Shown here: positions 1 to 64,000 of the stretch, one piece after another | Position numbering within the stretch: position 1 is the stretch's first letter | How the letters are laid out: each line of letters begins with the position of its first letter | From: Oscillospiraceae bacterium | Lineage (GTDB): Bacteria; Bacillota; Clostridia; Oscillospirales; Acutalibacteraceae | Direction of reading: 5' to 3' | DNA: 64,000 bases | Assembly: GCA_910574935.1 (NCBI GenBank) | Contig: CAJTCU010000001.1 | Span: forward strand, 421,695 to 485,694 | The notes under the pieces: model-generated | Told to the model about the DNA's origin: nothing | Database searches by the model: none | What the model saw: only the letters and a program-made list of their open reading frames with translations | Translations under genes and position numbers: made by a program

Positions 1-416
1 GGGCTGAACAGGTCGAAGTCAAAGGCGGGCTGGTCCTCGGGGTGCAGGGTCAGGTTAATCTTTGGTTCCTCTTTGGGGCTGTCTTTCAGGGTGATGGTCA
101 CAGGCTTGCCCTCTTCTTTGGTGTGGATGACCATGCCGCCCTCGTCGTCTACCTGAATGGTAACAGGCCGTCCTTCCTTTTCCGCGTGGATCACCACCGC
201 GCCGTTTTCCTGGTCCATATTCACGGTAACGGGCTGGCCCTCGTCGTCTACCTCAATGGCAAGGGCCTGGTTCCCGGCGGCTTCCTCTGGGGCGGGCTCT
301 TCCGGCTCTTGGGGGTTTTCCTCGCCGCCCAGGGCCTCCAGCAGCTGGTCCGCCTGCTCCTGGGAGATTTTCCCGCTGGCCAGCAGCTCTAAGATGGTGC
401 GTTTATCCTCATTCAT
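1..416 (-). CDS. SHOCT-like domain protein (C-terminus beyond window edge)
   Basis: The first 138 residues are visible and the frame is open to base 1. The N-terminus (about residues 7-29, containing GKISQEQADQLLEAL) is the bihelical SHOCT-like segment that also starts DUF4097/YvlB-type proteins. A Glu/Pro-rich linker follows (about 32-48). After it come three imperfect copies of an acidic unit of about 22 residues with the core EGxPVT(V/I) (about 60-110). No membrane segment is seen in the visible part. The start ATG has GGAGG 7 bases upstream, inside the last codons of the upstream 54-aa ORF, so the two are translationally coupled. It is the last visible gene of the DUF2089 operon. The function is not known; relatives are often linked to envelope stress, which is inference here. 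Confidence 0.72.
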   Translation of the reverse strand, partial: MNEDKRTILELLASGKISQEQADQLLEALGGEENPQEPEEPAPEEAAGNQALAIEVDDEGQPVTVNMDQENGAVVIHAEKEGRPVTIQVDDEGGMVIHTKEEGKPVTITLKDSPKEEPKINLTLHPEDQPAFDFDLFS

Positions 417-417
417 T

Positions 418-582
418 TTATTTGCCTCCCTTCTCCCCCTGGCCCCGGCGGCGCTTGGGGCCGTGCTTGGGCAGGTGGTACAGTATGTCGCAGCGCTCCG
501 CGGCAAAAAGCCGGTCCTGGTCTTGGCGGGTCACGTACCCTTCGTTCATCAGTTCCATTCGCACGCGCATCAGCTCATTCAT
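418..582 (-). CDS. small 54-aa hypothetical protein in DUF2089 operon
   Basis: This short ORF starts MNELMRVRMELMNEGY and ends in a basic tail (GPKRRRGQGEKGGK). It begins 2 bases after the DUF2089 gene stops. Its stop codon lies 1 base before the ATG of the SHOCT-like gene, so it is packed exactly as an operon member. An AAGGCGG ribosome site lies 8-14 bases upstream, inside the end of the DUF2089 gene. The N-terminal half could form one short helix pair like the bihelical motifs in its two neighbours, but similarity is too weak to assign a family. No signal peptide or membrane segment is seen. It is probably real because of position and coding fit. Confidence 0.6.
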   Translation of the reverse strand: MNELMRVRMELMNEGYVTRQDQDRLFAAERCDILYHLPKHGPKRRRGQGEKGGK

Positions 583-584
583 TT

Positions 585-986
585 TTATTTACCGCCTTTC
601 AGTTGATTCAGGGCCTCTATGGCCGCGTTTACGTCCAGCTCGCCCTGGGAGAGCCGGCCCAAAATTTCCGCCCGCTCTTCCTTGGCCCGCACAGCCCGCA
701 GCTCGGGCTTTTCGTCCAGCCGCAGGGCGGTCAGGGCCGCGTCCAGCATATTCTTCACCGTGGGGTAACTAACCCCCAGGGCCTTTTCCACTTCTTTGAT
801 GGACCCCCGGCACCGCAGGAACACCTCTACAAATTGCAGGTGTTTTTCCTCCAGGGTGCAGAACCGGCAGGGCTGAAAGCTTCCTGAGAGCTCAGAGCCG
901 CAGTGCTGGCACTTCAGCCGGGTGACCTGCATGGATTTTCCGCACACCGGGCACTGGGCGGGGGCGTGATATTTTCCGTTTGCCAT
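585..986 (-). CDS. DUF2089 family zinc-ribbon/HTH protein
   Basis: A 133-residue protein. The N-terminus has a zinc ribbon (CPVC at 12-15, CQHC at 26-29) and a third Cys pair, CRFC at 40-43. A helix-turn-helix-like stretch follows at about 62-82 (IKEVEKALGVSYPTVKNM), which suggests DNA binding. The last 25 residues (EILGRLSQGELDVNAAIEAL) form a bihelical motif very like the SHOCT-like N-terminus of the third gene of the operon. The start ATG has AAAGGAG at a good distance. Expression comes from the strong promoter at 1064-1092. A perfect 14-base palindrome overlaps the -10 box, so autoregulation by this protein is plausible but is inference. DUF2089 has no established biochemical role that I know of. 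Confidence 0.85.
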   Translation of the reverse strand: MANGKYHAPAQCPVCGKSMQVTRLKCQHCGSELSGSFQPCRFCTLEEKHLQFVEVFLRCRGSIKEVEKALGVSYPTVKNMLDAALTALRLDEKPELRAVRAKEERAEILGRLSQGELDVNAAIEALNQLKGGK

Positions 987-1063
987 AATCGGTTCTCCTT
1001 TGTGTTCTGAATTTCGTTTCGGGGGCTGCGGCCGACCGGGCTTCCCTCTCTCTTGATGTCTGT

Positions 1064-1092
1064 ATTATAATACAAGAAATTAAGAATGTCAA
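1064..1092 (-). promoter_or_regulatory. consensus sigma-A promoter with palindromic -10 (DUF2089 operon)
   Basis: On the minus strand the -35 is TTGACA (1087-1092) and the -10 is TATAAT (1064-1069), with 17 bases between. All twelve consensus positions match. The -10 lies inside the perfect palindrome TGTATTATAATACA (1061-1074), a candidate operator. The predicted leader is about 70 bases. Confidence 0.85.
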
Positions 1093-1247
1093 TATATAAA
1101 TTGATTTTTTTATGGGATATCTTTAATTATTTTAATCAAGCGCTTAATTATACTGATTTTCCACCCCCGAGGGCCTCCCGGAGAAAAAGCCTGTGCCCCG
1201 GCCCCCAAGAGGAGCCCGCTGCCCGAACGGGCCGCCCTTTCCATAAT

Positions 1248-1282
1248 AAAAAAGGCGGCCGGATAACCCGACTGCCTTTTTT
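1248..1282 (-). terminator. rho-independent terminator of pckA
   Basis: Read on the minus strand, A6-GGC pairs with GCC-T6 around a mostly paired interior and a three-base loop. The T-run follows the stem in the pckA direction. It lies 27 bases past the pckA stop. The A-tract on the other side makes it potentially bidirectional. Confidence 0.8.
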
Positions 1283-1308
1283 ATCTGTTCTATTAATCGT
1301 TCTGCTGC

Positions 1309-3081
1309 TTACTTGCAGTTCGCTTTCAAAGTCTCCAGCTGGTCGCGGAGCGCCTGAGGCAGCTTGTCGCCAAACTGCTTGTAGAACTCCTCGATGCCCT
1401 CGGCTTCTTTCGCCCAGGCAGCCTTGTCAATGGCCAGGATCTCTTTCAGCGTGTCAATGGAGAAGTCCAGGCCCTCCAGGTTAATGTCCTCAGCCTTGGG
1501 TACAAAGCCAATGGGGGTCTCTACCGCGTCCACCTTGCCCTCGCAGCGCTTGATAATCCACTCTACCACCCGGAAGTTGTCACCAAAGCCGGGCCAAATG
1601 AAGTGGCCGTCCGCGTCGGTGCGGAACCAGTTGACGTTGAAGATTTTGGGGGCTTTGTCACCCAGCTTTTCGCCCATGTCGATCCAGTGCTGGAAGTAGT
1701 CGCCCATGTGGTAGCCGCAGAAGGGCAGCATGGCCATGGGATCACGGCGGACCACGCCCACGGCGCCGGCAGCGGCGGCGGTGGTCTCAGAGCCGGTGAT
1801 GGAGCCTACGAACACGCCAGCGTTCCAGTCACGGGACTGGTACACCAGGGGCACAGTGTCGGGACGGCGGCCGCCAAAGATAATGGCGGAAACCGGCACA
1901 CCCTCGCCCTTGTCAAACTCGGGGCTGATGCAGGGGCAGTTTTTGGCGGGCGCGGTAAAGCGGCTGTTGGGATGGGCCAGCTTGCCGCCCTCGGCAATAA
2001 AGTCGGGGCCGTTCACGTCGGCGCCCTTCCACTCCTGGGCGTTCACAGGCGGGTTCTTGTCCAGGCTCTCCCACCACACCGTGTTGTCGTCCAGGTTGCG
2101 GCCCACGTTGGTGAAGATGGTGCCCTTCTGGGTGGAGATAAGGGCGTTGGGGTTGCTCTTCATATTGGTACCGGGCGCCACGCCGAAGAAGCCATTCTCC
2201 GGGTTGATGGCGTACAGGCGGCCGTCCGGGCCCTGGCGCATCCAGCTGATGTCGTCGCCCACAGTCCACACCTTGTAGCCCTTGGCCTTGTAGCCCTCGG
2301 GCGGAATCATCATGGCCAGGTTGGTCTTGCCGCAGGCAGAGGGGAAGGCGGCGCACACGTACTTGACCTCGCCCTGGGGATTCTCAATCCCCAGAATGAG
2401 CATATGCTCGGCCATCCAGCCCTCGTTCTTAGCCTGGTAGGAGGCAATGCGCAGCGCAAAGCACTTTTTGCCCAGCAGCACGTTTCCGCCGTAGCCGGAG
2501 TTTACGCTGATGATATAGTTATCCTCGGGGAAGTGGCAGATATAGCGGTTTTCCTCGTCAATGTCCACCTTGCAGTGCAGGCCCTTTACCCAGTCGGTGC
2601 TGTCGCCCAGCACGTCCAGCACCGCCTTGCCGGTACGGGTCATAATGGACATGTTCAGCACCACGTAAATGGAATCCGTGACCTCTACGCCGATCTTAGC
2701 CAGAGGGGAGCCCACAGGGCCCATGGAATAAGGGATGATATACATGGTGCGGCCCTTGTAGCTGCCCCGGGCAATGTCGAACAGCATCTTGTAGGCCTTC
2801 TCGGGCTCCATCCAGTGGTTGGTGGGGCCGGCGTCCTCTTCCTTCTTGGAGCAGATGAAAGTGCGGCCCTCTACCCGGGCCACGTCGTTGACAGCGGTGC
2901 GGTGGTAGTAGCAGCCAGGCAGTTTTTCCTGGTTCAGCTTGATCATTTCGCCAGTCTCGCAGGCCTGGCGGCGCAGGTCCTCAATCTGCTCCTCGCTGCC
3001 GTCAATCCACACTACCTGGTCAGGGGTGACCAGCTCTTTCATTTCTTCCAGCCAATTCAAGACGGATTTGTTGTTGGTCAT
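1309..3081 (-). CDS. pckA: phosphoenolpyruvate carboxykinase (GTP)
   Basis: A 590-residue protein with full-length similarity to GTP-dependent PEPCK, which interconverts oxaloacetate + GTP and PEP + GDP + CO2 in the cytosol. The kinase-1a/P-loop motif FPSACGKTNLAM lies at 246-257 and the kinase-2 metal motif GDDI at 275-278. The IPYSMGP stretch is typical of the family. In anaerobes this enzyme often runs in the PEP-carboxylating direction for succinate or anaplerosis. The start at MTNNKSV is chosen because AAAGGAG lies 11 bases upstream; in-frame ATGs further upstream fall in or before that ribosome site. It is monocistronic, with its own promoter (3192-3220) and terminator. Confidence 0.96.
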   Translation of the reverse strand: MTNNKSVLNWLEEMKELVTPDQVVWIDGSEEQIEDLRRQACETGEMIKLNQEKLPGCYYHRTAVNDVARVEGRTFICSKKEEDAGPTNHWMEPEKAYKMLFDIARGSYKGRTMYIIPYSMGPVGSPLAKIGVEVTDSIYVVLNMSIMTRTGKAVLDVLGDSTDWVKGLHCKVDIDEENRYICHFPEDNYIISVNSGYGGNVLLGKKCFALRIASYQAKNEGWMAEHMLILGIENPQGEVKYVCAAFPSACGKTNLAMMIPPEGYKAKGYKVWTVGDDISWMRQGPDGRLYAINPENGFFGVAPGTNMKSNPNALISTQKGTIFTNVGRNLDDNTVWWESLDKNPPVNAQEWKGADVNGPDFIAEGGKLAHPNSRFTAPAKNCPCISPEFDKGEGVPVSAIIFGGRRPDTVPLVYQSRDWNAGVFVGSITGSETTAAAAGAVGVVRRDPMAMLPFCGYHMGDYFQHWIDMGEKLGDKAPKIFNVNWFRTDADGHFIWPGFGDNFRVVEWIIKRCEGKVDAVETPIGFVPKAEDINLEGLDFSIDTLKEILAIDKAAWAKEAEGIEEFYKQFGDKLPQALRDQLETLKANCK

Positions 3082-3383
3082 AATGAAATTTTCTCCTTTC
3101 GCCATAAAGGCAGAACTATTGGGGCTCACTCCAAAGTGGCGCGGCACAAATGAGCCAGCGCCATCCTTGGGGGGGTCAATATCTATAGGTTATTTTATCA
3201 CATAACAAACAAATAATCAATGGGCATTTTCCAAATTATAGTCCAGGGAGAGGAAGTGGTCAAACCCGCTTTTGTCCGCCCATTTTCTTCTTGCAATTTT
3301 CCCTGGCTTAGGGTATCCTTTATTATGATAGTTTACCTTTAACACTTCCTAAAAATTGTACAGAATAGAAAGGATGGCTCCAT
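3082..3383. other. divergent intergenic region pckA / oxidoreductase
   Basis: It contains the predicted pckA promoter. For the plus-strand gene only a weak TTGCAA-17-TATCCT candidate is seen near 3290-3320, and it is not called. No other structure is seen. Confidence 0.4.
3192..3220 (-). promoter_or_regulatory. predicted pckA promoter
   Basis: On the minus strand the -35 is TTGATT (3215-3220) and the -10 is TAAAAT (3192-3197), with a 17-base spacer. The leader to the pckA ATG is about 105 bases. Confidence 0.6.
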
Positions 3384-4538
3384 ATGGAAAAACTTAAGCT
3401 GGGCATTATCGGTGTGGGAAACATGGGATCTGGCCATGTGCGGAATATTCTTTCCGGCCAGACTCCGGAAATCGAAATCGCCGCTGTGGCGGACCGCCGC
3501 CCTGACCGCCGGAACTGGGCCCAGGAACACCTGCCCAAGGGCGCCCCGGTGTTCGAGGAGGGCAGCGAGCTGATTGGCAGCGGCCTGTGCCAGGCAGTGC
3601 TCATCGCCGTACCCCACTACCAGCACCCGGTGCTGGCCCAAGAGGCCTTTGCCCAGGGCCTGCATGTAATGTGCGAAAAGCCCGCTGGGGTATACACCAA
3701 GGCTGTGCGGGAAATGAACGCCGCCGCCCAAAAAAGCGGCAAGGTGTTTGGCATGATGTTCAACCAGCGTACCAACTGCCTGTACCGCAAGATGCACCAG
3801 ATGGTGCACGGCGGAGAGCTGGGCCAGCTGAAACGAGTGAACTGGATTATCACCGACTGGTACCGCACCCAGATGTACTACGACTCCGGCGACTGGCGGG
3901 CCACCTGGGCCGGCGAGGGCGGCGGCGTACTGCTGAACCAGTGCCCCCACCAGCTGGACCTTTTGCAGTGGATCTGCGGCCTGCCCAAGACTGTGCGGGC
4001 CTTCTGCCATGAGGGAAAATGGCACGACATTGAGGTAGAGGACGACGTAACCGCCTACCTAGAATATGAAAACGGCGCCACAGGGGTGTTCGTCACCACC
4101 ACGGGCGACGCCCCGGGCACCAACCGGTTCGAGGTCACCGGCACCCTGGGCAAGCTGGTGTGCGAGGACGGCCGGCTGCGGTTCTGGCAGCTGAAGGAGG
4201 ACGAGCGGGCTTTCTGCAAGACCTCCCAAGAGGGCTTTGCAAAGCCGGAGATGGAGGAGATAGAGGTAGAGACCGACGGGGAGAACCCCCAGCATGTGGG
4301 GGTCTTAAACGCCTTTGCCGCCAATATTCTGCGGGGCGAACCCCTGGTGGCCAATGGCTGCGAGGGCCTGAACGGGTTGACTCTCTCTAATGCCATGCAC
4401 CTTTCCAGCTGGCTGGGGCAGGCGGTGGAGATTCCCTTTGACGAGGAGCTGTTCCTTAATGAGCTGAATAAACGGAGGGAGAACTCCCGGAAGAAAGAGG
4501 GCAAAGAGGTGACCTTCTCTACAGAGGGAACCTATTAA
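3384..4538 (+). CDS. Gfo/Idh/MocA family NAD(P)-dependent oxidoreductase
   Basis: A 384-residue protein. The N-terminal Rossmann fold starts GIIGVGNMGSGH (7-18). The family CEKP signature is at 97-100, with the Lys expected to take part in catalysis. A C-terminal dehydrogenase domain follows, containing LLNQCPHQLDLL with the likely catalytic His. Such enzymes oxidise or reduce sugar or inositol derivatives; the substrate cannot be read from sequence. The start ATG has GAAAGGA 10 bases upstream. It stands alone, divergent from pckA, and a repeat-rich gap of about 670 bases follows it. Confidence 0.9.
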   Translation: MEKLKLGIIGVGNMGSGHVRNILSGQTPEIEIAAVADRRPDRRNWAQEHLPKGAPVFEEGSELIGSGLCQAVLIAVPHYQHPVLAQEAFAQGLHVMCEKPAGVYTKAVREMNAAAQKSGKVFGMMFNQRTNCLYRKMHQMVHGGELGQLKRVNWIITDWYRTQMYYDSGDWRATWAGEGGGVLLNQCPHQLDLLQWICGLPKTVRAFCHEGKWHDIEVEDDVTAYLEYENGATGVFVTTTGDAPGTNRFEVTGTLGKLVCEDGRLRFWQLKEDERAFCKTSQEGFAKPEMEEIEVETDGENPQHVGVLNAFAANILRGEPLVANGCEGLNGLTLSNAMHLSSWLGQAVEIPFDEELFLNELNKRRENSRKKEGKEVTFSTEGTY

Positions 4539-5209
4539 GCAATAGGCTAAAAATGACCGGCAGACAGACGGGAGTCCAGAGGGACTGGTCCCTCTGGCAG
4601 GGGTGGAGGGGGCAGAGCCCCTCCCCGCCGGAGGCGGCCCTGCCCTTTGGGCGGCGAAGAGCAAAAAGCCGGGTGCACATAGTCCGAAGCGTTCCGCAAA
4701 AGTAAAGTGGGTGCACCAAATCTCGCCGCCCCTTAGCAGCGCCTTTCGCCGTTGCATAGCAACGTCGAAACAGCGGTCCTCCTGCTGCGGCTTTCCCAGG
4801 ACTGCGGCCCTTCTCAACCGTAATAACCATACTATCTCTTCCCGCCTGGCTCCCTCTCTAAGGCGCCTAGTGCTGGCGGTCCGCTCCTGCAAAAATATCG
4901 CGGGGGGATTCATCCCCCTTCGCTCTATTTTTACAGTTTGCTACTGGGCTGAGGCGGCGCGCGCCTATGCCGCTTTATTGGCCAGGCGCTGGCTTTGGGC
5001 TTCTGTTTCCTTATTTCGTTTTCTCGCCGCCTTTTAAGGTCAAGACCTTGGGGCGTTGCCCCAAACCCTACCAGGGGAACGATCCCCTGGACCCCCTCCG
5101 TCTGCCGGCACGTTTGGCCTACCGCCCTCTTTTCAACCATTTCCTTTATCCTCTACTTCTCTCTATCCTCTACTTCTCCCTATCCTCTACTATGAAAGGA
5201 GCTGCTGCC
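4539..5209. other. 670-bp gene-free, hairpin-rich region
   Basis: No believable gene is seen. The region holds several GC-rich inverted repeats: CCAGAGGGACTGGTCCCTCTGG at 4576-4597, the 35-bp family 4 unit at 4600-4634, GGGGGGATTCATCCCCC near 4900, a GTTGCATAGCAAC element near 4752, TTGGGGCGTTGCCCCAA near 5047, and CCAGGGGAACGATCCCCTGG near 5071. A T/C-rich stretch with repeated TATCCTCTACTTCTC lies just before the response regulator gene. Confidence 0.6.
4600..4634 (+). repeat. family 4 GC-rich hairpin repeat, copy 1
   Basis: A 35-base unit whose core GAGGGGGCAGAGCCCCTC is self-complementary. It matches the reverse complement of 31088-31122 at all but about two positions, so it is a dispersed repeat, not chance GC richness. 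Confidence 0.7.
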
Positions 5210-5899
5210 ATGTACCGCCTTTTAGTGGTGGACGATGAAGAAAAAATCCGCGCCCTCATCCGCAAATACGCCGAGTTCGAGGGCCACCGGGTCACCGAAG
5301 CCGAAAACGGTATGCGCGCTGTGGAGCTCTGCCGCAGAGACCCCGCCGCTTTCGACCTAATCATCATGGACGTGATGATGCCCGAACTGGACGGCTTTTC
5401 AGCCGCCGCGGAAATCAAAAAAACATGCCCGGCCCCAGTGCTCATGCTCTCTGCCCGGGGAGAAGAATACGATAAAATTCACGGCTTTGAGCTGGGGGCC
5501 GATGACTACGTGGTAAAGCCCTTCTCTCCCAAAGAGCTGATGATGCGGGTGAACGCCATTATGAACCGAGTACGCCCCACCCCTTTGCAAAACCGGGACG
5601 TCCTCAGCTTTGGGGGGCTTACTGTGGACGAGGCTGCCCGGGTGGTCACCGTGGATGGAGAACGAGTGGAGCTCTCTCCCAAAGAATACGACCTACTGCT
5701 GTATTTGGTGCGCAACCGGGGTCTAGCCCTGACCCGGGAGATGCTGCTGACCAATGTATGGGGTTACGACTTTTATGGAGACGACCGTACCCTGGACACC
5801 CACATCAAGCTGCTGCGCCGCCGTCTGGGCCCTTACAGCGGTTATATTGTTACCCTGCGGGGGGTGGGCTACCGGTTCGACCCGCCGGAAAAGAGGTGA
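5210..5899 (+). CDS. OmpR/PhoB-family response regulator
   Basis: A 229-residue two-domain regulator. The receiver domain (1-115) has the acidic pair D8-D9, phosphoacceptor D54 (in IIMDVMMPELDG), S81 and K103 (in DDYVVKP). The C-terminal winged helix (about 130-226) has the usual LSPKEYDLLLYL and TLDTHIKLLRRRLG stretches. The start is set by GAAAGGAG 9 bases upstream of MYRLLVVDDE; the frame is open upstream but has no ribosome site. It heads an operon with a 68-aa membrane protein and histidine kinase, its likely partner. The controlled genes are unknown. Confidence 0.94.
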   Translation: MYRLLVVDDEEKIRALIRKYAEFEGHRVTEAENGMRAVELCRRDPAAFDLIIMDVMMPELDGFSAAAEIKKTCPAPVLMLSARGEEYDKIHGFELGADDYVVKPFSPKELMMRVNAIMNRVRPTPLQNRDVLSFGGLTVDEAARVVTVDGERVELSPKEYDLLLYLVRNRGLALTREMLLTNVWGYDFYGDDRTLDTHIKLLRRRLGPYSGYIVTLRGVGYRFDPPEKR

Positions 5900-5906
5900 A
5901 CTCACC

Positions 5907-6113
5907 GTGAAAAAGAGAATATTTTACTTACAGCTGGCGGCCATTGGGCTCATCATCCTGGGGGTCGCCGGGCTGGGCGTAATTTTATTCCGCCGGGACC
6001 ATACGAACATGACCGCCCTGTACGTGTTCGCAGGGCTGGGCATTGTAGGTTTTATAGGCAACGCGGTCCTGGCCGTGTTCCGGCTTCTACTGGAAAGGGA
6101 TGGCAAATCATGA
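5907..6113 (+). CDS. small two-helix membrane protein between RR and HK
   Basis: A 68-residue protein with two predicted membrane segments (about 7-28 and 38-60) joined by a short polar loop (RRDHTNMT). It starts with GTG. Its AGAGGTGA ribosome site overlaps the response regulator stop, and it ends overlapping the kinase ATG by four bases (ATGA). The tight packing shows translational coupling with the two-component pair. It might modulate the kinase in the membrane, but this is inference. No family was recognised. Confidence 0.75.
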   Translation: MKKRIFYLQLAAIGLIILGVAGLGVILFRRDHTNMTALYVFAGLGIVGFIGNAVLAVFRLLLERDGKS

Positions 6114-7534
6114 GAAAGATCGCTGTCCCCCGCCGCCCTATGGGGGTAAAAAACCAGATTATTCTGGGCTTTGTCCTGTTCAGCCTGGTCACGGTAGCTC
6201 TGCTGTGGGCCTTTCAGATCTTTCTGCTAAGCCCCTTTTACCGGGCCATTAAGACAGCGGAGGCAAAAAGCGTTTCCAAAGAAATTATCCGCCAACTGGA
6301 CGGCGACGGCCTGGATGCCGCTGCCCAGGACCTTTGCGCCCGTACAGGGCTGAACATCCTGGTCACCGACGAGCTGGGACGAATCTATGCCGGCTACGTG
6401 TACCCCTACCGGGACAGTATGATCTATAACATCGCCCGCTGGGAGGCCGCGGCCCTGTTTGAGCAGGTAAATCTCTCTGGCGGGGTGTATACCCAGGTGT
6501 TCCAATCCCGGCGGGGAGACGCAGCGGTGCTATTTTACGCGGTGACCCTGCGTACCCCCCAGGGCAACGACCGGCTGGTGGTGGTAGAGGCGGAGATTAC
6601 CCCCCTGGACTCTACGGTAGAAACCCTCATGGTACAGCTGCTGTGCCTTACCGTGGTACTGGCCCCTCTGGGGATCCTTCTGGCGGTGCTGGTCTCCCGC
6701 CGGATTGCCCGTCCCCTGACAGAGATCAACGAGGCCGCCAAGCGTTTAGGCCGGGGGGACTATGCTGTGCGCTTTGGGGGGCAGGGGGCCCGGGAGGTCA
6801 GTGAGCTGGCCGCCACCCTGAACTACGCGGCTGGGGAGCTCTCCAAAGCAGACAGCCTGCGCCGGGAGCTGCTGGCCAACGTCTCTCACGACCTGCGCAC
6901 GCCCCTGACCATGATCAAGGGCTACGCCGAGGTGATGCGGGACCTGCCCGGAGAGGACGGCCCGGAGAATTTGCAGATCATCATTGACGAGGCGGGCCGG
7001 CTCAACGACTTGGTCAACGACCTTTTGGACCTGTCCCGGCTGGAGGCCGGGGTCATCCGTCTGGAAAAGACCCCCTTTAATCTAACTGAGAGCATTCGGA
7101 ACATTCTGGCCCGCTATGACCGGCTGGCAGAGTTCAGCTTTCCCTTCCTGGCCGGGAAGGACGCCTATGTGGTGGCGGATGAGCTGAAGATCTCCCAGGT
7201 GGTATATAACCTGGTGAATAACGCCGTGAACTACGCGGGAGAGGACAAGACCATTACCCTAAGCCAGACCGTGGAAAAAGGCCGGGTGCGGATCTCTGTG
7301 GCAGATACCGGCGAGGGCATTCCGGCGGACCGGCTGGGAGACATTTGGGACCGCTATTATAAGGTAGACCATGAGCACAAGCGGGCCCAGGTGGGCACAG
7401 GGCTGGGGCTGTCTATTGTAAAGAATGTGCTGGACCTGCATGGCGGCAGCTATGGGGTCATCAGCCAGGTGGGCCAGGGCAGCACCTTTTGGTTTGAGCT
7501 GCCTCTCGCCGAGGCTGGGGAAGCGTGCCAGTAA
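6110..7534 (+). CDS. membrane sensor histidine kinase
   Basis: A 474-residue kinase. The first membrane helix is at about 18-40, then an extracellular sensor region (about 45-170), a second helix at about 172-196, and a HAMP domain (about 197-250). The HisKA domain has H260 in NVSHDLRTPLTMIKGY. The HATPase domain shows the N box (NLVNNAVNY), DTGEG and GTGLGLSIVKN. It phosphorylates the regulator encoded just upstream. The stimulus cannot be read from the short sensor region. It overlaps the 68-aa membrane protein gene by four bases. Confidence 0.94.
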   Translation: MRKIAVPRRPMGVKNQIILGFVLFSLVTVALLWAFQIFLLSPFYRAIKTAEAKSVSKEIIRQLDGDGLDAAAQDLCARTGLNILVTDELGRIYAGYVYPYRDSMIYNIARWEAAALFEQVNLSGGVYTQVFQSRRGDAAVLFYAVTLRTPQGNDRLVVVEAEITPLDSTVETLMVQLLCLTVVLAPLGILLAVLVSRRIARPLTEINEAAKRLGRGDYAVRFGGQGAREVSELAATLNYAAGELSKADSLRRELLANVSHDLRTPLTMIKGYAEVMRDLPGEDGPENLQIIIDEAGRLNDLVNDLLDLSRLEAGVIRLEKTPFNLTESIRNILARYDRLAEFSFPFLAGKDAYVVADELKISQVVYNLVNNAVNYAGEDKTITLSQTVEKGRVRISVADTGEGIPADRLGDIWDRYYKVDHEHKRAQVGTGLGLSIVKNVLDLHGGSYGVISQVGQGSTFWFELPLAEAGEACQ

Positions 7535-7574
7535 TTATTATGCCCTTTGGCAAGGCCCCGGGCTCTTTGCCCCC

Positions 7575-7621
7575 CTGTTAAGAGAGTTTTTGAAAAAGCC
7601 CCTTAACAGTCCTCAAAAACT
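7575..7621 (+). promoter_or_regulatory. interlocked inverted repeats upstream of phosphoribosyltransferase gene
   Basis: Two perfect inverted repeats interleave: CTGTTAAG (7575-7582) with CTTAACAG (7602-7609), and AGTTTTTGA (7585-7593) with TCAAAAACT (7613-7621). Only one pair can form as a simple hairpin; both together would make a pseudoknot. No T-run follows, so it is not a plain terminator. Confidence 0.45.
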
Positions 7622-7648
7622 TTACACTCTTTCCCTCTGGGATATTAT
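7621..7648 (+). promoter_or_regulatory. predicted promoter of phosphoribosyltransferase gene
   Basis: The -35 is TTTACA (7621-7626) and the -10 is TATTAT (7643-7648), with a 16-base spacer. The leader would be under 20 bases, which is short. Confidence 0.4.
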
Positions 7649-7671
7649 TATTTAAATTGGAGGTTACTGCT

Positions 7672-8205
7672 ATGAGCTTCTATAAAATTAACATTGCGGG
7701 CTGTGACCGCGACCTGCCCATTTGTCCTATTGACGACAAGCTGGACATTGCCGGCTTTGTGATGTTTGGAGACGTGGAGGTTACAGAAAAAGCCGCCGCC
7801 CTGCTGGAAAAGTGCCCGCCCCACGACATTATTGTGACCGCAGAGAGCAAGGGCATTCCCCTGGCTTACGAAATGGCACGCATTGGCTGCCGGGGTTATG
7901 TGGTGGCCCGCAAGGGCGTTAAGGCCTATATGGAGGACCCGATCCATGTGGAGGTCAAGTCCATTACCACAGACCACGTGCAGAAGCTCTACCTTTCTAA
8001 GGCAGACTGCCAGGCCCTAAAGGGCAAGCGCATCCTGGTGGTGGACGACGTGATCTCTACCGGAGAGTCTTTGGCCGCTATCGAGGAGCTGCTCCACTCC
8101 ATCGGCGGCCAGGTGGTGGGCAAAGCCTGCGTCCTGGCCGAGGGCGACGCCAAGGACCGCCAGGACATTATCTACCTGGAGCCCCTGCCCCTTTTCTTTA
8201 AGTAA
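7672..8205 (+). CDS. adenine-phosphoribosyltransferase-type purine PRTase
   Basis: A 177-residue type I phosphoribosyltransferase. The PRPP-binding motif ILVVDDVISTGES lies at about 121-133, preceded by TAESKGIPLAYEMA. This is the layout of adenine phosphoribosyltransferase (adenine + PRPP to AMP + PPi). Xanthine or other purine PRTases share the fold, so the exact base is not proven. The start ATG has TTGGAGG 9 bases upstream. The ComEC-like gene starts directly after its stop. Confidence 0.82.
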   Translation: MSFYKINIAGCDRDLPICPIDDKLDIAGFVMFGDVEVTEKAAALLEKCPPHDIIVTAESKGIPLAYEMARIGCRGYVVARKGVKAYMEDPIHVEVKSITTDHVQKLYLSKADCQALKGKRILVVDDVISTGESLAAIEELLHSIGGQVVGKACVLAEGDAKDRQDIIYLEPLPLFFK

Positions 8206-10395
8206 ATGGACCGCCACCCTTTGGCCCTGGCAGGGGGCGGGGCTTTCCTCGCCTTATCCCTTTGCGCCTGGGCCGGACCTCAACGCGCCCCTTATATAGG
8301 GCTGGCACTGGGGGTTTTTGGCGCGGGGCTGTTTCTGTTTTGGCTGATACGGGCCCGTTCCCGGCGGCAGCTGCTTGTTGGGTGTGCCGCCGTGCTGGTG
8401 GCCGCTTTTACCACAGTATGCTACTGCTGGAAATGGCATACCACGGCGCAGCCTGTCCAGACCCTTAACGGCCAGACCCTGGCAGTGCGCCTACAGGTGC
8501 TGGACTATCCTGAAGAGCGGTACGGCCGGTACTATTATCCAGCAAAGGTCATAGCGGTGGACTACCAGCTGGTGAATCCCTTTACCGTCCGGTTCACTGC
8601 CGCAGCGCCCTTGACCTGCCGCCCCTATGAGATGGTAGACTGCACCGTACGGTTTTATTCCTTCACCCAGGGTGGACTGTATTCCCCAGAGAACGCCCGG
8701 CTGGCAGAGGGCTGTGTGCTGGGCGCCTCCCTTTGGGGAATGGACGCCCACTGCTATCCCCACCTTATCTGGTGGCCTGGGCGCATGCTGGCAGAACTCC
8801 GCCACGATCTGGCCAGGCGGATGGATCAGATGCTGCCCCCGGCAGAGGCTGGACTGATTAAGACTGTGCTCCTTAACTACCGGGATGATCTAAGCCCTCG
8901 GGCCTCTTCCAACTTCCGGCAAATTGGCTGCTCCCACATGCTAGCTGTGTCCGGAATGCACATGGCGGCTATGGCCGCGCTGGTAGCCTTGACGCTTTCC
9001 CGCCTCCCCCTGGGGCGAAAAGGGAAAAGCCTGCTCCAGGCCGGGGTGCTGTTTCTATATCTTTGTCTGACCGGCTTTCCCATGTCCGCTGCCCGCAGCT
9101 TCCTGATGTTTTTTCTCTACCTGCTAGTAAGCTGTTTGGGGCGGCGAATGTCCAGCGCCAATGCCCTGGGCGCGGCGGTACTCATCCTTTGTATCAGCGA
9201 CCCTTTCTCCGGAGGAGACCTGGGGTTTGCCCTGTCTTATCTGGCCACCCTGGGCATCATCACCCAGCGAAAGACGGTTTACCGGGTCCTGCGCCGGTGC
9301 TTGGGCCGTTGGCCCCGGCTAAGGCGTACTCTGCGCCCAGTGCTGCTCTCCTTTTCCGTCACCTTCTCCGCCATGCTCTTTACACTACCGGTTCAGCTGA
9401 TTTACTTTGGAGGCCTGCCGCTGATCACCCCTTTGGCCAACCTTCTCCTAGCCTCCCTGCTTCCGCCGCTTTTGTACCTCTCGGCCGTGCTGCCCTTTTT
9501 GGCCTATATGCCCGCCGCGGGTTTTCTGGTTCCTCCTCTTTCCTGGGCGGCGGGGTGGGTGGCCAGAATGATTCTCTGGCTGGCGGAAGCCCTCACGGCA
9601 CTTCCCGGGGCTGTACTAAACAAGGAGCTCTGTCTCTGGCTGCTGGTTCTGGTTGGCCTGGGGCTTCTGTTCCGGCAGGCCATGCACAGCGGCGCGCCTG
9701 TTTTTTGTAAACGCTGGACAGCCGGGGCCCTGGCCCTTTTGGCAGTATGGATGGTTGCCGAAAGCGGCTTTCGTACCCAGGGGCAGCTGAACGTGTTGGT
9801 GGCAGGCAGCCCCGAGTCCCCCTGTGTACTGTTGGTGCGGGGCCGCCATGCCGCCGCCCTCTGTCTGGGCGGGTACAACAGCGGCCTGCCCCGTACCCTG
9901 CTGGCCCAGAGGAACGTGTGGTTTTTAGACAGCGTCTTTCTGCCCCTACGGGACCAGGATGCCCGCGCCATGGCCGCAGACCTGCTGGACCAGACCCAGC
10001 GGCTGCTTTTACCCCAGGGAGCCTACCTGGGGAAGGATTTGGAAAAGCCCGGTGTGCCGGTAGAATATCTGCCCTATGGCGGCGTGTACCAGGCGCTGGA
10101 AGGGGTGGAGGTCCGCTTTGGGGAAGATGGCGGTTGGCTGGAATTCTGGGCCAACGGCCTGTATTTTGTGGTGGAACTGGACGCCGCCCCAGAGGGAAAA
10201 TGCGACGTGCTGGTTACCGGCAACAGGGAAACCTCCACCGCCGCGGCCCTGACTCTGCTTTTAGATACAGAGGAGAAGTCCCCCCTACAGGCGCTGAAAA
10301 ATGTCCGAGAGGGCCCGTACATTCTTGTTTCCCAAGAAAAGGGCCTTTTCCTGCGCACCCGGCCCGGGGGACGGCTGGCGGTGATGAATGAGTAA
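8206..10395 (+). CDS. ComEC/Rec2-like membrane protein with degenerate C-terminal domain
   Basis: A 729-residue protein with several N-terminal membrane helices, then a DUF4131/OB-like soluble part (about 85-185). The Competence domain holds the family signature HMLAVSGMHMAAM (about 245-257) and many membrane helices (about 245-500). ComEC forms the channel that brings transformed DNA across the membrane. The C-terminal 220 residues sit where ComEC proteins carry a metallo-beta-lactamase domain, but no HxHxDH motif is visible, so nuclease activity is doubtful. The ATG directly abuts the preceding stop and has only a weak ribosome site, so coupling is likely. No other competence gene is nearby. 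Confidence 0.85.
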   Translation: MDRHPLALAGGGAFLALSLCAWAGPQRAPYIGLALGVFGAGLFLFWLIRARSRRQLLVGCAAVLVAAFTTVCYCWKWHTTAQPVQTLNGQTLAVRLQVLDYPEERYGRYYYPAKVIAVDYQLVNPFTVRFTAAAPLTCRPYEMVDCTVRFYSFTQGGLYSPENARLAEGCVLGASLWGMDAHCYPHLIWWPGRMLAELRHDLARRMDQMLPPAEAGLIKTVLLNYRDDLSPRASSNFRQIGCSHMLAVSGMHMAAMAALVALTLSRLPLGRKGKSLLQAGVLFLYLCLTGFPMSAARSFLMFFLYLLVSCLGRRMSSANALGAAVLILCISDPFSGGDLGFALSYLATLGIITQRKTVYRVLRRCLGRWPRLRRTLRPVLLSFSVTFSAMLFTLPVQLIYFGGLPLITPLANLLLASLLPPLLYLSAVLPFLAYMPAAGFLVPPLSWAAGWVARMILWLAEALTALPGAVLNKELCLWLLVLVGLGLLFRQAMHSGAPVFCKRWTAGALALLAVWMVAESGFRTQGQLNVLVAGSPESPCVLLVRGRHAAALCLGGYNSGLPRTLLAQRNVWFLDSVFLPLRDQDARAMAADLLDQTQRLLLPQGAYLGKDLEKPGVPVEYLPYGGVYQALEGVEVRFGEDGGWLEFWANGLYFVVELDAAPEGKCDVLVTGNRETSTAAALTLLLDTEEKSPLQALKNVREGPYILVSQEKGLFLRTRPGGRLAVMNE

Positions 10396-10424
10396 CCCGG
10401 TAGAACCGTTTTGTATGCTTTCAA

Positions 10425-10456
10425 AAAAGCCGCTCCCTGCCTGGGGGCGGCTTTTC
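10425..10456 (+). terminator. rho-independent terminator after the ComEC-like gene
   Basis: AAAAGCCGC pairs with GCGGCTTTT around a C/G-rich loop. T-rich sequence follows, about 30 bases past the stop. Confidence 0.75.
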
Positions 10457-10568
10457 CCAGTCTTTTTCCACTAAGGAACAGATCGATAGCAATATTCACA
10501 GGTTCCCCCTCTTCCATCCTGAAGCAGCCTAATCCGTAAAAATGGGAAGGGTATCGCCGGCATAAGTA

Positions 10569-10736
10569 TAGGGCTTGTTTGAAGCATGGAAAACGCCATC
10601 TTTTTGCCCAGAAGCGGCCCCTTTTCCGCGTCAAGTATCCTCGCCAATCTCGGAAGATTGATTTACGGCTTTTTCCTTGTAATAGACCCTTTCTGGGCAA
10701 TCATTTGCTATTTCCTCTATTTTCAAACAAGGCCTA
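10569..10736 (-). mobile_element. family 1 MITE-like element, copy A
   Basis: A 168-bp element from TAGGGCTTGTTTGAA to TTTTCAAACAAGGCCTA. It lies in the opposite orientation to copies B-D: read on the minus strand it matches them through the interior, including CCCAGAA...TTCTGGGC arms. TA stands at both ends. It encodes no transposase and can fold into one long imperfect hairpin. Confidence 0.8.
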
Positions 10737-10802
10737 GCCGAGTGGGGAAGAAAACCTCTAGTGGCTATTGTTCTAACTGGGCCCAGCCGGCACAATCTCC
10801 TG

Positions 10803-10852
10803 TAAAAAAACCAGCCAGCGCCCCGGCATTGTCCAGGGCGCTGGCTGGTTTC
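10803..10852 (-). terminator. strong terminator of DUF362 gene
   Basis: A 15-base stem (AACCAGCCAGCGCCC with GGGCGCTGGCTGGTT) encloses a 12-base loop and is followed on the minus strand by seven T. It lies about 20 bases past the stop. Confidence 0.9.
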
Positions 10853-10870
10853 GGCCTAGCTTATGGCCGC

Positions 10871-11743
10871 TTACAGCTCCACCAGCTCGTACTCTCTGTC
10901 GCCAATGTCCAGCCCAGCGGCAGCATCCAGGGTATGGGCGCCGTTGCGGCCCTCAATACGCTCCACCAGGTCGCCCTTGCCGGGGTCTTTGCTGGCATAT
11001 ACCAGGTCCAGGCAAGCCTGGTCCAGGGCCAGAGGATCCAAGCTGGCCAGCACGCCGATGTCCCCAATCTTCGGGTCTGCGGCCACCGCACAGCAGTCGC
11101 AGTCTACGGACATATTGGCCATCACGTTCACAAAGGCCATCTTGCCCTCAAAATACTTGACCACAGACTGGGCAGACTCGGCCATAGACTCTAAAAAGGC
11201 GTCGTGGTCGCCGTCCCAAACATGCTGGGTGTCCCCAGCCCCGTGGATGTGTTCCTTACCATGAGAGGAGGCAATGCCAATTGAGATATTCTTCAGCGCG
11301 CCGCCAAATCCGCCCATGGGATGCCCCTTAAAATGAGAGAGCACCAGCATAGAATCATAGTTTTCCAGGTTTTTTCCCACGTAGTTCACTTTTAGGTGGC
11401 AGCCACCCGTAATGGGCAACTCCATTTCGCCGTCCTCGTCCATAATGTCCACTGGGGCAATGTCTGTCCAGCCGTGGAGCTTCATGGTGTCCCAGTGGGC
11501 CTGGCTGGTATTACGCGCTCCAGCATAGGCGGTGTTGCACTCTACAATGGTACCATGTACCTGGTCCACCATAGGCTTCCAAAAGTCCGGACGGATAAAG
11601 TTCTGGTTGCCCACCTCGCCAGAATGCACCTTTACGGCCACCTTGCCGGGCAGACTGACGCCCAGAGCCTCGTAAAGCTTTAGAACCGTCTCAGGTGTAA
11701 TGCTTTTGCTAAAGAACACTTTCGCTTTTGCCAATTTTACCAC
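10871..11743 (-). CDS. DUF362 domain protein (ferredoxin-like/uncharacterised)
   Basis: A 290-residue protein with DUF362 features, including VAVKVHSGEVGNQNFI near the N-terminus and HFKGHPMGGFGGALKN in the middle. A Cys pair (DCDCC) is near residue 217. Many DUF362 proteins carry a 2[4Fe-4S] ferredoxin domain; here no CxxCxxCxxxC motif is seen, so it is the short form. The biochemical role of the family is unknown. The GTG start at the given end has a ribosome site (AAAGG) very close, so a TTG nine bases later (11734) may be the true start. It is single-gene, with its own strong terminator. Confidence 0.82.
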   Translation of the reverse strand: MVKLAKAKVFFSKSITPETVLKLYEALGVSLPGKVAVKVHSGEVGNQNFIRPDFWKPMVDQVHGTIVECNTAYAGARNTSQAHWDTMKLHGWTDIAPVDIMDEDGEMELPITGGCHLKVNYVGKNLENYDSMLVLSHFKGHPMGGFGGALKNISIGIASSHGKEHIHGAGDTQHVWDGDHDAFLESMAESAQSVVKYFEGKMAFVNVMANMSVDCDCCAVAADPKIGDIGVLASLDPLALDQACLDLVYASKDPGKGDLVERIEGRNGAHTLDAAAGLDIGDREYELVEL

Positions 11744-11834
11744 GCCTTTCGGGATTATTTTTCATCAGATTGTTCGGACGCCTTTATCATAGTGGGTATA
11801 GCCGGAAAAGTCAAGCCTTTCTTCCCATTCTCCC

Positions 11835-11863
11835 TTGCAATTTATGAAAAGCGGCTATATAAT
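11835..11863 (+). promoter_or_regulatory. strong predicted promoter reading into a 40-codon ORF
   Basis: The -35 is TTGCAA (11835-11840) and the -10 is TATAAT (11858-11863), with a 17-base spacer. It reads rightward into a region with only a short ORF. Confidence 0.6.
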
Positions 11864-11908
11864 AAATATAGTAAAGAGAAAACGGGGCCTGCTTCCGCAG
11901 GGGATACG

Positions 11909-12031
11909 GTGTATTGCGGCCAGAAGTATCACTCCACCCACCACAGCCGCGTCTCTCTAAAGAGGTCCGGTACCGTCTACAGCGGCGCCCTGGGACAGGC
12001 TAAACGCGGCAGCCACAGTTCTTCCCTGTAA
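11909..12031 (+). pseudogene. 40-aa ORF, likely gene remnant of a YH-xx-RS type C-terminal domain
   Basis: From a GTG with AGGGG just upstream, the frame encodes VYCGQKYHSTHHSRVSLKRS and on to GALGQAKRGSHSSSL. The spacing of KYH, LKRS, SG-L and A-x-x-G resembles the small C-terminal domain found in some secreted nucleases and lipoproteins (KYHxxxCxxLxxSxxxxxxxLxxAxxxGxxPCxxC). The cysteines expected there are missing. A good promoter lies upstream (11835-11863). It could be a decayed gene end with a surviving promoter, a real small protein, or chance. Confidence 0.3.
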
Positions 12032-12038
12032 ATCCTGC

Positions 12039-12203
12039 TAGGCTTGTTTGAACATAGAGAGAAATACAAATTTTTGACCAGGGGAGGTCCGTTGCATGGA
12101 AAATCCCGCAAGTCAACCTTAGCGGTGGACGAGGATTTCCCATGTGGAAAAGGGCCTCTTCTAGGCAAAAAGCCGGCGTTTTCAATGTTTCAGGCAAGCC
12201 CCA
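12039..12203 (+). mobile_element. family 1 MITE-like element, copy B
   Basis: About 165 bp from TAGGCTTGTTTGAA to TTTCAGGCAAGCCCCA. The right end has lost the final TA (CA here). The interior keeps the AAAGGGCCTCTTCTAGGCAAAAAG arm and the GGAAAATCCCGCAAGTCAA segment shared with copies C and D. It is more diverged than the other copies. Confidence 0.7.
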
Positions 12204-12250
12204 GCCGCCCGCTTGGAAACAGAACGCCGCGCTGGTAAGTAAGGTCGAAT

Positions 12251-12280
12251 AAAAAAACGCGGTCCATGCGGCCGCGTTTC
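12251..12280 (-). terminator. terminator of SEC-C gene
   Basis: AAACGCGG pairs with CCGCGTTT around a nine-base loop. A seven-T run follows on the minus strand. Confidence 0.8.
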
Positions 12281-12307
12281 TGCTTCTATAATCAGCCGGC
12301 CAAGGGG

Positions 12308-12802
12308 TTACAGGTCCCGGCCACAGCATTTCTTGTATTTTTTGCCGCTGCCGCAGGGGCAGGGGTCATTCCGGCCAATCTTCGGGCCCTTTACCACCGT
12401 TTTCGAGCTTTTCTGCTCCCGGTATAGCTCCCGGCGGCGCTCTTCGGTCAGCAGGGGCTCCCATTGGGGCAGGTTATACAGCCACTCGGCTTTGGCCTCC
12501 ACCATGTTTTTATACAGCAGCTCTTTGTCATAAGCCAGGCTCACTTCGCTTTCCAGCTCCACAGTCTCCAGGTCATTGGGATTTTTTAGGCTGTCGTTGA
12601 TGCCGTCCAGAAAACCGGCCATGATTACAGGTTCTACGCCAAACTTTTTAGCGTAGCTCTTCACCGTACTCTTCCGAGGTTTGGAGGTCAAAATCTGCTT
12701 GTAAAACTCTGTCTCCTGTTTAAAATAGTCCTGCCAGAACTTCGCGCCCTGCTGCTTCTGCTGTTCCTCCGCATAGGCTCTCCACTGTTCAAGCAATGCC
12801 AC
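12308..12802 (-). CDS. SEC-C motif zinc-binding protein
   Basis: A 164-residue, mostly helical and acidic protein ending in a SEC-C zinc motif ([17 protein letters not shown]), the same metal-binding tail as SecA, here on an unrelated body. Proteins of this layout are usually uncharacterised; the tail can contact ribosomes or SecB-like partners in other contexts. The start is placed at the GTG of VALLEQW because GGAGG lies at proper distance. A GTG nine bases earlier (12811) would sit almost on the ribosome site. A consensus promoter lies at 12832-12860 and a terminator just after the stop. Confidence 0.85.
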
Positions 12803-12831
12803 GTTTACCACTCCTCCGTTAATATATGCTT

Positions 12832-12860
12832 ATCTTACCATTTTTTAGAGAGACTGTCAA
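12832..12860 (-). promoter_or_regulatory. sigma-A promoter of SEC-C gene
   Basis: On the minus strand, TTGACA (12855-12860), a 17-base spacer and TAAGAT (12832-12837). Confidence 0.8.
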
Positions 12861-13023
12861 CAGGGGGCTTTGGGGAGAGCTTGTCCCTTCCCCGGAGTTC
12901 TTGACGATATTTTGGAGTCTTATCCATCGAAATTTTCTGTAGACGGAAAATTGACCCCTTTGTCTGAAAAACCCCCAAACCTTTCTGCTACATCGTAATG
13001 AGCCCACCTATAAAGGAGCCGCT

Positions 13024-14355
13024 ATGAATCTTTCTATTCCCCCCCATGTTGTAGAGCTCATCCGCCATATCGAATCCGCTGGGCACCAGGTCTGGTGCGT
13101 GGGCGGCTGCGTCCGGGACGCCCTGCTGGGCCGCTTCCCCGCGGACTGGGACTTGGCCACCACCGCCCTGCCTGGACAAGTGAAGGAACTCTTCTCTGAA
13201 AAAAACACGGTGGATAAGGGCTTAGCCCATGGTACTGTAGGGATCCCTGTCCTAGGCGGCGTAGTTGAGATCACCACTCTGCGAGTGGAGAGCCAGTACA
13301 TGGACCGCCGCCGGCCCCAGCTTGTGGCCTTTACCCAATGCCTGGAACAAGACCTGGCCCGGCGGGACTTTACCGTCAATGCCCTGGCCTACCACCCAGA
13401 CTGGGGGCTGACAGACTGCTTTGGCGGCTTAGCCGATTTACGGCAGGGCCTTCTTAGGTGCGTCGGCCAGCCCGAGAAGCGCTTTCAAGAGGACGCTCTG
13501 CGGATTCTCCGCTGCTTGCGCTTTGCCGCCACCCTGGGCTTTGCGGTCCACCCCCAGACCCTTCAGGCGGCCAAAGACTGCCGGGAGCTGCTGGGGGCCC
13601 TCTCTACGGAGCGGATTCGAGAAGAACTGACCCGACTGCTATGCGGCGGCGGGGCGGGGCCCGTATTGGAATGGGGAAAAGAGATATTTTTCGCGGTTCT
13701 GCCGGAGCTGGCCCCTCTGGATGGCTGCGCCCAAGAGACCCCCTACCACTGCTATGACTGCTGGGGCCACACCCTACATGCCGTGGAGGCTGTACCAGCC
13801 GAGCCCCTCCTGCGTTGGGCCGCGCTGCTCCACGACTGCGGCAAGCCCACTACAAAAAGCTATGACTCCCACAGGCAGGCCCACTTCTACGGCCATGCTC
13901 AGGCTGGGGCCCGGTTAGCGGAGCAGGTGCTGCACCGTCTCCACTTTTCCATCCGGGAGGCGGAGCGGATCACCGCTCTAGTAGAACGCCACGGCCAGGC
14001 CCTACCCATCCGCGAAAAGCGCATAAAAAAGCTGCTGGGCGCCTGGGGAGAAGAGGGCGTCCGGCAGCTTTTGGCCTTGGTAGAAGCGGATCTTTTGGCC
14101 CAGGCTCCCCAAACCGCCCGGCAGCGCCTGCCCCTGGTGGAGGAGGCGCGGACCCTGGTTCGGGACATACTGGACCGGGGGGAGTGCCTGGGCCTCTCCA
14201 GCCTGGCAGTGGGGGGCCGGGACCTGCTGGCTCTTGGCTACCAGCCAGGGCCAGCCCTGGGCGCGGCCCTGCACCAGCTGCTGGAGGAAGTGCTGGCGGG
14301 TACGCTGGAAAACCGGCGGGAGATCCTGCTGAAAAAGGCCCAGGAGTGGCTATAG
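13024..14355 (+). CDS. cca: CCA tRNA nucleotidyltransferase
   Basis: A 443-residue class II CCA-adding enzyme that adds or repairs the 3' CCA of tRNAs using CTP and ATP. The nucleotidyltransferase head has VGGCVRDALLGR (about 26-37) and DWDLATTA (about 42-49). RRDFTVNALAYH and the LRCLRFAATLGF stretch follow as in poly(A) polymerase-type enzymes. An HD domain (ALLHDCGKP, about 270-278) gives a possible phosphohydrolase activity. The ATG has AAAGGAG six bases upstream. It converges on the FGGY kinase gene, with only about 70 bases between. Confidence 0.93.
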   Translation: MNLSIPPHVVELIRHIESAGHQVWCVGGCVRDALLGRFPADWDLATTALPGQVKELFSEKNTVDKGLAHGTVGIPVLGGVVEITTLRVESQYMDRRRPQLVAFTQCLEQDLARRDFTVNALAYHPDWGLTDCFGGLADLRQGLLRCVGQPEKRFQEDALRILRCLRFAATLGFAVHPQTLQAAKDCRELLGALSTERIREELTRLLCGGGAGPVLEWGKEIFFAVLPELAPLDGCAQETPYHCYDCWGHTLHAVEAVPAEPLLRWAALLHDCGKPTTKSYDSHRQAHFYGHAQAGARLAEQVLHRLHFSIREAERITALVERHGQALPIREKRIKKLLGAWGEEGVRQLLALVEADLLAQAPQTARQRLPLVEEARTLVRDILDRGECLGLSSLAVGGRDLLALGYQPGPALGAALHQLLEEVLAGTLENRREILLKKAQEWL

Positions 14356-14424
14356 TCTGGCCCGGTCTGCACCCCTGCCCAGGAAGCGCGCGGCTTTACG
14401 CGGCTCCGCAGGGCAAACGCAGCG

Positions 14425-16023
14425 TCACATTGCCCCGGCCAGCAACTTTTCAGCTGGAAGGTAGGCCTGGTAGCGCTTCGCAAAGGCGGCAAAGCCTGTC
14501 ACATCCTCTGGCTGGGGCTGGGCGCGGCTGCCTGCCGCCCCAGCAAACACCCGCTGGTTCAGGAAATCTTCCAGCGCCTGGCCGGGAAGCCGCTCTTTCA
14601 TAAACATGGCCAGCAGGGCCATGCCCCAGGGGCCGCCCTCGCCGGCGGTTTCCATCACAGAGACGGGCACGTTTAGGGCGCCGGCCATCAGCCGCTGGCC
14701 CACCTTCGGGGTCTTGAACAGCCCGCCGTGGCCATAAAGTTCCTCCACCGCTACCTTTTCCTGCTGGATGAGGATGTCCATGCCCAGCTTTAGGGGGGTC
14801 ATAGCCGCGTACAGCTGGGCCCGCATAAAGTCTCCCAGGGCGAACTTTTCCTGGGGCTGGCGGGTAAGCATGGGCTGGCCGGAGGCCAGGCCAATGACCG
14901 GCTCGCCGGAATAGCAGTTGAAGCTCACCACCCCGCCGCAGTCTGGCGCACCGGTCAGCGCCTGCTCATACAACAGGTCGTAGAGCTTTGGCTTGGGCAG
15001 GGGCGTACCCGCCTGCTCCAGCAGCTGGGCGAAAAGCCCCACCCAGGCGTCCAGGTCCGAGGTACAGGTATTGCAGTGGACCATGGCCACCGGCCGGCCC
15101 GTGGGGGTGGTGACCATGTCGATCTCCGGGTAGACCTGGGAAAGGGGCCGCTCCAGCACCACCATGGCGAAAATCGAGGTGCCCGCCGAGATGTTTCCGG
15201 TGCGGGGCGCTACGCTGTTGGTAGCCGTCATGCCCGTGCCCGCGTCCCCCTCGGGAGGACACAGGGGCACGCCGGGGCACAGGGCCCCGGTGGGGTCCAG
15301 CAGCTTGGCGCCTTCGGCGGTCAGGGTGCCGGCGGATTCTCCCGCGGGCAGCACCTGGGGCAGGATGTCCCCCAGGCGATAGGGCATGGCCTCTTTGGCC
15401 AAAATCTCGTCAAATCGGGACATCATGCCGCTGTCAAAGGTCCCGGTTTCGCTGTCAATGGGGAACATGCCCGCAGCTTCGCCCACGCCCACGCATTTTT
15501 CCCCAGTAAGCTGCCAGTGCACGTACCCTGCCAGAGTGGTCAGGTAAGCGATGCGCCCTACGTGGGGCTCTTTCAGCCGCAGGGCACGGTACAGGTGGGC
15601 GATGCTCCACCGCTGGGGGATGTTAAAGTGAAATAGGGCGGTCAGCTCCTCCGCCTCTTTCTCTGTAACGGTGTTCCGCCAGGTGCGAAAGCCGCACAGC
15701 TGGTTTCCCGCCTGGTCAAAAGGCAGGTAGCCGTGCATCATGGCCGAAACTCCCAGCGCCCCCAGGCGAGTGAGGACAACGCCATACTGGTCCCGAACCT
15801 TCTGGGCCATCTGGCGGTATGCTGCCTGAATGCCTGTCCACACATCCTCCAGGCGGTAGGTCCACAGGCCGTCCTCCAGGCGGTTTTCCCAGTCGAAAGC
15901 CCCGGTGGCGGCGGGCTGGCAGTCTGGGCCAATCAGTACGGCCTTAATGCGAGTAGAGCCCAGCTCAATGCCAAGGGCGGCCTGTCCAGCCTCAATAGCT
16001 GCGGCGATTTGTTTACGTTCCAT
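14425..16023 (-). CDS. FGGY-family carbohydrate kinase
   Basis: A 532-residue ASKHA-fold sugar kinase. The N-terminal phosphate-1 motif is LGIELGSTRIKAVLI (about 17-31) and the middle of the protein has the NISAGTSIFAM stretch. The C-terminal half has an adenosine-type motif (HGGLFKTPKVGQRL). It phosphorylates a sugar or polyol with ATP in the cytosol. It looks closer to xylulokinase/ribulokinase-like members than to glycerol kinase, but the substrate cannot be decided. The ATG has GAGGAA eight bases upstream. No sugar isomerase or transporter is adjacent. Confidence 0.87.
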   Translation of the reverse strand: MERKQIAAAIEAGQAALGIELGSTRIKAVLIGPDCQPAATGAFDWENRLEDGLWTYRLEDVWTGIQAAYRQMAQKVRDQYGVVLTRLGALGVSAMMHGYLPFDQAGNQLCGFRTWRNTVTEKEAEELTALFHFNIPQRWSIAHLYRALRLKEPHVGRIAYLTTLAGYVHWQLTGEKCVGVGEAAGMFPIDSETGTFDSGMMSRFDEILAKEAMPYRLGDILPQVLPAGESAGTLTAEGAKLLDPTGALCPGVPLCPPEGDAGTGMTATNSVAPRTGNISAGTSIFAMVVLERPLSQVYPEIDMVTTPTGRPVAMVHCNTCTSDLDAWVGLFAQLLEQAGTPLPKPKLYDLLYEQALTGAPDCGGVVSFNCYSGEPVIGLASGQPMLTRQPQEKFALGDFMRAQLYAAMTPLKLGMDILIQQEKVAVEELYGHGGLFKTPKVGQRLMAGALNVPVSVMETAGEGGPWGMALLAMFMKERLPGQALEDFLNQRVFAGAAGSRAQPQPEDVTGFAAFAKRYQAYLPAEKLLAGAM

Positions 16024-16459
16024 TTGAAATTCCTCTTTTCATGTATTATAATGATTAAGATTATAGGGTACAGAAGGGATGGATTGCCACTGGCAGCCTT
16101 TCTGCTCCCACCCAGTTGACAGACGAAACTGATCCCCGTATGGGGCTTGCGCGATCAAAGGGCATCAGGCGCCCTTCACTATTTTTGCAACGCTGAAATA
16201 GCGGCCCGGCAGCCCCCTGCCCCATAAGAAGAAACAGGCTGGCGGAAGAGTCCGTATCAACATCATAAAATGGTAGAATAGAGAAACAGGCCGCGGCCTG
16301 TTCCTGGGAATACGGCCGCATAACCGCAACAAGCTCTAGACTTAATCATACCCTTTTTGGGCAGATTTGGCAAGGAAAATTTTCACGTTCCCCTGCGACC
16401 GTAGGGGCTAGGGAGGGATTCTTATTTTCAAAAGAACTCGTGGAAAGGCTGAGAGACCC
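16024..16459. other. 436-bp divergent intergenic region
   Basis: It separates the FGGY kinase from the sigma-factor gene. A TATAAT (minus) lies near 16060 without a clear -35. Weak inverted repeats occur near 16285 (CAGGCCGCGGCCTG) and 16398 (CCCCTGCGACCGTAGGGG). No gene or RNA was recognised. Confidence 0.4.
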
Positions 16460-17002
16460 ATGAGGGGAGATTATGAAATATTAATGCGGCTGCGAGACCA
16501 GGACCAGACCGCCCTGGAAATGGCCATTCACCGCTATGCCGGGTATGTAGCGGCGGTAATCAAAAAAACTTTGGGACCTCTGGGTACCCCCCAGGATGTG
16601 GAGGAGCTGAGCTCCGACGCCTTTGTGGCCCTATGGCAAAACGCCCAGAAACTGCGGGATGACAGCGACCTGAAGTATTGGCTGGCCGTGGTGGCCCGCA
16701 ACGCATCCATAAAACGCTGTAAAAAGATTAAATATGAAGAGCCTCTGGAGGAAAATCTGCTCTTCGGCGAATCCCCCGAGGAACCCTGGGAACGAGAAGA
16801 ACGCATCCGCATGGTACGCAGCGCGGTGGAAAGCCTGGAGCCTGTGGACCGGGAGATTTTTATGCGCCACTACTTTTGGCGGCAGACCGTGGTGCAAATT
16901 GCGGAGGAAATGGGTAAAAACCAGTCCGCGGTGAAAAGCCGCCTTTCCCGGGGGAGAGAAAAACTGCGGAAAAAATTATTAAAGGAGGACTGCCTGCTAT
17001 GA
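16460..17002 (+). CDS. RNA polymerase sigma factor, ECF subfamily
   Basis: A 180-residue sigma-70 family protein with only region 2 (about 15-85, including VEELSSDAFVALWQ) and region 4 (about 118-172, including YFWRQTVVQIAEEMGKNQSA and VKSRLSRGREKLRK), which defines the ECF group. It directs RNA polymerase to a small stress or signal regulon. The ATG has GGAAAGG upstream. The next gene overlaps it by four bases and encodes a one-pass membrane protein, the usual place of the anti-sigma factor. Confidence 0.92.
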   Translation: MRGDYEILMRLRDQDQTALEMAIHRYAGYVAAVIKKTLGPLGTPQDVEELSSDAFVALWQNAQKLRDDSDLKYWLAVVARNASIKRCKKIKYEEPLEENLLFGESPEEPWEREERIRMVRSAVESLEPVDREIFMRHYFWRQTVVQIAEEMGKNQSAVKSRLSRGREKLRKKLLKEDCLL

Positions 17003-18003
17003 CAGAAATAGACAAGATTGTGAACCAGGCGTTCCCCGACGAGCTGCGGCGGGTACAGCCCATTCCTGTGGATGAGGAAAAAATTTTGGCCCGCACCTTT
17101 GAAAAGCTGGGTTTGGAAAAAGCCCCAGCTCCCCAGCCTGTAAAGGCTCGCCGGAGCCGCTATGTGCAGCGCCACAGCCAGCGCCGGGAGGAAGAACCCA
17201 CGCTGGTAGCAGTGGCCATTGAGCCGGCCCGGCCTATGTGGCGGGCCCTGGTTGGCTGGGCCCTGGCAGCCTGCCTGGTGCTGGCCTGCGGGATAGGCTT
17301 TGGCCCGACACTGCTGCGCAGCCTGCCCTGGGAGAAAACCGGCGGCGTAATGGCAGGAGGAACCCCGCCCCAAACGGCCAACAGACCGGAAGCCATTGCG
17401 GAGGGCGGCGCAGACCAAGGGAGCCTTTCTGGCAGCACCGCGACGGACGTTCAAAAGCGAGACGCGGCGGAACAAGAAAAGAACCGCCAAACAGCCCTAA
17501 ACGCCCTTTTTTCGGGAGCGGACACTGTCTTTTTTCAGGGCGGGGATGTCTATAACAGCGACATCCATCTAACCTCTATCAGCTCGGACCAGCCGGGCCG
17601 CGTCACCGTTACCGTCTGCTTTCCTTATTATAACGCGGATGAGGTCGGCAAGTTCGAAATCGAGCTGCTGCCGGTTGAGGGCCCGCTGCGGGTACACATC
17701 GCCTCTCGAGAAAACAAGGACGGCTATGCCATTGTAACCTTTGCCTTAAGCGATATGGAAGACGACTATGTGACCACAGACCTATTAATCCAATATCTAA
17801 GCGATGGATACCCGGATGTCTTTTTGGGCTTTGAGGCATTCCTTGACACTACTGGCCAGTATGAATGTGCTTTTTCTCCCTTTGGCCCAGAAAAGACCCT
17901 CTATTATTTAGAGAGCTACGGTTATGCCCCTTCCGCATATGGTGAGGACGCAACAGACGGCGACGCCCTTGTAGGCGGGAATCAGGCCACTGGTATGGAA
18001 TAA
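16999..18003 (+). CDS. single-pass membrane protein, likely anti-sigma factor
   Basis: A 334-residue protein. The cytosolic N-terminus (1-75) is charged, one membrane helix spans about 76-97 (LVGWALAACLVLACGIGFGP), and a long extracellular part follows. A Gln/Asn/Ala-rich linker precedes a folded C-terminal domain (about 165-310) with beta-rich sequence (RVTVTVCFPYYNADEVGKFE). No zinc anti-sigma HxxxCxxC motif is visible, so it is not a ZAS-type factor. The four-base overlap with the ECF gene makes it the probable membrane-bound regulator; this rests on context. No known family was recognised for the outer domain. Confidence 0.7.
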   Translation: MTEIDKIVNQAFPDELRRVQPIPVDEEKILARTFEKLGLEKAPAPQPVKARRSRYVQRHSQRREEEPTLVAVAIEPARPMWRALVGWALAACLVLACGIGFGPTLLRSLPWEKTGGVMAGGTPPQTANRPEAIAEGGADQGSLSGSTATDVQKRDAAEQEKNRQTALNALFSGADTVFFQGGDVYNSDIHLTSISSDQPGRVTVTVCFPYYNADEVGKFEIELLPVEGPLRVHIASRENKDGYAIVTFALSDMEDDYVTTDLLIQYLSDGYPDVFLGFEAFLDTTGQYECAFSPFGPEKTLYYLESYGYAPSAYGEDATDGDALVGGNQATGME

Positions 18004-18023
18004 AAGCATCGACCCTCAAGATA

Positions 18024-18046
18024 GGACCCCGGTACCCCCGGGGTCC
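18024..18046 (+). terminator. hairpin after sigma/anti-sigma operon, tail replaced by repeat
   Basis: GGACCCCGG pairs with CCGGGGTCC around a short loop. The expected T-run is reduced to TT, where the family 2 element begins (TTAAGGCA). Confidence 0.6.
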
Positions 18047-18213
18047 TTAAGGCAATACCGCACCATTCTAAGCACCGTATTGGGCAGTCAGATTTTTCGT
18101 CCGAGTGTACAGATTGAACGCCGTCAATCTCACCATTGACCAGCGAAAGCTGTGCGCTACCACGGAAAATCTGCAAGCAAGACGGTGCTTAGAATGGTGC
18201 GGTGTTGCCTTAA
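18047..18213 (+). mobile_element. family 2 MITE-like element, copy 1
   Basis: A 167-bp element from TTAAGGCAATACCGCACC to GGTGCGGTGTTGCCTTAA. The two ends are near-perfect inverted repeats for about 35 bases (through TTCTAAGCACCGT) and remain partly complementary further in. It encodes no protein. The same element, of identical length, occurs in the other orientation at 55383-55549. Confidence 0.85.
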
Positions 18214-18294
18214 TTTTGCACGCTTATCCCGAATTATGTAAAATAATGGAAATTACGGGCCCAAGCCTGGGTAACATTCGCGGAGGGATAATGG

Positions 18295-18729
18295 ATGCAA
18301 AAACAAAATTACGCTTATGTCAGGGTCAGCTCTAAAGAGCAAAAAGAGAACCGCCAGTTGGTCGCCATACGCGCTATCGAGATTCCAGAGAAAAATATTT
18401 TCATGGATAAACTATCCGGTAAGGACTTTCAGCGGCCAAACTATCTAAAAATGCTGAAAAGGCTTCGGCGGGAGGACGTCCTCTACATCAAAAGCATCGA
18501 CCGCCTGGGCAGGAACTACCGGGAGATCCTAGAGCAGTGGCGGGTGCTGACCAAAGAGAGGGGCGTGCGCTTTGGCAGGCCCCGGCGGGCCCTGCCGGAA
18601 AACTTTGACGAAGCCCGCAGCGCTTGGCGGGACAGAACGATGACCCTGCACCAGGCGGCCCAGTCCTGCGGCCTGCCGAACAGCACCTTTTACAGAGCGG
18701 TGGTTCGGGCAGAGGACGAGGAAAAATAG
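18295..18729 (+). pseudogene. serine resolvase with internal deletion
   Basis: A 144-residue serine recombinase. The catalytic Ser (YVRVSS, S12), DKLSGKDF, and KSIDRLGRNY (R70, R73) are present. Resolvases of this type then continue for about 55-60 residues (VVLDMPLLD... to the dimer helix) before RGVRFGRP. Here ...RVLTKE runs straight into RGVRFGRP at residue 88, in frame. The C-terminal DNA-binding HTH (TLHQAAQSCGLPNSTFYRAV) remains. The loss removes the rest of the catalytic core and dimer helix, so it should not recombine DNA, though it may still bind it. The ATG has GGAGGGATA upstream. It lies 81 bases after a family 2 element. Confidence 0.78.
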
Positions 18730-18838
18730 CAAGTTTATGTCACATTAGCGGAGCAAACACAGAGGAACGGGCCCCATGGCTTTTCTATATTCCACAGGGA
18801 CCTTAAAGGATATTCCTAACTTTTGATAAAAAAACAAA

Positions 18839-18871
18839 AAAGGACGGGGCAGCTAACTGCCTCGTCCTTTC
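18839..18871 (-). terminator. terminator for the 284-aa gene
   Basis: AAAGGACGAGGCAG (minus strand) pairs with CTGCCCCGTCCTTT around a four-base loop, followed by TTTTTTGTTTTTTT in the minus direction. A family 3 repeat lies between this terminator and the gene it should serve. Confidence 0.8.
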
Positions 18872-18873
18872 CA

Positions 18874-18987
18874 TATAGTTAACGCGGTTCCAAAGGGGCA
18901 TTCTGCCTCTTTGGAAGTAGACGGCGTAGCCGCCCAGCCTAAAAATCGGTATGTATCGATTTTCAAGTGCGTTTCCTATATCTTCCT
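18874..18987 (+). mobile_element. family 3 MITE-like element, copy 1
   Basis: About 110 bp from ATATAGTTAACGCGGTT to AGTGCGTTTCCTATAT. It folds into three hairpins: CCAAAG...CTTTGG, GGCGTAGCCGCC and ATCGGTATGTATCGAT. The 30977-31083 copy has the same order of parts. It sits between the stop of the 284-aa gene and its terminator. Confidence 0.8.
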
Positions 18988-18995
18988 CTTCCTGA

Positions 18996-19850
18996 TTATT
19001 TCCCAAACGCCGCCTGATCCTGGTTGGGGCTGGTGCGCTTTTCCAGGTCCGGGAAGCGGTGCTCAATGGCCGCCATGGAAATTTCAATGTCCTCCTCAGC
19101 TTCGTCCGCGGAAAAAGCCCCCACAGTTACCATATCGCAGGGCCGAATGGCGTTCCAAGAGAAGGTCAGGCCCACATAGGGGGAACAGCGGCCCGCCGCC
19201 ATGGACTTAATGGTCATCACAGGCTTTTTGGCGTTGTGAATAATAGAGGCCACGGTTTCGATCTCCACCTGCATCAAAAAGCCCATGCAGTTGAACAGCT
19301 GGATATAGGTCTGCACGTCGTAACCGTTTTCGTCCGAGTATACCACCAGCTCGGGCATGTGGGCGGAAAGTCCCGGCACCATGCCCGCGTCCCGGATCAT
19401 CTTGGTATAATCGTCCAGCCGGGGCATCTGGCCCAGATTTTTGTTCACCAGCTGCTCAGCCACAGAGTGGTGGATCAGGCAAAGCTTTGCTCCCCGCGCG
19501 GCAGATTCTTTTACCACCCGCTCCGACTCTTTGCGTCCCTCGGGGGTGTTGTCCACGTTTAGGAAAGGAGTGTCCACCATGATGATCTCCCGGCCCATCT
19601 TCTGCTCGGTTTCCTTAATGGCCCGGCAAAGCTCAGGTGAGCGCTCAAAGGGCCCCATAATGGTGTCCACACCGTGGCGCAGGTAGGCCTCCAGCACCGG
19701 CTGAATCGCCTCGGCGGTGGCATAGCGGCGGGCGATCATCTGGTCCGCGGAAACACTGGTGTGGCTGTAGCCCAGGATCCAGTTGGTGCCGATGATCATA
19801 CGGGACAGAGAAACGCCGTCCACAGTGGTGCGGGGAAATTGTTTTTCCAT
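18996..19850 (-). CDS. unrecognised 284-aa cytosolic protein
   Basis: I do not recognise a family. The N-terminus (VDGVSLSRMIIGTNWILGYS) recalls the first strand of aldo/keto reductase-like or other TIM barrels. Repeated strand-helix alternation (IIMVDTPFLNV, AKLCLIHHSV, KPVMTIKSMAAGRCSP) supports a barrel. His, Glu and Lys in these strands could be catalytic, but this is inference. No signal peptide is seen. The ATG has AAAGGAGC nine bases upstream. The gene stands alone, with its terminator displaced by a repeat element. Confidence 0.75.
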   Translation of the reverse strand: MEKQFPRTTVDGVSLSRMIIGTNWILGYSHTSVSADQMIARRYATAEAIQPVLEAYLRHGVDTIMGPFERSPELCRAIKETEQKMGREIIMVDTPFLNVDNTPEGRKESERVVKESAARGAKLCLIHHSVAEQLVNKNLGQMPRLDDYTKMIRDAGMVPGLSAHMPELVVYSDENGYDVQTYIQLFNCMGFLMQVEIETVASIIHNAKKPVMTIKSMAAGRCSPYVGLTFSWNAIRPCDMVTVGAFSADEAEEDIEISMAAIEHRFPDLEKRTSPNQDQAAFGK

Positions 19851-19986
19851 AGCAAAAAGCTCCTTTAAAATTTTAATATTGGGACTTTACAGAAAACAGC
19901 TAAAGTGAAACCCATTGCGCGTCCAGGGGCAAATTTTTTTGCCTCCTAAGGCCAATATTTTGTCAAAGCCCTCCTGCGTTTTGGCC

Positions 19987-20583
19987 CTACTCCACCGGCG
20001 CCGCACCTTCCAGGGCCACGTCTCCAGCCGTGTCCTCTCCTGTGTTCTCGTTCTGTGGGCCCTCCAGGTCCTCTTTGTCCAGCACGCTCTTTTCTTTTTT
20101 GGGCTTCTCTTTCATTTCCCGCAAGAGCATGGCCATTACATAGGCCTGGGGGTCGTGCTCCAGCAGATAGTTCTCGTCCTCAGGAGGCACCTTATTGCCC
20201 TTTTGAATACTGCTGGCAATCTTCATACACTTTTTCATCTGGTCCAGGGCCTTTTTCATGGTGTCCGCTTGCTGCTTGCTCTGCTCCCGAACCTGCTGGT
20301 TCTGCTCCTGCAAAACCTTCAGGGCCTGTTGTGCCACGCCAAGCTTTTGCTTTTTGGCCCCTTGGCCCTTAATTCCTGATCTATTGGCCTGAACCAATTG
20401 GTTCTCCATCTGGCCGCTCTGCTCCCGCAGATACTGAGCCGCCTCTTTTGAAAGCTCCAGCCGGTCCTCCTCCCGGCCCTTTAAAGCCGGATTTCCAGCT
20501 GTCTGGCCAGCGCGGGCCGACTCCTTTGCGGGAACGCTGGCCGCTCCCTTGCCGTACCGTTGTGTTTGAATGCTGACCTCCAT
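19987..20583 (-). CDS. hypothetical coiled-coil protein
   Basis: A 198-residue, strongly charged protein with Gln/Lys/Glu-rich helix from about 45 to 125 (KVLQEQNQQVREQSKQQADT), most likely a coiled coil. A conserved-looking motif follows (KVPPEDENYLLEHDPQAY, about 130-147), then an acidic disordered tail. Proteins with this PPEDExxLLxxDP-type motif are common in Clostridia but have no known function to me. No membrane segment is seen. The ATG has GAAAGGAG upstream. Confidence 0.72.
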   Translation of the reverse strand: MEVSIQTQRYGKGAASVPAKESARAGQTAGNPALKGREEDRLELSKEAAQYLREQSGQMENQLVQANRSGIKGQGAKKQKLGVAQQALKVLQEQNQQVREQSKQQADTMKKALDQMKKCMKIASSIQKGNKVPPEDENYLLEHDPQAYVMAMLLREMKEKPKKEKSVLDKEDLEGPQNENTGEDTAGDVALEGAAPVE

Positions 20584-21089
20584 AAAGACACACTCCTTTC
20601 TCCCTTTTTGTTATTATCGACCGCAAATAATATAAATTAAGCGCTAAAAGGACATTGAAAACTGAAAAGTTTTTGTGCTATCAATGCCCCGGCCCTGCCG
20701 GCTCTCAAGCCCCTTTCTCTCACGGCGGCACACTTTTTTTAGGAAGCCCAGGCCACCAAAAGTTTGTGCTTTGGCCAAAAGGGATTTTTGATGGATGGCG
20801 CTATAGAAAACATCCTGTTTTAGAGCTGCTATGCGGCGGGTGGGCATTCTTAAAAAACACATATTTTCAATTTTCCCGGACAGACTAGTTGTTTGAAAAT
20901 AGAGGAAATGACGGACTTTTGCCCAGAAGAGGTCCATCGCAAGGAAAAAAACCGCAAGTTAATCTTCCGATTCACAAGGATTTTCGACGCGGAAAAAGGG
21001 CCTCTTATGGGCATAAAGACGGCGTTTTCGATTTTTCAAGCAAGGCCTAGCCTTGCAAACCAAAAACTTTATAAAGCGAGGGATGCATT
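20584..21089. other. 506-bp intergenic region with repeat copy
   Basis: It holds family 1 copy C on its right. Bases 20640-20885 contain no believable gene. They show short runs such as TGAAAACTGAAAAGTTTTTG and TTTGGCCAAAAG but no clear hairpin or terminal repeats. Confidence 0.5.
20886..21049 (+). mobile_element. family 1 MITE-like element, copy C
   Basis: A 164-bp element from TAGTTGTTTGAAAATAGAGG to TTTTTCAAGCAAGGCCTA, with TA at both ends. Its interior closely follows copy D (GCCCAGAAGAGGTCCAT, AACCGCAAGTTAATCTTCCG, GACGGCGTTTTCG). It ends about 40 bases before the DUF1540 gene, so it may supply that gene's leader. Confidence 0.82.
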
Positions 21090-21416
21090 ATGAAAAACTC
21101 TTTGGAATGCCAAGTGACCTCCTGCCGGCACAACGAGAAAAACCTCTGCTGCCTGTCCAGCATCCATGTGGACGGCCCTGCCGCCTGCCAGTGCGACCAG
21201 ACCTGCTGCGAGTCCTATGAGCCCAGAACCCAGGGCGGCAGCAACGCGATCTCTAGCCACAGTCCCTCTTCTGAGACCACTATTGACTGTAAGGCCCACA
21301 ACTGCACTTATAATGACGACTGTAAGTGCAAGGCCGAGTGTGTCTGTGTGGGCTGCTGCTGTTCGGACGTAAATTCTAAGAGCGGCACCGAGTGCCGCAC
21401 CTTCTGTCAGGGCTAA
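21090..21416 (+). CDS. cysteine-rich protein with two DUF1540 domains
   Basis: A 108-residue protein with two copies of the DUF1540 pattern. The first is LECQVTSCRHNEKNLCCLSS (about 5-24) with C-x-C and C-C pairs after it. The second starts IDCKAHNCTYNDDCKCKAEC (about 65-84). There are about 20 cysteines, enough to bind metal or form disulfides. DUF1540 proteins are widespread in Clostridia and their role is unknown. The ATG has a modest GCGAGGGA site. The upstream side is a family 1 element, so the promoter must be in it or in the 40 bases between. Confidence 0.86.
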   Translation: MKNSLECQVTSCRHNEKNLCCLSSIHVDGPAACQCDQTCCESYEPRTQGGSNAISSHSPSSETTIDCKAHNCTYNDDCKCKAECVCVGCCCSDVNSKSGTECRTFCQG

Positions 21417-21426
21417 AGCTCTTCTC

Positions 21427-21461
21427 AACAGCTGGCTGAAAAGGCCGGCTGTTTCTTTTTT
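21427..21461 (+). terminator. terminator of DUF1540 gene
   Basis: AACAGCTGGC pairs with GCCGGCTGTT, followed by a T-rich run (TCTTTTTTAT). Confidence 0.75.
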
Positions 21462-21486
21462 ATAGTGGAAATTTCTTCTGGCATCT

Positions 21487-21494
21487 GTTATAAT
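21487..21494 (+). promoter_or_regulatory. extended -10 promoter of ADP-ribosylglycohydrolase gene
   Basis: TG-T-TATAAT (TATAAT at 21489-21494) is a full extended -10. No good -35 lies at 17 bases. The leader is about 33 bases. Confidence 0.55.
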
Positions 21495-21533
21495 ATAGAA
21501 AAGCCATTACCCACAATCGGAAGGAGGAGCCGT

Positions 21534-22376
21534 ATGTACGGCGCGATTCTGGGCGACATTGCCGGTTCCCGGTTCGAGTTCACCCGCCCCGACCCCTTTG
21601 ACTGGCGGGGCGCGGAGCTCTTTACCGGCATGAGCAAATATACCGACGACACTGTGCTGACCGTGGCCACCAAGTATGCGGTGCTTACCGGCACCCCTTA
21701 TTTTAGGGCTTACCGCCGCTTTGGCCGCCGGTATATGCAGGCTGGATATGGGCCCATGTTCAAAAACTGGCTCCACGCCCGGTCGGACCGAGGTTACAAC
21801 AGCTTCGGAAATGGCTCCGCCATGCGGGTCAGCTATATTGGCTGGCATTTTTCCAGTTTGGCGGAGGTGGAAGAGCAGGCTGCCCTTAGCTCCATGTGCA
21901 CCCATAATCATCCCGAGGGGATAAAGGCCGCCCAGGCCACAGCCGCCGCTGTGTTTATGGCACGTACCGGAGCCTCTAAGTGGGAGATTGCCCACTATCT
22001 GCGCAAAAGGTACCGCTATGTGGTGGGCCGGCCCCTCATCACCTACCGGCCTTTTGGCAAGTTCGACGTTACCGCTATGGGCACCATGCCCCTGGCCATC
22101 CGCTGCTTTCTGGAGTCTGAGGACTGGGAAAGCTGCATACGGAACGTGTACAGCGTCCGCTGCGATACCGACACCGTGGGCTGCATCGCGGGGGGAATTG
22201 CCGACGCCTTTTATGGCGGCACCGGCCAAGAGGAGGACGCCCTGCTGCGGCGGTTTTTAATCCGCCCCAACGCCCTGGGCGAGTTCGACACTTATTTGTA
22301 CGAATGGGCCGTGAAATCCTCTGGCGGCGTGGCCCGGGAGGATGAAGGAGAGAGAGGAGTTGCAGGAGGAGAATGA
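21534..22376 (+). CDS. ADP-ribosylglycohydrolase family protein
   Basis: A 280-residue protein with the fold and metal motifs of ADP-ribosylglycohydrolases (DraG/ARH family): GDIAGSRFE near the start, the dinuclear Mg site YTDDT at about 39-43, GNGSAMR, CTHNHPEG, and DTDTVGCIAGGIADAFYG near the C-terminus. Members remove ADP-ribose from proteins, nucleic acids or small molecules; the target is unknown. The start is chosen at MYGAILGDIAG, with AAGGAGGAG six bases upstream. The next gene overlaps its stop by four bases, so the two are translated together. Confidence 0.92.
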   Translation: MYGAILGDIAGSRFEFTRPDPFDWRGAELFTGMSKYTDDTVLTVATKYAVLTGTPYFRAYRRFGRRYMQAGYGPMFKNWLHARSDRGYNSFGNGSAMRVSYIGWHFSSLAEVEEQAALSSMCTHNHPEGIKAAQATAAAVFMARTGASKWEIAHYLRKRYRYVVGRPLITYRPFGKFDVTAMGTMPLAIRCFLESEDWESCIRNVYSVRCDTDTVGCIAGGIADAFYGGTGQEEDALLRRFLIRPNALGEFDTYLYEWAVKSSGGVAREDEGERGVAGGE

Positions 22377-22870
22377 TCATTCAAACCTATCAGTCAAACC
22401 TGGTCCTACGCACACTGAAAGCCGGCGACGTGTACCGCGCCAAGCCGAACCTTGGATTGCGGGGGGAGTACGACGCCTTGATCGACATGTTCGGCCTGCA
22501 CTGCGAGTGCCCTATTTTCGCGGTGATCAAAGGACGCAAGCAGAATACCGGCGGAAAGGTCTCCGGCTCGGTACGGCTGACCCTGGACGTGCCCGACGAC
22601 CAGATTCATCTGACAGAATACAGCGAGTGGGCGGATTTTCTCTATGTATTTAAATACACCCGCCCGGGCAACTACAAGTCTCTGCGGCCAGACTGCGAAG
22701 AGATCTCGGTGCGGGACTATAACCAGCTCATTGAGAAGCTGAAGCTGCAAAAAAAGCCCTCCCAGTACGACTGCCCCCAGGTCGTGCTGGAGCGCATTGA
22801 TCCAGGATGGCTGAAGAGCGTAAAGATTTTTGGAAAATCTGGGCTTTTGATGCGGATGCTGGGACGATAA
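22373..22870 (+). CDS. DUF3841-like protein coupled to ADP-ribosylglycohydrolase
   Basis: A 165-residue soluble protein. The N-terminus (IIQTYQSNLVLRTLKAGDVY) followed by a YDALIDMFG helix resembles DUF3841 proteins. A middle beta region holds LTLDVPDDQIHLTEYSEWAD. DUF3841 assignment is tentative. Its ATG overlaps the stop of the glycohydrolase gene (ATGA), so it is made together with that enzyme. This could mean a substrate partner, an ADP-ribosyl transferase-like activity or a regulator; none is proven. A terminator follows at 22927-22963. Confidence 0.62.
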   Translation: MIIQTYQSNLVLRTLKAGDVYRAKPNLGLRGEYDALIDMFGLHCECPIFAVIKGRKQNTGGKVSGSVRLTLDVPDDQIHLTEYSEWADFLYVFKYTRPGNYKSLRPDCEEISVRDYNQLIEKLKLQKKPSQYDCPQVVLERIDPGWLKSVKIFGKSGLLMRMLGR

Positions 22871-22926
22871 GCAGAGAAAGCATAAGGGCAAAAGCAAAAA
22901 TGACATCCCCTGTAAAGAAGCGAAGA

Positions 22927-22963
22927 GGCAAGATAAACCACCATGGTTTGTCTTGCCCTTTTT
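22927..22963 (+). terminator. terminator of ADP-ribosylglycohydrolase operon
   Basis: GGCAAGATAAACC pairs with GGTTTGTCTTGCC around a short loop, followed by CTTTTTAT. Confidence 0.85.
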
Positions 22964-23028
22964 ATACGAACTAGGCTCACCATATTTTCAGGAAAAGCGC
23001 CTGTGGAAAAAAACCAAAACCAGAATTT

Positions 23029-23547
23029 TCATTCAAACCGCCCTTCCGCTATCAGCAATTCAAGAACACGGGCCTCCCGCTCTAACATCATTCGCCGGTA
23101 AGCGTCCAGCGCTATGCGGCGGTTTTGCCGGATTGCGGACTGTGGACGGACATATTCTAAAATATAGCCCTCTGCCGCTTCATAATCATCCAGTTTTTGT
23201 GATACGGCGGTTTCTTCCACCTTGCAAAAATAGTAATAACTATCCTGCACAAAACACTCAGTTTCATCCCTATCGCTCTTTTGAACTCGATGCACATATC
23301 CATATTCTTTAACCGTACCGGCCAAAACCACCAAACCCGCTTCTTCCCGCGTTTCCCGTATCATCGCGTCCAGGGGGTTCTCTCCATCTTCTATGCCGCC
23401 ACCTGGAAATTTATAATAGTCGTACTTGAGACTATGGACCATAGCTACCTTCTGGTTTTTTATCACGATGCTTCTGGCCGAGTTGCGGATAAAAGAATGG
23501 GTGCACTGGCTATAGTCCTTTCGATCCATTTCAAATAATAATCTCAT
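23029..23547 (-). CDS. Nudix hydrolase
   Basis: A 172-residue protein with an exact Nudix box (GGGIEDGENPLDAMIRETRE and EAGL following, about 50-73), the metal site that hydrolyses nucleoside diphosphate-linked compounds. The substrate cannot be read from sequence. The start is placed at MRLLFEMD, eight bases after the prmC stop; a GTG 15 bases upstream would overlap prmC. It is the last gene of the DUF1385-prmC operon. Confidence 0.88.
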   Translation of the reverse strand: MRLLFEMDRKDYSQCTHSFIRNSARSIVIKNQKVAMVHSLKYDYYKFPGGGIEDGENPLDAMIRETREEAGLVVLAGTVKEYGYVHRVQKSDRDETECFVQDSYYYFCKVEETAVSQKLDDYEAAEGYILEYVRPQSAIRQNRRIALDAYRRMMLEREARVLELLIAEGRFE

Positions 23548-23555
23548 AGCCGCCT

Positions 23556-24437
23556 CTACCACCCCAAACCAGAATTTTCTGTTTCGCCCATTTTCTTGCC
23601 CAGCACCACCCGGTCCAGGCCCCCCAGGTCCTTTCGCACCTGTACACTCTGAAATCCGCTGTCCTCAAAAAGTTTTTTCACCGCCTGTCCCTGTGTGCTG
23701 CCAATCTCCACCCCCAGCAGCCCCCCGGGTCTTAGCAGCCGGGCCCACCAACTGGTAATGGCCCGATAGAACACCAGCCCGTCTGGGCCTCCGTCCAGGG
23801 CAGCGGCGGGCTCCCGCCGTACCTCTGGTTGAAGGCCCGGCAGGTCCCCGCTTTCAATGTAGGGTGGGTTTGCGGCAATAAAGTCTAGCCCCTTTGGCAG
23901 GTTCTCTGGCAGTTTCGGGTCCAGCACGTCGGCCTCCAGGGCCTCCGCCTGAAAGCCGCTATACTTGGCCAAATTTTTATGCAGATAGGCCAGCGCCGCC
24001 GAATCCTTCTCCACACAAAAGACCTTTGCCGCCGGCAGCAGACTGCACAGCCCCAGGCCCACAGCCCCTGTGCCCGCGCACAGGTCCAGGCCAAGCCTCC
24101 GGGCATCTACGGCCATGGCCCCGGCCATTGCCTCCACCAGTACAGCGGTGTCCTCTCGAGGAACCAGCACGCCTTCTCCCACAAACAGCTCTAGGCCCAT
24201 AAAGGGCCAGCTGCCCACAATATACTGCAAGGGCCGGCGCTCCTCGCGCTGAGCAAGGGCCAAAAGAAAGGCCCGCTCCTTTTGTGCTAAGGGCTCTTCC
24301 GCCCCGCGCACCGCCAGCCCCGGGCGGTCCAAGCCCAGAAAATGCCGGGCCAACACCCCAGCGTCAAAGCCCGGCGTATCAATGCCCGCCTGGCTTAGCC
24401 GGTCCTTTGCCAGTAAGTACAGCGCCCGGTGGGTCAT
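23556..24437 (-). CDS. prmC: peptide chain release factor N5-glutamine methyltransferase
   Basis: A 293-residue class I methyltransferase that methylates the GGQ glutamine of release factors RF1/RF2 with SAM. It has the family N-terminal helical domain, SAM motif LDLCAGTGAVGLGL (about 115-128) and the catalytic NPPY (AANPPYIESGDL, about 190). Length is normal. It starts inside the end of the DUF1385 gene (four-base overlap) and is followed by a Nudix gene. In many Clostridia prfA lies beside these genes; it is not in this window. Confidence 0.93.
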   Translation of the reverse strand: MTHRALYLLAKDRLSQAGIDTPGFDAGVLARHFLGLDRPGLAVRGAEEPLAQKERAFLLALAQREERRPLQYIVGSWPFMGLELFVGEGVLVPREDTAVLVEAMAGAMAVDARRLGLDLCAGTGAVGLGLCSLLPAAKVFCVEKDSAALAYLHKNLAKYSGFQAEALEADVLDPKLPENLPKGLDFIAANPPYIESGDLPGLQPEVRREPAAALDGGPDGLVFYRAITSWWARLLRPGGLLGVEIGSTQGQAVKKLFEDSGFQSVQVRKDLGGLDRVVLGKKMGETENSGLGW

Positions 24438-25375
24438 TTCACCAGGTCCTCGCCGTTTTCCGGAATAACCGCCTCCATAGCGGCAATGGCGGCCTCAATC
24501 ATTTTGTCGTCCGGCTCCTTCACGGTGATGCGCTGCATCCAAAGCCCCGGGGCCGTAATAATCCGGGAGAGCAAGCAGTCGTGGCGGGCGCAGAGCTTCT
24601 GCACCTCATAGCCAATATTCATAATCACTGGGATGCACAGCAGCTTTACCGCCGTACGCAGCACGGGGTTGCTAAAAGGAATAAAGAAGCCCACCACAAT
24701 GCCCAGCAGAAGCATCAATGCCATAAAGCTGGTACCACAGCGGGGGTGAAAGCGCCGCTGGACCCGAACATTTTCCACCGTAAGGGGCAGGTCCGCCTCG
24801 TAGCAGAAGATGGTCTTGTGTTCCGCCCCGTGGTACTGAAACACCCGCTTGATCTCCTCCATGCGGGAAACCAGCAGCACATAGCCCAGAAAAATGCCAA
24901 TGCGCAGTACTCCTTCGAACGCAGAGCGCCAGCCGGAGATATCCGCCGCAAAATTTCCCTGCACAGCTCCTTGCAGCAAATTAAACAGGAAGGTGGGCAG
25001 CATAAAAAACAGCACAATGGCCAGGCCCAAGCCCAGCACGGTACCAATGGCCATAACTATACTGGTAAGCTTGTCCCCCAGGTGCTCGTCCAGCCACTTG
25101 TCTAGGCCGGTAAGCTCCTCCTCGCCGGTATCCGTCAGCTTATCCGCAGAAAGGGAAAGAGCCTTATAGCCCAGGCGAAAGGTATCCACCAGGGAAAAAA
25201 TCCCCCGGATAAAGGGTTTGCCCAGGATAGGATATTTCTTTGTGATGCGGGGAACAGAAATATCCTCTGTGGTAATATTGCCTTGTTGGTCGCAGAAAGC
25301 AGCGGTGGTGCGCTTGGGGCCCACCATCATAATACCCTCCATAAGGGCCTGGCCGCCGATGGTTGTGATTTTCAT
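24434..25375 (-). CDS. DUF1385 membrane protein
   Basis: A 313-residue protein of the DUF1385 family, which is common in Clostridia next to prmC and rpmE/prfA. It starts with the typical TIGGQALMEGIMMVGPKR. It has membrane helices at about 100-130 and 145-165, and the family stretch YHGAEHKTIFCYEADLPLT, then HPRCGTSFMALML. The His/Glu/Cys-rich stretches could bind metal. No function is established. The ATG has AGGAGA upstream. It is the first gene of the operon with prmC and Nudix. Confidence 0.9.
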   Translation of the reverse strand: MKITTIGGQALMEGIMMVGPKRTTAAFCDQQGNITTEDISVPRITKKYPILGKPFIRGIFSLVDTFRLGYKALSLSADKLTDTGEEELTGLDKWLDEHLGDKLTSIVMAIGTVLGLGLAIVLFFMLPTFLFNLLQGAVQGNFAADISGWRSAFEGVLRIGIFLGYVLLVSRMEEIKRVFQYHGAEHKTIFCYEADLPLTVENVRVQRRFHPRCGTSFMALMLLLGIVVGFFIPFSNPVLRTAVKLLCIPVIMNIGYEVQKLCARHDCLLSRIITAPGLWMQRITVKEPDDKMIEAAIAAMEAVIPENGEDLVK

Positions 25376-25441
25376 GAGATTCTCCTGTCAAATTAAAATG
25401 TGGGTCGTGGTTCAAAAAACCGAGAGGACCGCAACGCGCAT

Positions 25442-26851
25442 CTAGCTCTTACACAGCGGCAGGGCAATTACCACTGTGGTCCCCTCGCCTGGGGCGCTCT
25501 CCAGCTCCAGGGTTCCGTTATGCATAGCGATAATTTCATCCGCTACCGCCAACCCAATTCCAGAGCCCCGCACCAGCTGGTTCGCCTTATAGAACTTTTT
25601 CTTCACATTGGGCAAATGCTCGGGGGGTATGCCGCAGCCGGTGTCCTGTACAATCACCCGCACCTGGGTGCTGTCCAGCACGGTAGACACCGTTACCGTG
25701 CCCCCGGCCTCTGTGTATTTCAGGGCGTTGTCCAGGATGTTTACAAATACCTGCCGCAACCGGTTTTTGTCCCCATACACCGGGGCCAGGGCAGCATTCT
25801 CTTCATAGACCAGCTCTTTGCCCTCGGTACGGGCACGTTCGGTAAACAGGTACACCGCCTCGTCCAGCTCGGCCAAAAGGTCCATGCGTTCGCTAATCAG
25901 CTGCATCCGGCCGTTTTGCAGCCGGGAAAAGTCCAGCAGTTCCTCCACCAGCCCCGAAAGCCGCTCCGATTCCCGGATAATCACACTCATGCCCTTTTCC
26001 TCTGTGGCCGGGTCCGCCCCGTCCCGCAGGGTCTCCGCCCAGCCCTTAATGGCCGTCAGCGGGGTGCGCAGCTCATGAGAAACCGAGGAGATAAATTCAT
26101 TTTTCATGCGCTCGGCCTCGCCCAGTTCTCCGGCCATATCGTTAATGGCGTCGCACAGCTGGCCAATCTCGTCATCCCGGGCCTTTTCAATACGCACCTC
26201 AAAATCTCCCTGGGCAATCTGCCGGGCATTTTGGCTTACCTGGCGTACCGGCACCAGAATAGATCGGATAAAGTACATGCCGGAAAAGGTGAGCAGCAGC
26301 ATAATAAACAGCCCCGCCACCACCAGAAATACCACAATAAGGGCAGTCTGCTGGTCCGCCAGCTCCATGGACACCATGTAGCGGATGGATCCCATCAGCA
26401 CACCGTTTTCGTCCCGTACCGTCCGGGTAATGGCCATCACCTTTTCCCCAGTGTTCAGCTCACCCACCCATTTTCCAGAACCGTCCGGGCTGGAGAGGGC
26501 CAGCTCATAGTCTGGCATAGGCTGCTGGCGGTCCGGCTCAAAACCTGTAGAGGTAATAAACACCTGCCCCTCCCGGCTTAGGGCCATAATCTCCATTTTG
26601 TTCCGGTCCTGAAAGGAATTCTCCACATAGTCCTGGGTAATGGCTGTAAAACTGCGTACATTATCCCGGCCGCCATTACCGGAAAACCAGTTTAAAAGCT
26701 CGTCCATCCGGCTGGAAAGGGCCAGCTCTATGCTGCTATAGGTGGAACTCTGCACCACCACGGACAGGGACGCCACAAAGATGACCAAAATGACAAACAC
26801 AGCCCCAATGGTATTTAAAAACCAACGCCTGGACACGCTTCTGGCAAACAC
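25442..26851 (-). CDS. membrane sensor histidine kinase (PhoR/WalK-like)
   Basis: A 469-residue kinase with membrane helices at about 13-34 and 170-192, an extracellular sensor between them, and HAMP at about 193-245. HisKA H259 lies in SSVSHELRTPLTAIKGW. The ATPase part has NILDNALKYTEAGG, DTGCGIP and GSGIGLAV. It pairs with the response regulator that ends 15 bases upstream of its start. The overall layout resembles cell-envelope/phosphate PhoR-type kinases, but the signal is not known. Confidence 0.94.
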   Translation of the reverse strand: MFARSVSRRWFLNTIGAVFVILVIFVASLSVVVQSSTYSSIELALSSRMDELLNWFSGNGGRDNVRSFTAITQDYVENSFQDRNKMEIMALSREGQVFITSTGFEPDRQQPMPDYELALSSPDGSGKWVGELNTGEKVMAITRTVRDENGVLMGSIRYMVSMELADQQTALIVVFLVVAGLFIMLLLTFSGMYFIRSILVPVRQVSQNARQIAQGDFEVRIEKARDDEIGQLCDAINDMAGELGEAERMKNEFISSVSHELRTPLTAIKGWAETLRDGADPATEEKGMSVIIRESERLSGLVEELLDFSRLQNGRMQLISERMDLLAELDEAVYLFTERARTEGKELVYEENAALAPVYGDKNRLRQVFVNILDNALKYTEAGGTVTVSTVLDSTQVRVIVQDTGCGIPPEHLPNVKKKFYKANQLVRGSGIGLAVADEIIAMHNGTLELESAPGEGTTVVIALPLCKS

Positions 26852-26866
26852 GGCCCCACCTCCCTA

Positions 26867-27571
26867 TTACGCCTTCCACCGGTACCCCAGGCCCCAAACG
26901 GTCATAATGTGCTGGGGGTTGCTTGGCTCGTTCTCCACTTTCATGCGCAGGCGGCGGATGTTTACATCCACAATCTTTTCCTCGCCCACATACCCCGGGC
27001 CCCACACGTGCCGCAAAATATCCCCCCGGGCCAGGGCCAGCCCCGGGTTCTCGAAAAAGTATTCCATAATCTGGAACTCCACCTGGGTCAGCTCCACCGG
27101 TACCCCGCCCTTACTAAAAGAGCGATTCCGAAGATTCAGGGCAAATTCCCCAGAGACCACCTCGTTACGGCGGGCCACTTGATCCTGCTCCGCCGCCAGG
27201 GCCACCCTGCGGTACACGGCGTCTACCCTGGCCACCAGCTCGGAAGGAGAAAAGGGCTTTGTCACATAGTCGTCCGCACCCATCATTAGGCCGCTGACCT
27301 TGTCCATCTCCTGGGTTTTGGCAGTGAGAAGGATAATGCCAATGGAGGGGTTGCGTCCCCGCAGCTCCCGGCACACCGCCAGGCCGTCGTGGTCTCCCGG
27401 CATCATAATGTCCAGGATCACCACGTCAAAACGGCCCTCGTGGCCCTCATATAGCTCCAGGGCCTGGTCCCCGGTCTCCGCCTCCACAATCTCATACCCA
27501 GCCCTGGCCAGGTTGATGACCACAAATTCCCGAATATTCTGCTCGTCCTCTGCCACCAGCACTCGTTTCAT
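26867..27571 (-). CDS. OmpR/PhoB-family response regulator
   Basis: A 234-residue regulator. The receiver domain has E8-D9, phosphoacceptor D54 (VILDIMMPGDHDG) and Lys in DDYVTKPFSP. The C-terminal winged helix has VELTQVEFQIMEYFF and VDVNIRRLRMKVE. The start is set by AAAAAGGAGG directly upstream of MKRVLVAEDE; the frame is open further upstream but non-coding. It is first in a two-gene operon with its kinase. Confidence 0.95.
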   Translation of the reverse strand: MKRVLVAEDEQNIREFVVINLARAGYEIVEAETGDQALELYEGHEGRFDVVILDIMMPGDHDGLAVCRELRGRNPSIGIILLTAKTQEMDKVSGLMMGADDYVTKPFSPSELVARVDAVYRRVALAAEQDQVARRNEVVSGEFALNLRNRSFSKGGVPVELTQVEFQIMEYFFENPGLALARGDILRHVWGPGYVGEEKIVDVNIRRLRMKVENEPSNPQHIMTVWGLGYRWKA

Positions 27572-27734
27572 ACTGAACCTCCTTTTTAGAACCGCAAGAC
27601 CCTGTTCCGCAAGCCTGCCACTTTTAGAAAAAGCAGACAAAACCTTTTCTGGCGTTTTTTCCATGCCGGCCCATTCGCCCCGCTCCAAAGCTGCCGCCTG
27701 GGTCAATGGAACCGGCCATCCCAAAAGTTTCCCC

Positions 27735-29111
27735 TCATCCGGCAAGCAGCTGGAAATTACGGGTGATCTCCTCAATGCACCGCCGGTAGTTCTCGTTCCT
27801 GGTTACAACCTGTATCCCATATACCAGATCGTTCTGGGCCAAAATCATACTGTATCCACTGGTCTCGCCCCGATTTTCCCAGGCGGAACGGGTAAATACC
27901 CGAATAGAAAACAGCGTTCCACCCAAAAGCTGGCTGCCCTCCTCGTCCTCGATCACCTCGGTATACGTCACTGTACGCAGCTTTGGGTCATTGATCGCGC
28001 ACACCTTTCCCTGCAAAAGGTACGGCAGCCGAAACCAATAGTTCTCCTGGGTGTTCATCAGGGCCCGCAAAACGACCCGGCTCTCCATCTCTGGGGTAAG
28101 GCCCTGCCACTCTACCAAATAGCTGGTAGAGTCCAGGTCCACATTTTCAGGGATACCAGGCAGCTTGGTCACTGCTGGAAACTCAAAATAGCCGTCGCCG
28201 TTAATATCCTGACTGCTGATGGGCGACGTGGAAAGGCTGGGCCGTGAAAAGGGGTTGGTATACTCGCTGGTATTCACACCCCCTGGGAAGTTGCGCAGCC
28301 GCACCCCATCCAAGGTAAATATTTGGGTGGAAGTGGTCACTGCGTTTACAGATCCGTCTACAATCACGCCCTTGGTCCGGGCGTTCAGCTGGCCAGACTG
28401 AACCAGCGTGTAGCCGGTTAGGCTGTTGTCCGCCTGGGTGCTGGCCAACTCATAGGGCTTTTCCAGGTCAAAGGCATATACCCGAGCCATGGCGGGCGTG
28501 GATTCCTCCCCCTCGGCCTCGGTGGCTACGAATTTGTCAATGGTAAACAATTCATCCACCCCGTTGCCATCAAAATCGGTCAGCAGCATTTCAGCATAGT
28601 TGCCCAGCTGGTACTCTTCCAGAGCCCCCCGGCCATCATAGACATAGGCGTTCACCACCGCTATGCGCCCTGTGTCGCCCCGGGTGCTGCCCCAGCCCAC
28701 CAGCACCACTTGCCCTCCCCCAGGGGCATTGGCAAAACAAACCCGGTCCACCTGGGAAAAAGGATTGCGGAAAGAGGAAAGCGTGCGCCAAACGCCGTTC
28801 TCTTTTGTCAAAAACTGTACTTCTATGCCCCCCACGCCCCCATCCTCCACCAAATGGAAACCAATGGCGTCCTCCACCCCGTCCCCAGTAAAGTCGTGCA
28901 TGGTAATTGCGGAAAGGTACTCGCCGTTGCGCGGGTAGACAAAGGTCACATCCGCCTGAGCCCCCTGCAAAAGTCGGTAAATGCTCTGCTGGTCCGCGTT
29001 GGCCTTTGGGGGGGACATCAGGTTTTGGGGGGAGAGCCCGGTAAAGGAACAGCTGGGGATCTCTGTCAGCAGCATTAGCAAAGCCAGCAAAAGGACCAGT
29101 TTTTTGGGCAT
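27735..29111 (-). CDS. lipoprotein with EF-hand-like calcium/FG-GAP motifs
   Basis: A 458-residue exported protein. A signal peptide (MPKKLVLLLALLMLLTEIPSC) ends in a lipobox-like IPSC with Cys21, so it is probably membrane-anchored. Repeated Asp-rich motifs (DFTGDGVED, DFDGNGVDEL, DINGDGYFE) look like the calcium loops of FG-GAP/VCBS or dockerin-like repeats, which suggests a beta-propeller part. The partner and function are unknown. The ATG has GAAAGAAGG upstream. It lies upstream of the regulator/kinase pair on the same strand, about 160 bases away, and may be linked to it. Confidence 0.85.
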   Translation of the reverse strand: MPKKLVLLLALLMLLTEIPSCSFTGLSPQNLMSPPKANADQQSIYRLLQGAQADVTFVYPRNGEYLSAITMHDFTGDGVEDAIGFHLVEDGGVGGIEVQFLTKENGVWRTLSSFRNPFSQVDRVCFANAPGGGQVVLVGWGSTRGDTGRIAVVNAYVYDGRGALEEYQLGNYAEMLLTDFDGNGVDELFTIDKFVATEAEGEESTPAMARVYAFDLEKPYELASTQADNSLTGYTLVQSGQLNARTKGVIVDGSVNAVTTSTQIFTLDGVRLRNFPGGVNTSEYTNPFSRPSLSTSPISSQDINGDGYFEFPAVTKLPGIPENVDLDSTSYLVEWQGLTPEMESRVVLRALMNTQENYWFRLPYLLQGKVCAINDPKLRTVTYTEVIEDEEGSQLLGGTLFSIRVFTRSAWENRGETSGYSMILAQNDLVYGIQVVTRNENYRRCIEEITRNFQLLAG

Positions 29112-29531
29112 GGGAACACCTTCTTTCCGAGAAAGCTATTTATTTCGTAAATCTCATAAATGATAAAGCCGGAAAAGGCGCGGGGAGTTTGGGGGTAAGC
29201 GTCTGCTGGCGGCAGACACGCTAGGAACTCACCGGCGCGAGAGCCGGGACCGCAGAAGCCCAAGGTCCTGTCCCTAGGGCTTGTTTGAAAATAGAGGAAA
29301 TGACGAATTTTTACCCAGAAGGGGTTCATTTCAAGGAAAAAACCGCAAAGCAATCTTCCGATTGGCGAGGATTTTTGACGCAGAAAGGGGCCCCTTCTGG
29401 GTAAAAAGACGGCGTTTCCGATTTTTCAAACAAGCCCTAAGCTTAAAAATCCGCTGCAAAAAGGGGAACCCGCACCCACTCACGCCCGGTCCGCGCATCC
29501 TGGCCCCCAAAAACACCCGCCAGCTTTTTCC
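29112..29531. other. 420-bp intergenic region with repeat copy
   Basis: It contains family 1 copy D. A small GTCTGCTGGCGGCAGAC hairpin lies at about 29201-29217. No gene is seen. Confidence 0.55.
29275..29439 (+). mobile_element. family 1 MITE-like element, copy D (best preserved)
   Basis: A 165-bp element from TAGGGCTTGTTTGAAAATAG to TTTTTCAAACAAGCCCTA. The outer 17 bases are perfectly inverted. A second inverted pair lies inside (TTTTTACCCAGAAGGGG with CCCCTTCTGGGTAAAAA), so the whole element can fold into one long hairpin. TA stands at both ends. Confidence 0.88.
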
Positions 29532-30776
29532 TCATCCCGCGCTTACCGCCAGCATCAGCTTGATCCGGTTCTCCTGGTTCACCCGGGTGGCGCTGGGGTC
29601 GTAGTCAATGGGCACAATATTGGCCTGGGGGTACACGCTCTTCACCTTGCGGATCATGCCCTTGCCCACAATATGGTTGGGCAGGCAGCCAAAGGGCTGG
29701 GTGCACACCACGTTCTCGTAGCCGCTCTCAATAAGCTCCATCATCTCGGCGGTCAAAAGCCAGCCCTCGCCCATCTTGCAGCCATAGCCGATGACCTGGC
29801 CCGCCAGCTCTTTCAGGTGGCTGTAGGGCGCGGGCGGGGTAAACTGGGGATATTTTTTCACCGAGTCGATCAGGTCTGTCTCAAACTTGGTAAAGTACCA
29901 CTTCAGCAGGGTACACAGCTGCTTTTTGGCCTGGCTGCCGCCGTACAGGGCAATATCCTCCAGCCGGTTGTCCACCTTGAAGATCATAAAGCCCATAATG
30001 CCCGGCACCATTACCTCGCAGCCCTGGCGGAAGAGAAAGTCCTCGAGACCATTATTGGCCAAAGCCGAGTATTTTACGTAAATTTCCCCCACAATGCCAA
30101 CTTTTGCCTTTTCGGTCCTGTTCAGCGGAATGGCGGCAAAACTTTGAACAATCTGGTCAAAGTAGGCCCGCACCTCGTGCTGGGTAAAGGCCTTGCCCTG
30201 CTCAAAGAGGCCGGTCAGCTTTTGGGTCCAGTCCGCCACGGTCTGGTCGCTGGCCCCGGGCCGAACCTCGTAGGGCTTGGTCTGGTTTTTCAGCAGCATC
30301 AAAAGGTCGCCATAGGTCAGGGCCGCAATGGCCCGGCGCAGCATGGGCAGGGTCAGCTTAAAGCCGCTGTTGCTCTCCAGGCCCGAAAGGTTTAGGGAGA
30401 TCACCGGGATATAGTCCAGCCCGTCCTTTTTCAGGGCTTTGCGCAGCAGGTGTATGTAGTTGCTGGCCCGGCAGCCGCCCCCGGTCTGGGTCATAATCAG
30501 GGCCACCTTGTGCAGGTCGTACTTGCCGCTGTGCAGGGCGTGCATCAGTTGGCCAATGGACAGCAGCGCCGGGTAGCAGGTGTCGTTGTGCACATATTTT
30601 AGCCCCTCGTCCACAATCTCCCGGCCAGTGGTTTGCAGCAGGTCCAGGTGGTAGCCAAAGCTGTTAAGCACGTTTTTGATGAGCTCAAAGTGGATGGGAG
30701 CCATATTGGGCGTTAAGATGGTATAGTCCTTTTTCATCTCCCGGGTAAATTCCACCCGGTTTGCTGTATTGCTCAT
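29532..30776 (-). CDS. 2-hydroxyacyl-CoA dehydratase-like protein (HgdB-related subunit)
   Basis: A 414-residue protein of the 2-hydroxyglutaryl-CoA dehydratase B/D type, as found at the C-terminal end of the large activator-dehydratase proteins of Clostridia. It has the early Cys motif NDTCYPALLSIG, TQTGGGCRASNY, and CTQPFGCLPNHIVGKGM near the end; these cysteines may hold an Fe-S cluster. It is expressed with the activator-like gene upstream (31254-34160), with a repeat-filled 477-bp gap between. The reaction is not known; true dehydratases have two subunits, which are not evident here. The ATG has GAAAGGATT upstream. Confidence 0.85.
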   Translation of the reverse strand: MSNTANRVEFTREMKKDYTILTPNMAPIHFELIKNVLNSFGYHLDLLQTTGREIVDEGLKYVHNDTCYPALLSIGQLMHALHSGKYDLHKVALIMTQTGGGCRASNYIHLLRKALKKDGLDYIPVISLNLSGLESNSGFKLTLPMLRRAIAALTYGDLLMLLKNQTKPYEVRPGASDQTVADWTQKLTGLFEQGKAFTQHEVRAYFDQIVQSFAAIPLNRTEKAKVGIVGEIYVKYSALANNGLEDFLFRQGCEVMVPGIMGFMIFKVDNRLEDIALYGGSQAKKQLCTLLKWYFTKFETDLIDSVKKYPQFTPPAPYSHLKELAGQVIGYGCKMGEGWLLTAEMMELIESGYENVVCTQPFGCLPNHIVGKGMIRKVKSVYPQANIVPIDYDPSATRVNQENRIKLMLAVSAG

Positions 30777-30976
30777 AGAGAATCCTTTCTATGGGTTTTG
30801 AGAGTAGCGCCAGCGTGGGTAACAGTAAAAAGTTCGCCGGCCTTTCAAGGCCGCAGGGGATTGGGGGCTGCGCCCCCAAGGTCTTGCCGGAGTCAGCTGG
30901 TCTGCGCTGACGGAGGCCTTCCAACACTTAGGGCTCTTTGGGCCCGATGGGCACAAAGCGCGCTTTGTCTACGACG

Positions 30977-31083
30977 TATAGTTAACACAGTTCAAAAGAT
31001 GTTGAATACCTCTTTTGAACCAGGCGACATTGTCGCCCAGCTTGAAAATCGGTACATACCGATTTTCAAGTGTGTTTACTATA
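30977..31083 (+). mobile_element. family 3 MITE-like element, copy 2 (best preserved)
   Basis: A 107-bp element from TATAGTTAACACAGTTC to AAGTGTGTTTACTATA. It contains three hairpins: CAAAAGATG...CTCTTTTG, GGCGACATTGTCGCC and a perfect CTTGAAAATCGGTA/TACCGATTTTCAAG. No coding potential is seen. Confidence 0.85.
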
Positions 31084-31087
31084 ATGG

Positions 31088-31122
31088 CCTCCGGCGGGGA
31101 GGGGCTTCGCCCCCTCCACCCC
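31088..31122 (-). repeat. family 4 GC-rich hairpin repeat, copy 2
   Basis: The reverse complement matches 4600-4634 at nearly all positions, with core GAGGGGCTTCGCCCCCTC. It directly follows the family 3 element. Confidence 0.7.
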
Positions 31123-31253
31123 CACAGCCTTTGAAAAGGCTGGCGAAACTTTTACGCCGGGGAACGGGAATGGTCCCGCCAGGTCCTGCCTCGAAGCCGC
31201 CAGCCGCTCCCCAAACCCATACCATGTTCATTTTGGGTCATTCGGGCAGGCGG

Positions 31254-34160
31254 CTAATCGCCCAGCCCCAGCGCGGCGAACAGGCTGCGCAGCCGGATGC
31301 GTACCGCGCCCAGGTTGGTAATCTCGTCGATTTTAATTTGGGTGTAGATGCGCCCGCCCTCCTCCAAAATCGACCGCACCTCGTCCCCGGTAATGGCGTC
31401 CACCCCGCAGCCAAAGCTCACCAGCTGCACCAGGTTCACCCGGGGGTCCCCGCACTCTGCCACATACCGGGCGGCGGCGTACAGCCGGGCGTGGTAGGTC
31501 CACTGGTTCAGCACCTTGGTGGAGAACTTCTCCACCTGGTCGCTGATGGAGTCCTCGGTGACTAGCACGGCGCCGCACTCGCAGATAAGCTTGTCGATGC
31601 CGTGGTTGATCTCCCCGTCCAGGTGGTAGGGCCGGCCCGAGAGGATGACCACGGGCAGGTTTAGCTCCCGGGCCTTTTGCATGTACTCCCGGCCCTTTTG
31701 CCGGATGCGTCCCATGTAGGCGGCATACTCGGCGTAAGCAGCCCGGGCGGCGGCCTTTACCTCTTTTTCTGGGATAGGCGGAAAGTACTTGGCCAAAATG
31801 GCCCGCATCTTTTTGGGGAAGTCATGGGGCCGGTGCAGGCCCACGTAGTCGTAGATAAATTTGGTATCCGCCAGGGCGGCCACGTTGGCGTCCAGCACCT
31901 CGGGGTAGTAGGCCACCACCGGGCAGTTGTAGTGGTTGTCGCCCTTGTGTTCGTCCACGTTGTAGCTCATGCAGGGGTAAAAGATGGCGTCCAGCTTCCG
32001 CTCCAGCAGGGTGTCAATATGCCCGTGCAGCAGCTTGGCCGGGTAACAGACCGTGTCCGAGGGGATGGTGTGCTGGCCCTTAAAGTACAGCTGCCGGTCC
32101 GACTCCGGCGAGGCCTCTACCCCAAAGCCCAGCTGGGTAAAAAAGGTGTGCCAGAAGGGGTACAGCTCGAACATATTCAGGCCCATGGGAATGCCGATTT
32201 TCCCCCTGGGCCCCTCACAGGGGGCATAGGCCGCCAGCAGCTGCTTTTTATACTCGTATAGATTGTACTCACTGGCCGGGCTCTGCTTTTTCAGGGGCTT
32301 GTCGCAGCGGTTTCCGGCAATGTACCGCCCGCCCCCGCCAAAGGTGTTCACCGTCAGGCGGCAGTGGTTGGGGCAGCCGTTGCAGGTGACGGCCTTTACC
32401 TGGTGGGTAAAGCCCGCCAGATCCTGGGGAGAGATGATTCCGCTGCGCTGGGGCCTGTGTTCTTTGGCGTACAGGGCCGCGCCGTAGGCCCCCATGAGTC
32501 CCGCCACCGAGGGCCGGGTGACGTCCTGGCCAATCTCCTTCTCAAAGGCCCGCAGCACCGCGTCGTTGAGGAAGGTGCCCCCCTGCACCACAATGTGCCG
32601 GCCCAGGCTTTTGGCGTCGGTAACCCGGATGACCTTATAGAGGGCGTTTTTCACCACGCTCATAGAGAGCCCGGCGGAAATGCTGCCCAGCGAGGCCCCG
32701 TCTTTTTGGGCCTGCTTCACAGAGGAGTTCATAAACACCGTGCAGCGGCTGCCCAGGTCCACCGGGTCCTTTGCAAACAGCCCCTGGCGGGCAAAGTCCT
32801 CCATCTGGTAGCCCAGGGCCCCGGCGAAAGTCTGCAAAAAAGAGCCGCAGCCCGAGGAACAAGCCTCGTTGAGGAAAATATTGTCAATGGCCCCGTTCTT
32901 GATCTTAAAGCACTTGATGTCCTGGCCGCCGATGTCAATGATAAAGTCCACCTGGGGCCGGAACTTTTTGGCAGCGGTAAAGTGGGCGATGGTCTCCACC
33001 ACCCCCAGGTCCATGCCAAAAGCGGCCTTGATGATCTCCTCTCCGTAGCCGGTAGAGGCCGCGCCACGAATTTTTATGTTGGGGTAATTTTCATATAGAT
33101 CGCTGAGAAAGTCCCGCACCAAGGGCACCGGGTTGCCGCTGTTGGGCAGGTAGCGGGAGCAGACGATTTCCTCGTTCTCGTTCACCGCCACCGCCTTTAC
33201 GGTGGTGGACCCCGCGTCAATGCCGATATAGGCCGTGCCGTCCGGGCCCAGGGCCGCGCCGGTAGGCACGCTGTCCTGCTGGTGGCGGGCGGTGAACTCG
33301 TCATACTCGGCCTGGTTGGCAAACAGAGCCTGGCTGCTCTGGTAGTGGCGGCTGGAGCTGTAGTTTTTGATCTTCCCGGTGATCTCCCCCAGGTCGAATT
33401 CCTCCGAAGAAGGGTCCAGGGCCGCGCCGGCCGCTACATAATACAGGGAGTTTTCGGGGCAGATGCCCCCGACCCCCAGAATGCTGTCAAAGGCCTTTCG
33501 CAGCTGGGGGAAGAAGGTCAGGGGCCCGCCCAGGTACACCACCTGGCCGGTAATCTCCCGGCCCTGGGCCAGGCCCGCCACGGTCTGATTCACCACGGCG
33601 GTAAAGATGCTGGCGGCGATGTCGTCCTTTTGGGCCCCCTGGTTCAAAAGGGCCTGGATGTCCGACTTGGCGAACACCCCGCAGCGGGAGGCAATGCTGT
33701 AGCTGCGGGTGCTGCCCGCGGCGATTTGGTCCATCTCGGTGGGGGAGATGGAGAGCAGGGTGGCCATTTGGTCGATAAAGGCCCCGGTGCCCCCGGCGCA
33801 GGAGCCGTTCATGCGCACCTCCATAGAGCCGGAGAGAAACAGGATTTTGGCGTCCTCGCCCCCCAGCTCGATCACCACGTCGGTGCCCGGCAGATATTTT
33901 TTCACGGCGGTGCGGGTGGCGTACACCTCCTGGACAAAGGGGATGCCCAGGTCCTCTGCCAGGCCCATGCCCGCCGAGCCCGAAACACAAAGCCCGGCGC
34001 TGGTTTCCTGGGGAAAACGCGCCGCCACCCGGCCCAACATATCCAACGCCTTTTCCGCTATTTGGGAAAAGTGCCGCTCATATTCTTGAAAAACAGGGGC
34101 GCCCCCTTCGTAAACCACGCATTTTAATGTGGTGGAACCTACGTCCAAGCCTATCTTCAT
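31254..34160 (-). CDS. acyl-CoA dehydratase activase, BadF/BcrA ATPase x2 plus DUF2229
   Basis: A 968-residue protein. Two ASKHA ATPase domains start MKIGLDVGSTTLKCVVYEGG (1-20) and YIGIDAGSTTVKAVAV (about 325). Each has an Fe-S/activator Cys motif, NGSCAGGTGAFI and ACSSGCGSFL. A DUF2229 domain follows (GIPMGLNMFELYPFWH and SDTVCYPAKLLHGH, about 680-760), then a Cys-containing C-terminal part. This is the ATP-driven electron activator of 2-hydroxyacyl-CoA dehydratases. In many Firmicutes one 1400-residue protein includes the HgdB-like part that is here a separate gene. The start MKIG is set by AAAGGAAG upstream. The promoter must lie in or beside the family 2 element that begins 30 bases upstream. 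Confidence 0.9.
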   Translation of the reverse strand: MKIGLDVGSTTLKCVVYEGGAPVFQEYERHFSQIAEKALDMLGRVAARFPQETSAGLCVSGSAGMGLAEDLGIPFVQEVYATRTAVKKYLPGTDVVIELGGEDAKILFLSGSMEVRMNGSCAGGTGAFIDQMATLLSISPTEMDQIAAGSTRSYSIASRCGVFAKSDIQALLNQGAQKDDIAASIFTAVVNQTVAGLAQGREITGQVVYLGGPLTFFPQLRKAFDSILGVGGICPENSLYYVAAGAALDPSSEEFDLGEITGKIKNYSSSRHYQSSQALFANQAEYDEFTARHQQDSVPTGAALGPDGTAYIGIDAGSTTVKAVAVNENEEIVCSRYLPNSGNPVPLVRDFLSDLYENYPNIKIRGAASTGYGEEIIKAAFGMDLGVVETIAHFTAAKKFRPQVDFIIDIGGQDIKCFKIKNGAIDNIFLNEACSSGCGSFLQTFAGALGYQMEDFARQGLFAKDPVDLGSRCTVFMNSSVKQAQKDGASLGSISAGLSMSVVKNALYKVIRVTDAKSLGRHIVVQGGTFLNDAVLRAFEKEIGQDVTRPSVAGLMGAYGAALYAKEHRPQRSGIISPQDLAGFTHQVKAVTCNGCPNHCRLTVNTFGGGGRYIAGNRCDKPLKKQSPASEYNLYEYKKQLLAAYAPCEGPRGKIGIPMGLNMFELYPFWHTFFTQLGFGVEASPESDRQLYFKGQHTIPSDTVCYPAKLLHGHIDTLLERKLDAIFYPCMSYNVDEHKGDNHYNCPVVAYYPEVLDANVAALADTKFIYDYVGLHRPHDFPKKMRAILAKYFPPIPEKEVKAAARAAYAEYAAYMGRIRQKGREYMQKARELNLPVVILSGRPYHLDGEINHGIDKLICECGAVLVTEDSISDQVEKFSTKVLNQWTYHARLYAAARYVAECGDPRVNLVQLVSFGCGVDAITGDEVRSILEEGGRIYTQIKIDEITNLGAVRIRLRSLFAALGLGD

Positions 34161-34189
34161 GTTCTGGGTACTTCCTTTCTCCATGACTC

Positions 34190-34436
34190 TTAAGGCAGCA
34201 CCGTACAATTTACGGCTAACACCTTCACCTTAAGCGCTGTCTTGCTTGTACATTTTTGTTAACAGCTTTAGCCGATAGCTTCCGCTATTGCGCACAAGCG
34301 TTCCGTTTCCCAATCCTAAAGACCCTCACTGGTCTGATTGACCGCACTCAATAGAGCTACAAAGCAATTCTTGTACACTCTGACGAAAAACCTGAGGACA
34401 CAATACCGCACGTAGAACTTCGCAGTATTGCCTTAA
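34190..34436 (+). mobile_element. family 2 MITE-like element, diverged 247-bp copy 3
   Basis: The ends are TTAAGGCAGCACCGTACAAT and GCAGTATTGCCTTAA, in inverted orientation. The interior keeps CTGTCTTGCTTGTACA, TTGCGCACAAG and TCTGACGAAAAACCTGA, recognisably related to the 167-bp copies, with about 80 extra bases. It overlaps the control region of the activator gene. Confidence 0.65.
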
Positions 34437-34590
34437 AAATGATACCATCTTTCGACCTAAAAATCAACACATAGACCGAATACAATATATGGTGCTTTAT
34501 CTTTGTTTTTATAGTTAAATCTACCATGTGTACCCTTTCGCATCCTCATCAAACTATATCTTGGGCGCTCTGGCGTTTTCTTCACAATTA

Positions 34591-34599
34591 TGGTACAAT
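34591..34599 (+). promoter_or_regulatory. extended -10 promoter for thioesterase gene
   Basis: TG-G-TACAAT (TACAAT at 34594-34599) with AT-rich upstream sequence. The leader would be about 200 bases with two GC hairpins. Confidence 0.4.
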
Positions 34600-34808
34600 A
34601 TAACCCCGCCCCCTCCGGGGGAGGGATGTTCCCCTATAAATATATGGAGCAGAGCCGCTCCTATGCGGGCAGCCGGAGCCTGGGGCTCTGCCCCGCACCC
34701 CGCCAGGGAAGCCAGTTCCTTTGGGCTTCTTTTGCTCCGGCGGTCCACCAGAACCTTGCCGCGTTTCTCCCGTAAACTCCCATATTTTTTTAGAAAGCTG
34801 GTAATCTT

Positions 34809-35234
34809 ATGCCCACTGTCCCTTACACCCGCCCGGTCCACTACTATGAGACCGACCGTATGGACTGCGTTCACCACTCCAACTACATCCGTTGGTTTGA
34901 AGAGGCAAGAGTCCATTTTATGCGCGAAAGCGGCTTCCCTTACGAAACCCTGGAAGCCGCCGGTATCCTCAGCCCGGTGCTTAGCGCCCAGGCCAATTAT
35001 CATGCTATGTGCCGCTTTGGCGACACGGTAGAGATTCTTACACAGATCGAAAGCTACACCCGCACCCGCATTGCCTTTCACTACCAGGTCCGGGACCAGG
35101 CCACTGGTCAGCCCCGCTGCGACGGCTGGACCACCCACTGCTTTCTGAATTCCGCGGGCCGGCCCGTCTCCCTAAAAAAGGCCCTGCCAGACTTTCACCA
35201 GCGGGTGGAGGAATTCCTGGCAAAGGGGGTGTGA
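34809..35234 (+). CDS. YbgC/FadM-type hotdog acyl-CoA thioesterase
   Basis: A 141-residue single hotdog domain. The active-site stretch YYETDRMDCVHHSNYIRWFE (about 13-32) is the 4-hydroxybenzoyl-CoA thioesterase motif, with the Asp replaced in an ETDRMDCVHHSNY version. The enzyme should hydrolyse acyl-CoAs; the chain is unknown. The ribosome site (AGAAAG) is moderate. The P-loop gene follows two bases after its stop. Confidence 0.88.
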   Translation: MPTVPYTRPVHYYETDRMDCVHHSNYIRWFEEARVHFMRESGFPYETLEAAGILSPVLSAQANYHAMCRFGDTVEILTQIESYTRTRIAFHYQVRDQATGQPRCDGWTTHCFLNSAGRPVSLKKALPDFHQRVEEFLAKGV

Positions 35235-35236
35235 GC

Positions 35237-35713
35237 ATGGCAAAGGTAATCCTCATCTGCGGCAAGATCGCCAGCGGCAAGACCTTCTACTGCAAAGGCC
35301 TGATGAAGAAGTCCCCGGCGGTGCGTCTCTCTGTGGACGAGCTGACCACCCGCATTGGGGAGCTGGGGACGCTCCACGACCAGGTCTGCGCCGCTGTCCA
35401 GGGCTATCTGCTGGACAGGGCCGCGGACATCGCCCGGGCCGGGGTGGACGTGATTCTGGACTGGGGCTTCTGGACCCGGGCCGCCCGGCAGCGGGCCTCT
35501 GGCTTTTTCCGGGAGCGGGGCATTGCTACAGAGTGGCACTATATCCACGTGTCAGCGGCCCGCTGGCAGGTGAATATTGAAAAGCGCAACGCCGCCGTTC
35601 TGGCCGGGGAGACCGCCGACTACTATGTAGACCAGGGGCTGATGCAGAAACTGCTCAGCGCCTTTGAGGAGCCGGACCAGAGCGAGATAGACGTGTGGTT
35701 CGAGCTGGACTGA
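35237..35713 (+). CDS. P-loop (AAA_33-type) kinase-like protein
   Basis: A 158-residue protein with Walker A GKIASGKTFY at about 9-18 and VDVILDWGFWTRAAR as the Walker B/second motif, typical of small zeta-toxin/AAA_33 phosphotransferases. The substrate is unknown; relatives phosphorylate small molecules or give antibiotic resistance. It starts two bases after the thioesterase stop, in the same operon, with GGGGGTGTGAGC as a poor ribosome site, so coupling is likely. Confidence 0.8.
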   Translation: MAKVILICGKIASGKTFYCKGLMKKSPAVRLSVDELTTRIGELGTLHDQVCAAVQGYLLDRAADIARAGVDVILDWGFWTRAARQRASGFFRERGIATEWHYIHVSAARWQVNIEKRNAAVLAGETADYYVDQGLMQKLLSAFEEPDQSEIDVWFELD

Positions 35714-35719
35714 GCCGCC

Positions 35720-36610
35720 CTACTCCGCCCCTACAGTTAGGGCCCGGGCCTGCTCTCCGTTTGCCTGGATGGCCGCTTTCAGCTCCTCCAGAGAGTCGAA
35801 TTTCCGCTCGGGCCGCAGGAACTCCACCAGCTCCACCCGGACCCGCTCCCCGTACAGGTCCCCGGAAAACTCCGGCATCCAGGTTTCGGCCAGCACCCGG
35901 TCCGAGCCCACGGTGGGTTTTACCCCAATATTGCACACACCAAAATACGGGCTCCCCTCCACCAGGCACCAGGCCGCGTACACCCCGAACCGGGGCCGCA
36001 CAAAGTTCTCTGGCAGCGCCTGGTTGATCGTTGGCGTGCCCAGCCCTGTGCCGATGTGGTTCCCATGGATCACCTCCAGCTGAAAGCCAAAGGGCCGGCC
36101 CAGCAGCCGGTTGGCTGTGGGGATGTCTCCCCGCTCCACGGCCCGGCGAATCCGGCTGGAGCTGATCTTTTCTCCATCCTCGCTTACAGGGGGCAGCACG
36201 GTCAGGCCCACGCCGTGCTTTTGGCAAAGCTCTCTCAGCAGCCCCACGTCCCCCGCCGCCCCACGGCCAAAGCGGAAGTCCTCTCCGCAGCAAAGCCGCC
36301 GGGCGTTTATTTTTTCAAAGAGCAGCGTTTCCACAAAGCTGGCGGCCTCCATGGTTTTCAGGGCCGAAAACTCCGCCGAGTACACCCGCTCCACCCCGGC
36401 GGCGGCCAGCAGCTTTTTTTTATCCGCGGCGGTCAATACCATGGCCTCGCCGGAAGGCGGCGCGGAAAAGGTGAACACCGCCGGCTGGTCCGGACCCTCC
36501 AGCGTGGCCTGAATCACCGCCATATGTCCCCGGTGCAGTCCGTCAAAGCCGCCCAGCGCCAAGCCGCACGGCGGCTGGGGCGGCATGTCAAAATTTACGA
36601 TCCATTCCAT
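35720..36610 (-). CDS. ribF: bifunctional riboflavin kinase/FAD synthetase
   Basis: A 296-residue protein making FMN from riboflavin and FAD from FMN. The N-terminal FAD synthetase domain has LALGGFDGLHRGHMAVI (about 17-33) and ISSSRIRRAVERGD in the middle. The C-terminal kinase domain has the GTGLGTPTINQALPE stretch (family PTxN motif), FGVCNIGVKPTVGS and the E in ETWMPEFSGDLYG. The ATG has AAGGAGG upstream. It follows truB, ending the translation/RNA block. Confidence 0.94.
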   Translation of the reverse strand: MEWIVNFDMPPQPPCGLALGGFDGLHRGHMAVIQATLEGPDQPAVFTFSAPPSGEAMVLTAADKKKLLAAAGVERVYSAEFSALKTMEAASFVETLLFEKINARRLCCGEDFRFGRGAAGDVGLLRELCQKHGVGLTVLPPVSEDGEKISSSRIRRAVERGDIPTANRLLGRPFGFQLEVIHGNHIGTGLGTPTINQALPENFVRPRFGVYAAWCLVEGSPYFGVCNIGVKPTVGSDRVLAETWMPEFSGDLYGERVRVELVEFLRPERKFDSLEELKAAIQANGEQARALTVGAE

Positions 36611-36702
36611 GCTGGCGCCTCCTTTTTTTCACATGAGGGTAAAGGCTCGGAACATTCCCCGCACCTGGACCACACAATGCGTCTCTCTTTTTTGCCTTGA
36701 AT

Positions 36703-37614
36703 CTATTGGGTCACTTTAAAAAGTTTCAGCACCTTCAGCTCTCCCGCCGCTGGGTCTGCCTCTCCCAGGCCCAGGAACGCGCCCCCAGGCTCATAGACTT
36801 GCAGGCGCTCCCCGGCCTCTGGAGCACCCCCGGCCAGCCGCAGCCGGTCCAGGGCCAGAGCTCCGCCATTTAAAAAGCGCGTCCCTTGCGCTCCGCTTAC
36901 CGTGACCCGCCTATACGCCTGGAACAGCCCGTCCACCGGCCGCAGCGCCTCTTCCAAGCGTCCGGCCCCGGCCAGCTGTCGCAGCTGGTCCAGGCTTACC
37001 GCGTCTGCCTCGGAAAAGCCGCAGGCCCGCACCCGCCGCAGCCCCGCCATGGTACCGCAGGTTCCGGCAGCGGCGGCAATATCCTCGATGAGCACCCGTA
37101 TGTACGTGCCTTTCGAGCATGCCACCCTTAGGGTTCCCTGGCGCCTTGCGGGGTCGTAGGCCTCCAGCCGCAGCAGGGAGATGTTTACCCGTCGGGCTGG
37201 GCGCTCTACCGTAAGGCCCTGGCGGGCCAGCTTATATAGCCGCTGGCCGTTTACGGACACCGCCGAGTACATGGGCGGCAGCTGGTCAATCTCCCCTAAG
37301 AATCCCGCCATAGCCCCTTCCAGGGCGCTTCTGTCCACAGGGGCCTGGTTCTGTTCCACCAGGGCGCCGGTCACATCCCCTGTGTCAAAGCGCCGCCCCA
37401 GCTGGAACTGGGCTAAATATTCCTTGTCCGTGTCCGGCAGCAGGCTGGCGGCTTTAGCCGCGCGGCCCAGCAAAAGGGGGAGCACCCCGGTGGCCATAGG
37501 GTCCAGGGTGCCGGTGTGGCCAATCTTTTTCTCTTTACTAAGCCCCCGCACCACCGCCACCGCATCGAAGGAGGTAAATCCCTGGGGCTTATCTAATATG
37601 ATTATGCCATTCAT
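36703..37614 (-). CDS. truB: tRNA pseudouridine(55) synthase
   Basis: A 303-residue TruB enzyme forming pseudouridine 55 in the T loop of tRNAs. Catalytic D38 lies in GHTGTLDPMATGVLPLL. YLAQFQLGRRFDTGDVTGAL and RVACSKGTYIRVLIEDIA follow, the latter with the conserved YIR stretch. A C-terminal region of about 80 residues looks like a PUA-type domain. It starts six bases before the nrnA stop position, in the same operon. Confidence 0.95.
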   Translation of the reverse strand: MNGIIILDKPQGFTSFDAVAVVRGLSKEKKIGHTGTLDPMATGVLPLLLGRAAKAASLLPDTDKEYLAQFQLGRRFDTGDVTGALVEQNQAPVDRSALEGAMAGFLGEIDQLPPMYSAVSVNGQRLYKLARQGLTVERPARRVNISLLRLEAYDPARRQGTLRVACSKGTYIRVLIEDIAAAAGTCGTMAGLRRVRACGFSEADAVSLDQLRQLAGAGRLEEALRPVDGLFQAYRRVTVSGAQGTRFLNGGALALDRLRLAGGAPEAGERLQVYEPGGAFLGLGEADPAAGELKVLKLFKVTQ

Positions 37615-37620
37615 ATTGGG

Positions 37621-38592
37621 TCAGATGCATCCTATCTCCGCAAAATATTGTTCACAAACGGCTCTCAGTTTTTCCGCCGCCTCTGCTATGGACATCCCCC
37701 CCAGGGTACATCCCGCCGCCCCGGCGTGGCCTCCGCCTCCCAGCCTCTCGCAGACCGCGGCGGCATTGACCGGAGGGTTGGCCCGCAAAGAGCCCTTGAC
37801 ACCGCCATCCGGCTTCTCTTTTATAGTGATCCCCAGCAGCACCCCCTCAATCTGCCGGAGCTGCCCCACAGCGGCTTCCGCCTCGTCCTCCCGCGCGCCG
37901 GTCTCGGCATAGAAGGACTGGGGCAGCAGCACCATAGCCGCCTTTCCCCCGCAGAACAGCTCCATATCCTCCAGTATCTGCCGCTCGGCCCGGAAGTAAG
38001 CCAAGCTCTTGGTCTCGAACAACTTTTGGTTAATATCTCCGGCCCTGGCCCCAGCCTCCAGGGCCTCCGCCGCCAGCCGCAGGGTCTGGGGGGTTACGTT
38101 GCGGTAGCGGAAACAGCCTGTGTCAGTGGCCATCCCTGTGTAAAGACAGCTGGCTATGGCAGCATCCGGACTCACCGCCAACTCCTTTAACAGCAGCCAG
38201 ACCATCTCCGCCGTAGCCGCCGCCGCTGCGCTTACCCAGCGTTCCTTGGCAAAGGGCCTATGGGTGCTGTGGTGGTCAATGGCCAGTTCCACTTTTCCGG
38301 CAAAGCGCTCCTCTCCAGAGCCCAGCAGCTTGCAGTCCGCCACATCCACCGTAACCGTGTGGGCAGGAACCAGCCCGCTGTTTTCCAGGCCCTGGAAAAG
38401 GCAGACGAATGGTTCCGGGACCTGGTCCGGGCAGTGCCAGTCCGCCCTTTTACCCAGGGCCCGCAGCCCCCGCACCAGCCCGGACATGGAGCCCAGGGCG
38501 TCCCCGTCCGGGTTCGCGTGGCAGACCACCAAGATATCGTCCCAGGCGGCCAGCCGGCTGGCCGCTTCAGTCAACGTCAAAATTGTCTCCAT
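37621..38592 (-). CDS. nrnA: DHH-family phosphoesterase, NrnA-like
   Basis: A 323-residue DHH/DHHA1 protein. The first metal motif is HANPDGDALGS (about 25-35), then DVADCKLLG and DHHSTH (about 100-105). The C-terminal DHHA1 domain holds GSLRANPPVNAAAVCERL and GGGGHAGAAG. NrnA-type enzymes degrade nanoRNAs and dephosphorylate pAp. The start METILTL is set by GGAGGAAAG upstream. It overlaps the end of rbfA by 26 bases, as is common in this operon. Confidence 0.92.
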   Translation of the reverse strand: METILTLTEAASRLAAWDDILVVCHANPDGDALGSMSGLVRGLRALGKRADWHCPDQVPEPFVCLFQGLENSGLVPAHTVTVDVADCKLLGSGEERFAGKVELAIDHHSTHRPFAKERWVSAAAAATAEMVWLLLKELAVSPDAAIASCLYTGMATDTGCFRYRNVTPQTLRLAAEALEAGARAGDINQKLFETKSLAYFRAERQILEDMELFCGGKAAMVLLPQSFYAETGAREDEAEAAVGQLRQIEGVLLGITIKEKPDGGVKGSLRANPPVNAAAVCERLGGGGHAGAAGCTLGGMSIAEAAEKLRAVCEQYFAEIGCI

Positions 38593-38974
38593 AGCGGCTT
38601 TCCTCCTCTGGTAATTCTTCCTCCGCCTCCGGAATGTCCAGGTCATTCAGCAGCTTAGAGATACTGGCCCCATACTCGATGGAGTCGGTGGCCTTAAAGA
38701 TCATCTCTGGTACGTGGCGCAGCTTCAGCCTGCGGCCCAGCTCCCGGCGAATATACCCAGAGGCCGACTTCAGCCCCTGTACCGCCTCTTTAGAGCGCTC
38801 CAGGCCCTCCACGGTGCTCACATAGGCTGTGCAGTAAGACAGGTCGTTGGTCACCTCCACCCGCACCACGCTGAGCAGACAGCCGGTAACCCGGGGATCT
38901 TTTAATTCGCGGACAATGGCGGAAAGCTCCCGGCTCACGTCCTCTGTAATACGTCCTAGTTTGTGTGTGGGCAT
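38567..38974 (-). CDS. rbfA: 30S ribosome-binding factor A
   Basis: A 135-residue RbfA with a KH-like fold, needed for 16S 5' end maturation. It has the typical GRITEDVSRELSAIVRELKD near the start, LSYCTAYVSTVEG and LKLRHVPEMIFKATDSIE. An acidic tail replaces the end. The start has AAGGAGG upstream. It lies downstream of the acetyltransferase gene instead of directly after infB. Confidence 0.95.
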   Translation of the reverse strand: MPTHKLGRITEDVSRELSAIVRELKDPRVTGCLLSVVRVEVTNDLSYCTAYVSTVEGLERSKEAVQGLKSASGYIRRELGRRLKLRHVPEMIFKATDSIEYGASISKLLNDLDIPEAEEELPEEESRYGDNFDVD

Positions 38975-38984
38975 AATATCCTCC

Positions 38985-39524
38985 TTAAAACAGCAGGTAG
39001 AAGAAAACAGCGGCCTCCTGATTTTTGGGGGCGGGCAGAGTATGGTAACGCAGATAGTCCACCCCGCCCACCTGAAATCCCTGTTTTAGGTAAAACCGGC
39101 AGGCCATCAGGTTGTTGTCTTGGGTCTCCAGCCGCAGCCCCGCTAGGTCCCGGTCCTTTGCCCAGCGGATCGCCTGCCGGATCAGCGCTGTGCCCGTTCC
39201 CCTGCCCCGTTGGCTGGCGGCCACTTCCAGGGCCTCCACATAGGCCCAACCCATGAAGTCTTTCTCTGCGGCAATGTGCCCCAGATAAGCATCTCCCCCT
39301 TGGGCCAAGAAAAGAGCCCGGTTCCCGCCTTTCGCATATAGCTTCAGGCTCTCTTGGTCCAAGGAGTGGTTGGTTTTGGTACCAGCGGGCTGGGGGAACA
39401 CCGTTTCATTATACCCCCATTTTCCTTGAGAGAAGGTGGGAAAAAACTTACCCACCACGGGAAAGGACTGGGGGCTCATGTCCACCTTCCCCACGCACTG
39501 GGGCGTAAACGTTATGATCTCCAT
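38985..39524 (-). CDS. GNAT acetyltransferase, SatA/streptothricin-acetyltransferase-like
   Basis: A 179-residue GNAT enzyme. The C-terminal half has ASQRGRGTGTALIRQAI (acetyl-CoA site), then LETQDNNLMACRFYLKQGF, which closely resembles SatA-type streptothricin N-acetyltransferases. The N-terminus (PVVGKFFPTF) is also as in that group. Resistance is inferred only from similarity. It lies in the conserved infB-rbfA pair, 12 bases after infB and 10 bases before rbfA. That is an unusual place for such a gene, so it is co-transcribed with translation genes. Confidence 0.82.
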   Translation of the reverse strand: MEIITFTPQCVGKVDMSPQSFPVVGKFFPTFSQGKWGYNETVFPQPAGTKTNHSLDQESLKLYAKGGNRALFLAQGGDAYLGHIAAEKDFMGWAYVEALEVAASQRGRGTGTALIRQAIRWAKDRDLAGLRLETQDNNLMACRFYLKQGFQVGGVDYLRYHTLPAPKNQEAAVFFYLLF

Positions 39525-39536
39525 ACCAGCTCTCCC

Positions 39537-42068
39537 TTAGTCCCTATACTCTTCCATCTCATAGGCCTCCAAAACGTCCCCTTGCTTGATGTCCGAGAAA
39601 CGCTCCAGGGTAATGCCGCAGTCATAGCCGTCGGCCACCTCTTTTACGTCGTCCTTAAACCGCCGCAGAGAGGCGATCTTGTCGTCCGCCACAATGATGC
39701 CGTCCCGCACCACCCGCACCTGGGCGTTTCGGGTAATCTTTCCGTTGACCACGTGGCCGCCGATGACCATGCCCACATTGCTGATCTTGTAGGTCTCCCG
39801 GCACTCGGCACGGCCCAGGGCCACCTCCCGGTACTTGGGCGCCAGCATACCCTTCATGGCGTTCTCAATCTCCTCAATGCAGTCGTAGATAATCCGGTAC
39901 AGCCGCATATCCACCCCGTCCCGCTTGGCGTTTTCTTCGGCCACCGGGTCGGGCCGCACATTGAAGCCCACGATAATGGCATTGGACGCGTTGGCCAGCA
40001 TCACGTCGCTTTCGCTCACCGCGCCTACCGCCCCATGGATGATGTGCACCCGCACCTCGTCGTTGGAGAGCTTTTCCAAGGACTGCCGCACTGCCTCTAC
40101 CGAGCCCTGCACGTCCGCCTTGACGATGATCTTCAGCTCCTTCATCTCGCCCTCTTTCATCTGCTCAAAGAGGTTGTCTAGGGTCACCTTGGTCTGGGCA
40201 CGGAACACCTCTTCCTTTTGCTCGGCCAGCCGCTGCTCTACCAGTTCCCGGGCCAGGCGCTCGTCTGTCACCGCGTCAAAGGTGTCGCCGCCCACGGGCA
40301 CGTCGCCCAGGCCTGTGATCTCCACCGGTACCGAGGGGCCAGCCTCGGTAATGCCCTTGCGGCCCTTGTCGTCCATCATGGACCGTACCCGGCCCACAGT
40401 GGCCCCGGCCACAATAATATCCCCGGCATGCAGGGTGCCGTTTTGCACCAGTACTGTGGCAATGGGGCCCATGCCCTTATCCAGTCTGGCCTCAATCACC
40501 GTGCCCTTGGCCGCCCGGTCGGGGTTGGCTTTCAGCTCCATCATGTCCGCGGTGAGGATGATCATTTCCAGCAGGTCGTTAATGCCCTCTTTGGTATGGG
40601 CAGACACGGGAATGCAGGGGGTGTCGCCGCCCCACTCCTCGGGCACCAGCTCATACTCCGTAAGCTGTTCCTTCACCCGGTCGGGGTTGGCCCCCACCTT
40701 ATCCATCTTGTTAATGGCCACAATAATACTGACCCCCGCCGCTTTGGCGTGGTTGATGGCCTCCACGGTCTGAGGCATAATGCCGTCGTCCGCAGCCACC
40801 ACCAGCACGGCAATATCCGTCACCTGGGCGCCCCGGGCCCGCATGGTGGTAAAAGCCGCATGGCCGGGTGTGTCCAGGAAGGTCACGTCCCGGTCCCCCA
40901 CCTTCACCCGGTATGCGCCAATGTGCTGGGTAATGCCGCCGGCCTCACCTTCGGTAACATTGGAGTGGCGGATGACGTCCAGAATGGAAGTCTTGCCGTG
41001 GTCCACGTGGCCCATAACCACCACTACGGGCGCCCTGGGTACCAGATTGGTCTCGTCGTCCTGGCTGTCGTCAATAATGCGCTCCTCAATGGTGACCACC
41101 ACTTCCTTCTCCACCCGGGCGTGGAACTCGTCTGCCACCAGCACAGCGGTGTCGAAGTCAATGGTATCGTTAATGGCCGCGAACACCCCCAGGCCCATAA
41201 GCTTTTTAATAACCTCAGGGGCGGAGACCTTCAGCCGCAGGGCGAACTCGCCCACAGTGATCTCCTCAGGCACCTCAATGGTAATGTGCTTAGCCTTGCG
41301 CTCCAGGGCAATACGGCGCAGGCGCTCGGCCTCGGTCTCCCGTTTACCCCGGCGCTGCTGGCCCCGGCGCTGCTGGTTCCGGTTGGTAAACTTCTGCTTG
41401 GTCACCACATTGTCGCCCCGGGCGCCCACCTTCTGGTCTGCCAGACGGTCGTATTTTTCGCTGTATTTGTCAATATTCACATTGCTGGAGCGGGTGTCCA
41501 CCACCCGGCGGGTGGGGGCCTTGGGCTCTTGTATCACCTGGGTCTGGACTGTCTCGGGCGCCTTGGCCTTTGGCTCTGCCTCCTGGGCCTTGGGCTGGGG
41601 CTGGCCCTGGCGTTTATTATTGTTGTTATTCGGCCGGTTATTACTCTCTGCGTTCCGGCTGTTCTGGGGTTTCTTCCCATTTTTGCCCTCTGGGGAACGG
41701 TTTCTGTTCTCCTGGGCCTTGCTTTCGGCGCTCTTTTGCTCTTGGGGCTTCCCCTGCCGGTTCTCCCCGGCTTTGGGGGTCTGCTTTTCTTCCATGGGCT
41801 TTTGCTCCTGGGGCCTTGCCTCCTGGGGCTTTTCTTCCCGCTGTGGGGCGGGTTCAGCTTTTTGATCCCGCTGGGCAAAATAGGCGTCCAGGCTTTCCAT
41901 GCTGTTCTGCTGGGTAAAGGTCTCCAGCACCACGTCCAGCTCGTTTTCCTCCAGGGCCGTCATGTATTTCTTTGGCTCTGGAAAATATTTCGCCAGGGTG
42001 TCGATCACCTCCTTATTGGAGATGTTCAGGTCCTTAGCCACTTCCCGTACCCGGTATTTTATCATCAT
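39537..42068 (-). CDS. infB: translation initiation factor IF-2
   Basis: An 843-residue IF-2, the GTPase that places fMet-tRNA on the 30S subunit. An N-terminal IF2_N helix ([20 protein letters not shown]) is followed by a Gln/Pro/Lys/Asn-rich linker to about 230. The second IF2_N segment is near 275, and the GTPase domain has G1 GHVDHGKTS (about 354-362), G3 DTPGHAAF and G4 NKMD. Domains II, III and C2 ([18 protein letters not shown]) complete it. AGGAGG precedes the ATG. It overlaps ylxQ by four bases. Confidence 0.97.
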
Positions 42069-42394
42069 AAGCTATTGTCCTCCTTCTCGATCTCTGTCTT
42101 TTCCAGCTCTGCCAGCACGGCCCTGGCGAAACCTTGGTCTGTTACAGCCAGCACCCCGGCCCGCACCCCGCACGCCCTACCTAGAGCGTCTATGCCGGTT
42201 TTCAGCCGCGCCGCCGGTATGCCGGCCCTTTCGGCCTCGAACCGTAAATTTTTATAGGTCTTTTCCGATATATCCTCAGCGGCCAGCAGCAGGGCCGCCT
42301 TTCCGGTTTTGGCCGCGGCTACGCTGGCGTCAAAGCCAGGCTCCACCCTGCCGGCCCGGCGGGCCATGCTCAAAAGGTTCAGCACCCGGTTCAT
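42065..42394 (-). CDS. ylxQ: L7Ae/L30e-type ribosomal-like protein YlxQ
   Basis: A 109-residue RNA-binding protein of the L7Ae/L30e fold. It starts [20 protein letters not shown], has [17 protein letters not shown] in the middle and [11 protein letters not shown] near the end, all usual for YlxQ. It lies between ylxR and infB with four-base overlaps on both sides, the conserved position. It probably binds k-turn RNA. Confidence 0.9.
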
Positions 42395-42705
42395 CCTGTA
42401 CCGCCCCCTTCTGCCTGGGCCAGCTCTTCTTCTAGCCGCTGGTAGACCTCCTCCGGTATTTTGCAGGAGAACGCCCGCTCCAGCCGCCGGGCCTTTCGGG
42501 CCAGCCTCAGGCACTCTGGGTTCCTGCATACATAAGCCCCCCGGCCCGGCATTCTGCCCGTTCGATCCAGGCTGATCTCCGGCGGCAAGGGTTCTCCGCC
42601 CTCGCTGGTCTTTTCCGGGGCTTTTACCACCCGCACCAGCTCTTTCTTGGGCTTCATCTCCCCGCAGCCGGTGCACATCCTCATGGGTATCTTCTTTGGG
42701 CGCAT
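42391..42705 (-). CDS. ylxR: YlxR-family protein (RnpM)
   Basis: A 104-residue protein of the YlxR/DUF448 family, known to bind RNase P RNA and modulate it in B. subtilis. It has RMCTGCGEMKPKKELVRV near the start, and DRTGRMPGRGAYVC with the family GRGAYVC motif. It starts with AAAGGAGGA upstream and overlaps ylxQ by four bases. The upstream gap to nusA (309 bases) is unusually long for this operon. Confidence 0.93.
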   Translation of the reverse strand: MRPKKIPMRMCTGCGEMKPKKELVRVVKAPEKTSEGGEPLPPEISLDRTGRMPGRGAYVCRNPECLRLARKARRLERAFSCKIPEEVYQRLEEELAQAEGGGTG

Positions 42706-43014
42706 GGCTCCTCCTTTCTGGCTAAGGTTATGGGGCACTGGCTTCATCCGCCACTTCGGGTCCTTGTGGGGGCCGGCGTTCCACACCCTGATATAGGAAA
42801 CTCTTGGAAAAAGCCCCCTATTAAGCATCTTTAAAAATATTTTCCGGCTTTACGCTGATTCCAGCCGGTCAGGTCCTGCCACAAAGCGGAAAGGCCGGCG
42901 GAACCAAGAAACTTTAGACGCCAGGAACGCCGGGCAGGCAAGAGAAACTTGCCCGCAAAAAACGCGCGGCGCACAAGCCAGCCCAAACCGCCCGGGCCCG
43001 TATTGCCAAACCCT
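42706..43014. other. 309-bp gap inside the nusA-ylxR junction
   Basis: Usually only a few bases separate these genes. The gap holds a small GGGCAAGTTTCTCTTGCC hairpin (minus) near 42940-42957. It also has a stretch AAAGTTTCTTGGTTCCGCCG and GGCCTTTCCGC, similar to the GC hairpin stretch near 30823. No gene and no clear terminator or promoter is seen. Confidence 0.5.
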
Positions 43015-44127
43015 CTATTCCTCTTCGCCAGCCGCTTTTGTCACTGGTTCCTCGCCGTAAAAACCGCTCTCCGGTTTAATGTCGATTTTCCATCCTGTCA
43101 GCTTTGCCGCCAGCCGGGCGTTTTGGCCCTTATTGCCAATAGCCAAAGACAGCTGGCTGTCCGGCACAGTCACCCGGCAGGCCCTGGCGCCGTCCTCCGC
43201 AACCTCCACCGAAAGCACTGTGGCCGGGGAAAGCGCCGCGGCTATAAACTTCTGGGGGTCCTCATTGTACTCTACAATATCAATCTTCTCCCCGCCCAGT
43301 TCTTCCACAATCTCATTGACCCGGCCGCCCCGGGCGCCAATGCACGCGCCTACCGCGTCCACCTCTGGGTTATGGCTTAGCACTGCCAGCTTGGTGCGGG
43401 AGCCCGCCTCTCGGGACACAGCCTTAATCTCTACCGTACCGTCATAAATTTCCGGTACTTCGGTCTCAAACATGCGTTTTACCAGGTCTGGGTGGGTTCT
43501 AGAGATAATCGCCTTCGGCCCCTTCTCTGTCTCCCTTACATCGACTACATAGACCTTTATGTAGTCGCCCTCCTTTATATTTTCCTCACCAATCTGCTCG
43601 TTTTTAGGCAGCACTGCCTCTGCTTTTCCAATGCGCAGGGAAAGCGCCCCTGTACGGGGATCAATACGCTCCACCAGTCCGCTGACCAGCTCTTGGTGCT
43701 TGCTCTGGAACTCCTGCATCATCTGGCCCCGCTCGCTGTCTCGAATGCCCTGACGGATAATATTTCGGGCGGTTTGGGCCGCCACCCGGCCAAACTGCTT
43801 GGTATCCAGCTTAATACCCACCATGTCGCCCATCAGGGCCCTGGGGTTAATTTCCCGGGCCAGGTCCACCAAAATTTCCCGAGCCGGGTTTTCCACCTGT
43901 TCCACCACCTGCTTTTGCAGAAAGACATCGAATTTCCCAGTCTCTGGGTTGACCTCGATCTCCACTTCTTCGTTGCCATAGTTATTCTTGCAGGCAGTAC
44001 CAATCGCCTTTTTGATTTTATCCAGCATAAATTCTACCGGAATGCCCTTCTCCTTCTCCAAAAGGGCCAGCGCCAAAAACAGCTCTTCGTTGCCCTGCTT
44101 CTCTGGTTCTTTCTTCTTCCGCGCCAT
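43015..44127 (-). CDS. nusA: transcription termination/antitermination protein NusA
   Basis: A 370-residue NusA without the C-terminal acidic repeats, as in Firmicutes. The N-terminal RNA polymerase-binding domain (to about 125), an S1 domain (about 135-200, GLVERIDPRTGALSLRIGK) and two KH domains (VGACIGARGGRVNEIVEELG and LAIGNKGQNARLAAKLTGWK) are all visible. It controls pausing, termination and rRNA antitermination. AAGGAG precedes the ATG. Confidence 0.97.
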   Translation of the reverse strand: MARKKKEPEKQGNEELFLALALLEKEKGIPVEFMLDKIKKAIGTACKNNYGNEEVEIEVNPETGKFDVFLQKQVVEQVENPAREILVDLAREINPRALMGDMVGIKLDTKQFGRVAAQTARNIIRQGIRDSERGQMMQEFQSKHQELVSGLVERIDPRTGALSLRIGKAEAVLPKNEQIGEENIKEGDYIKVYVVDVRETEKGPKAIISRTHPDLVKRMFETEVPEIYDGTVEIKAVSREAGSRTKLAVLSHNPEVDAVGACIGARGGRVNEIVEELGGEKIDIVEYNEDPQKFIAAALSPATVLSVEVAEDGARACRVTVPDSQLSLAIGNKGQNARLAAKLTGWKIDIKPESGFYGEEPVTKAAGEEE

Positions 44128-44248
44128 TTTTCCAAATCACTCCTTCTTGGTCTACAAGACGCCCCGCGTCTGCCGGCCCGGGGCAGCGGCCACTGGCGGC
44201 CCCCGCCCTGGGTTTTTTAGAAACTTTTCCTCCGAATTATTCTGATCT

Positions 44249-44824
44249 TCATTTCAGTTTCTCCCTGCCGCGAAGCCGTTGGCTTTGCGGAATCAGAGAC
44301 ATTTTAGCGGCCAGCCGGTCCCTTACGGCCTTGTCCTTTAGGCATGGAACAAAATCCAGAAAATACTCAAAATTATACGGCTCGCCCTTGTCAAAAATAC
44401 GCCTGTCATACTCCGGCAATTTCTCATCCCAGTACCGCAGGATATGCTCCACCGGATATTGAAGGATATCCCGATACAGCTCCTCTGGCACTAAGACCTC
44501 GCCCCAGTTACCAATTTCAGGCCGGTATGGGTCTAAAAGGAGCCGCATGGTATTCCTTATAATAGGGTGGCCCGCGTCGAGGCGTTCGTCCATTCCCATC
44601 AGGTAGCGAAGCGCCACCTCTGTGCTCTTCAGGCGCACGCCTTGATAGTCATACTCATAATACAGCCCGCCAAAGCCCCCGCTTTCCCGCTGGTATTGGG
44701 CTAAAACCTCCAGAAAAGCCTGGGGGCCGCTATCTTCAAACTGGTACCGAAACCACGCCCGCCCAATCTCCTCCGAGTAGGTCAATATATAGTTCCTGGC
44801 CCGGGCAAACCCGTCATAGGACAA
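44249..44824 (-). CDS. hypothetical 191-aa protein inserted between rimP and nusA
   Basis: I recognise no clear family. Motifs ESGGFGGLYYEYDYQ, NTMRLLLDPYRPEIGNWGEV and LLPEYDRRI-type stretches, rich in Trp/Tyr/Gly, give a helical pattern that recalls terpenoid-cyclase/prenyltransferase-like alpha toroids; this is weak. No signal peptide is seen. The best start is a TTG (44824) that directly follows a two-codon ORF, ATG GAA TAA, with GGGGGAAG further upstream. The gene lies in a place where rimP and nusA are normally adjacent. Confidence 0.65.
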   Translation of the reverse strand: MSYDGFARARNYILTYSEEIGRAWFRYQFEDSGPQAFLEVLAQYQRESGGFGGLYYEYDYQGVRLKSTEVALRYLMGMDERLDAGHPIIRNTMRLLLDPYRPEIGNWGEVLVPEELYRDILQYPVEHILRYWDEKLPEYDRRIFDKGEPYNFEYFLDFVPCLKDKAVRDRLAAKMSLIPQSQRLRGREKLK

Positions 44825-44860
44825 TTATTCCATGCCGCTTCCCCCTTATCCTTATAGAGC

Positions 44861-45346
44861 TTAGATCTCCACCTCGTCTATGGCGCATATCCATGCCAGC
44901 TCTTTCTTTTCCAGGGTAACGCTCTCCTCCTGGCTTAGCTGTATCTCCAGCCGGCCGTCTCCCGCGCCCAGAAGCAGGCCCTCCAGCTCCCGCCGGCCGT
45001 CCTCCAAAGGGCGTATCAGCCGGGCGCGCACTGGCTCGCCTGTATACGCTTCCAGGTGTTCGGGCCGGGTCAGCTTCCGGTTTAACCCCGGGGAGGCCAC
45101 CTCCAGGGTGTATTCCTGGGGCACAGGGTCTTTTTGATCCAGCAGCGGGTTTAGGGCATGGGTCATATCCACACAGTCGTCAATGCCCACGCCGCCCTCC
45201 TTGTCAATGCACACCCGCAGCACCCACTCCGCGCCTTCCTTAACATACTGCACGTCCCAAATGCTCAGGCCCAGTTCCTGGGCCAGGGGGCGAGCCATTT
45301 CCAGCACCAGGGCGGCCACGCCGCCCTGCTTTTTTACCTCGCTCAT
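44861..45346 (-). CDS. rimP: ribosome maturation factor RimP
   Basis: A 161-residue RimP needed for 30S assembly. The N-terminal domain has GLSIWDVQYVKEGAEWVLRV (about 26-45) and the D-C-V-D-M-T motif; the conserved SPGLNRKLTRPEHLEAYTGE follows. The start MSEVKK is chosen because AAAGGCGG lies about eight bases upstream; the frame is open upstream without a ribosome site. It is the first gene of the nusA operon and has a good promoter at 45455-45483. Confidence 0.93.
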   Translation of the reverse strand: MSEVKKQGGVAALVLEMARPLAQELGLSIWDVQYVKEGAEWVLRVCIDKEGGVGIDDCVDMTHALNPLLDQKDPVPQEYTLEVASPGLNRKLTRPEHLEAYTGEPVRARLIRPLEDGRRELEGLLLGAGDGRLEIQLSQEESVTLEKKELAWICAIDEVEI

Positions 45347-45454
45347 ATCCTCCGCCTTTCTTTGGGGGCCGGCCGTTCCTTCCGGATCTCCCGCAACAAA
45401 CGGAAAGAGCGGGTCGCCCCACTCTTTCATCATCCTAACTATTACTTTACAATA

Positions 45455-45483
45455 ATTATAGCACCTGTTTTCTGGAAAAGCAA
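45455..45483 (-). promoter_or_regulatory. promoter of rimP-nusA-infB operon
   Basis: On the minus strand, TTGCTT (45478-45483), a 17-base spacer and TATAAT (45455-45460). The leader is about 100 bases. Confidence 0.75.
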
Positions 45484-45543
45484 GAGGTTTTCCCATTTAT
45501 CCCCGGCACTTTTCCGTTTTTTCTTTTAAAATCATCGAGATTC

Positions 45544-46083
45544 CTATCCCTCCAGCTGGCGGGATAGGAACATAGCGGCAGCCTTTACATTTTCCGCCGC
45601 CTCGCTGCTCAGCTTGGGAGACGTCTTTTCTCCCTTAATCAGCATCACGGCCCCCATAGCGTCTCCCAAGGATACGACCGGGAATACCGCCACCGCTGCC
45701 GCGGGAACATTTTGAGCCGCCAGCACTGTGTTTTCCGAATTAGTTACAAAGCTGCGCCGGCCCTGGACCAGCTCTTCCAGCTGGGGCGAAAGGGGCTTGT
45801 GCAGCAGCTCCTTTTTTACAGGACCGGCCAGGGCAATGATCTGCTCGGTATCGCACACCGCGGCAGCCAAGCCCGTTAGATTTACCAGGGCCTCGGCATA
45901 GGCCTGGGCCAGCTGGGACATCTCCCCCACAGGAGAATATTTTTTCAAGATGACCCCACCGGAGACGTCGGTAAAAATCTCCATGGGCATCCCCTCCCGG
46001 ATCTTCAGGGTGCGGCGAATCTCTTTGGGGATGACCACCCGGCCCAGGTCGTCGATTCTGCGAACTATACCAGTAGCTTTCAT
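45544..46083 (-). CDS. spoVT: stage V sporulation protein T
   Basis: A 179-residue SpoVT. The N-terminal AbrB-type swapped-hairpin DNA-binding domain is MKATGIVRRIDDLGRVVIPK, then EIRRTLKIREGMPMEIFT, and a GAF-like C-terminal domain follows (60-179). SpoVT tunes forespore genes in sigma-G control, so the organism or its ancestor makes spores. The start is chosen at MKATG by GAAAGGAA upstream. The gene is monocistronic and ends about 60 bases before the rimP promoter. Confidence 0.94.
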   Translation of the reverse strand: MKATGIVRRIDDLGRVVIPKEIRRTLKIREGMPMEIFTDVSGGVILKKYSPVGEMSQLAQAYAEALVNLTGLAAAVCDTEQIIALAGPVKKELLHKPLSPQLEELVQGRRSFVTNSENTVLAAQNVPAAAVAVFPVVSLGDAMGAVMLIKGEKTSPKLSSEAAENVKAAAMFLSRQLEG

Positions 46084-46425
46084 ATTTTGCATTCCTTTCC
46101 AGCAAATATTTAATAGAAACGTGACTGTTTTTGGCTTCCCTGGGCTTACGGCAATTTGTGCGGTCATCCCCAAATCTATCCCCATTCCAGATAAATCCTT
46201 TTGAGATGATCTCTTCCCAGTTCGCCGGTAAAGGTAGTATTTGCACGCTTTTTCCTTTTATCCTGTTTTTTGTAGATTCAATTTTCCACCAGTCCGCCGC
46301 TTTATTTCCTCATATTTTGCGCAAAAAAGCCGCCCGTTTTCTCGCCGGACGGCTTTTCTCTCACGAGTTATTTAAGGATGTCCTTTAAAAAGGCAACGAT
46401 GGTTTTTTTCAAACAGGAACCGCCG
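46084..46425. other. 342-bp intergenic region
   Basis: It contains the ROK-gene terminator (46323-46357) and the upstream region of spoVT. No clear sigma-G promoter could be assigned. Confidence 0.45.
46323..46357 (-). terminator. terminator of ROK gene
   Basis: AAAAGCCGTCCGG pairs with CGGGCGGCTTTT (minus strand), then TTTTTT follows. It lies about 70 bases past the ROK stop. Confidence 0.8.
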
Positions 46426-47688
46426 CTACGCCATGCCGTTTCCTAACAAAATCATAGGGTCCTCCAGACAGTAGTTAATGGCCACCGCCCCGGCTCCAAA
46501 CAGCACAGGGTCGACCAGCAGCCACTCGTCCTCCAGCTCAACGGCTACGCTTTCCGCTGTGGCAGGCAGCACCCGCTCCCGCACCACCTCTCTCACCCGG
46601 TCCAGGATCTGCCGGCCACCCTTGGCCATCTCATTGCTAACAACCACCACGTCCGGGGCATAAATATTGATCAAGTTCACCACCCCATAGCCAATATACC
46701 TGCCCACCCGGTCCACGGCCTCCATAGCCAAAGGGTCTCCCGCTGCCGCCGCTGTGAATACATCCTGTACTGTAACGCCGCTCAGCCTGGCCAAAACAGA
46801 GCCGGCCCCTTCTGGCCGGGCCAGTCTTTGGTTCACATCGTCTAAAAAAGCAAAAGTAGAGCAATACAGCTCCAGGCAGCCCCTGTTTCCACAGGCGCAC
46901 AAGGGGCCGTCTACATCCACGCTGACATGCCCCATTTCGGTGGAAAACCCCATGGCGTTCTCGTGCACCTCGCCGTTCTCAATAAATCCCGCGCCAACGC
47001 CGTCTCCCACCAGAAAGTGTACCAGGCTGGAACGGAAATTATCCACCTTTGACCCAAACCACCAGTTGGCCAGGGCCCCGGCAATGGCATCGTGGCAGAA
47101 CACCACCTTTACCGGCAGGTCCTCGCCAAACTCCTCCCGCAGGCGCACGTTCGTCCAGTCTGACGTGGCCATAGAGGTGGTCAGGGCGATCTCCGCTGTT
47201 TTTACGTTAAAGGGCCCGGGCACCGCCACGCCAATGGCGGCAATATCCTCATACCGGGTCAAAAAGTCCCGAAGGATTTCCTTTATCCGGATAATCACAC
47301 TGCGCAGGGTGGTGGTGGCCGAAAACTGCCCGGAAACATTTTCATACATCTTTCCAGAAAGGTCAAACAGGCCCACAGCAAAGGACCGCCGGGAAAGCCG
47401 CACCCCCAGCACCCGTTTGCACATGGTGTTCAGGGCCACGCCCACAGAACGCCGGCCCTTTGCCCCCGCGATAAAGCCTGTCTCAAACACAATCCCCTCG
47501 CTCTTCAGCTGGGCGATAATCTTTGAGATACTGGCCTGGGTCAGGCCCACCGCCTGGGCAATCTGAGCCCGGCTGCATACGCCGCTGCGCCGCAGATATT
47601 TAATGATAGACGATTTATTTTCAATGGCCACATCCCCGTGGTTTTTGCCCACCACGTTTCCGGCCCGCTCCGCCTGCTGGTTGTTCAC
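46426..47688 (-). CDS. ROK-family transcriptional regulator (NagC/XylR type)
   Basis: A 420-residue protein. A winged HTH (SRAQIAQAVGLTQASISKII, about 40-59) is followed by a sugar-kinase-like ROK domain with the AIGVAVPGPF stretch and the zinc motif CACGNRGCLE (about 277-286). It represses sugar genes until an inducer binds. The GTG start has GAAGGAAG upstream. It is next to a sugar ABC importer and a GH32/fructokinase pair, so it probably controls them; that is inference from position. Confidence 0.9.
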   Translation of the reverse strand: MNNQQAERAGNVVGKNHGDVAIENKSSIIKYLRRSGVCSRAQIAQAVGLTQASISKIIAQLKSEGIVFETGFIAGAKGRRSVGVALNTMCKRVLGVRLSRRSFAVGLFDLSGKMYENVSGQFSATTTLRSVIIRIKEILRDFLTRYEDIAAIGVAVPGPFNVKTAEIALTTSMATSDWTNVRLREEFGEDLPVKVVFCHDAIAGALANWWFGSKVDNFRSSLVHFLVGDGVGAGFIENGEVHENAMGFSTEMGHVSVDVDGPLCACGNRGCLELYCSTFAFLDDVNQRLARPEGAGSVLARLSGVTVQDVFTAAAAGDPLAMEAVDRVGRYIGYGVVNLINIYAPDVVVVSNEMAKGGRQILDRVREVVRERVLPATAESVAVELEDEWLLVDPVLFGAGAVAINYCLEDPMILLGNGMA

Positions 47689-48135
47689 TTATGATCTTCC
47701 TTCTTTGTGATTTTACTAAAGTTAACGAGAACCGCCCCACATTCGCTTTTAACAAAGACATTCTCTGCCGGTCGGGATACCGCGTTTCAAAGAGGATTCA
47801 CACCAGCCAAAACGCAGGGTAATCTGGTGTAAGGAAGCCTGACAGCTATGTCCTTCTCCCTAAACCTTTATCCCCAAGGCCCAGGGACTCTAGCCTGTAA
47901 GGACGTAAAAGCCATCGGCTCCCGGACCCGAAGCTCTGCTCAGCTCTCATTCATTTAGAGACTCCCGCCTATATAATAATATAATATATTATAGAAGCGT
48001 CTCTTGATTGATTCTAACATCTTTTTATGAAAAAAGCAACCCCCCTTCTGCCAGAGAAAGTCTCTTACAGAAAGAGGGCCGCAGGCCGCAGCGTTACTTA
48101 CTGGCTGCGGTTATTATTTTTTGTAAGGAGCTTTC
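47689..48135. other. 447-bp region upstream of ROK gene
   Basis: It holds an AT-rich run (TATAATAATATAATATATTAT, about 47972-47993), a terminator-like structure of the ABC operon (48030-48079), a CCGCAGC/GCTGCGG hairpin at about 48088-48114, and no gene. Confidence 0.45.
48030..48079 (-). terminator. probable terminator of the ABC importer operon
   Basis: On the minus strand CCCTCTTTCTG and CAGAAGGGGGG pair around a long loop, followed by TTGCTTTTTT. It lies about 60 bases past the binding-protein stop. Confidence 0.5.
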
Positions 48136-49881
48136 TTATTCAGCCGCCTTGTTCACGCGGTCATAAGCACCCTGGAAGATCTCTACCAGCTCGTTAACGC
48201 CGGCGTCCTCCAGGTCCTTCTTATACTGCTCCCAACCGGCGTCGTCCGTGCCGTTCTGCACCGCATTAGCAATGTAGCGGTCCACGATGTCAGAGATAAC
48301 TGGCTGAATCTGGCCCAGGCGCTGGTTCTCTTCCAGGGTCATCAGCATCTTGGGCACGTTGGTGCCCCGGGCCAGCTGCTCCTCCTTGCCGTTGACATGC
48401 TGGAACTCCAGCAGGGTCTTGGCATCATAGGTGTACTGGCAGTATTTGTCGTAGTACTCGTCCAGAACGATCATGGAGCCGCGGGCAGGAGTGGTGTTCA
48501 CGCGCATGTCGCCGAAGGACTCGTAGGGCTCTACGGGAATGATGTCTCCCCGCTCGTCCAGGTTGAAGCACAGCATGCCGTTCTCATCCTCATAATAGTT
48601 GTAGCCTACTGCGCCCCAGTTGCTCTGGATGGACAGCTTGGGGTCGGAGATCAGGTACTCTACAAAGCAGGCGATGACCTCGGGATACTTACAGGCGTCG
48701 GTGATGGTGGTGCAGGAGGTGTCCTGCATTTCGGAGTAGTTCAGCGGGAAGCCGGAGAGGCCGCCGTCAGCGCCCTTCAGCTGCGGGATGGGGGCGTACT
48801 CGTGGCGCACGTCGTTGCTGGTAATCTGCATGTCAGTCCACACGCCCACCACGCCGGCAATGGCCACGGGCTGGATGAGCTCGCTGTTGGTATAGTTGGT
48901 GGTCGCGCTCTGCTCAAAGCAGTTGACGTTCAACAGGCCGTCGGCATACAGGCCATGGAAGAAGTCGGCGGTCTTACGGATGGACTCATTGCTGCCGGTA
49001 AAGGTGATCTTGCCGTCCAGCAGGGCCAGGTGGTCGGCGTAGGGGTTGCCGTAGCAGTAGCTGTCGGCCTGGCCGAAGCAGCCGGTAAAGCGGTAGAACA
49101 TATTATAGCTGCCAAAGGTGTCTATCTCCTCGGGGCCAAACATGGTCATCAGGGGCACTTCGTCCGCCTGACCGTTGCCGTTCAGGTCGCCGGCGTCCTT
49201 AAAGGCATGAAGCACATCCGAGAGTTCCTCCATGGTAGAGGGCATTTCCTTGTTAACCTTTTTCAGCCACTCCTCGTTGATCAGCAGCGGGCCAGAGGTC
49301 ATAACCAGGCCTTTCATCTGCTCGATATAGGGGAAGCCGTACATATGGCCGTCGGGGGTGCGGATCTCCTTCTGGTACTGGGGGTTATCCTCCAAAATCT
49401 GTACCAGGGTGGGGCAGTACTGCTCAATCAGGTCCTCGGTGGGGGTAAAGATATTCTGGTCCGAGTACTGCACGGCATACTGGCCGCTTTGGCCGCCGAT
49501 GAGGTTCCAGAAGATGTCCGGCAGGTTGTCGCCGGCGGTAAGCATCAGGGAGAGCTTCTCTTCCACAGAGTCGGCAGAGACCACCTGCCAGTCGAATTCA
49601 ATGCCGGTATCCTCTTTCCAGCGCTGCACCATCAGCAGGTCCTTCACCTCCACGGTACGGGCGGCGTCATTAATAATGAAAGCCTTCAGCTTGCCGCCGT
49701 TAGCCTCCTCAAAGGCCGCAGGGTCCTTAATAATCGGTAGATTTCCAGTCAGGTCCAGGTAGTCGGCCTCGGTATTAACGCCCACGTTGCCGCCTTCCCC
49801 GCCGTTGCCGCCATTGCCGCCGCAGGCAGTCAAGCTAAGGACCATCAGCAGGGCCAGCACAAGTGCCAGTGTTTTTTTCAT
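48136..49881 (-). CDS. extracellular solute-binding lipoprotein of sugar ABC importer
   Basis: A 581-residue lipoprotein (LplA/YtcQ group). The signal peptide MKKTLALVLALLMVLSLTAC ends at Cys20, followed by a Gly/Asn-rich linker (GGNGGNGGEGGNVG). Large binding domains follow, with the DNLPDIFWNLIGGQ and calcium-loop-like DLNGNGQADEVPLMTM stretches typical of the group. It catches a sugar outside the cell for the two permeases encoded upstream. The start is set by GGAGG seven bases before the ATG. No ATPase is encoded here; a shared MsmK-type ATPase is likely. Confidence 0.92.
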   Translation of the reverse strand: MKKTLALVLALLMVLSLTACGGNGGNGGEGGNVGVNTEADYLDLTGNLPIIKDPAAFEEANGGKLKAFIINDAARTVEVKDLLMVQRWKEDTGIEFDWQVVSADSVEEKLSLMLTAGDNLPDIFWNLIGGQSGQYAVQYSDQNIFTPTEDLIEQYCPTLVQILEDNPQYQKEIRTPDGHMYGFPYIEQMKGLVMTSGPLLINEEWLKKVNKEMPSTMEELSDVLHAFKDAGDLNGNGQADEVPLMTMFGPEEIDTFGSYNMFYRFTGCFGQADSYCYGNPYADHLALLDGKITFTGSNESIRKTADFFHGLYADGLLNVNCFEQSATTNYTNSELIQPVAIAGVVGVWTDMQITSNDVRHEYAPIPQLKGADGGLSGFPLNYSEMQDTSCTTITDACKYPEVIACFVEYLISDPKLSIQSNWGAVGYNYYEDENGMLCFNLDERGDIIPVEPYESFGDMRVNTTPARGSMIVLDEYYDKYCQYTYDAKTLLEFQHVNGKEEQLARGTNVPKMLMTLEENQRLGQIQPVISDIVDRYIANAVQNGTDDAGWEQYKKDLEDAGVNELVEIFQGAYDRVNKAAE

Positions 49882-50075
49882 GGATTTTACCTCCAAAATA
49901 TTGTATGTTGCCCGGCGGAAAAGCCCAAGGCCCCCTGCCGGGGTAGAACCAAACAGAAAGTGGAACGCTTGCCAAAGCAGGAGCCTTTTGGGCCTTCGGG
50001 CAGGCGTTTTCCGCGCTTTGCGGCCCATGATTGAGCCCGCCCGCAGGAAGCGCCCAAAAAACGTGCTGGCTCCGC

Positions 50076-51011
50076 TTAGCCTTTTACGGCGCCTACCATA
50101 ACGCCTTTGGCAAAGTACTTCTGCACAAAGGGGTACATAATGACCAGCGGGAACGCCGCCAGGGTAACGATCACGTACTTCAGCTGGTCCACCAACTTTT
50201 GCTTTTCTACCAGCTCCGAAGCGGACATGCCCTGTGTCAGCGAGTTGGAAAGCACCAGGTCCCGCAGGATGACCTGCAAAGGCATCTTATTCTGGTCCTG
50301 TAGGAACATAATGGCGTTAAAGTACACATTCCACATAGCTGTGGCATAGAAGAGCACCATAACCGCGATAATGGTTGAGGACAGCGGCAGCGCGATTTTG
50401 AAGAAGAACCCAAAGTCCGAGCAGCCGTCCAGCTGGGCCGCCTCTAAAAGGTCAATAGGCAGGTTCCCCTCAAAGAAGGAGCGGGCTACAATCAGGTTGT
50501 ATACCGAAACCGCGCTGGGAAGAATCAGGGCCCACATGGTGTTGTAAAGCCCCAGGTTGCGCACCACCAAGTACAGGGGAATCATGCCGCCGTTAAAGAA
50601 CATGGTAAAGGTGAACAGGAACATAATAGGCCGCCGGCCCACCATATCCATGCGGGAAAGGGCGTATGCGCCAGGAATGGTGCAACACAGAGACACTATA
50701 ACGGACACCGCCGTATACAGCAGGGTGTTGCCATAGCCGCTCCAAATGCGGGGGTATTCCAGGGCCTCTTTATAGCCGTTGATAAAGGGCTTGGTGGGAA
50801 TAATCAAAAACTGGCCGCTGTTCACCACCGCCGGGTCTGTAAAGGAAGCCACCACTGTGTACCACAGGGGATAAACTATCACAATACTGATAAGGATCAT
50901 CAAAATGGAGTTGAATACGTTAAACACATGGTCGCCGGCCGATTCTTTAGCGCCCACAATGCCAGAGGTTTTTTCAAAGGAGGAGAGCTCCTTCTCTTTA
51001 TTTTTCGCCAT
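50076..51011 (-). CDS. sugar ABC transporter permease (LplC/YtcP type)
   Basis: A 311-residue membrane permease with six predicted helices. The EAA loop that docks the ATPase is EAAQLDGCSDFGFFFKIALP. It ends in YPFVQKYFAKGVMVGAVKG, the usual tail of CUT1 LplC-type permeases. It pairs with the permease gene just upstream (51036-51986). AGAAAGGAGG precedes the chosen ATG of MAKNKEK. Confidence 0.93.
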   Translation of the reverse strand: MAKNKEKELSSFEKTSGIVGAKESAGDHVFNVFNSILMILISIVIVYPLWYTVVASFTDPAVVNSGQFLIIPTKPFINGYKEALEYPRIWSGYGNTLLYTAVSVIVSLCCTIPGAYALSRMDMVGRRPIMFLFTFTMFFNGGMIPLYLVVRNLGLYNTMWALILPSAVSVYNLIVARSFFEGNLPIDLLEAAQLDGCSDFGFFFKIALPLSSTIIAVMVLFYATAMWNVYFNAIMFLQDQNKMPLQVILRDLVLSNSLTQGMSASELVEKQKLVDQLKYVIVTLAAFPLVIMYPFVQKYFAKGVMVGAVKG

Positions 51012-51035
51012 ACCCAAAAGGCCTCCTTTCTAAAA

Positions 51036-51986
51036 TTAGAATATGCTGACGCCGGCCGCTTTTTTGGAAACGGTGTTGGCGCACACCAGAATGACGAAGT
51101 TCACGATTGAGTTAAACAGGCCCACCGCCGTGGCAAAACTGTACTGGGCGTTTTGCAGTCCCACCTTATACACATAGGTGGAGATAATCTCAGATACGTC
51201 TGTGTTCACGTTCGTCTGCATCAAGTAGGCTTTCTCATAGCCCAGGCTCATCACGTTGCCCACAGCCAAAATCAGCATCAGTATCACAGTGGGCATGATC
51301 AGCGGAATGTCAATGTAGATAATCCGCTGCAGCTTGGTGGCTCCGTCAATCACCGCCGCCTCATAAAAGTCGGCGCTAATTCCCGTTAGGGCCGCTATGT
51401 ACACAATGGCGTTAAACCCCATCTGCTGCCACACGGTAGAGCCAATGTACATGGTGCGGAAGTACTCGGGAGCCGAGTTAAAGCTCTGTATGCTGCCCCC
51501 CGCGGCCACAATAGCGTTGTTTATAATGCCGGTGGCGGAGAAGATCATGTTCATAATGCACACGATAATTACGTTAGAAAGGAAGTACGGCGCGTAAGAG
51601 ATGGTCTGCACCACCTTGCGGGCCTTATTGCTGCGCAGCTGGTTAAGCAGCAGCGCGAAAATGATGGGGATGGGGAAAGAAACAATCAGCTGCTCCAGGC
51701 TAAGAACAATGGTGTTCCAAATCGCCGTGGTGGCAATACTGGTGCTGAAGAACTGCTGGAAGTACTTCCAGATGGGGTTTGCCCAGGGGCTGCCCAGAAT
51801 CCCGCCGCCCCGCATCTTAAAGTCCTTAAAGGCGATGATCACGCCATACATGGGATAGTAAGCAAACAGAATCAGCCAGATAAGGGCCGGCAGAAGCAGC
51901 ACATATAGCTGCCAGGAAGAGAGGATACGGGCCAGCGTACCCTTTTCTCCCATTTTTTCTTTACCTTTCGGCATGGCTTTTGCCAT
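51036..51986 (-). CDS. sugar ABC transporter permease (LplB type)
   Basis: A 316-residue permease with six helices. The N-terminal LYVLLLPALIWLILFAYYPM is typical of LplB, and the EAA loop is EAAVIDGATKLQRIIYIDIP. It is the first gene of the importer operon, 24 bases before the second permease. The ATG has a moderate TTGGAG site. Upstream lie a 430-base leader with palindromes and the strong promoter at 52423-52451. Confidence 0.93.
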   Translation of the reverse strand: MAKAMPKGKEKMGEKGTLARILSSWQLYVLLLPALIWLILFAYYPMYGVIIAFKDFKMRGGGILGSPWANPIWKYFQQFFSTSIATTAIWNTIVLSLEQLIVSFPIPIIFALLLNQLRSNKARKVVQTISYAPYFLSNVIIVCIMNMIFSATGIINNAIVAAGGSIQSFNSAPEYFRTMYIGSTVWQQMGFNAIVYIAALTGISADFYEAAVIDGATKLQRIIYIDIPLIMPTVILMLILAVGNVMSLGYEKAYLMQTNVNTDVSEIISTYVYKVGLQNAQYSFATAVGLFNSIVNFVILVCANTVSKKAAGVSIF

Positions 51987-52060
51987 TTGGTTCCAACTCC
52001 AATCTTCGTAAATTGATGGTGCCCTGCGGCACGGGCTGCCGCTTGGTTTTCAGGATACCA

Positions 52061-52149
52061 TTTAGCTGCATACATGCAGCTAAACATAAAGAGGTACCTC
52101 TTTATGTTTAGCTGCATACATGCAGCTAAACATAAAGAGGTACCTCTTT
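52061..52149. repeat. tandemly duplicated palindrome in ABC operon leader
   Basis: Bases 52061-52130 form a 70-bp near-perfect palindrome centred on GGTACC at 52093-52098. Its outer arms are TTTAGCTGCAT-AC-ATGCAGCTAAA. A 43-base unit is exactly repeated (52061-52103 and 52107-52149), giving the order P1-P2-P1-P2. It lies in the transcribed leader, so it would form strong RNA hairpins or a DNA cruciform. Confidence 0.85.
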
Positions 52150-52397
52150 TCGCCTTTTCCTCTGCCGGGTCCACGCCCGGCCTCTTTTTCATAATGATCA
52201 CCCCATCCTTCCCTTTGGGGCCATCTCTCCTTTTTGCTACAATACTTTACACCACAGCATCCTGTATTACTATGTAGAAAGGACTCGGCCCACCTGTTTC
52301 TTTCTGTCCGGCTCCACAGTGCCCCGCAAACACATGCCTTTTTATGCCGATATGTGTTAATTTACCTTAGCTGTTGCCCAGATAGACAGAAAGTTTA

Positions 52398-52419
52398 TTT
52401 CATAACTTAGTTTATGAAA
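52398..52419. promoter_or_regulatory. operator-like inverted repeat at ABC operon start
   Basis: TTTCATAA and TTATGAAA, eight perfect bases each with a six-base spacer, lie at the predicted transcription start. A repressor bound here would block the promoter. The ROK regulator is a candidate binder. Confidence 0.55.
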
Positions 52420-52422
52420 CAT

Positions 52423-52451
52423 ATTGTATACCACCCTAGAAGATCTGTCAA
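52423..52451 (-). promoter_or_regulatory. strong promoter of sugar ABC importer operon
   Basis: TTGACA (52446-52451), a 17-base spacer and TACAAT (52423-52428) on the minus strand. The start would be near 52416, leaving a 430-base leader. Confidence 0.75.
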
Positions 52452-52555
52452 TATATTTTTGCATATTTTGTGGCAGTTCACAATTTGTTCTTGATTTATT
52501 GGTCGTTTTGACTGAATTCCCAAATATGAAATGAATTTTCAGTGATTTTACCATC

Positions 52556-52585
52556 TTTACATCACCCCCTCTTCGGTGGTATCAT
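52556..52585 (+). promoter_or_regulatory. predicted promoter of GH32-fructokinase operon
   Basis: TTTACA (52556-52561), an 18-base spacer and TATCAT (52580-52585). The spacer contains CACC...GGTG. The leader is about 185 bases. Confidence 0.45.
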
Positions 52586-52776
52586 GTGCCTAAGTTAAGG
52601 TTCAAGCTCCTGGCACTTACTAAACTTTTTGTCCTATTTGTCTTATCCTCCATTTAATGAACGAATCCTTTCCATATTTTTAGGTGGTTCATCTCCATTC
52701 TCCATATTCTTTCACCCCTGTCGGGAGCCATCCTTAACTAAATTAAATTATATCCACCATAAAGGAGTCTCCTATC

Positions 52777-54156
52777 ATGAGCACACAAGGCATCCGCGAT
52801 TTTCGTCCCCAGCTACACTTCACCCCCAAGACCGGATGGATCAATGATCCCAACGGCCTGGTATATGAAAACGGCAAGTACCACCTTTTCGCGCAATACT
52901 ATCAAGAGCCCCACTGGGGCCCCATGCACTGGTACCACGCTACCAGCACAGACCTGATCCACTGGGAGCACCTGCCCATTGCCCTGGAGCCTGACGAACT
53001 GGGGTATATTTTCTCCGGCAGCGCGGTTCTGGATGAGAAGAACACCTCCGGCTTCGGCCAGGATGGCAAAGCCCCCCTAGTGGCCATGTACACCAGCCAC
53101 GGCAGCCACAGCACCGTGGACGGCCACGGCCAAGAGCAGCAGAGCATTGCCTATAGCTTAGACGGTATACATTTTACCAAATACCAGGGCAATCCCGTGA
53201 TCCCCAATACAGCCCTGCGGGACTTCCGGGATCCAAAGGTATTTCATAACGCTGTTAAGAATTGCTGGGGCATGGTCTTAGCCGCCGGAGACCATGTGGA
53301 GTTCTACGCCTCTCAAGACCTAAAGAGCTGGACCAAAACCGGCCAGTTCGGTCCACAGGGCAATTACTCCCAGGGTGTGTGGGAGTGCCCGGACCTGTTC
53401 CCCCTAACCGTAAATGGCAGGGAATTGTGGGTTCTGCTGGTCAGCATGGGGCCCAATCCCCAAAATCATGGCGCCCGCATTCAGTATTTTACCGGCTCCT
53501 TCGACGGGGATCAATTCGTCGCCGACGGCCGCTTTACTCAGCCGGAGTTTGTGGACGCGGGCTTTGACAACTATGCGGGCGTCACCTATTCCGGTACCCC
53601 GGAGCGCCTCTTTGTGGGCTGGGCTCTGAATCCCGTATACGCTGGAAATACCCCCACCGGGGAGTACTGCTGCCAAATGACCCTGCCCCGCGCCGCCACC
53701 TTAGCCGATACCCCCAAGGGCGGCCCCCGGCTGGCCTTTGCTCCCAAGGACCAGGCCGCTTTTGGCGAAGCCGCCCCCTGGGACGGCAATTTGTCCGGCG
53801 AGGTATTCAAGCTTACCGTTACCGGCAGCGGGGCCTCCACCATTACCCTAAGCAATGAACAGGGCCAGGCGCTGCGCTTTGGCGTGGACCATCAGAACCA
53901 GGCCTTTGTAGACCGCCGGGAGGCCGGCGCCAAGGACTTTGACCAGTACTTTGGCCAAGACTGGGCCGGGCTGCTGTGTGCCCCCCGGTTCTATGACGGC
54001 CAGTGGGAGGTGCAGTTCATTTTTGACCGCTCCATCTGTGAAATGTACCTAGATGGCGGCACCCGGGTCTTTACTGCCGCCGTCTACCCAGACGCCCCTT
54101 ATACCAAGCTTTCTGCCACCGGCAAGGCTGAAATTCAAATCCACAGTCAAAAATAA
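52777..54156 (+). CDS. GH32 beta-fructofuranosidase (sucrose/fructan hydrolase)
   Basis: A 459-residue cytosolic glycoside hydrolase family 32 enzyme. The nucleophile D24 lies in WINDPNG (21-27), RDP at 151-153 and the acid/base E203 in WECPDLF. A C-terminal beta-sandwich domain (about 330-455) completes it. There is no signal peptide, so the substrate is imported first; sucrose, sucrose-6-P or short fructans are candidates. Because the importer beside it is an ABC type, free sucrose or oligofructan is most likely. It forms an operon with fructokinase; AAAGGAG precedes the ATG. Confidence 0.92.
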   Translation: MSTQGIRDFRPQLHFTPKTGWINDPNGLVYENGKYHLFAQYYQEPHWGPMHWYHATSTDLIHWEHLPIALEPDELGYIFSGSAVLDEKNTSGFGQDGKAPLVAMYTSHGSHSTVDGHGQEQQSIAYSLDGIHFTKYQGNPVIPNTALRDFRDPKVFHNAVKNCWGMVLAAGDHVEFYASQDLKSWTKTGQFGPQGNYSQGVWECPDLFPLTVNGRELWVLLVSMGPNPQNHGARIQYFTGSFDGDQFVADGRFTQPEFVDAGFDNYAGVTYSGTPERLFVGWALNPVYAGNTPTGEYCCQMTLPRAATLADTPKGGPRLAFAPKDQAAFGEAAPWDGNLSGEVFKLTVTGSGASTITLSNEQGQALRFGVDHQNQAFVDRREAGAKDFDQYFGQDWAGLLCAPRFYDGQWEVQFIFDRSICEMYLDGGTRVFTAAVYPDAPYTKLSATGKAEIQIHSQK

Positions 54157-54168
54157 GGAGGAACCCAT

Positions 54169-55164
54169 ATGCCAGATATTTTGCTGACAGGCGAACTGCT
54201 TATCGACTTTTCCCCAGTCAAAGCCCCGGGCTTTGCGGGCGCTGTATATCCAAATCCTGGCGGGGCCCCGGCCAACGTGGCTGTGCAGCTCTCCCGGCTG
54301 GGGGTGTCCGCCGGGTTCATCGGCAAGGTGGGCTGTGACAACTTTGGCCAAACCCTGCGCCGCTGTCTGGAGAAAAACAACGTGGACGCCCACAATTTGA
54401 TTATGGATCCAGACTGCCTGACCACCCTGGCCTTTGTCCATCTAGACGAGAATGGGGACCGCAGCTTTACCTTTTACCGGGATCCCGGCGCGGACACCCA
54501 ACTGCGTACAGAAGAAATCGATATGGCTTCAGTAGAGGGGGCCAGCATTCTGCACTTCGGCTCCCTGTCCCTGACTACTGAGCCCGGCCGCACCACCACC
54601 CTGGAGCTGGTGAAAAAGGCCCGGGAAATGGGCAAGCTGATTTCTTATGACCCCAACTGGCGGCCCGCCCTGTGGAAGTCTGAAGAAGCGGGCATCCAGG
54701 GGATGAGCCTGGGGCTTCCCCTATGCCACGTGCTGAAAATCTCCGAGGAAGAGCTGGCCCTGCTCACCAGCACCGACAGCATTGCAGAAGGCGCTAAAAA
54801 GCTGCACGATATGGGCATAGTGCTTATTATGGTCACCCTGGGGCCCAAGGGCTGCGTCTCTTCCTTCAAAGGACAGCTGCGTCACCACCCCACCTTTGAC
54901 ACCCCTGTGGTAGATACCACAGGCTCTGGCGACAGCTTCTGGGGGTCCTTCCTGTCCCAGCTGTTCCAAAACAGCGTCACGGACCCGGAGAAGCTGGGGG
55001 CCCTGGACCCAGAGCAGTTGGGTGAGTTCTGCCGCTTTGCCAATGCGGCGGGGTCTCTGTGCGCCACCCGGCCGGGCGGCATTCCAGCCCTGGCAGACCG
55101 AGAGGGCATTTTGGCCTGCATGGAAGAATACCCCCTGCTGGAAACAGGCTTTCAAGTAAACTAA
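54169..55164 (+). CDS. PfkB-family fructokinase
   Basis: A 331-residue ribokinase-type sugar kinase. The N-terminal sugar site GGAPANVAVQLSRLG lies at 31-45. The C-terminal signature DTTGSGDSFWGS (249-260) includes catalytic D255. Together with the GH32 gene 12 bases upstream, fructose phosphorylation to fructose-6-P is the natural role. AAGGAGG precedes the ATG. Confidence 0.9.
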   Translation: MPDILLTGELLIDFSPVKAPGFAGAVYPNPGGAPANVAVQLSRLGVSAGFIGKVGCDNFGQTLRRCLEKNNVDAHNLIMDPDCLTTLAFVHLDENGDRSFTFYRDPGADTQLRTEEIDMASVEGASILHFGSLSLTTEPGRTTTLELVKKAREMGKLISYDPNWRPALWKSEEAGIQGMSLGLPLCHVLKISEEELALLTSTDSIAEGAKKLHDMGIVLIMVTLGPKGCVSSFKGQLRHHPTFDTPVVDTTGSGDSFWGSFLSQLFQNSVTDPEKLGALDPEQLGEFCRFANAAGSLCATRPGGIPALADREGILACMEEYPLLETGFQVN

Positions 55165-55326
55165 AGAACAAACCCGCGAGGGACTTATAGGGGGAGGTCG
55201 CCCGGAACAGCGGTTCCCCCAGACGCCTCCTCTCGCTGTGGGCCCTTACCCAATCCACACAATCATTCTTTTCCGCTGATATAAGGCAAGGCACACTTGC
55301 CTGGTCCATTTGTAAAAAATCCCACA

Positions 55327-55363
55327 AAAATTCCCCCGGAGCGCCGCGGCCCTCCGGGGGATC
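55327..55363 (-). terminator. probable terminator of the glycosyltransferase-like gene
   Basis: TCCCCCGGA pairs with TCCGGGGGA around a 12-base loop. On the minus strand AATTTTTG follows. The family 2 element separates it from its gene. Confidence 0.55.
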
Positions 55364-55382
55364 ACTATTATCATAAAAAGGC

Positions 55383-55549
55383 TTAAGGCAACCCCGCACC
55401 ATTCAAAGCACCGTCTTGCTTGCAGATTTTCCGTGATAGCGCACAGCTTTCGCTGGTCAATGGTGAGATGGACGGCGCTCAATCTGTACCCTCTGACGAA
55501 AAATCTGACTGCCCAATACGGTGCTTAGAATTGTGGGGTATTGCCTTAA
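55383..55549 (-). mobile_element. family 2 MITE-like element, copy 2
   Basis: A 167-bp element, TTAAGGCAACCCCGCACC to GTGGGGTATTGCCTTAA. Its reverse complement aligns along the full length with copy 1 (18047-18213), including GCTGTGCGCTA, ACCATTGACCAGCGAAAGC and TCTGACTGCCCAATACGG. Confidence 0.85.
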
Positions 55550-55579
55550 AGTCTTTTAACTTTTAAACTCCAGCAGGTT

Positions 55580-56845
55580 CTATAGCCCATTGTAAAATTC
55601 CAAGGTGCCCGTAAAGTTCACATACAGCCCCAGCAGGAACAACGCCCCCGCCAAGCCCCACAGGACCCACCGGACCACCGCGGGCCCTTTATTCCCCGCC
55701 GCCAGAGCACCGCACAGACACAGGTAGACCGTTGGCAGCAGATCCACAAAATACCGGTTGCCAAAATGGGCCCCGCCCATGGTTTTGTGGGCACAAAGCA
55801 TCAGCCCATGGAAAATGAACAAAAGCGGCACCCCCAGCTTCAGCCAATGTTCCGGCTTCAGCGGCGTCCCGGCCTTCAAGCGAATGTACCCAGCCCAGGC
55901 TCCTGCCGCCAGGGCCAGTATCAGTATGGGATTCACCAAAAAGATATTGCTGCCATTGAACATGGGAAACACCCACCGGCCTGTTTCCGGGTCCACTGTG
56001 GGCATACGCCAAAGGCTGGGCAAATTATTTGCCAGGTAGCTTAGGCTAAACTGCCCATGCTGGGAATTGACAAACTCAGGCAGAAAGTTATGGCCAAACT
56101 CAAAGGGATTTCCAAAGCGCAGTTGGTTCAACACCAGGTACGAGCCCCCCAAAGCCACGGCGGGCAGCAGCCGCCAGTCCTCTTGCCAAAAAAGCCGCTT
56201 CCAGTTTGGCTTGCCGCTTCCCTGGGCATAAAGCAGCAGCCAGCAGGCCACCGGCGTATACAGCACCTGAAAGGGCCGGCACCCCACCGCCGCAACCAAA
56301 AACAGCGCCGCCAGCCCCTTTGCACCCCGGGCCGCGTGGTAAAAGGAGCCTAGGGTTAAGGTAAAAGCCAGGTTTTGGGCCAAAAACCACACCCAGCCGT
56401 CCACTGTCACCTGCAAAAGATTGTTGCCACAGTAAAGGAACACTGGCAGCAGTACACTGGCCGGGGCGCCAAGCCGGAAATGCCTGGCCAGCAGAACCCC
56501 ATAGGCCGTACCTACTAGAAGAGAAGCAAAGGCCAACAAACCGTCTGGCGCGTTTTCGCCAAAAACCGCCGCCAGGGGCAACAGAAGATAGGAGGGCAGG
56601 GGTGGGAAAGACACATAGTACTTGCCCTCATAAATGGCTAGCTCCAGCCAAGGGTAGTCCTGCCCCAAATCCAGGCTTCCCCGCAGCCAAGCGCAGGCCT
56701 GAAGCACATAGGAATTGTAGACGTTGTCCGCCAGCAGCCCCTTGCCCGAAAGCGAGATAAACAGCATGTGGAACAAGGCCACCAGGCCCATAGCCAGAAG
56801 AACCAGGCCAGTCTCCCGATATATAAACTTCTTTGCTCTATCCAT
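55580..56845 (-). CDS. multi-pass membrane protein, glycosyltransferase-like (GT39/ArnT-type)
   Basis: A 421-residue protein with about ten hydrophobic helices. The first loop is typical of lipid-linked sugar transferases: LADNVYNSYVLQACAWLRGS and then QDYPWLELAIYEGKYYVSFP, with Asp/Glu residues. The C-terminal part holds FGNRYFVDLLPTVYLCLCG, as in uncharacterised dolichyl-phosphate mannosyltransferase-like proteins. The acceptor is unknown. AAGAAGGG precedes the ATG. It is single-gene, divergent from the GH3 gene. Confidence 0.75.
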   Translation of the reverse strand: MDRAKKFIYRETGLVLLAMGLVALFHMLFISLSGKGLLADNVYNSYVLQACAWLRGSLDLGQDYPWLELAIYEGKYYVSFPPLPSYLLLPLAAVFGENAPDGLLAFASLLVGTAYGVLLARHFRLGAPASVLLPVFLYCGNNLLQVTVDGWVWFLAQNLAFTLTLGSFYHAARGAKGLAALFLVAAVGCRPFQVLYTPVACWLLLYAQGSGKPNWKRLFWQEDWRLLPAVALGGSYLVLNQLRFGNPFEFGHNFLPEFVNSQHGQFSLSYLANNLPSLWRMPTVDPETGRWVFPMFNGSNIFLVNPILILALAAGAWAGYIRLKAGTPLKPEHWLKLGVPLLFIFHGLMLCAHKTMGGAHFGNRYFVDLLPTVYLCLCGALAAGNKGPAVVRWVLWGLAGALFLLGLYVNFTGTLEFYNGL

Positions 56846-56883
56846 TCTATCAACCCTTCTTTGCCGCCCCGTACGAGTCAGAT

Positions 56884-56930
56884 TATGTTCCGCCTTTTGC
56901 GGAACATAGAAAAGAGCCCGGGCTCTTTTC
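56884..56930. terminator. twin palindromic hairpins in a divergent region
   Basis: TATGTTCCGC/GCGGAACATA (56884-56908) is followed directly by a perfect 22-base palindrome with GAAAAGAGCCC as its half (56909-56930). The second has A4 and T4 on its two sides, as bidirectional terminators do. Its place between two divergent genes is odd. Confidence 0.5.
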
Positions 56931-57172
56931 GCGGTTACTTTTTATTTATCTATGATACTCTTTGGGGGTTGGCTTGTCAAGGACGCGGTCTGGAATGGGA
57001 TTTTCCAAAGAAGTTGCTTTACGCGCAAGCTTTCTGGGGGGGAACAGGAAAAGTTTGGGGAATCTGGCTTTGCCGAGTCTACGCTACTGGGAGGCCATTC
57101 CACTCATTATTTTCTTCTCCAAATAAATACTTGGGTATAAAGGCTCCCATACCCCTTGGATTCATTTCCCCC

Positions 57173-57201
57173 TTGCGCATTTTTCGAATCTCTGTTATAA
57201 T
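57173..57201 (+). promoter_or_regulatory. promoter of GH3 gene
   Basis: TTGCGC (57173-57178), a 17-base spacer ending in TGT, then TATAAT (57196-57201), so the -10 is also extended (TGTTATAAT). Confidence 0.75.
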
Positions 57202-57245
57202 TTTTGGAGATTTCCGCCAATCCCATACAAAAAGGAGCTCTTTTT

Positions 57246-59375
57246 ATGGAAAAATATCTTGACAAATCCCTCTCTTTTGAGGAGCGGGCCCAGGACCTCT
57301 GCGCCCGCATGACTCTGGATGAAAAGGCCAGCCAGCTCTCTTATACCAGCGCCCCGGTACCCCGGCTGGGCATTCCCGCCTACAACTGGTGGAACGAGGC
57401 CCTGCACGGGGTGGCTAGGGGCGGCGTAGCCACCGTGTTTCCCCAGGCCATCGGGCTGGCCGCTATGTTCGACGCCCCCCAGCTGCACCAGGTGGGAGAG
57501 GTTATTGCCACCGAGGGCCGCGCCAAGTTCAACGCCTATACCGCGGAAGATGACCGGGACATCTACAAGGGCCTGACCTTCTGGAGCCCAAACATCAACA
57601 TCTTCCGGGACCCCCGCTGGGGCCGGGGGCACGAGACCTACGGCGAGGACCCTTATCTTACCGGCCGGCTGGGAGTAGCCTTTGTCACCGGGGTGCAGGG
57701 GGATGGCCCCTACCTGAAGGCCGCTGCCTGCGCCAAGCATTTTGCCGTGCATAGCGGCCCCGAAGCCCTGCGCCACGAGTTTGACGCAAAGGTCTCTCCC
57801 AAAGATTTGTGGGAAACCTACCTGCCCGCCTTTGAAATGTGCGTCAAGGAGGGCCACGTGGAAGCCGTGATGGGCGCCTATAACCGCACCAACGGCGAAC
57901 CCACCTGTGCCCATACTGTGCTGATGGAGGAGATTTTGCGGGGCCAGTGGGGCTTTGGCGGCCACTATGTCTCCGACTGCTGGGCCCTTAACGATTTCCA
58001 CCGCTCCCACAAGGTCACTGCCACCATGGAGGAATCTGCCAAGCTGGCCCTGGAAAAGGGCTGCGACCTAAACTGCGGCGTGGTCTACGCCCATATTCTG
58101 GCTGGGGTGGAGCAGGGCCTTATTGACGAAGCCCTGGTGGACCGGGCCGCGGTGCGGGTGCTGGCCACCCGGCTAAAGCTTGGCCTGTTTGACGAAATTC
58201 CAGAATTCGACTCCATCCCCTTTGAGAGGAACGATTGTCCCGCCCATCGGGAGATCAACCGGGAGACTGCCCGGAAGTCTATGGTGCTGCTGAAAAACAA
58301 CGGCGTGCTGCCCCTGGACAAAACAAAGCTGAAAACCATTGCCGTCATCGGCCCCAACGCCGACGACCGCGCTATGCTGCCCGGCAATTACCACGGCACC
58401 GCCTCGGAATACATTACGCCCCTGGAGGGCATTCGCCGCATGGTAGATGAAGATGTGCGCATTCTGTACGCCCAGGGCTGTCATAAGTGGAAGGACACAG
58501 TAGAAAACCTGGCCCAACGGGATGACCGGGTCAGCGAGGCGGTCATCGCCGCCAAACACAGCGACGTGGCCATTGTGGTGCTGGGCCTGGACGAGACTAT
58601 GGAAGGCGAAGAAGGGGACGCGGGCAACGCCTACGGCTCCGGCGACCGGGACAGCCTCTCCCTGCCCGGACGGCAGCAGGCCCTGCTAGAGGCAGTAAAA
58701 GCCACGGGCACGCCCACCGTGGTGGTTCTATGTGCGGGCAGTGCGGTAGAGCTCTGTTGGGCGGACGAACACGCCGACGCGATTCTGGATGCCTGGTATC
58801 CAGGCGGACAGGGGGGCCTGGCTGTGGCCGAAGTGCTGTTTGGTGCGTATAACCCGGCGGGCCGCTTGCCGGTAACCTTCTACCGTTCCACCCAGGAGCT
58901 GCCGGAGTTTACGGACTACAGCATGAAGGGCCGCACCTATCGCTATATGGAGCAGGAGTCCCTGTATTCCTTTGGCTTTGGGCTTAGCTACAGCCGCTTT
59001 GCCTACTCGGACCTACGGCTTAGCAGCGCCGCTGTTGCCGCCGGAGAGCCAGTCCGCCTGACTGTTACCGTAACAAATACCGGCGCCCTGGACGGCGACG
59101 AGGTAGCACAGTGCTATATTCGAGATGAAGAGGCCAGCGCTGTCCGGCCCATGTGGAGTCTGTGCGGCTTCCAGCGTTTTCGTCTGAAGGCTGGGGAAAG
59201 CCGGGACATTACCATGGAGATTAGCCCTGATAGCATGCGCCTGGTACAGGAGGACGGCAGCCGGGTCATTGAGCCAGGCCGGTTCGTGCTGTTCGTGGGC
59301 GGAAGCCAGCCGGACAAACGCAGCGTAAAACTGCTGGGCCAGGCCCCTCTGGAGGCTTCCTTTGAGGTAAAATGA
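57246..59375 (+). CDS. GH3 glycoside hydrolase (beta-glucosidase/xylosidase type)
   Basis: A 709-residue family 3 enzyme. The barrel has NWWNEALHGVAR (48-59) and the nucleophile D244 in YVSDCWALND. The alpha/beta sandwich domain follows (about 350-560), with ETMEGEEGDAG bearing a likely acid/base Glu. A fibronectin-like domain (about 620-705) ends the protein. There is no signal peptide, so it cleaves imported oligosaccharides in the cytosol. The WWNEALHG motif suits beta-xylosidase/arabinosidase-like members. The ATG has AAAGGAGC upstream and the gene has its own promoter. Confidence 0.93.
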   Translation: MEKYLDKSLSFEERAQDLCARMTLDEKASQLSYTSAPVPRLGIPAYNWWNEALHGVARGGVATVFPQAIGLAAMFDAPQLHQVGEVIATEGRAKFNAYTAEDDRDIYKGLTFWSPNINIFRDPRWGRGHETYGEDPYLTGRLGVAFVTGVQGDGPYLKAAACAKHFAVHSGPEALRHEFDAKVSPKDLWETYLPAFEMCVKEGHVEAVMGAYNRTNGEPTCAHTVLMEEILRGQWGFGGHYVSDCWALNDFHRSHKVTATMEESAKLALEKGCDLNCGVVYAHILAGVEQGLIDEALVDRAAVRVLATRLKLGLFDEIPEFDSIPFERNDCPAHREINRETARKSMVLLKNNGVLPLDKTKLKTIAVIGPNADDRAMLPGNYHGTASEYITPLEGIRRMVDEDVRILYAQGCHKWKDTVENLAQRDDRVSEAVIAAKHSDVAIVVLGLDETMEGEEGDAGNAYGSGDRDSLSLPGRQQALLEAVKATGTPTVVVLCAGSAVELCWADEHADAILDAWYPGGQGGLAVAEVLFGAYNPAGRLPVTFYRSTQELPEFTDYSMKGRTYRYMEQESLYSFGFGLSYSRFAYSDLRLSSAAVAAGEPVRLTVTVTNTGALDGDEVAQCYIRDEEASAVRPMWSLCGFQRFRLKAGESRDITMEISPDSMRLVQEDGSRVIEPGRFVLFVGGSQPDKRSVKLLGQAPLEASFEVK

Positions 59376-59653
59376 TTTCTTAACGCAGTTCAAAAGAGCC
59401 ATCATGCCTCTTTATAAATCCCTGGTAAAGCCCTTTTGCTTGAAAATGGGCATATTGTGAATTTTCAAGCTGGCCGACTAGGGCTGGTTTGAAAATAGAG
59501 AAAATGCCGTCTTTTTGCCCTGGCCGGTGCGGTTTTCCACACACAAATCCGCCCGGACCGGGCAAAAAGACGGTGTTTGCGATTTTTCAAACAAGCCCTA
59601 CGCCGCCTGGTTCAAAAGAGATATTCTACCGCTTTTGAACTGTGTTAACTATA
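59375..59653 (-). mobile_element. family 3 MITE-like element, copy 3, interrupted by a family 1 element
   Basis: The right end is the exact family 3 end (GAACTGTGTTAACTATA; the complement reads TATAGTTAACACAGTTC). The left end keeps TTAACGCAGTTCAAAAGAG with a decayed TATAG. Between lies a family 1 copy (59479-59600) inserted in the middle hairpin, where the intact copy reads GGCGACATTGTCGCC. The left end touches the GH3 stop codon. Confidence 0.82.
59479..59600 (+). mobile_element. family 1 MITE-like element, copy E (short, nested)
   Basis: A 122-bp element from TAGGGCTGGTTTGAAAATAG to TTTTTCAAACAAGCCCTA, with TA on both sides. About 45 bases of the usual interior are missing. The inner arms CCGTCTTTTTGCCC and GGGCAAAAAGACGG still pair. 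Confidence 0.85.
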
Positions 59654-59665
59654 TCCCCTCAAACG

Positions 59666-59725
59666 CAAAAAGTAAAGCGGTGGTCCACGAGTTCGTAAAC
59701 TCTTGGGCCACCGCTCTGCTCTTTT
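59666..59725 (-). terminator. bidirectional terminator between GH3 and proC genes
   Basis: AGCGGTGGCCCAAGAG pairs with CTCGTGGACCACCGCT. T-rich stretches lie on both sides (CTTTTT on plus, TTACTTTTT on minus), so it can serve both convergent genes. Confidence 0.85.
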
Positions 59726-59729
59726 TCCA

Positions 59730-60521
59730 CTATTCCTTCCCCCAGGCCGCGATTACCGCATTCATCGCTGCGCCCCGCAGGCCGCCCTGCTCCAGTTCTC
59801 GCACGCCGCGTATGGTGCTGCCTCCGGGCGAACATACCGCGTCCTTCAGCGCGCCCGGGTTTCCGCCCTTTCTCAGGGCCAGGGCCGCGGCCCCCGCCGT
59901 CATTTCAGCCGCCAGGCGCATAGCCAGTTCTCGGGGCAATCCGCAGTAGACCCCGCCATCGGCCACTGCCTCTAAGAATAGGTCCACAAAGGCCGGTCCA
60001 CAGCCCGCCACCACCCCCGCCGCGTCCATCTGGGCTTCGGGAATCTCCACCAGGCTCCCGGACCCGGCCAGCAGCGCGGCCAGCAGTTTGCTGGTCTCCT
60101 GGGTCGCCCCCTGTCCACAGGTGTACAGAGTTATCCCCCGGCCAATGGCCACTGGGGTATTGGGGAGAATCCGAATGATAGGACACCCGGGAGCCAGCTC
60201 CTCCAGCTGAGTTAAAGGCACCCCCGCCGCCATAGAGATCAGCACCGGCGGCTCTTCTCTTTTACAAAGGACAGCCCCCAGCTCCTCCAGTACCTCTGGG
60301 ATGACGTGAGGCTTTACCCCCAGAAACAGCACCCCGCACCGGCGGGCAGCCTCCTGGTTGGTCACAGCCTCTCCACTCAACTCCTGGGCCAAGGCCTTGG
60401 CTTTTTCCGGCCTTCGGTTAGAGATAAGCAGCGCTGCCCTCGGCAGCTGCCTGCGCACTGCCCGGGCCAGGGCTCCGCCCATATTCCCCGCGCCAATGAA
60501 ACCGATGATTCGCTTTGTCAT
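59730..60521 (-). CDS. proC: pyrroline-5-carboxylate reductase
   Basis: A 263-residue NAD(P)H-dependent enzyme for the last step of proline synthesis. The N-terminal Rossmann motif is IIGFIGAGNMGGALARAVR (5-23). MAAGVPLTQLEEL and the C-terminal dimer domain (GCGPAFVDLFLEAVADGG and CSPGGSTIRGVRELEQGGLR) are typical. The start MTKRIIGF is set by AAAGGAGG. It is the last gene of proB-proA-proC. Confidence 0.95.
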   Translation of the reverse strand: MTKRIIGFIGAGNMGGALARAVRRQLPRAALLISNRRPEKAKALAQELSGEAVTNQEAARRCGVLFLGVKPHVIPEVLEELGAVLCKREEPPVLISMAAGVPLTQLEELAPGCPIIRILPNTPVAIGRGITLYTCGQGATQETSKLLAALLAGSGSLVEIPEAQMDAAGVVAGCGPAFVDLFLEAVADGGVYCGLPRELAMRLAAEMTAGAAALALRKGGNPGALKDAVCSPGGSTIRGVRELEQGGLRGAAMNAVIAAWGKE

Positions 60522-60535
60522 GAAAAGCCCCTCCT

Positions 60536-61786
60536 TTATTCCCGTACCTGCCCGGTGCCATACACCACGTATTTCCAGGTGGTCAGCTCTTCCAGGCCCA
60601 TGGGGCCCCGGGCATGGAGCTTTTGGGTGGAAATTCCGATTTCCGCCCCCAGGCCGAACTCTCCCCCATCGGTAAAACGGGTGGAGGCGTTCACATACAC
60701 CGCCGCCGCGTCTATCCGGTCCAGAAACGCCTGGGCGGTAAAGTAGTTGCTGGTCACAATACACTCCGAATGCCCGCTGCTATGGGTATTGATAAAATCC
60801 ATGGCCTCTTGGGCGCTATCTACCAATCGCACCGCCAGAATATAGTCGCCGTACTCCGCATCCCAGTCCTCTTCCTTTGCGGCTATCCCCCGGTCTTTTA
60901 GCAGAGCCAAGGCCCTGGGGCCGCAGCGCAGCTCCACTTGCTCCTGGTCCAACAGAGGAACCGCCCTGGCAAAAAACGCCTCCGCCACGTCCCGGTGCAC
61001 CAGCACGCATTCCGCGGCGTTGCACACCGAGGGCCGGGAGCACTTGGCGTTATAGAGGATACGGGCCCCCATGGCCAGATCCGCGTCCTTGTCAATGTAC
61101 ACATGGCACACGCCCTCGCCGGTACGGATCACCGGCACAGTGGCCTCTTTGGCCACAGCCCGAATCAGCCCCGCGCCGCCCCGGGGAATCAACACGTCCA
61201 CATACTGGTCCAAATGCATCAGCTCCTGGGCGCTCTCCCGGCCGGTATCCTGCACCAGGGCCACACAGGCGGCGGGCAGGCCGGCCTCTTTTAGGGCCTC
61301 CCGCATAATCTCCACAGCCGCCCGGTTGGACCGGATGGCCTCTTTTCCGCCCCGCAGAATACAGGCATTGCCGGACTTCAGGCACAGGGCGGCGGCGTCC
61401 ACAGTCACATTGGGCCTAGCCTCGTAGATAATGCCCGCCACCCCCAGGGGAACCCGCCTGCGGCCAATGATTAGTCCGTTGGGGCGGGTCTCCATGCGGT
61501 CCACTTGGCCAATGGGGTCCGGCAGGGCGACTACCCGCTCTATTCCAGCTACAATATTGTCCACGCGCTGGGGCGTCAGGGCCAGCCGGTCCAAAAGAGC
61601 AGGCCGCGTTCCCGCCTCCCGGGCGGCAGCCAGATCCTCCTGGTTGGCGGCCAGCCACTCATTCTGCCGGCGGGAGAGAGCCCGGGCCATGGCGGCCAGG
61701 GCCTGGTTTTTCAGTCCGGTACGGGCGGCGGCCAGCTCATAAGCGGCTGCTTTGGCCTGCGCGCCCTGTTGAATCAAACTTTGCAT
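60536..61786 (-). CDS. proA: gamma-glutamyl phosphate reductase
   Basis: A 416-residue aldehyde-dehydrogenase-fold enzyme reducing gamma-glutamyl phosphate to the semialdehyde with NADPH. The conserved GVAGIIYEARPNVTVDAAAL, SGNACILRGGKEAI and the catalytic Cys region (YNAKCSRPSVCNAAECVLVH) are visible. It ends in the usual TDGGEFGLGAEIGISTQKLH. It is the middle gene of the proline operon, 14 bases before proC. Confidence 0.96.
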   Translation of the reverse strand: MQSLIQQGAQAKAAAYELAAARTGLKNQALAAMARALSRRQNEWLAANQEDLAAAREAGTRPALLDRLALTPQRVDNIVAGIERVVALPDPIGQVDRMETRPNGLIIGRRRVPLGVAGIIYEARPNVTVDAAALCLKSGNACILRGGKEAIRSNRAAVEIMREALKEAGLPAACVALVQDTGRESAQELMHLDQYVDVLIPRGGAGLIRAVAKEATVPVIRTGEGVCHVYIDKDADLAMGARILYNAKCSRPSVCNAAECVLVHRDVAEAFFARAVPLLDQEQVELRCGPRALALLKDRGIAAKEEDWDAEYGDYILAVRLVDSAQEAMDFINTHSSGHSECIVTSNYFTAQAFLDRIDAAAVYVNASTRFTDGGEFGLGAEIGISTQKLHARGPMGLEELTTWKYVVYGTGQVRE

Positions 61787-61840
61787 AGTGGGACCTCGCT
61801 TTCTCTGTGTTTGAGGAAGGAAAGGGCGGCTCCGCTCGCT

Positions 61841-62629
61841 CTAAACTATAAACCGCGTACCCACTTCTTTGCCTTCTACGATCTCGTACAAGCTCTCGGG
61901 CCGGGCCCCATTGGTAATTACCATCTCCACCCCGGCCTCCCTAGCGGTTTTTGCCGCCGAAAGCTTGGTGGCCATGCCCCCCGTGCCCCGGGCGCTGCCC
62001 GCGCCGCCGCCCATCTTTAGAATTTCCGGGGTCAGCGCCTCCACCCGGTGCAGCAGCTTTGCCTTTGGGCACACCCGGGGGTCCGCGTCATACAGGCCGT
62101 CAATATCGCTAAGCAGGACCAGCAGCTGGGCTCCGCAAAGCCCTGCCACAATGGCCGAAAGGGTATCGTTATCCCCCAACACCTTGTGGGCCCCGGTTTC
62201 GATCTCGTCCGCGGAAACCGAGTCGTTCTCGTTCACCACGGGAATCACCCCCAACTCCAGCAGAGCTGAAAAGGTTCCCCGCAGGTGCTGGGCCCGCACG
62301 GGGTCTGCCACGTCTCCGCCGGTCAGCAGAATCTGGGCCATAGAGCGGTTGTACTCGGAAAAAAGCTTGTCATAAAGGTGCATCATTCGGCACTGGCCCA
62401 CAGCGGCGGCGGCCTGCTTCATCCGCAGCTCCCGGGGCCGCTCCAAAAGCCCCATACGGGCCGTGCCCACGGCAATGGCCCCGGAGGTCACCAGAATCAT
62501 CTGCCGCCCCTGGCCGCAAAGGTCCGCCAGGACCCGCACCAGGCGCTCCATACTGCGCAGGTCCAGGCTGCCGGTGGGGTGCGTCAGGGTAGAGGTCCCC
62601 ACCTTCACCACGATACGAGAATATTCCAT
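61841..62629 (-). CDS. proB: glutamate 5-kinase (short, no PUA domain)
   Basis: A 262-residue amino-acid kinase that phosphorylates the gamma-carboxyl of glutamate. It has VVKVGTSTLTH near the start, TSGAIAVGTARMG, PVVNENDSVS, DNDTLSAIVAGL and GTGGMATKLSAAK. It stops after the kinase domain; many ProB proteins add a PUA domain of about 100 residues. The start is placed at the ATG of MEYSRIVV; a GTG six bases earlier (62635) sits nearer to GGGGG and is also possible. It follows the radical SAM gene by about ten bases. Confidence 0.92.
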   Translation of the reverse strand: MEYSRIVVKVGTSTLTHPTGSLDLRSMERLVRVLADLCGQGRQMILVTSGAIAVGTARMGLLERPRELRMKQAAAAVGQCRMMHLYDKLFSEYNRSMAQILLTGGDVADPVRAQHLRGTFSALLELGVIPVVNENDSVSADEIETGAHKVLGDNDTLSAIVAGLCGAQLLVLLSDIDGLYDADPRVCPKAKLLHRVEALTPEILKMGGGAGSARGTGGMATKLSAAKTAREAGVEMVITNGARPESLYEIVEGKEVGTRFIV

Positions 62630-62638
62630 CGACACTTT

Positions 62639-64000
62639 TTACCCCCTAAACTTCGTCTCCCGGTACAGGAACACCCGGCCCTTTTTGTACAGATACCGCA
62701 GCTTGGTGAGCTTTTGGGCCTCGGCGTAGCATTTCTCGATCTCCCCCACATAGGCCAGGGGGTTCTTCTCGAACTTTTCCAGCCGCTTGCGGTATTTCTT
62801 AAACTGCCAGCAGTAGATCATCTTGTACCACATCTGGCTCTCTTGGGTGGTGTTCTGCTTCCAATAGGCCCCAAACTGGTCGTCCATAGGAGCATACATG
62901 ATCTTTTCCAGCTCTTCCTGGGTATAATAGCCCTGGTCAATGGCCATATCCACAATGTCCGTTCCGGGTAGGAAGTTTAGCCCATGCAGCTGAAGCTCAT
63001 ACTTGCCGGGCAGGCGCTTGACCAGGTAGTAGGACTCTTTCAAATCGTCGATGGTCTCAAAGGGATGCTGAAGCATCAGGTCAAAGGTGCCCCAGAATAC
63101 CCCGGCTTTTTGGATGTTGGCCACAGCGTTGATCACATCCTCCTGGGTCTCGTACCGGTGGAACACGTCCTTGCGCACCCGCTCGCTGCCGGACTGGATG
63201 CCCATAATCACCTCGGTAAGACCCACCTTTTTTAGGGTGGTAAGCATGTCCAGCTTCACCATTTTCGGATGAGACCAGATGGTAAAGGGCAGGTGGATAT
63301 ACTTGTCGTACTCCGCGGCGAATTCCTCTACCCAGCCGGGGATATTGGGGAAAATCTCGTCATAGAAGTGGACGAACACAATGTTTTTGCAGATTTCCTT
63401 GGCCTTGCGCAGCTCCTCAATAACACTTTTCACCGACCGGCTGCGCACCCCCTTCACGCCCTTGGGCAGCATCCGCCGCAGGTTCACACAGCAGCAGTAC
63501 GAACAGGTAAAGGGGCAGCCCCGAGAGGCAATCACCTCGTAACTGCGGGTATCCAGCTGGGGGTCGCCGGGGACCAGGGCGTCGTTTTCAATCAGGCAGG
63601 CGTCCATACACTGGATGGCGGGCAGGCCATAGCCGTCCACGTTGTCCAGAATATCGCCAATTTCGTTGACCTGTATCTGGTCCCCCTCCTTATAGGCCAG
63701 CGAGGGGATCGCCTGATAGTCTGTCTGGTTCACCAGGGCGTCCGCCAGCCGGCGGATGGCGTGTTCCCCGTCGGAGCGGATCACAAAGTCCGCGCCCCGC
63801 TCCAGCAGCTTTTCCGGGAACATGGTGGCATAGGCCCCGCCGCAGAGCAAAGGCGCCCGGGCAGCCTGTTTTACGCTGTCCATCACCTGGTACACTGTGT
63901 CCAGGTACATGGAACTCATTACGGAAAGCCCCACCATCACTGGCTTGCAGGCGGAAATGGTCTCTCGCAGCAGGGCCAGCTCCTTCTCGGTGGTAGGCTT
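62639..64000 (-). CDS. B12-binding radical SAM protein (N-terminus beyond window)
   Basis: At least 453 residues are visible; the frame is open to the window edge. The visible N-terminus is a cobalamin-binding domain end (PVMVGLSVMSSMY and GGAYATMFPEKLLERGADFV). The radical SAM cluster motif is SRGCPFTCSYCCC (CxxxCxxC), followed by a barrel with FVHFYDEIFPN and GIQSGSERVRKDVF. The C-terminal part is helical. Such proteins make methyl transfers or C-C bonds on diverse substrates; the substrate is unknown. It ends about ten bases before proB, so the two may be co-transcribed. Confidence 0.9.
   Translation of the reverse strand, partial: KPTTEKELALLRETISACKPVMVGLSVMSSMYLDTVYQVMDSVKQAARAPLLCGGAYATMFPEKLLERGADFVIRSDGEHAIRRLADALVNQTDYQAIPSLAYKEGDQIQVNEIGDILDNVDGYGLPAIQCMDACLIENDALVPGDPQLDTRSYEVIASRGCPFTCSYCCCVNLRRMLPKGVKGVRSRSVKSVIEELRKAKEICKNIVFVHFYDEIFPNIPGWVEEFAAEYDKYIHLPFTIWSHPKMVKLDMLTTLKKVGLTEVIMGIQSGSERVRKDVFHRYETQEDVINAVANIQKAGVFWGTFDLMLQHPFETIDDLKESYYLVKRLPGKYELQLHGLNFLPGTDIVDMAIDQGYYTQEELEKIMYAPMDDQFGAYWKQNTTQESQMWYKMIYCWQFKKYRKRLEKFEKNPLAYVGEIEKCYAEAQKLTKLRYLYKKGRVFLYRETKFRG

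Follow-up and report, generated by a model that had tools for sequence, protein, structure and literature searches.

A family of short TA-flanked hairpin elements in an Oscillospiraceae genome shares its ends with IS5-family insertion elements and carries a structured tip

Transposase-free MITEs with IS5-family ends are already known. Those described in PMC4596501 include MITE293/700, MITEPgRS and BrickBuilt of Porphyromonas gingivalis and the ATR elements of Neisseria (ISNme1). Within the IS5 family, a 2-bp target duplication is reported for most members of the IS427 group, which are also marked by a characteristic length and two overlapping frames, in PMC3281130, a paper on Paracoccus elements. 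The pneumococcal hairpin RUP is assigned to a different family, that of IS630-Spn1, in PMC2229807. Here we describe a hairpin element of an Oscillospiraceae genome that resembles these systems at its ends and in its target site, and that carries a structured interior of its own.

The window, which is the whole stretch of 64,000 nucleotides analysed here, contains five copies of the element (Table 1). An earlier note made from the letters alone had listed the five, and the observation is real: a covariance model of the element (R1) recovered all of them at those positions with E-values from 2.4e-48 to 1.2e-22, R1 having been built partly from window copies. All five are palindromic and score more weakly on the opposite strand too. 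TA stands at both ends in four of the five, as had been claimed, and the 12039 copy, which R1 starts at 12038, ends in CA. Folding into one long hairpin is borne out by the covariance model and, for the 29275 copy as the one window copy submitted to energy folding, by a single hairpin of -84.7 kcal/mol against a shuffled mean of -41.05 (z -10.8; z -8.9 for the opposite strand). The interior arms said to be common to all copies, CCCAGAAGGGG with CCCCTTCTGGG, match letter for letter in the 29275 copy and vary in the others. The inclusion of the 59479 copy holds by its match to R1, but this copy is shortened internally and gives no match to the model of the apical core (R2). The core of the 29275 copy, from which R2 was partly built, has the conserved internal loops and a stem capped by a tetraloop.

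Table 1. Positions of the hairpin copies and their apical cores in the window, and of decayed transposase relatives elsewhere in the same genome
Feature	Position	Strand	Remarks
MITE copy of the earlier note, 165 bp	29275..29439	+	17-base ends at 29275-29291 and 29423-29439; G014 has an empty site with one TA
57-base apical core of 29275 copy	29330..29386	+	Core model R2, E 1.5e-19
MITE copy, 168 bp, TA at both ends	10569..10736	-	Missing in G014, junction not clean
Core of 10569 copy	10623..10681	-	R2, E 1.1e-8
MITE copy with CA instead of TA at its decayed right end	about 12039..12203	+	Missing in G014, flanks different by a few bases
Core of 12039 copy	12093..12150	+	R2, E 1.8e-7
MITE copy, left end altered after TA	20886..21049	+	Same place occupied in G014
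Core of 20886 copy	20938..20995	+	R2, E 3e-14
MITE copy, 122 bp, internally shortened, core lost, TA at both ends	59479..59600	+	R1
Decayed transposase relative	C21:23370-24092
Decayed transposase relative	C5:219177-219422
Decayed transposase relative	C11:35404-36116

The five copies belong to a large family. Throughout the 4.17-Mb genome (109 contigs), the 15-base end with at most two mismatches was matched 127 times on the forward and 127 times on the reverse strand, against 2 and 1 matches for the reversed pattern, indicating a family beyond chance. At first look 40 of 168 candidates were scored, and 40 distinct full or nearly full-length places were seen. From fetched stretches, which are a sample rather than a census, we extracted 47 elements of about 165 bp, 22 of about 186 bp, and 4 of 113 bp with other ends. 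The 69 copies of the two larger classes span 160-190 bp, the 186-bp class having an extra palindrome of 21 bp at the tip. Over their 165 bp, seven copies reach 99-100% identity, which shows recent spread, and the 47 copies of about 165 bp include groups of 7, 6, 4 and 3 at 97% identity or above. The elements are short, multicopy, bounded by inverted repeats and free of transposase, as MITEs are. Nine of the 69 sites lie within an ORF of at least 450 bp, compared with 78% of random window points, the ORFs being called mechanically. The search of related genomes that had been advised matched the 165-bp query in 13 of 28 congeners and in 1 of 31 more distant genomes, some of these matches being short or weak. 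A congener copy of 181 bp (L047 2811-2991) has an apparently duplicated tip stem. Among mobile elements, a plasmid collection yielded one copy only, at 74% identity (Anaerotruncus colihominis), and a phage collection had no record with the element; in IMG/VR, the 22-base end pattern occurred in four contigs and the long strict core pattern in none. The end and core sequence strings were not found in the set of papers searched, and among papers on MITEs with Faecalibacterium, with Clostridia or Oscillospiraceae, and on IS5-type MITEs we recognised none as treating this element.

Comparison with the congener G014, which has 98% identity to the window in a neighbouring gene, revealed the empty site of the 29275 copy. 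The site is uninterrupted in G014 and contains one TA, where the inserted element of the window is flanked by TA on each side. Among the four window copies covered by the contigs of G014, to which the 59479 copy does not belong, those at 10569, 12039 and 29275 are missing and that at 20886 is present. A clean junction is seen only at 29275; at 10569 and 12039 several bases are different, so that a simple TA duplication would fit these two junctions but is not proved by them. In addition, TA is found at both ends of 65 of the 69 extracted copies; in 56 of these 65 the first TA follows C/T and the last precedes A/G. The single-TA empty site and the TA ends thus support the earlier reading of a non-autonomous transposon with TA target duplication. 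Absence of empty sites or of a target duplication had been named as evidence against mobility, and both empty sites and duplication were found, which favours it.

The window also holds other repeats. A second palindromic family, flanked by TTAA, lies at 18047-18213, 55383-55549 and 34372-34437; its 18047 copy is missing in G014, a copy seems, by eye, to sit inside the IS5-type element L038, and locus L347 of another genus has related arms with the core at its tip. A third family, starting with TATAGTTAAC, lies at 18874-18980, 30977-31083 and 59604-59653, the 18874 copy being missing in G014 and the 59604 copy adjoining the MITE at 59479-59600. At 52061-52149, two identical 43-base direct repeats lie 46 bases apart and contain the palindrome TTTAGCTGCATACATGCAGCTAAA.

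A transposase gene bounded by the same ends was sought, as the earlier note had advised, and was found in IS5-family elements of related genera. DUF4096, an IS5-type domain, occurs in 8 of the 29 congeneric genomes searched. Locus L103 of the single-contig genome G022 is an element of 851 bp with the ends TAGGCCTTGTTTGAAAA and TAGAACTTGTTTGAAAA and TA on each side. Its two frames overlap at a run of GGGGGGAAAAAC, both exceed the cut-off of NCBIfam NF033580 (IS5 family transposase), and the Pfam domains DUF4096 and DDE_Tnp_1 are present. The second frame, taken as query, retrieved 100 related loci from named genomes, and 80 of them were retained; such loci occur in gut Clostridia, Anaerotruncus, Flavonifractor and Oscillibacter among them. 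A whole IS of 793-867 bp is present in 42 of the 80 loci, with both ends at most two mismatches from TAGGGCTTGTTTGAAAA, the 17-base end of the MITE. Exactly 851 bp was found for 22 of these 42, and in 13 of the 80 loci both 17-base ends are identical to those of the MITE. All 42 have TA at both ends, preceded by C/T in 42 and followed by A/G in 40 (one T and one N in the others), so that MITE and IS show the same Y-TA-R preference. The group name IS427 is given by traits, namely the length of about 850 bp, the 2-bp duplication and the two overlapping frames.

A second pair of this kind was observed in the same genome, where an IS5-type IS (L105, 1209-2233) and 113-bp MITEs have common TAGAGTCTGTTTTAAAA-type ends. 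MITEs of 113 bp sharing TAGAGTCTGTTTKAAAA-type ends with L105 are found in L016, L030, L293 and L294. In L279, L016, L293 and L294, MITEs of the two end types directly abut with one TA in common, every insertion remaking a CTAR site at its border. Two contigs start with the end of a truncated DDE_Tnp_1 transposase (L040 1-240 and L041 1-235) that closes with ...AAACAGATTCTAA; these pieces are probably collapsed multicopy IS.

The single TA at the empty 29275 site, the common ends, the Y-TA-R preference of MITE and IS, and the family of the transposase are all observed directly. We propose, with a probability of roughly 0.86, that the five copies are MITEs and that a transposase of the IS5 family, similar to the IS427 group, has moved them in trans. 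The enzyme would be made from the two overlapping frames, presumably through a frameshift, and would bind the common 17-base ends. It would then act in trans on the hairpin, inserting it at Y-TA-R with duplication of the TA. The active transposase may since have been lost from the genome, or may be missing in the assembly. The interior would be an older structured hairpin rather than a remnant of the IS, with the conserved 57-base module held at its tip.

The distribution of MITE and IS speaks against a simple form of this proposal. No intact cognate IS was found in the window's genome, a draft of 109 contigs, and only the decayed relatives of Table 1 were present. The MITE-carrying genomes G027, G013, G015, G024 and G026 have no DUF4096 above the cut-off and no DDE_Tnp_1, G024 having one DUF4096 match below it. 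G027 is 99% complete and holds 14 copies, which form 91 pairs, 6 of them with an identity of at least 98%; the other four genomes are less complete. The 165-bp query found no MITE in genome G022, where the cognate IS is intact. Both MITE and IS occur in G017, where the second IS frame is split. The likeliest explanation is that MITE copies outlive the transposase or that the transposase sits in gaps, while a helper other than an IS5-type transposase is conceivable.

The similarity between MITE and IS is limited to the ends, and the interior keeps its fold. Alignment A1 comprises 58 elements of the genus, namely 36 of the 47 own copies of about 165 bp, chosen so as to exclude near-duplicates, together with 22 copies of congeners; the 186-bp class was omitted because of its insert. 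In these 58 elements 87.3% of cells conform to a hairpin of 64 pairs. Both sides are changed in 225 cells, against a shuffled mean of 95.2 and 36 to 83 in slid controls. Core alignment A3 comprises 39 of 50 distinct cores. In the tip, a short capped stem sits above a pair of asymmetric internal loops, AAGGM/RACGCA and GCAR/GA with a bulged A. Conserved CCGCAAG and CGAGG flank this tip stem, whose letters vary freely and stay paired, and the loop is mostly T-N-N-C.

The structured tip recurs outside the genus. Of the 147 genomes and 86 genera of the order covered, 24 and 17, respectively, had a match to the whole-element model at E <=1e-3; the weak matches may be unrelated hairpins. The model of the 57-base core, built on the window's genus only, matched 23 of 36 outside sources at E <=1e-4, E-values of these models being rough and 28 of the 36 having previously been chosen by a whole-element match. 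These core matches fall in 12 other genera and two Anaerotruncus records. In a control of 32 sources (207 kb), the core model matched nothing beyond four window copies and, weakly (E 2e-4), the 113-bp MITE of L120, which lies at the same place as L294. A core alignment of 34 rows, fitted to the structure, pairs in 95.9% of cells, with changes on both sides in 13 of 17 pairs and a covariation score of 0.498, compared with 0.129 when shuffled and at most 0.086 when slid. Of the 36 sources, alignment A5 omits 13, mostly ones with a weak match or none; four IMG/VR contigs and eight congener loci were included in addition. In 10 of 24 rows from other genera, the arms beside the core lie within 0.03 of shuffled identity; the core identity is 0.63-0.81. 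The ends around the core also vary: L333 has GGGTACCTCTAAAAACC-type end repeats with TTCA on both sides, L332 has GAGTCTGCTTACC-type end repeats, and still others have no obvious end repeat. Against the core reading, loci L161, L169, L172 and L226 match the whole-element model at E 1e-11 to 1e-14 but give no core-model match at E <=1, and L177 gives one only at E 0.92; all five adjoin the cognate IS in named genera, and their core is seen by eye only. A strict core pattern was matched in only 3 of 394 genomes of the order, from one genus; as it demands GGATTT and misses the GCATTT form found by the models, this is no sign of restriction to a genus.

Two possible origins of the interior were rejected. 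Derivation from the IS was dismissed because the core model matched nothing in the IS-bearing control loci (18 of 80). A known RNA family was dismissed for lack of an Rfam fit: the window had no match over the curated threshold, and 11 core-bearing loci gave a sole match, pemK (RF02913), at 1052-1148 of L350, a locus of another genus, near the core-bearing element and outside it. Below the threshold, L004 matched only hairpin models of microRNA and snoRNA type, and L339 none. Presumed resemblances to attC sites, kink-turns and twister-sister ribozymes, examined by Rfam scans only, were dropped.

Other readings of the mobility and of the intergenic placement have to be weighed. The earlier note had suggested a non-autonomous relative of the IS630/Tc1-mariner group, for which the TA duplication is fitting, for which RUP of pneumococcus is a precedent (PMC2229807), and for which the genome offers six matches to the IS630-type domain DDE_3. 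TA duplication is also typical of IS427, and therefore TA alone does not point to IS630. Around the six DDE_3 matches of the window's own genome, no correctly oriented end pair was found within four mismatches, whereas identical ends are carried by IS5-family elements. The IS630 origin was rejected on these ends, and we consider it very improbable. The hairpins might instead be resident regulatory RNAs or terminators that spread long ago and are kept by selection for a role in neighbouring transcripts. Such a model would account for the strong hairpin on either strand of the 29275 copy, the location of most copies outside long ORFs, and the compensatory changes together with conserved unpaired bases; NEMIS and ERIC (PMC2229807) are precedents of MITE RNAs that act on neighbouring mRNAs. 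The sites that are empty in a close relative speak against residence. Where neighbouring ORFs run in one direction, 18 of 30 copies between them have the orientation of the genes and 12 the opposite one; this is no clear strand preference and gives no support for a role in read-through transcripts. This resident role is improbable, and we retain the IS5-family MITE reading.

Template switching of DNA within an imperfect palindrome can create and repair hairpin stems, according to PMC8794818, and could yield compensatory changes in the place of selection on the fold. The entire element is palindromic, and the outer arms are also changed on both sides in 30 of 64 pairs. We give this process a substantial chance, though somewhat under an even one. 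It leaves the conserved non-complementary loop bases AAGGC, GCA, GA and AACGCA without explanation. In the 24 rows from other genera, the majority share of these bases is mostly 0.74-1.0, the rows having been chosen by a model that favours the same bases. Alternatively, the tip may be a working nucleic-acid module, read as RNA or as single-stranded DNA by a protein of the host or the element. In many genera of the order it would have travelled between transposon ends of several unrelated sets; elements of different origin would then have one functional heart. We put this forward tentatively and hold it to be rather doubtful.

As MITEs with IS5-family ends are already described (PMC4596501), the mobility of the hairpins is ordinary, although with the correct transposase family named, what had been a guess becomes a pair that can be tested. 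Less ordinary is an interior that is neither an IS remnant nor free to drift, with a structured tip recurring across genera; this order-wide tip is a reason to follow up the MITE variant. If the tip is functional, it would help to explain why such hairpins succeed and what recognises them. Should template switching have shaped it, the family is a natural data set for that process, and a warning that covariation in repeats can mimic a selected RNA.

Compared with the known systems, the IS partner is similar to the IS427 group of the IS5 family (PMC3281130): it is about 850 bp long, has ends of some 17 bp and IS5-family domains, duplicates the 2-bp target TA and is read in two overlapping frames. 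The window elements have no transposase and are IS-like at their ends only. The MITEs of P. gingivalis and Neisseria, by their description in PMC4596501, differ in ends and interiors, and the duplications of BrickBuilt vary in length, while that of the window element is TA. Similar to RUP (PMC2229807), the window element is a short intergenic hairpin with a TA target and IS-shared ends, but it is assigned to IS5 instead of IS630. For the interior, the nearest comparison is with the candidate structured RNAs of the human microbiome (HMP2 series, Fremin-type screens), one class of which has palindromic characteristics according to PMC8040213, and the core could be among the 3161 candidates of that screen.
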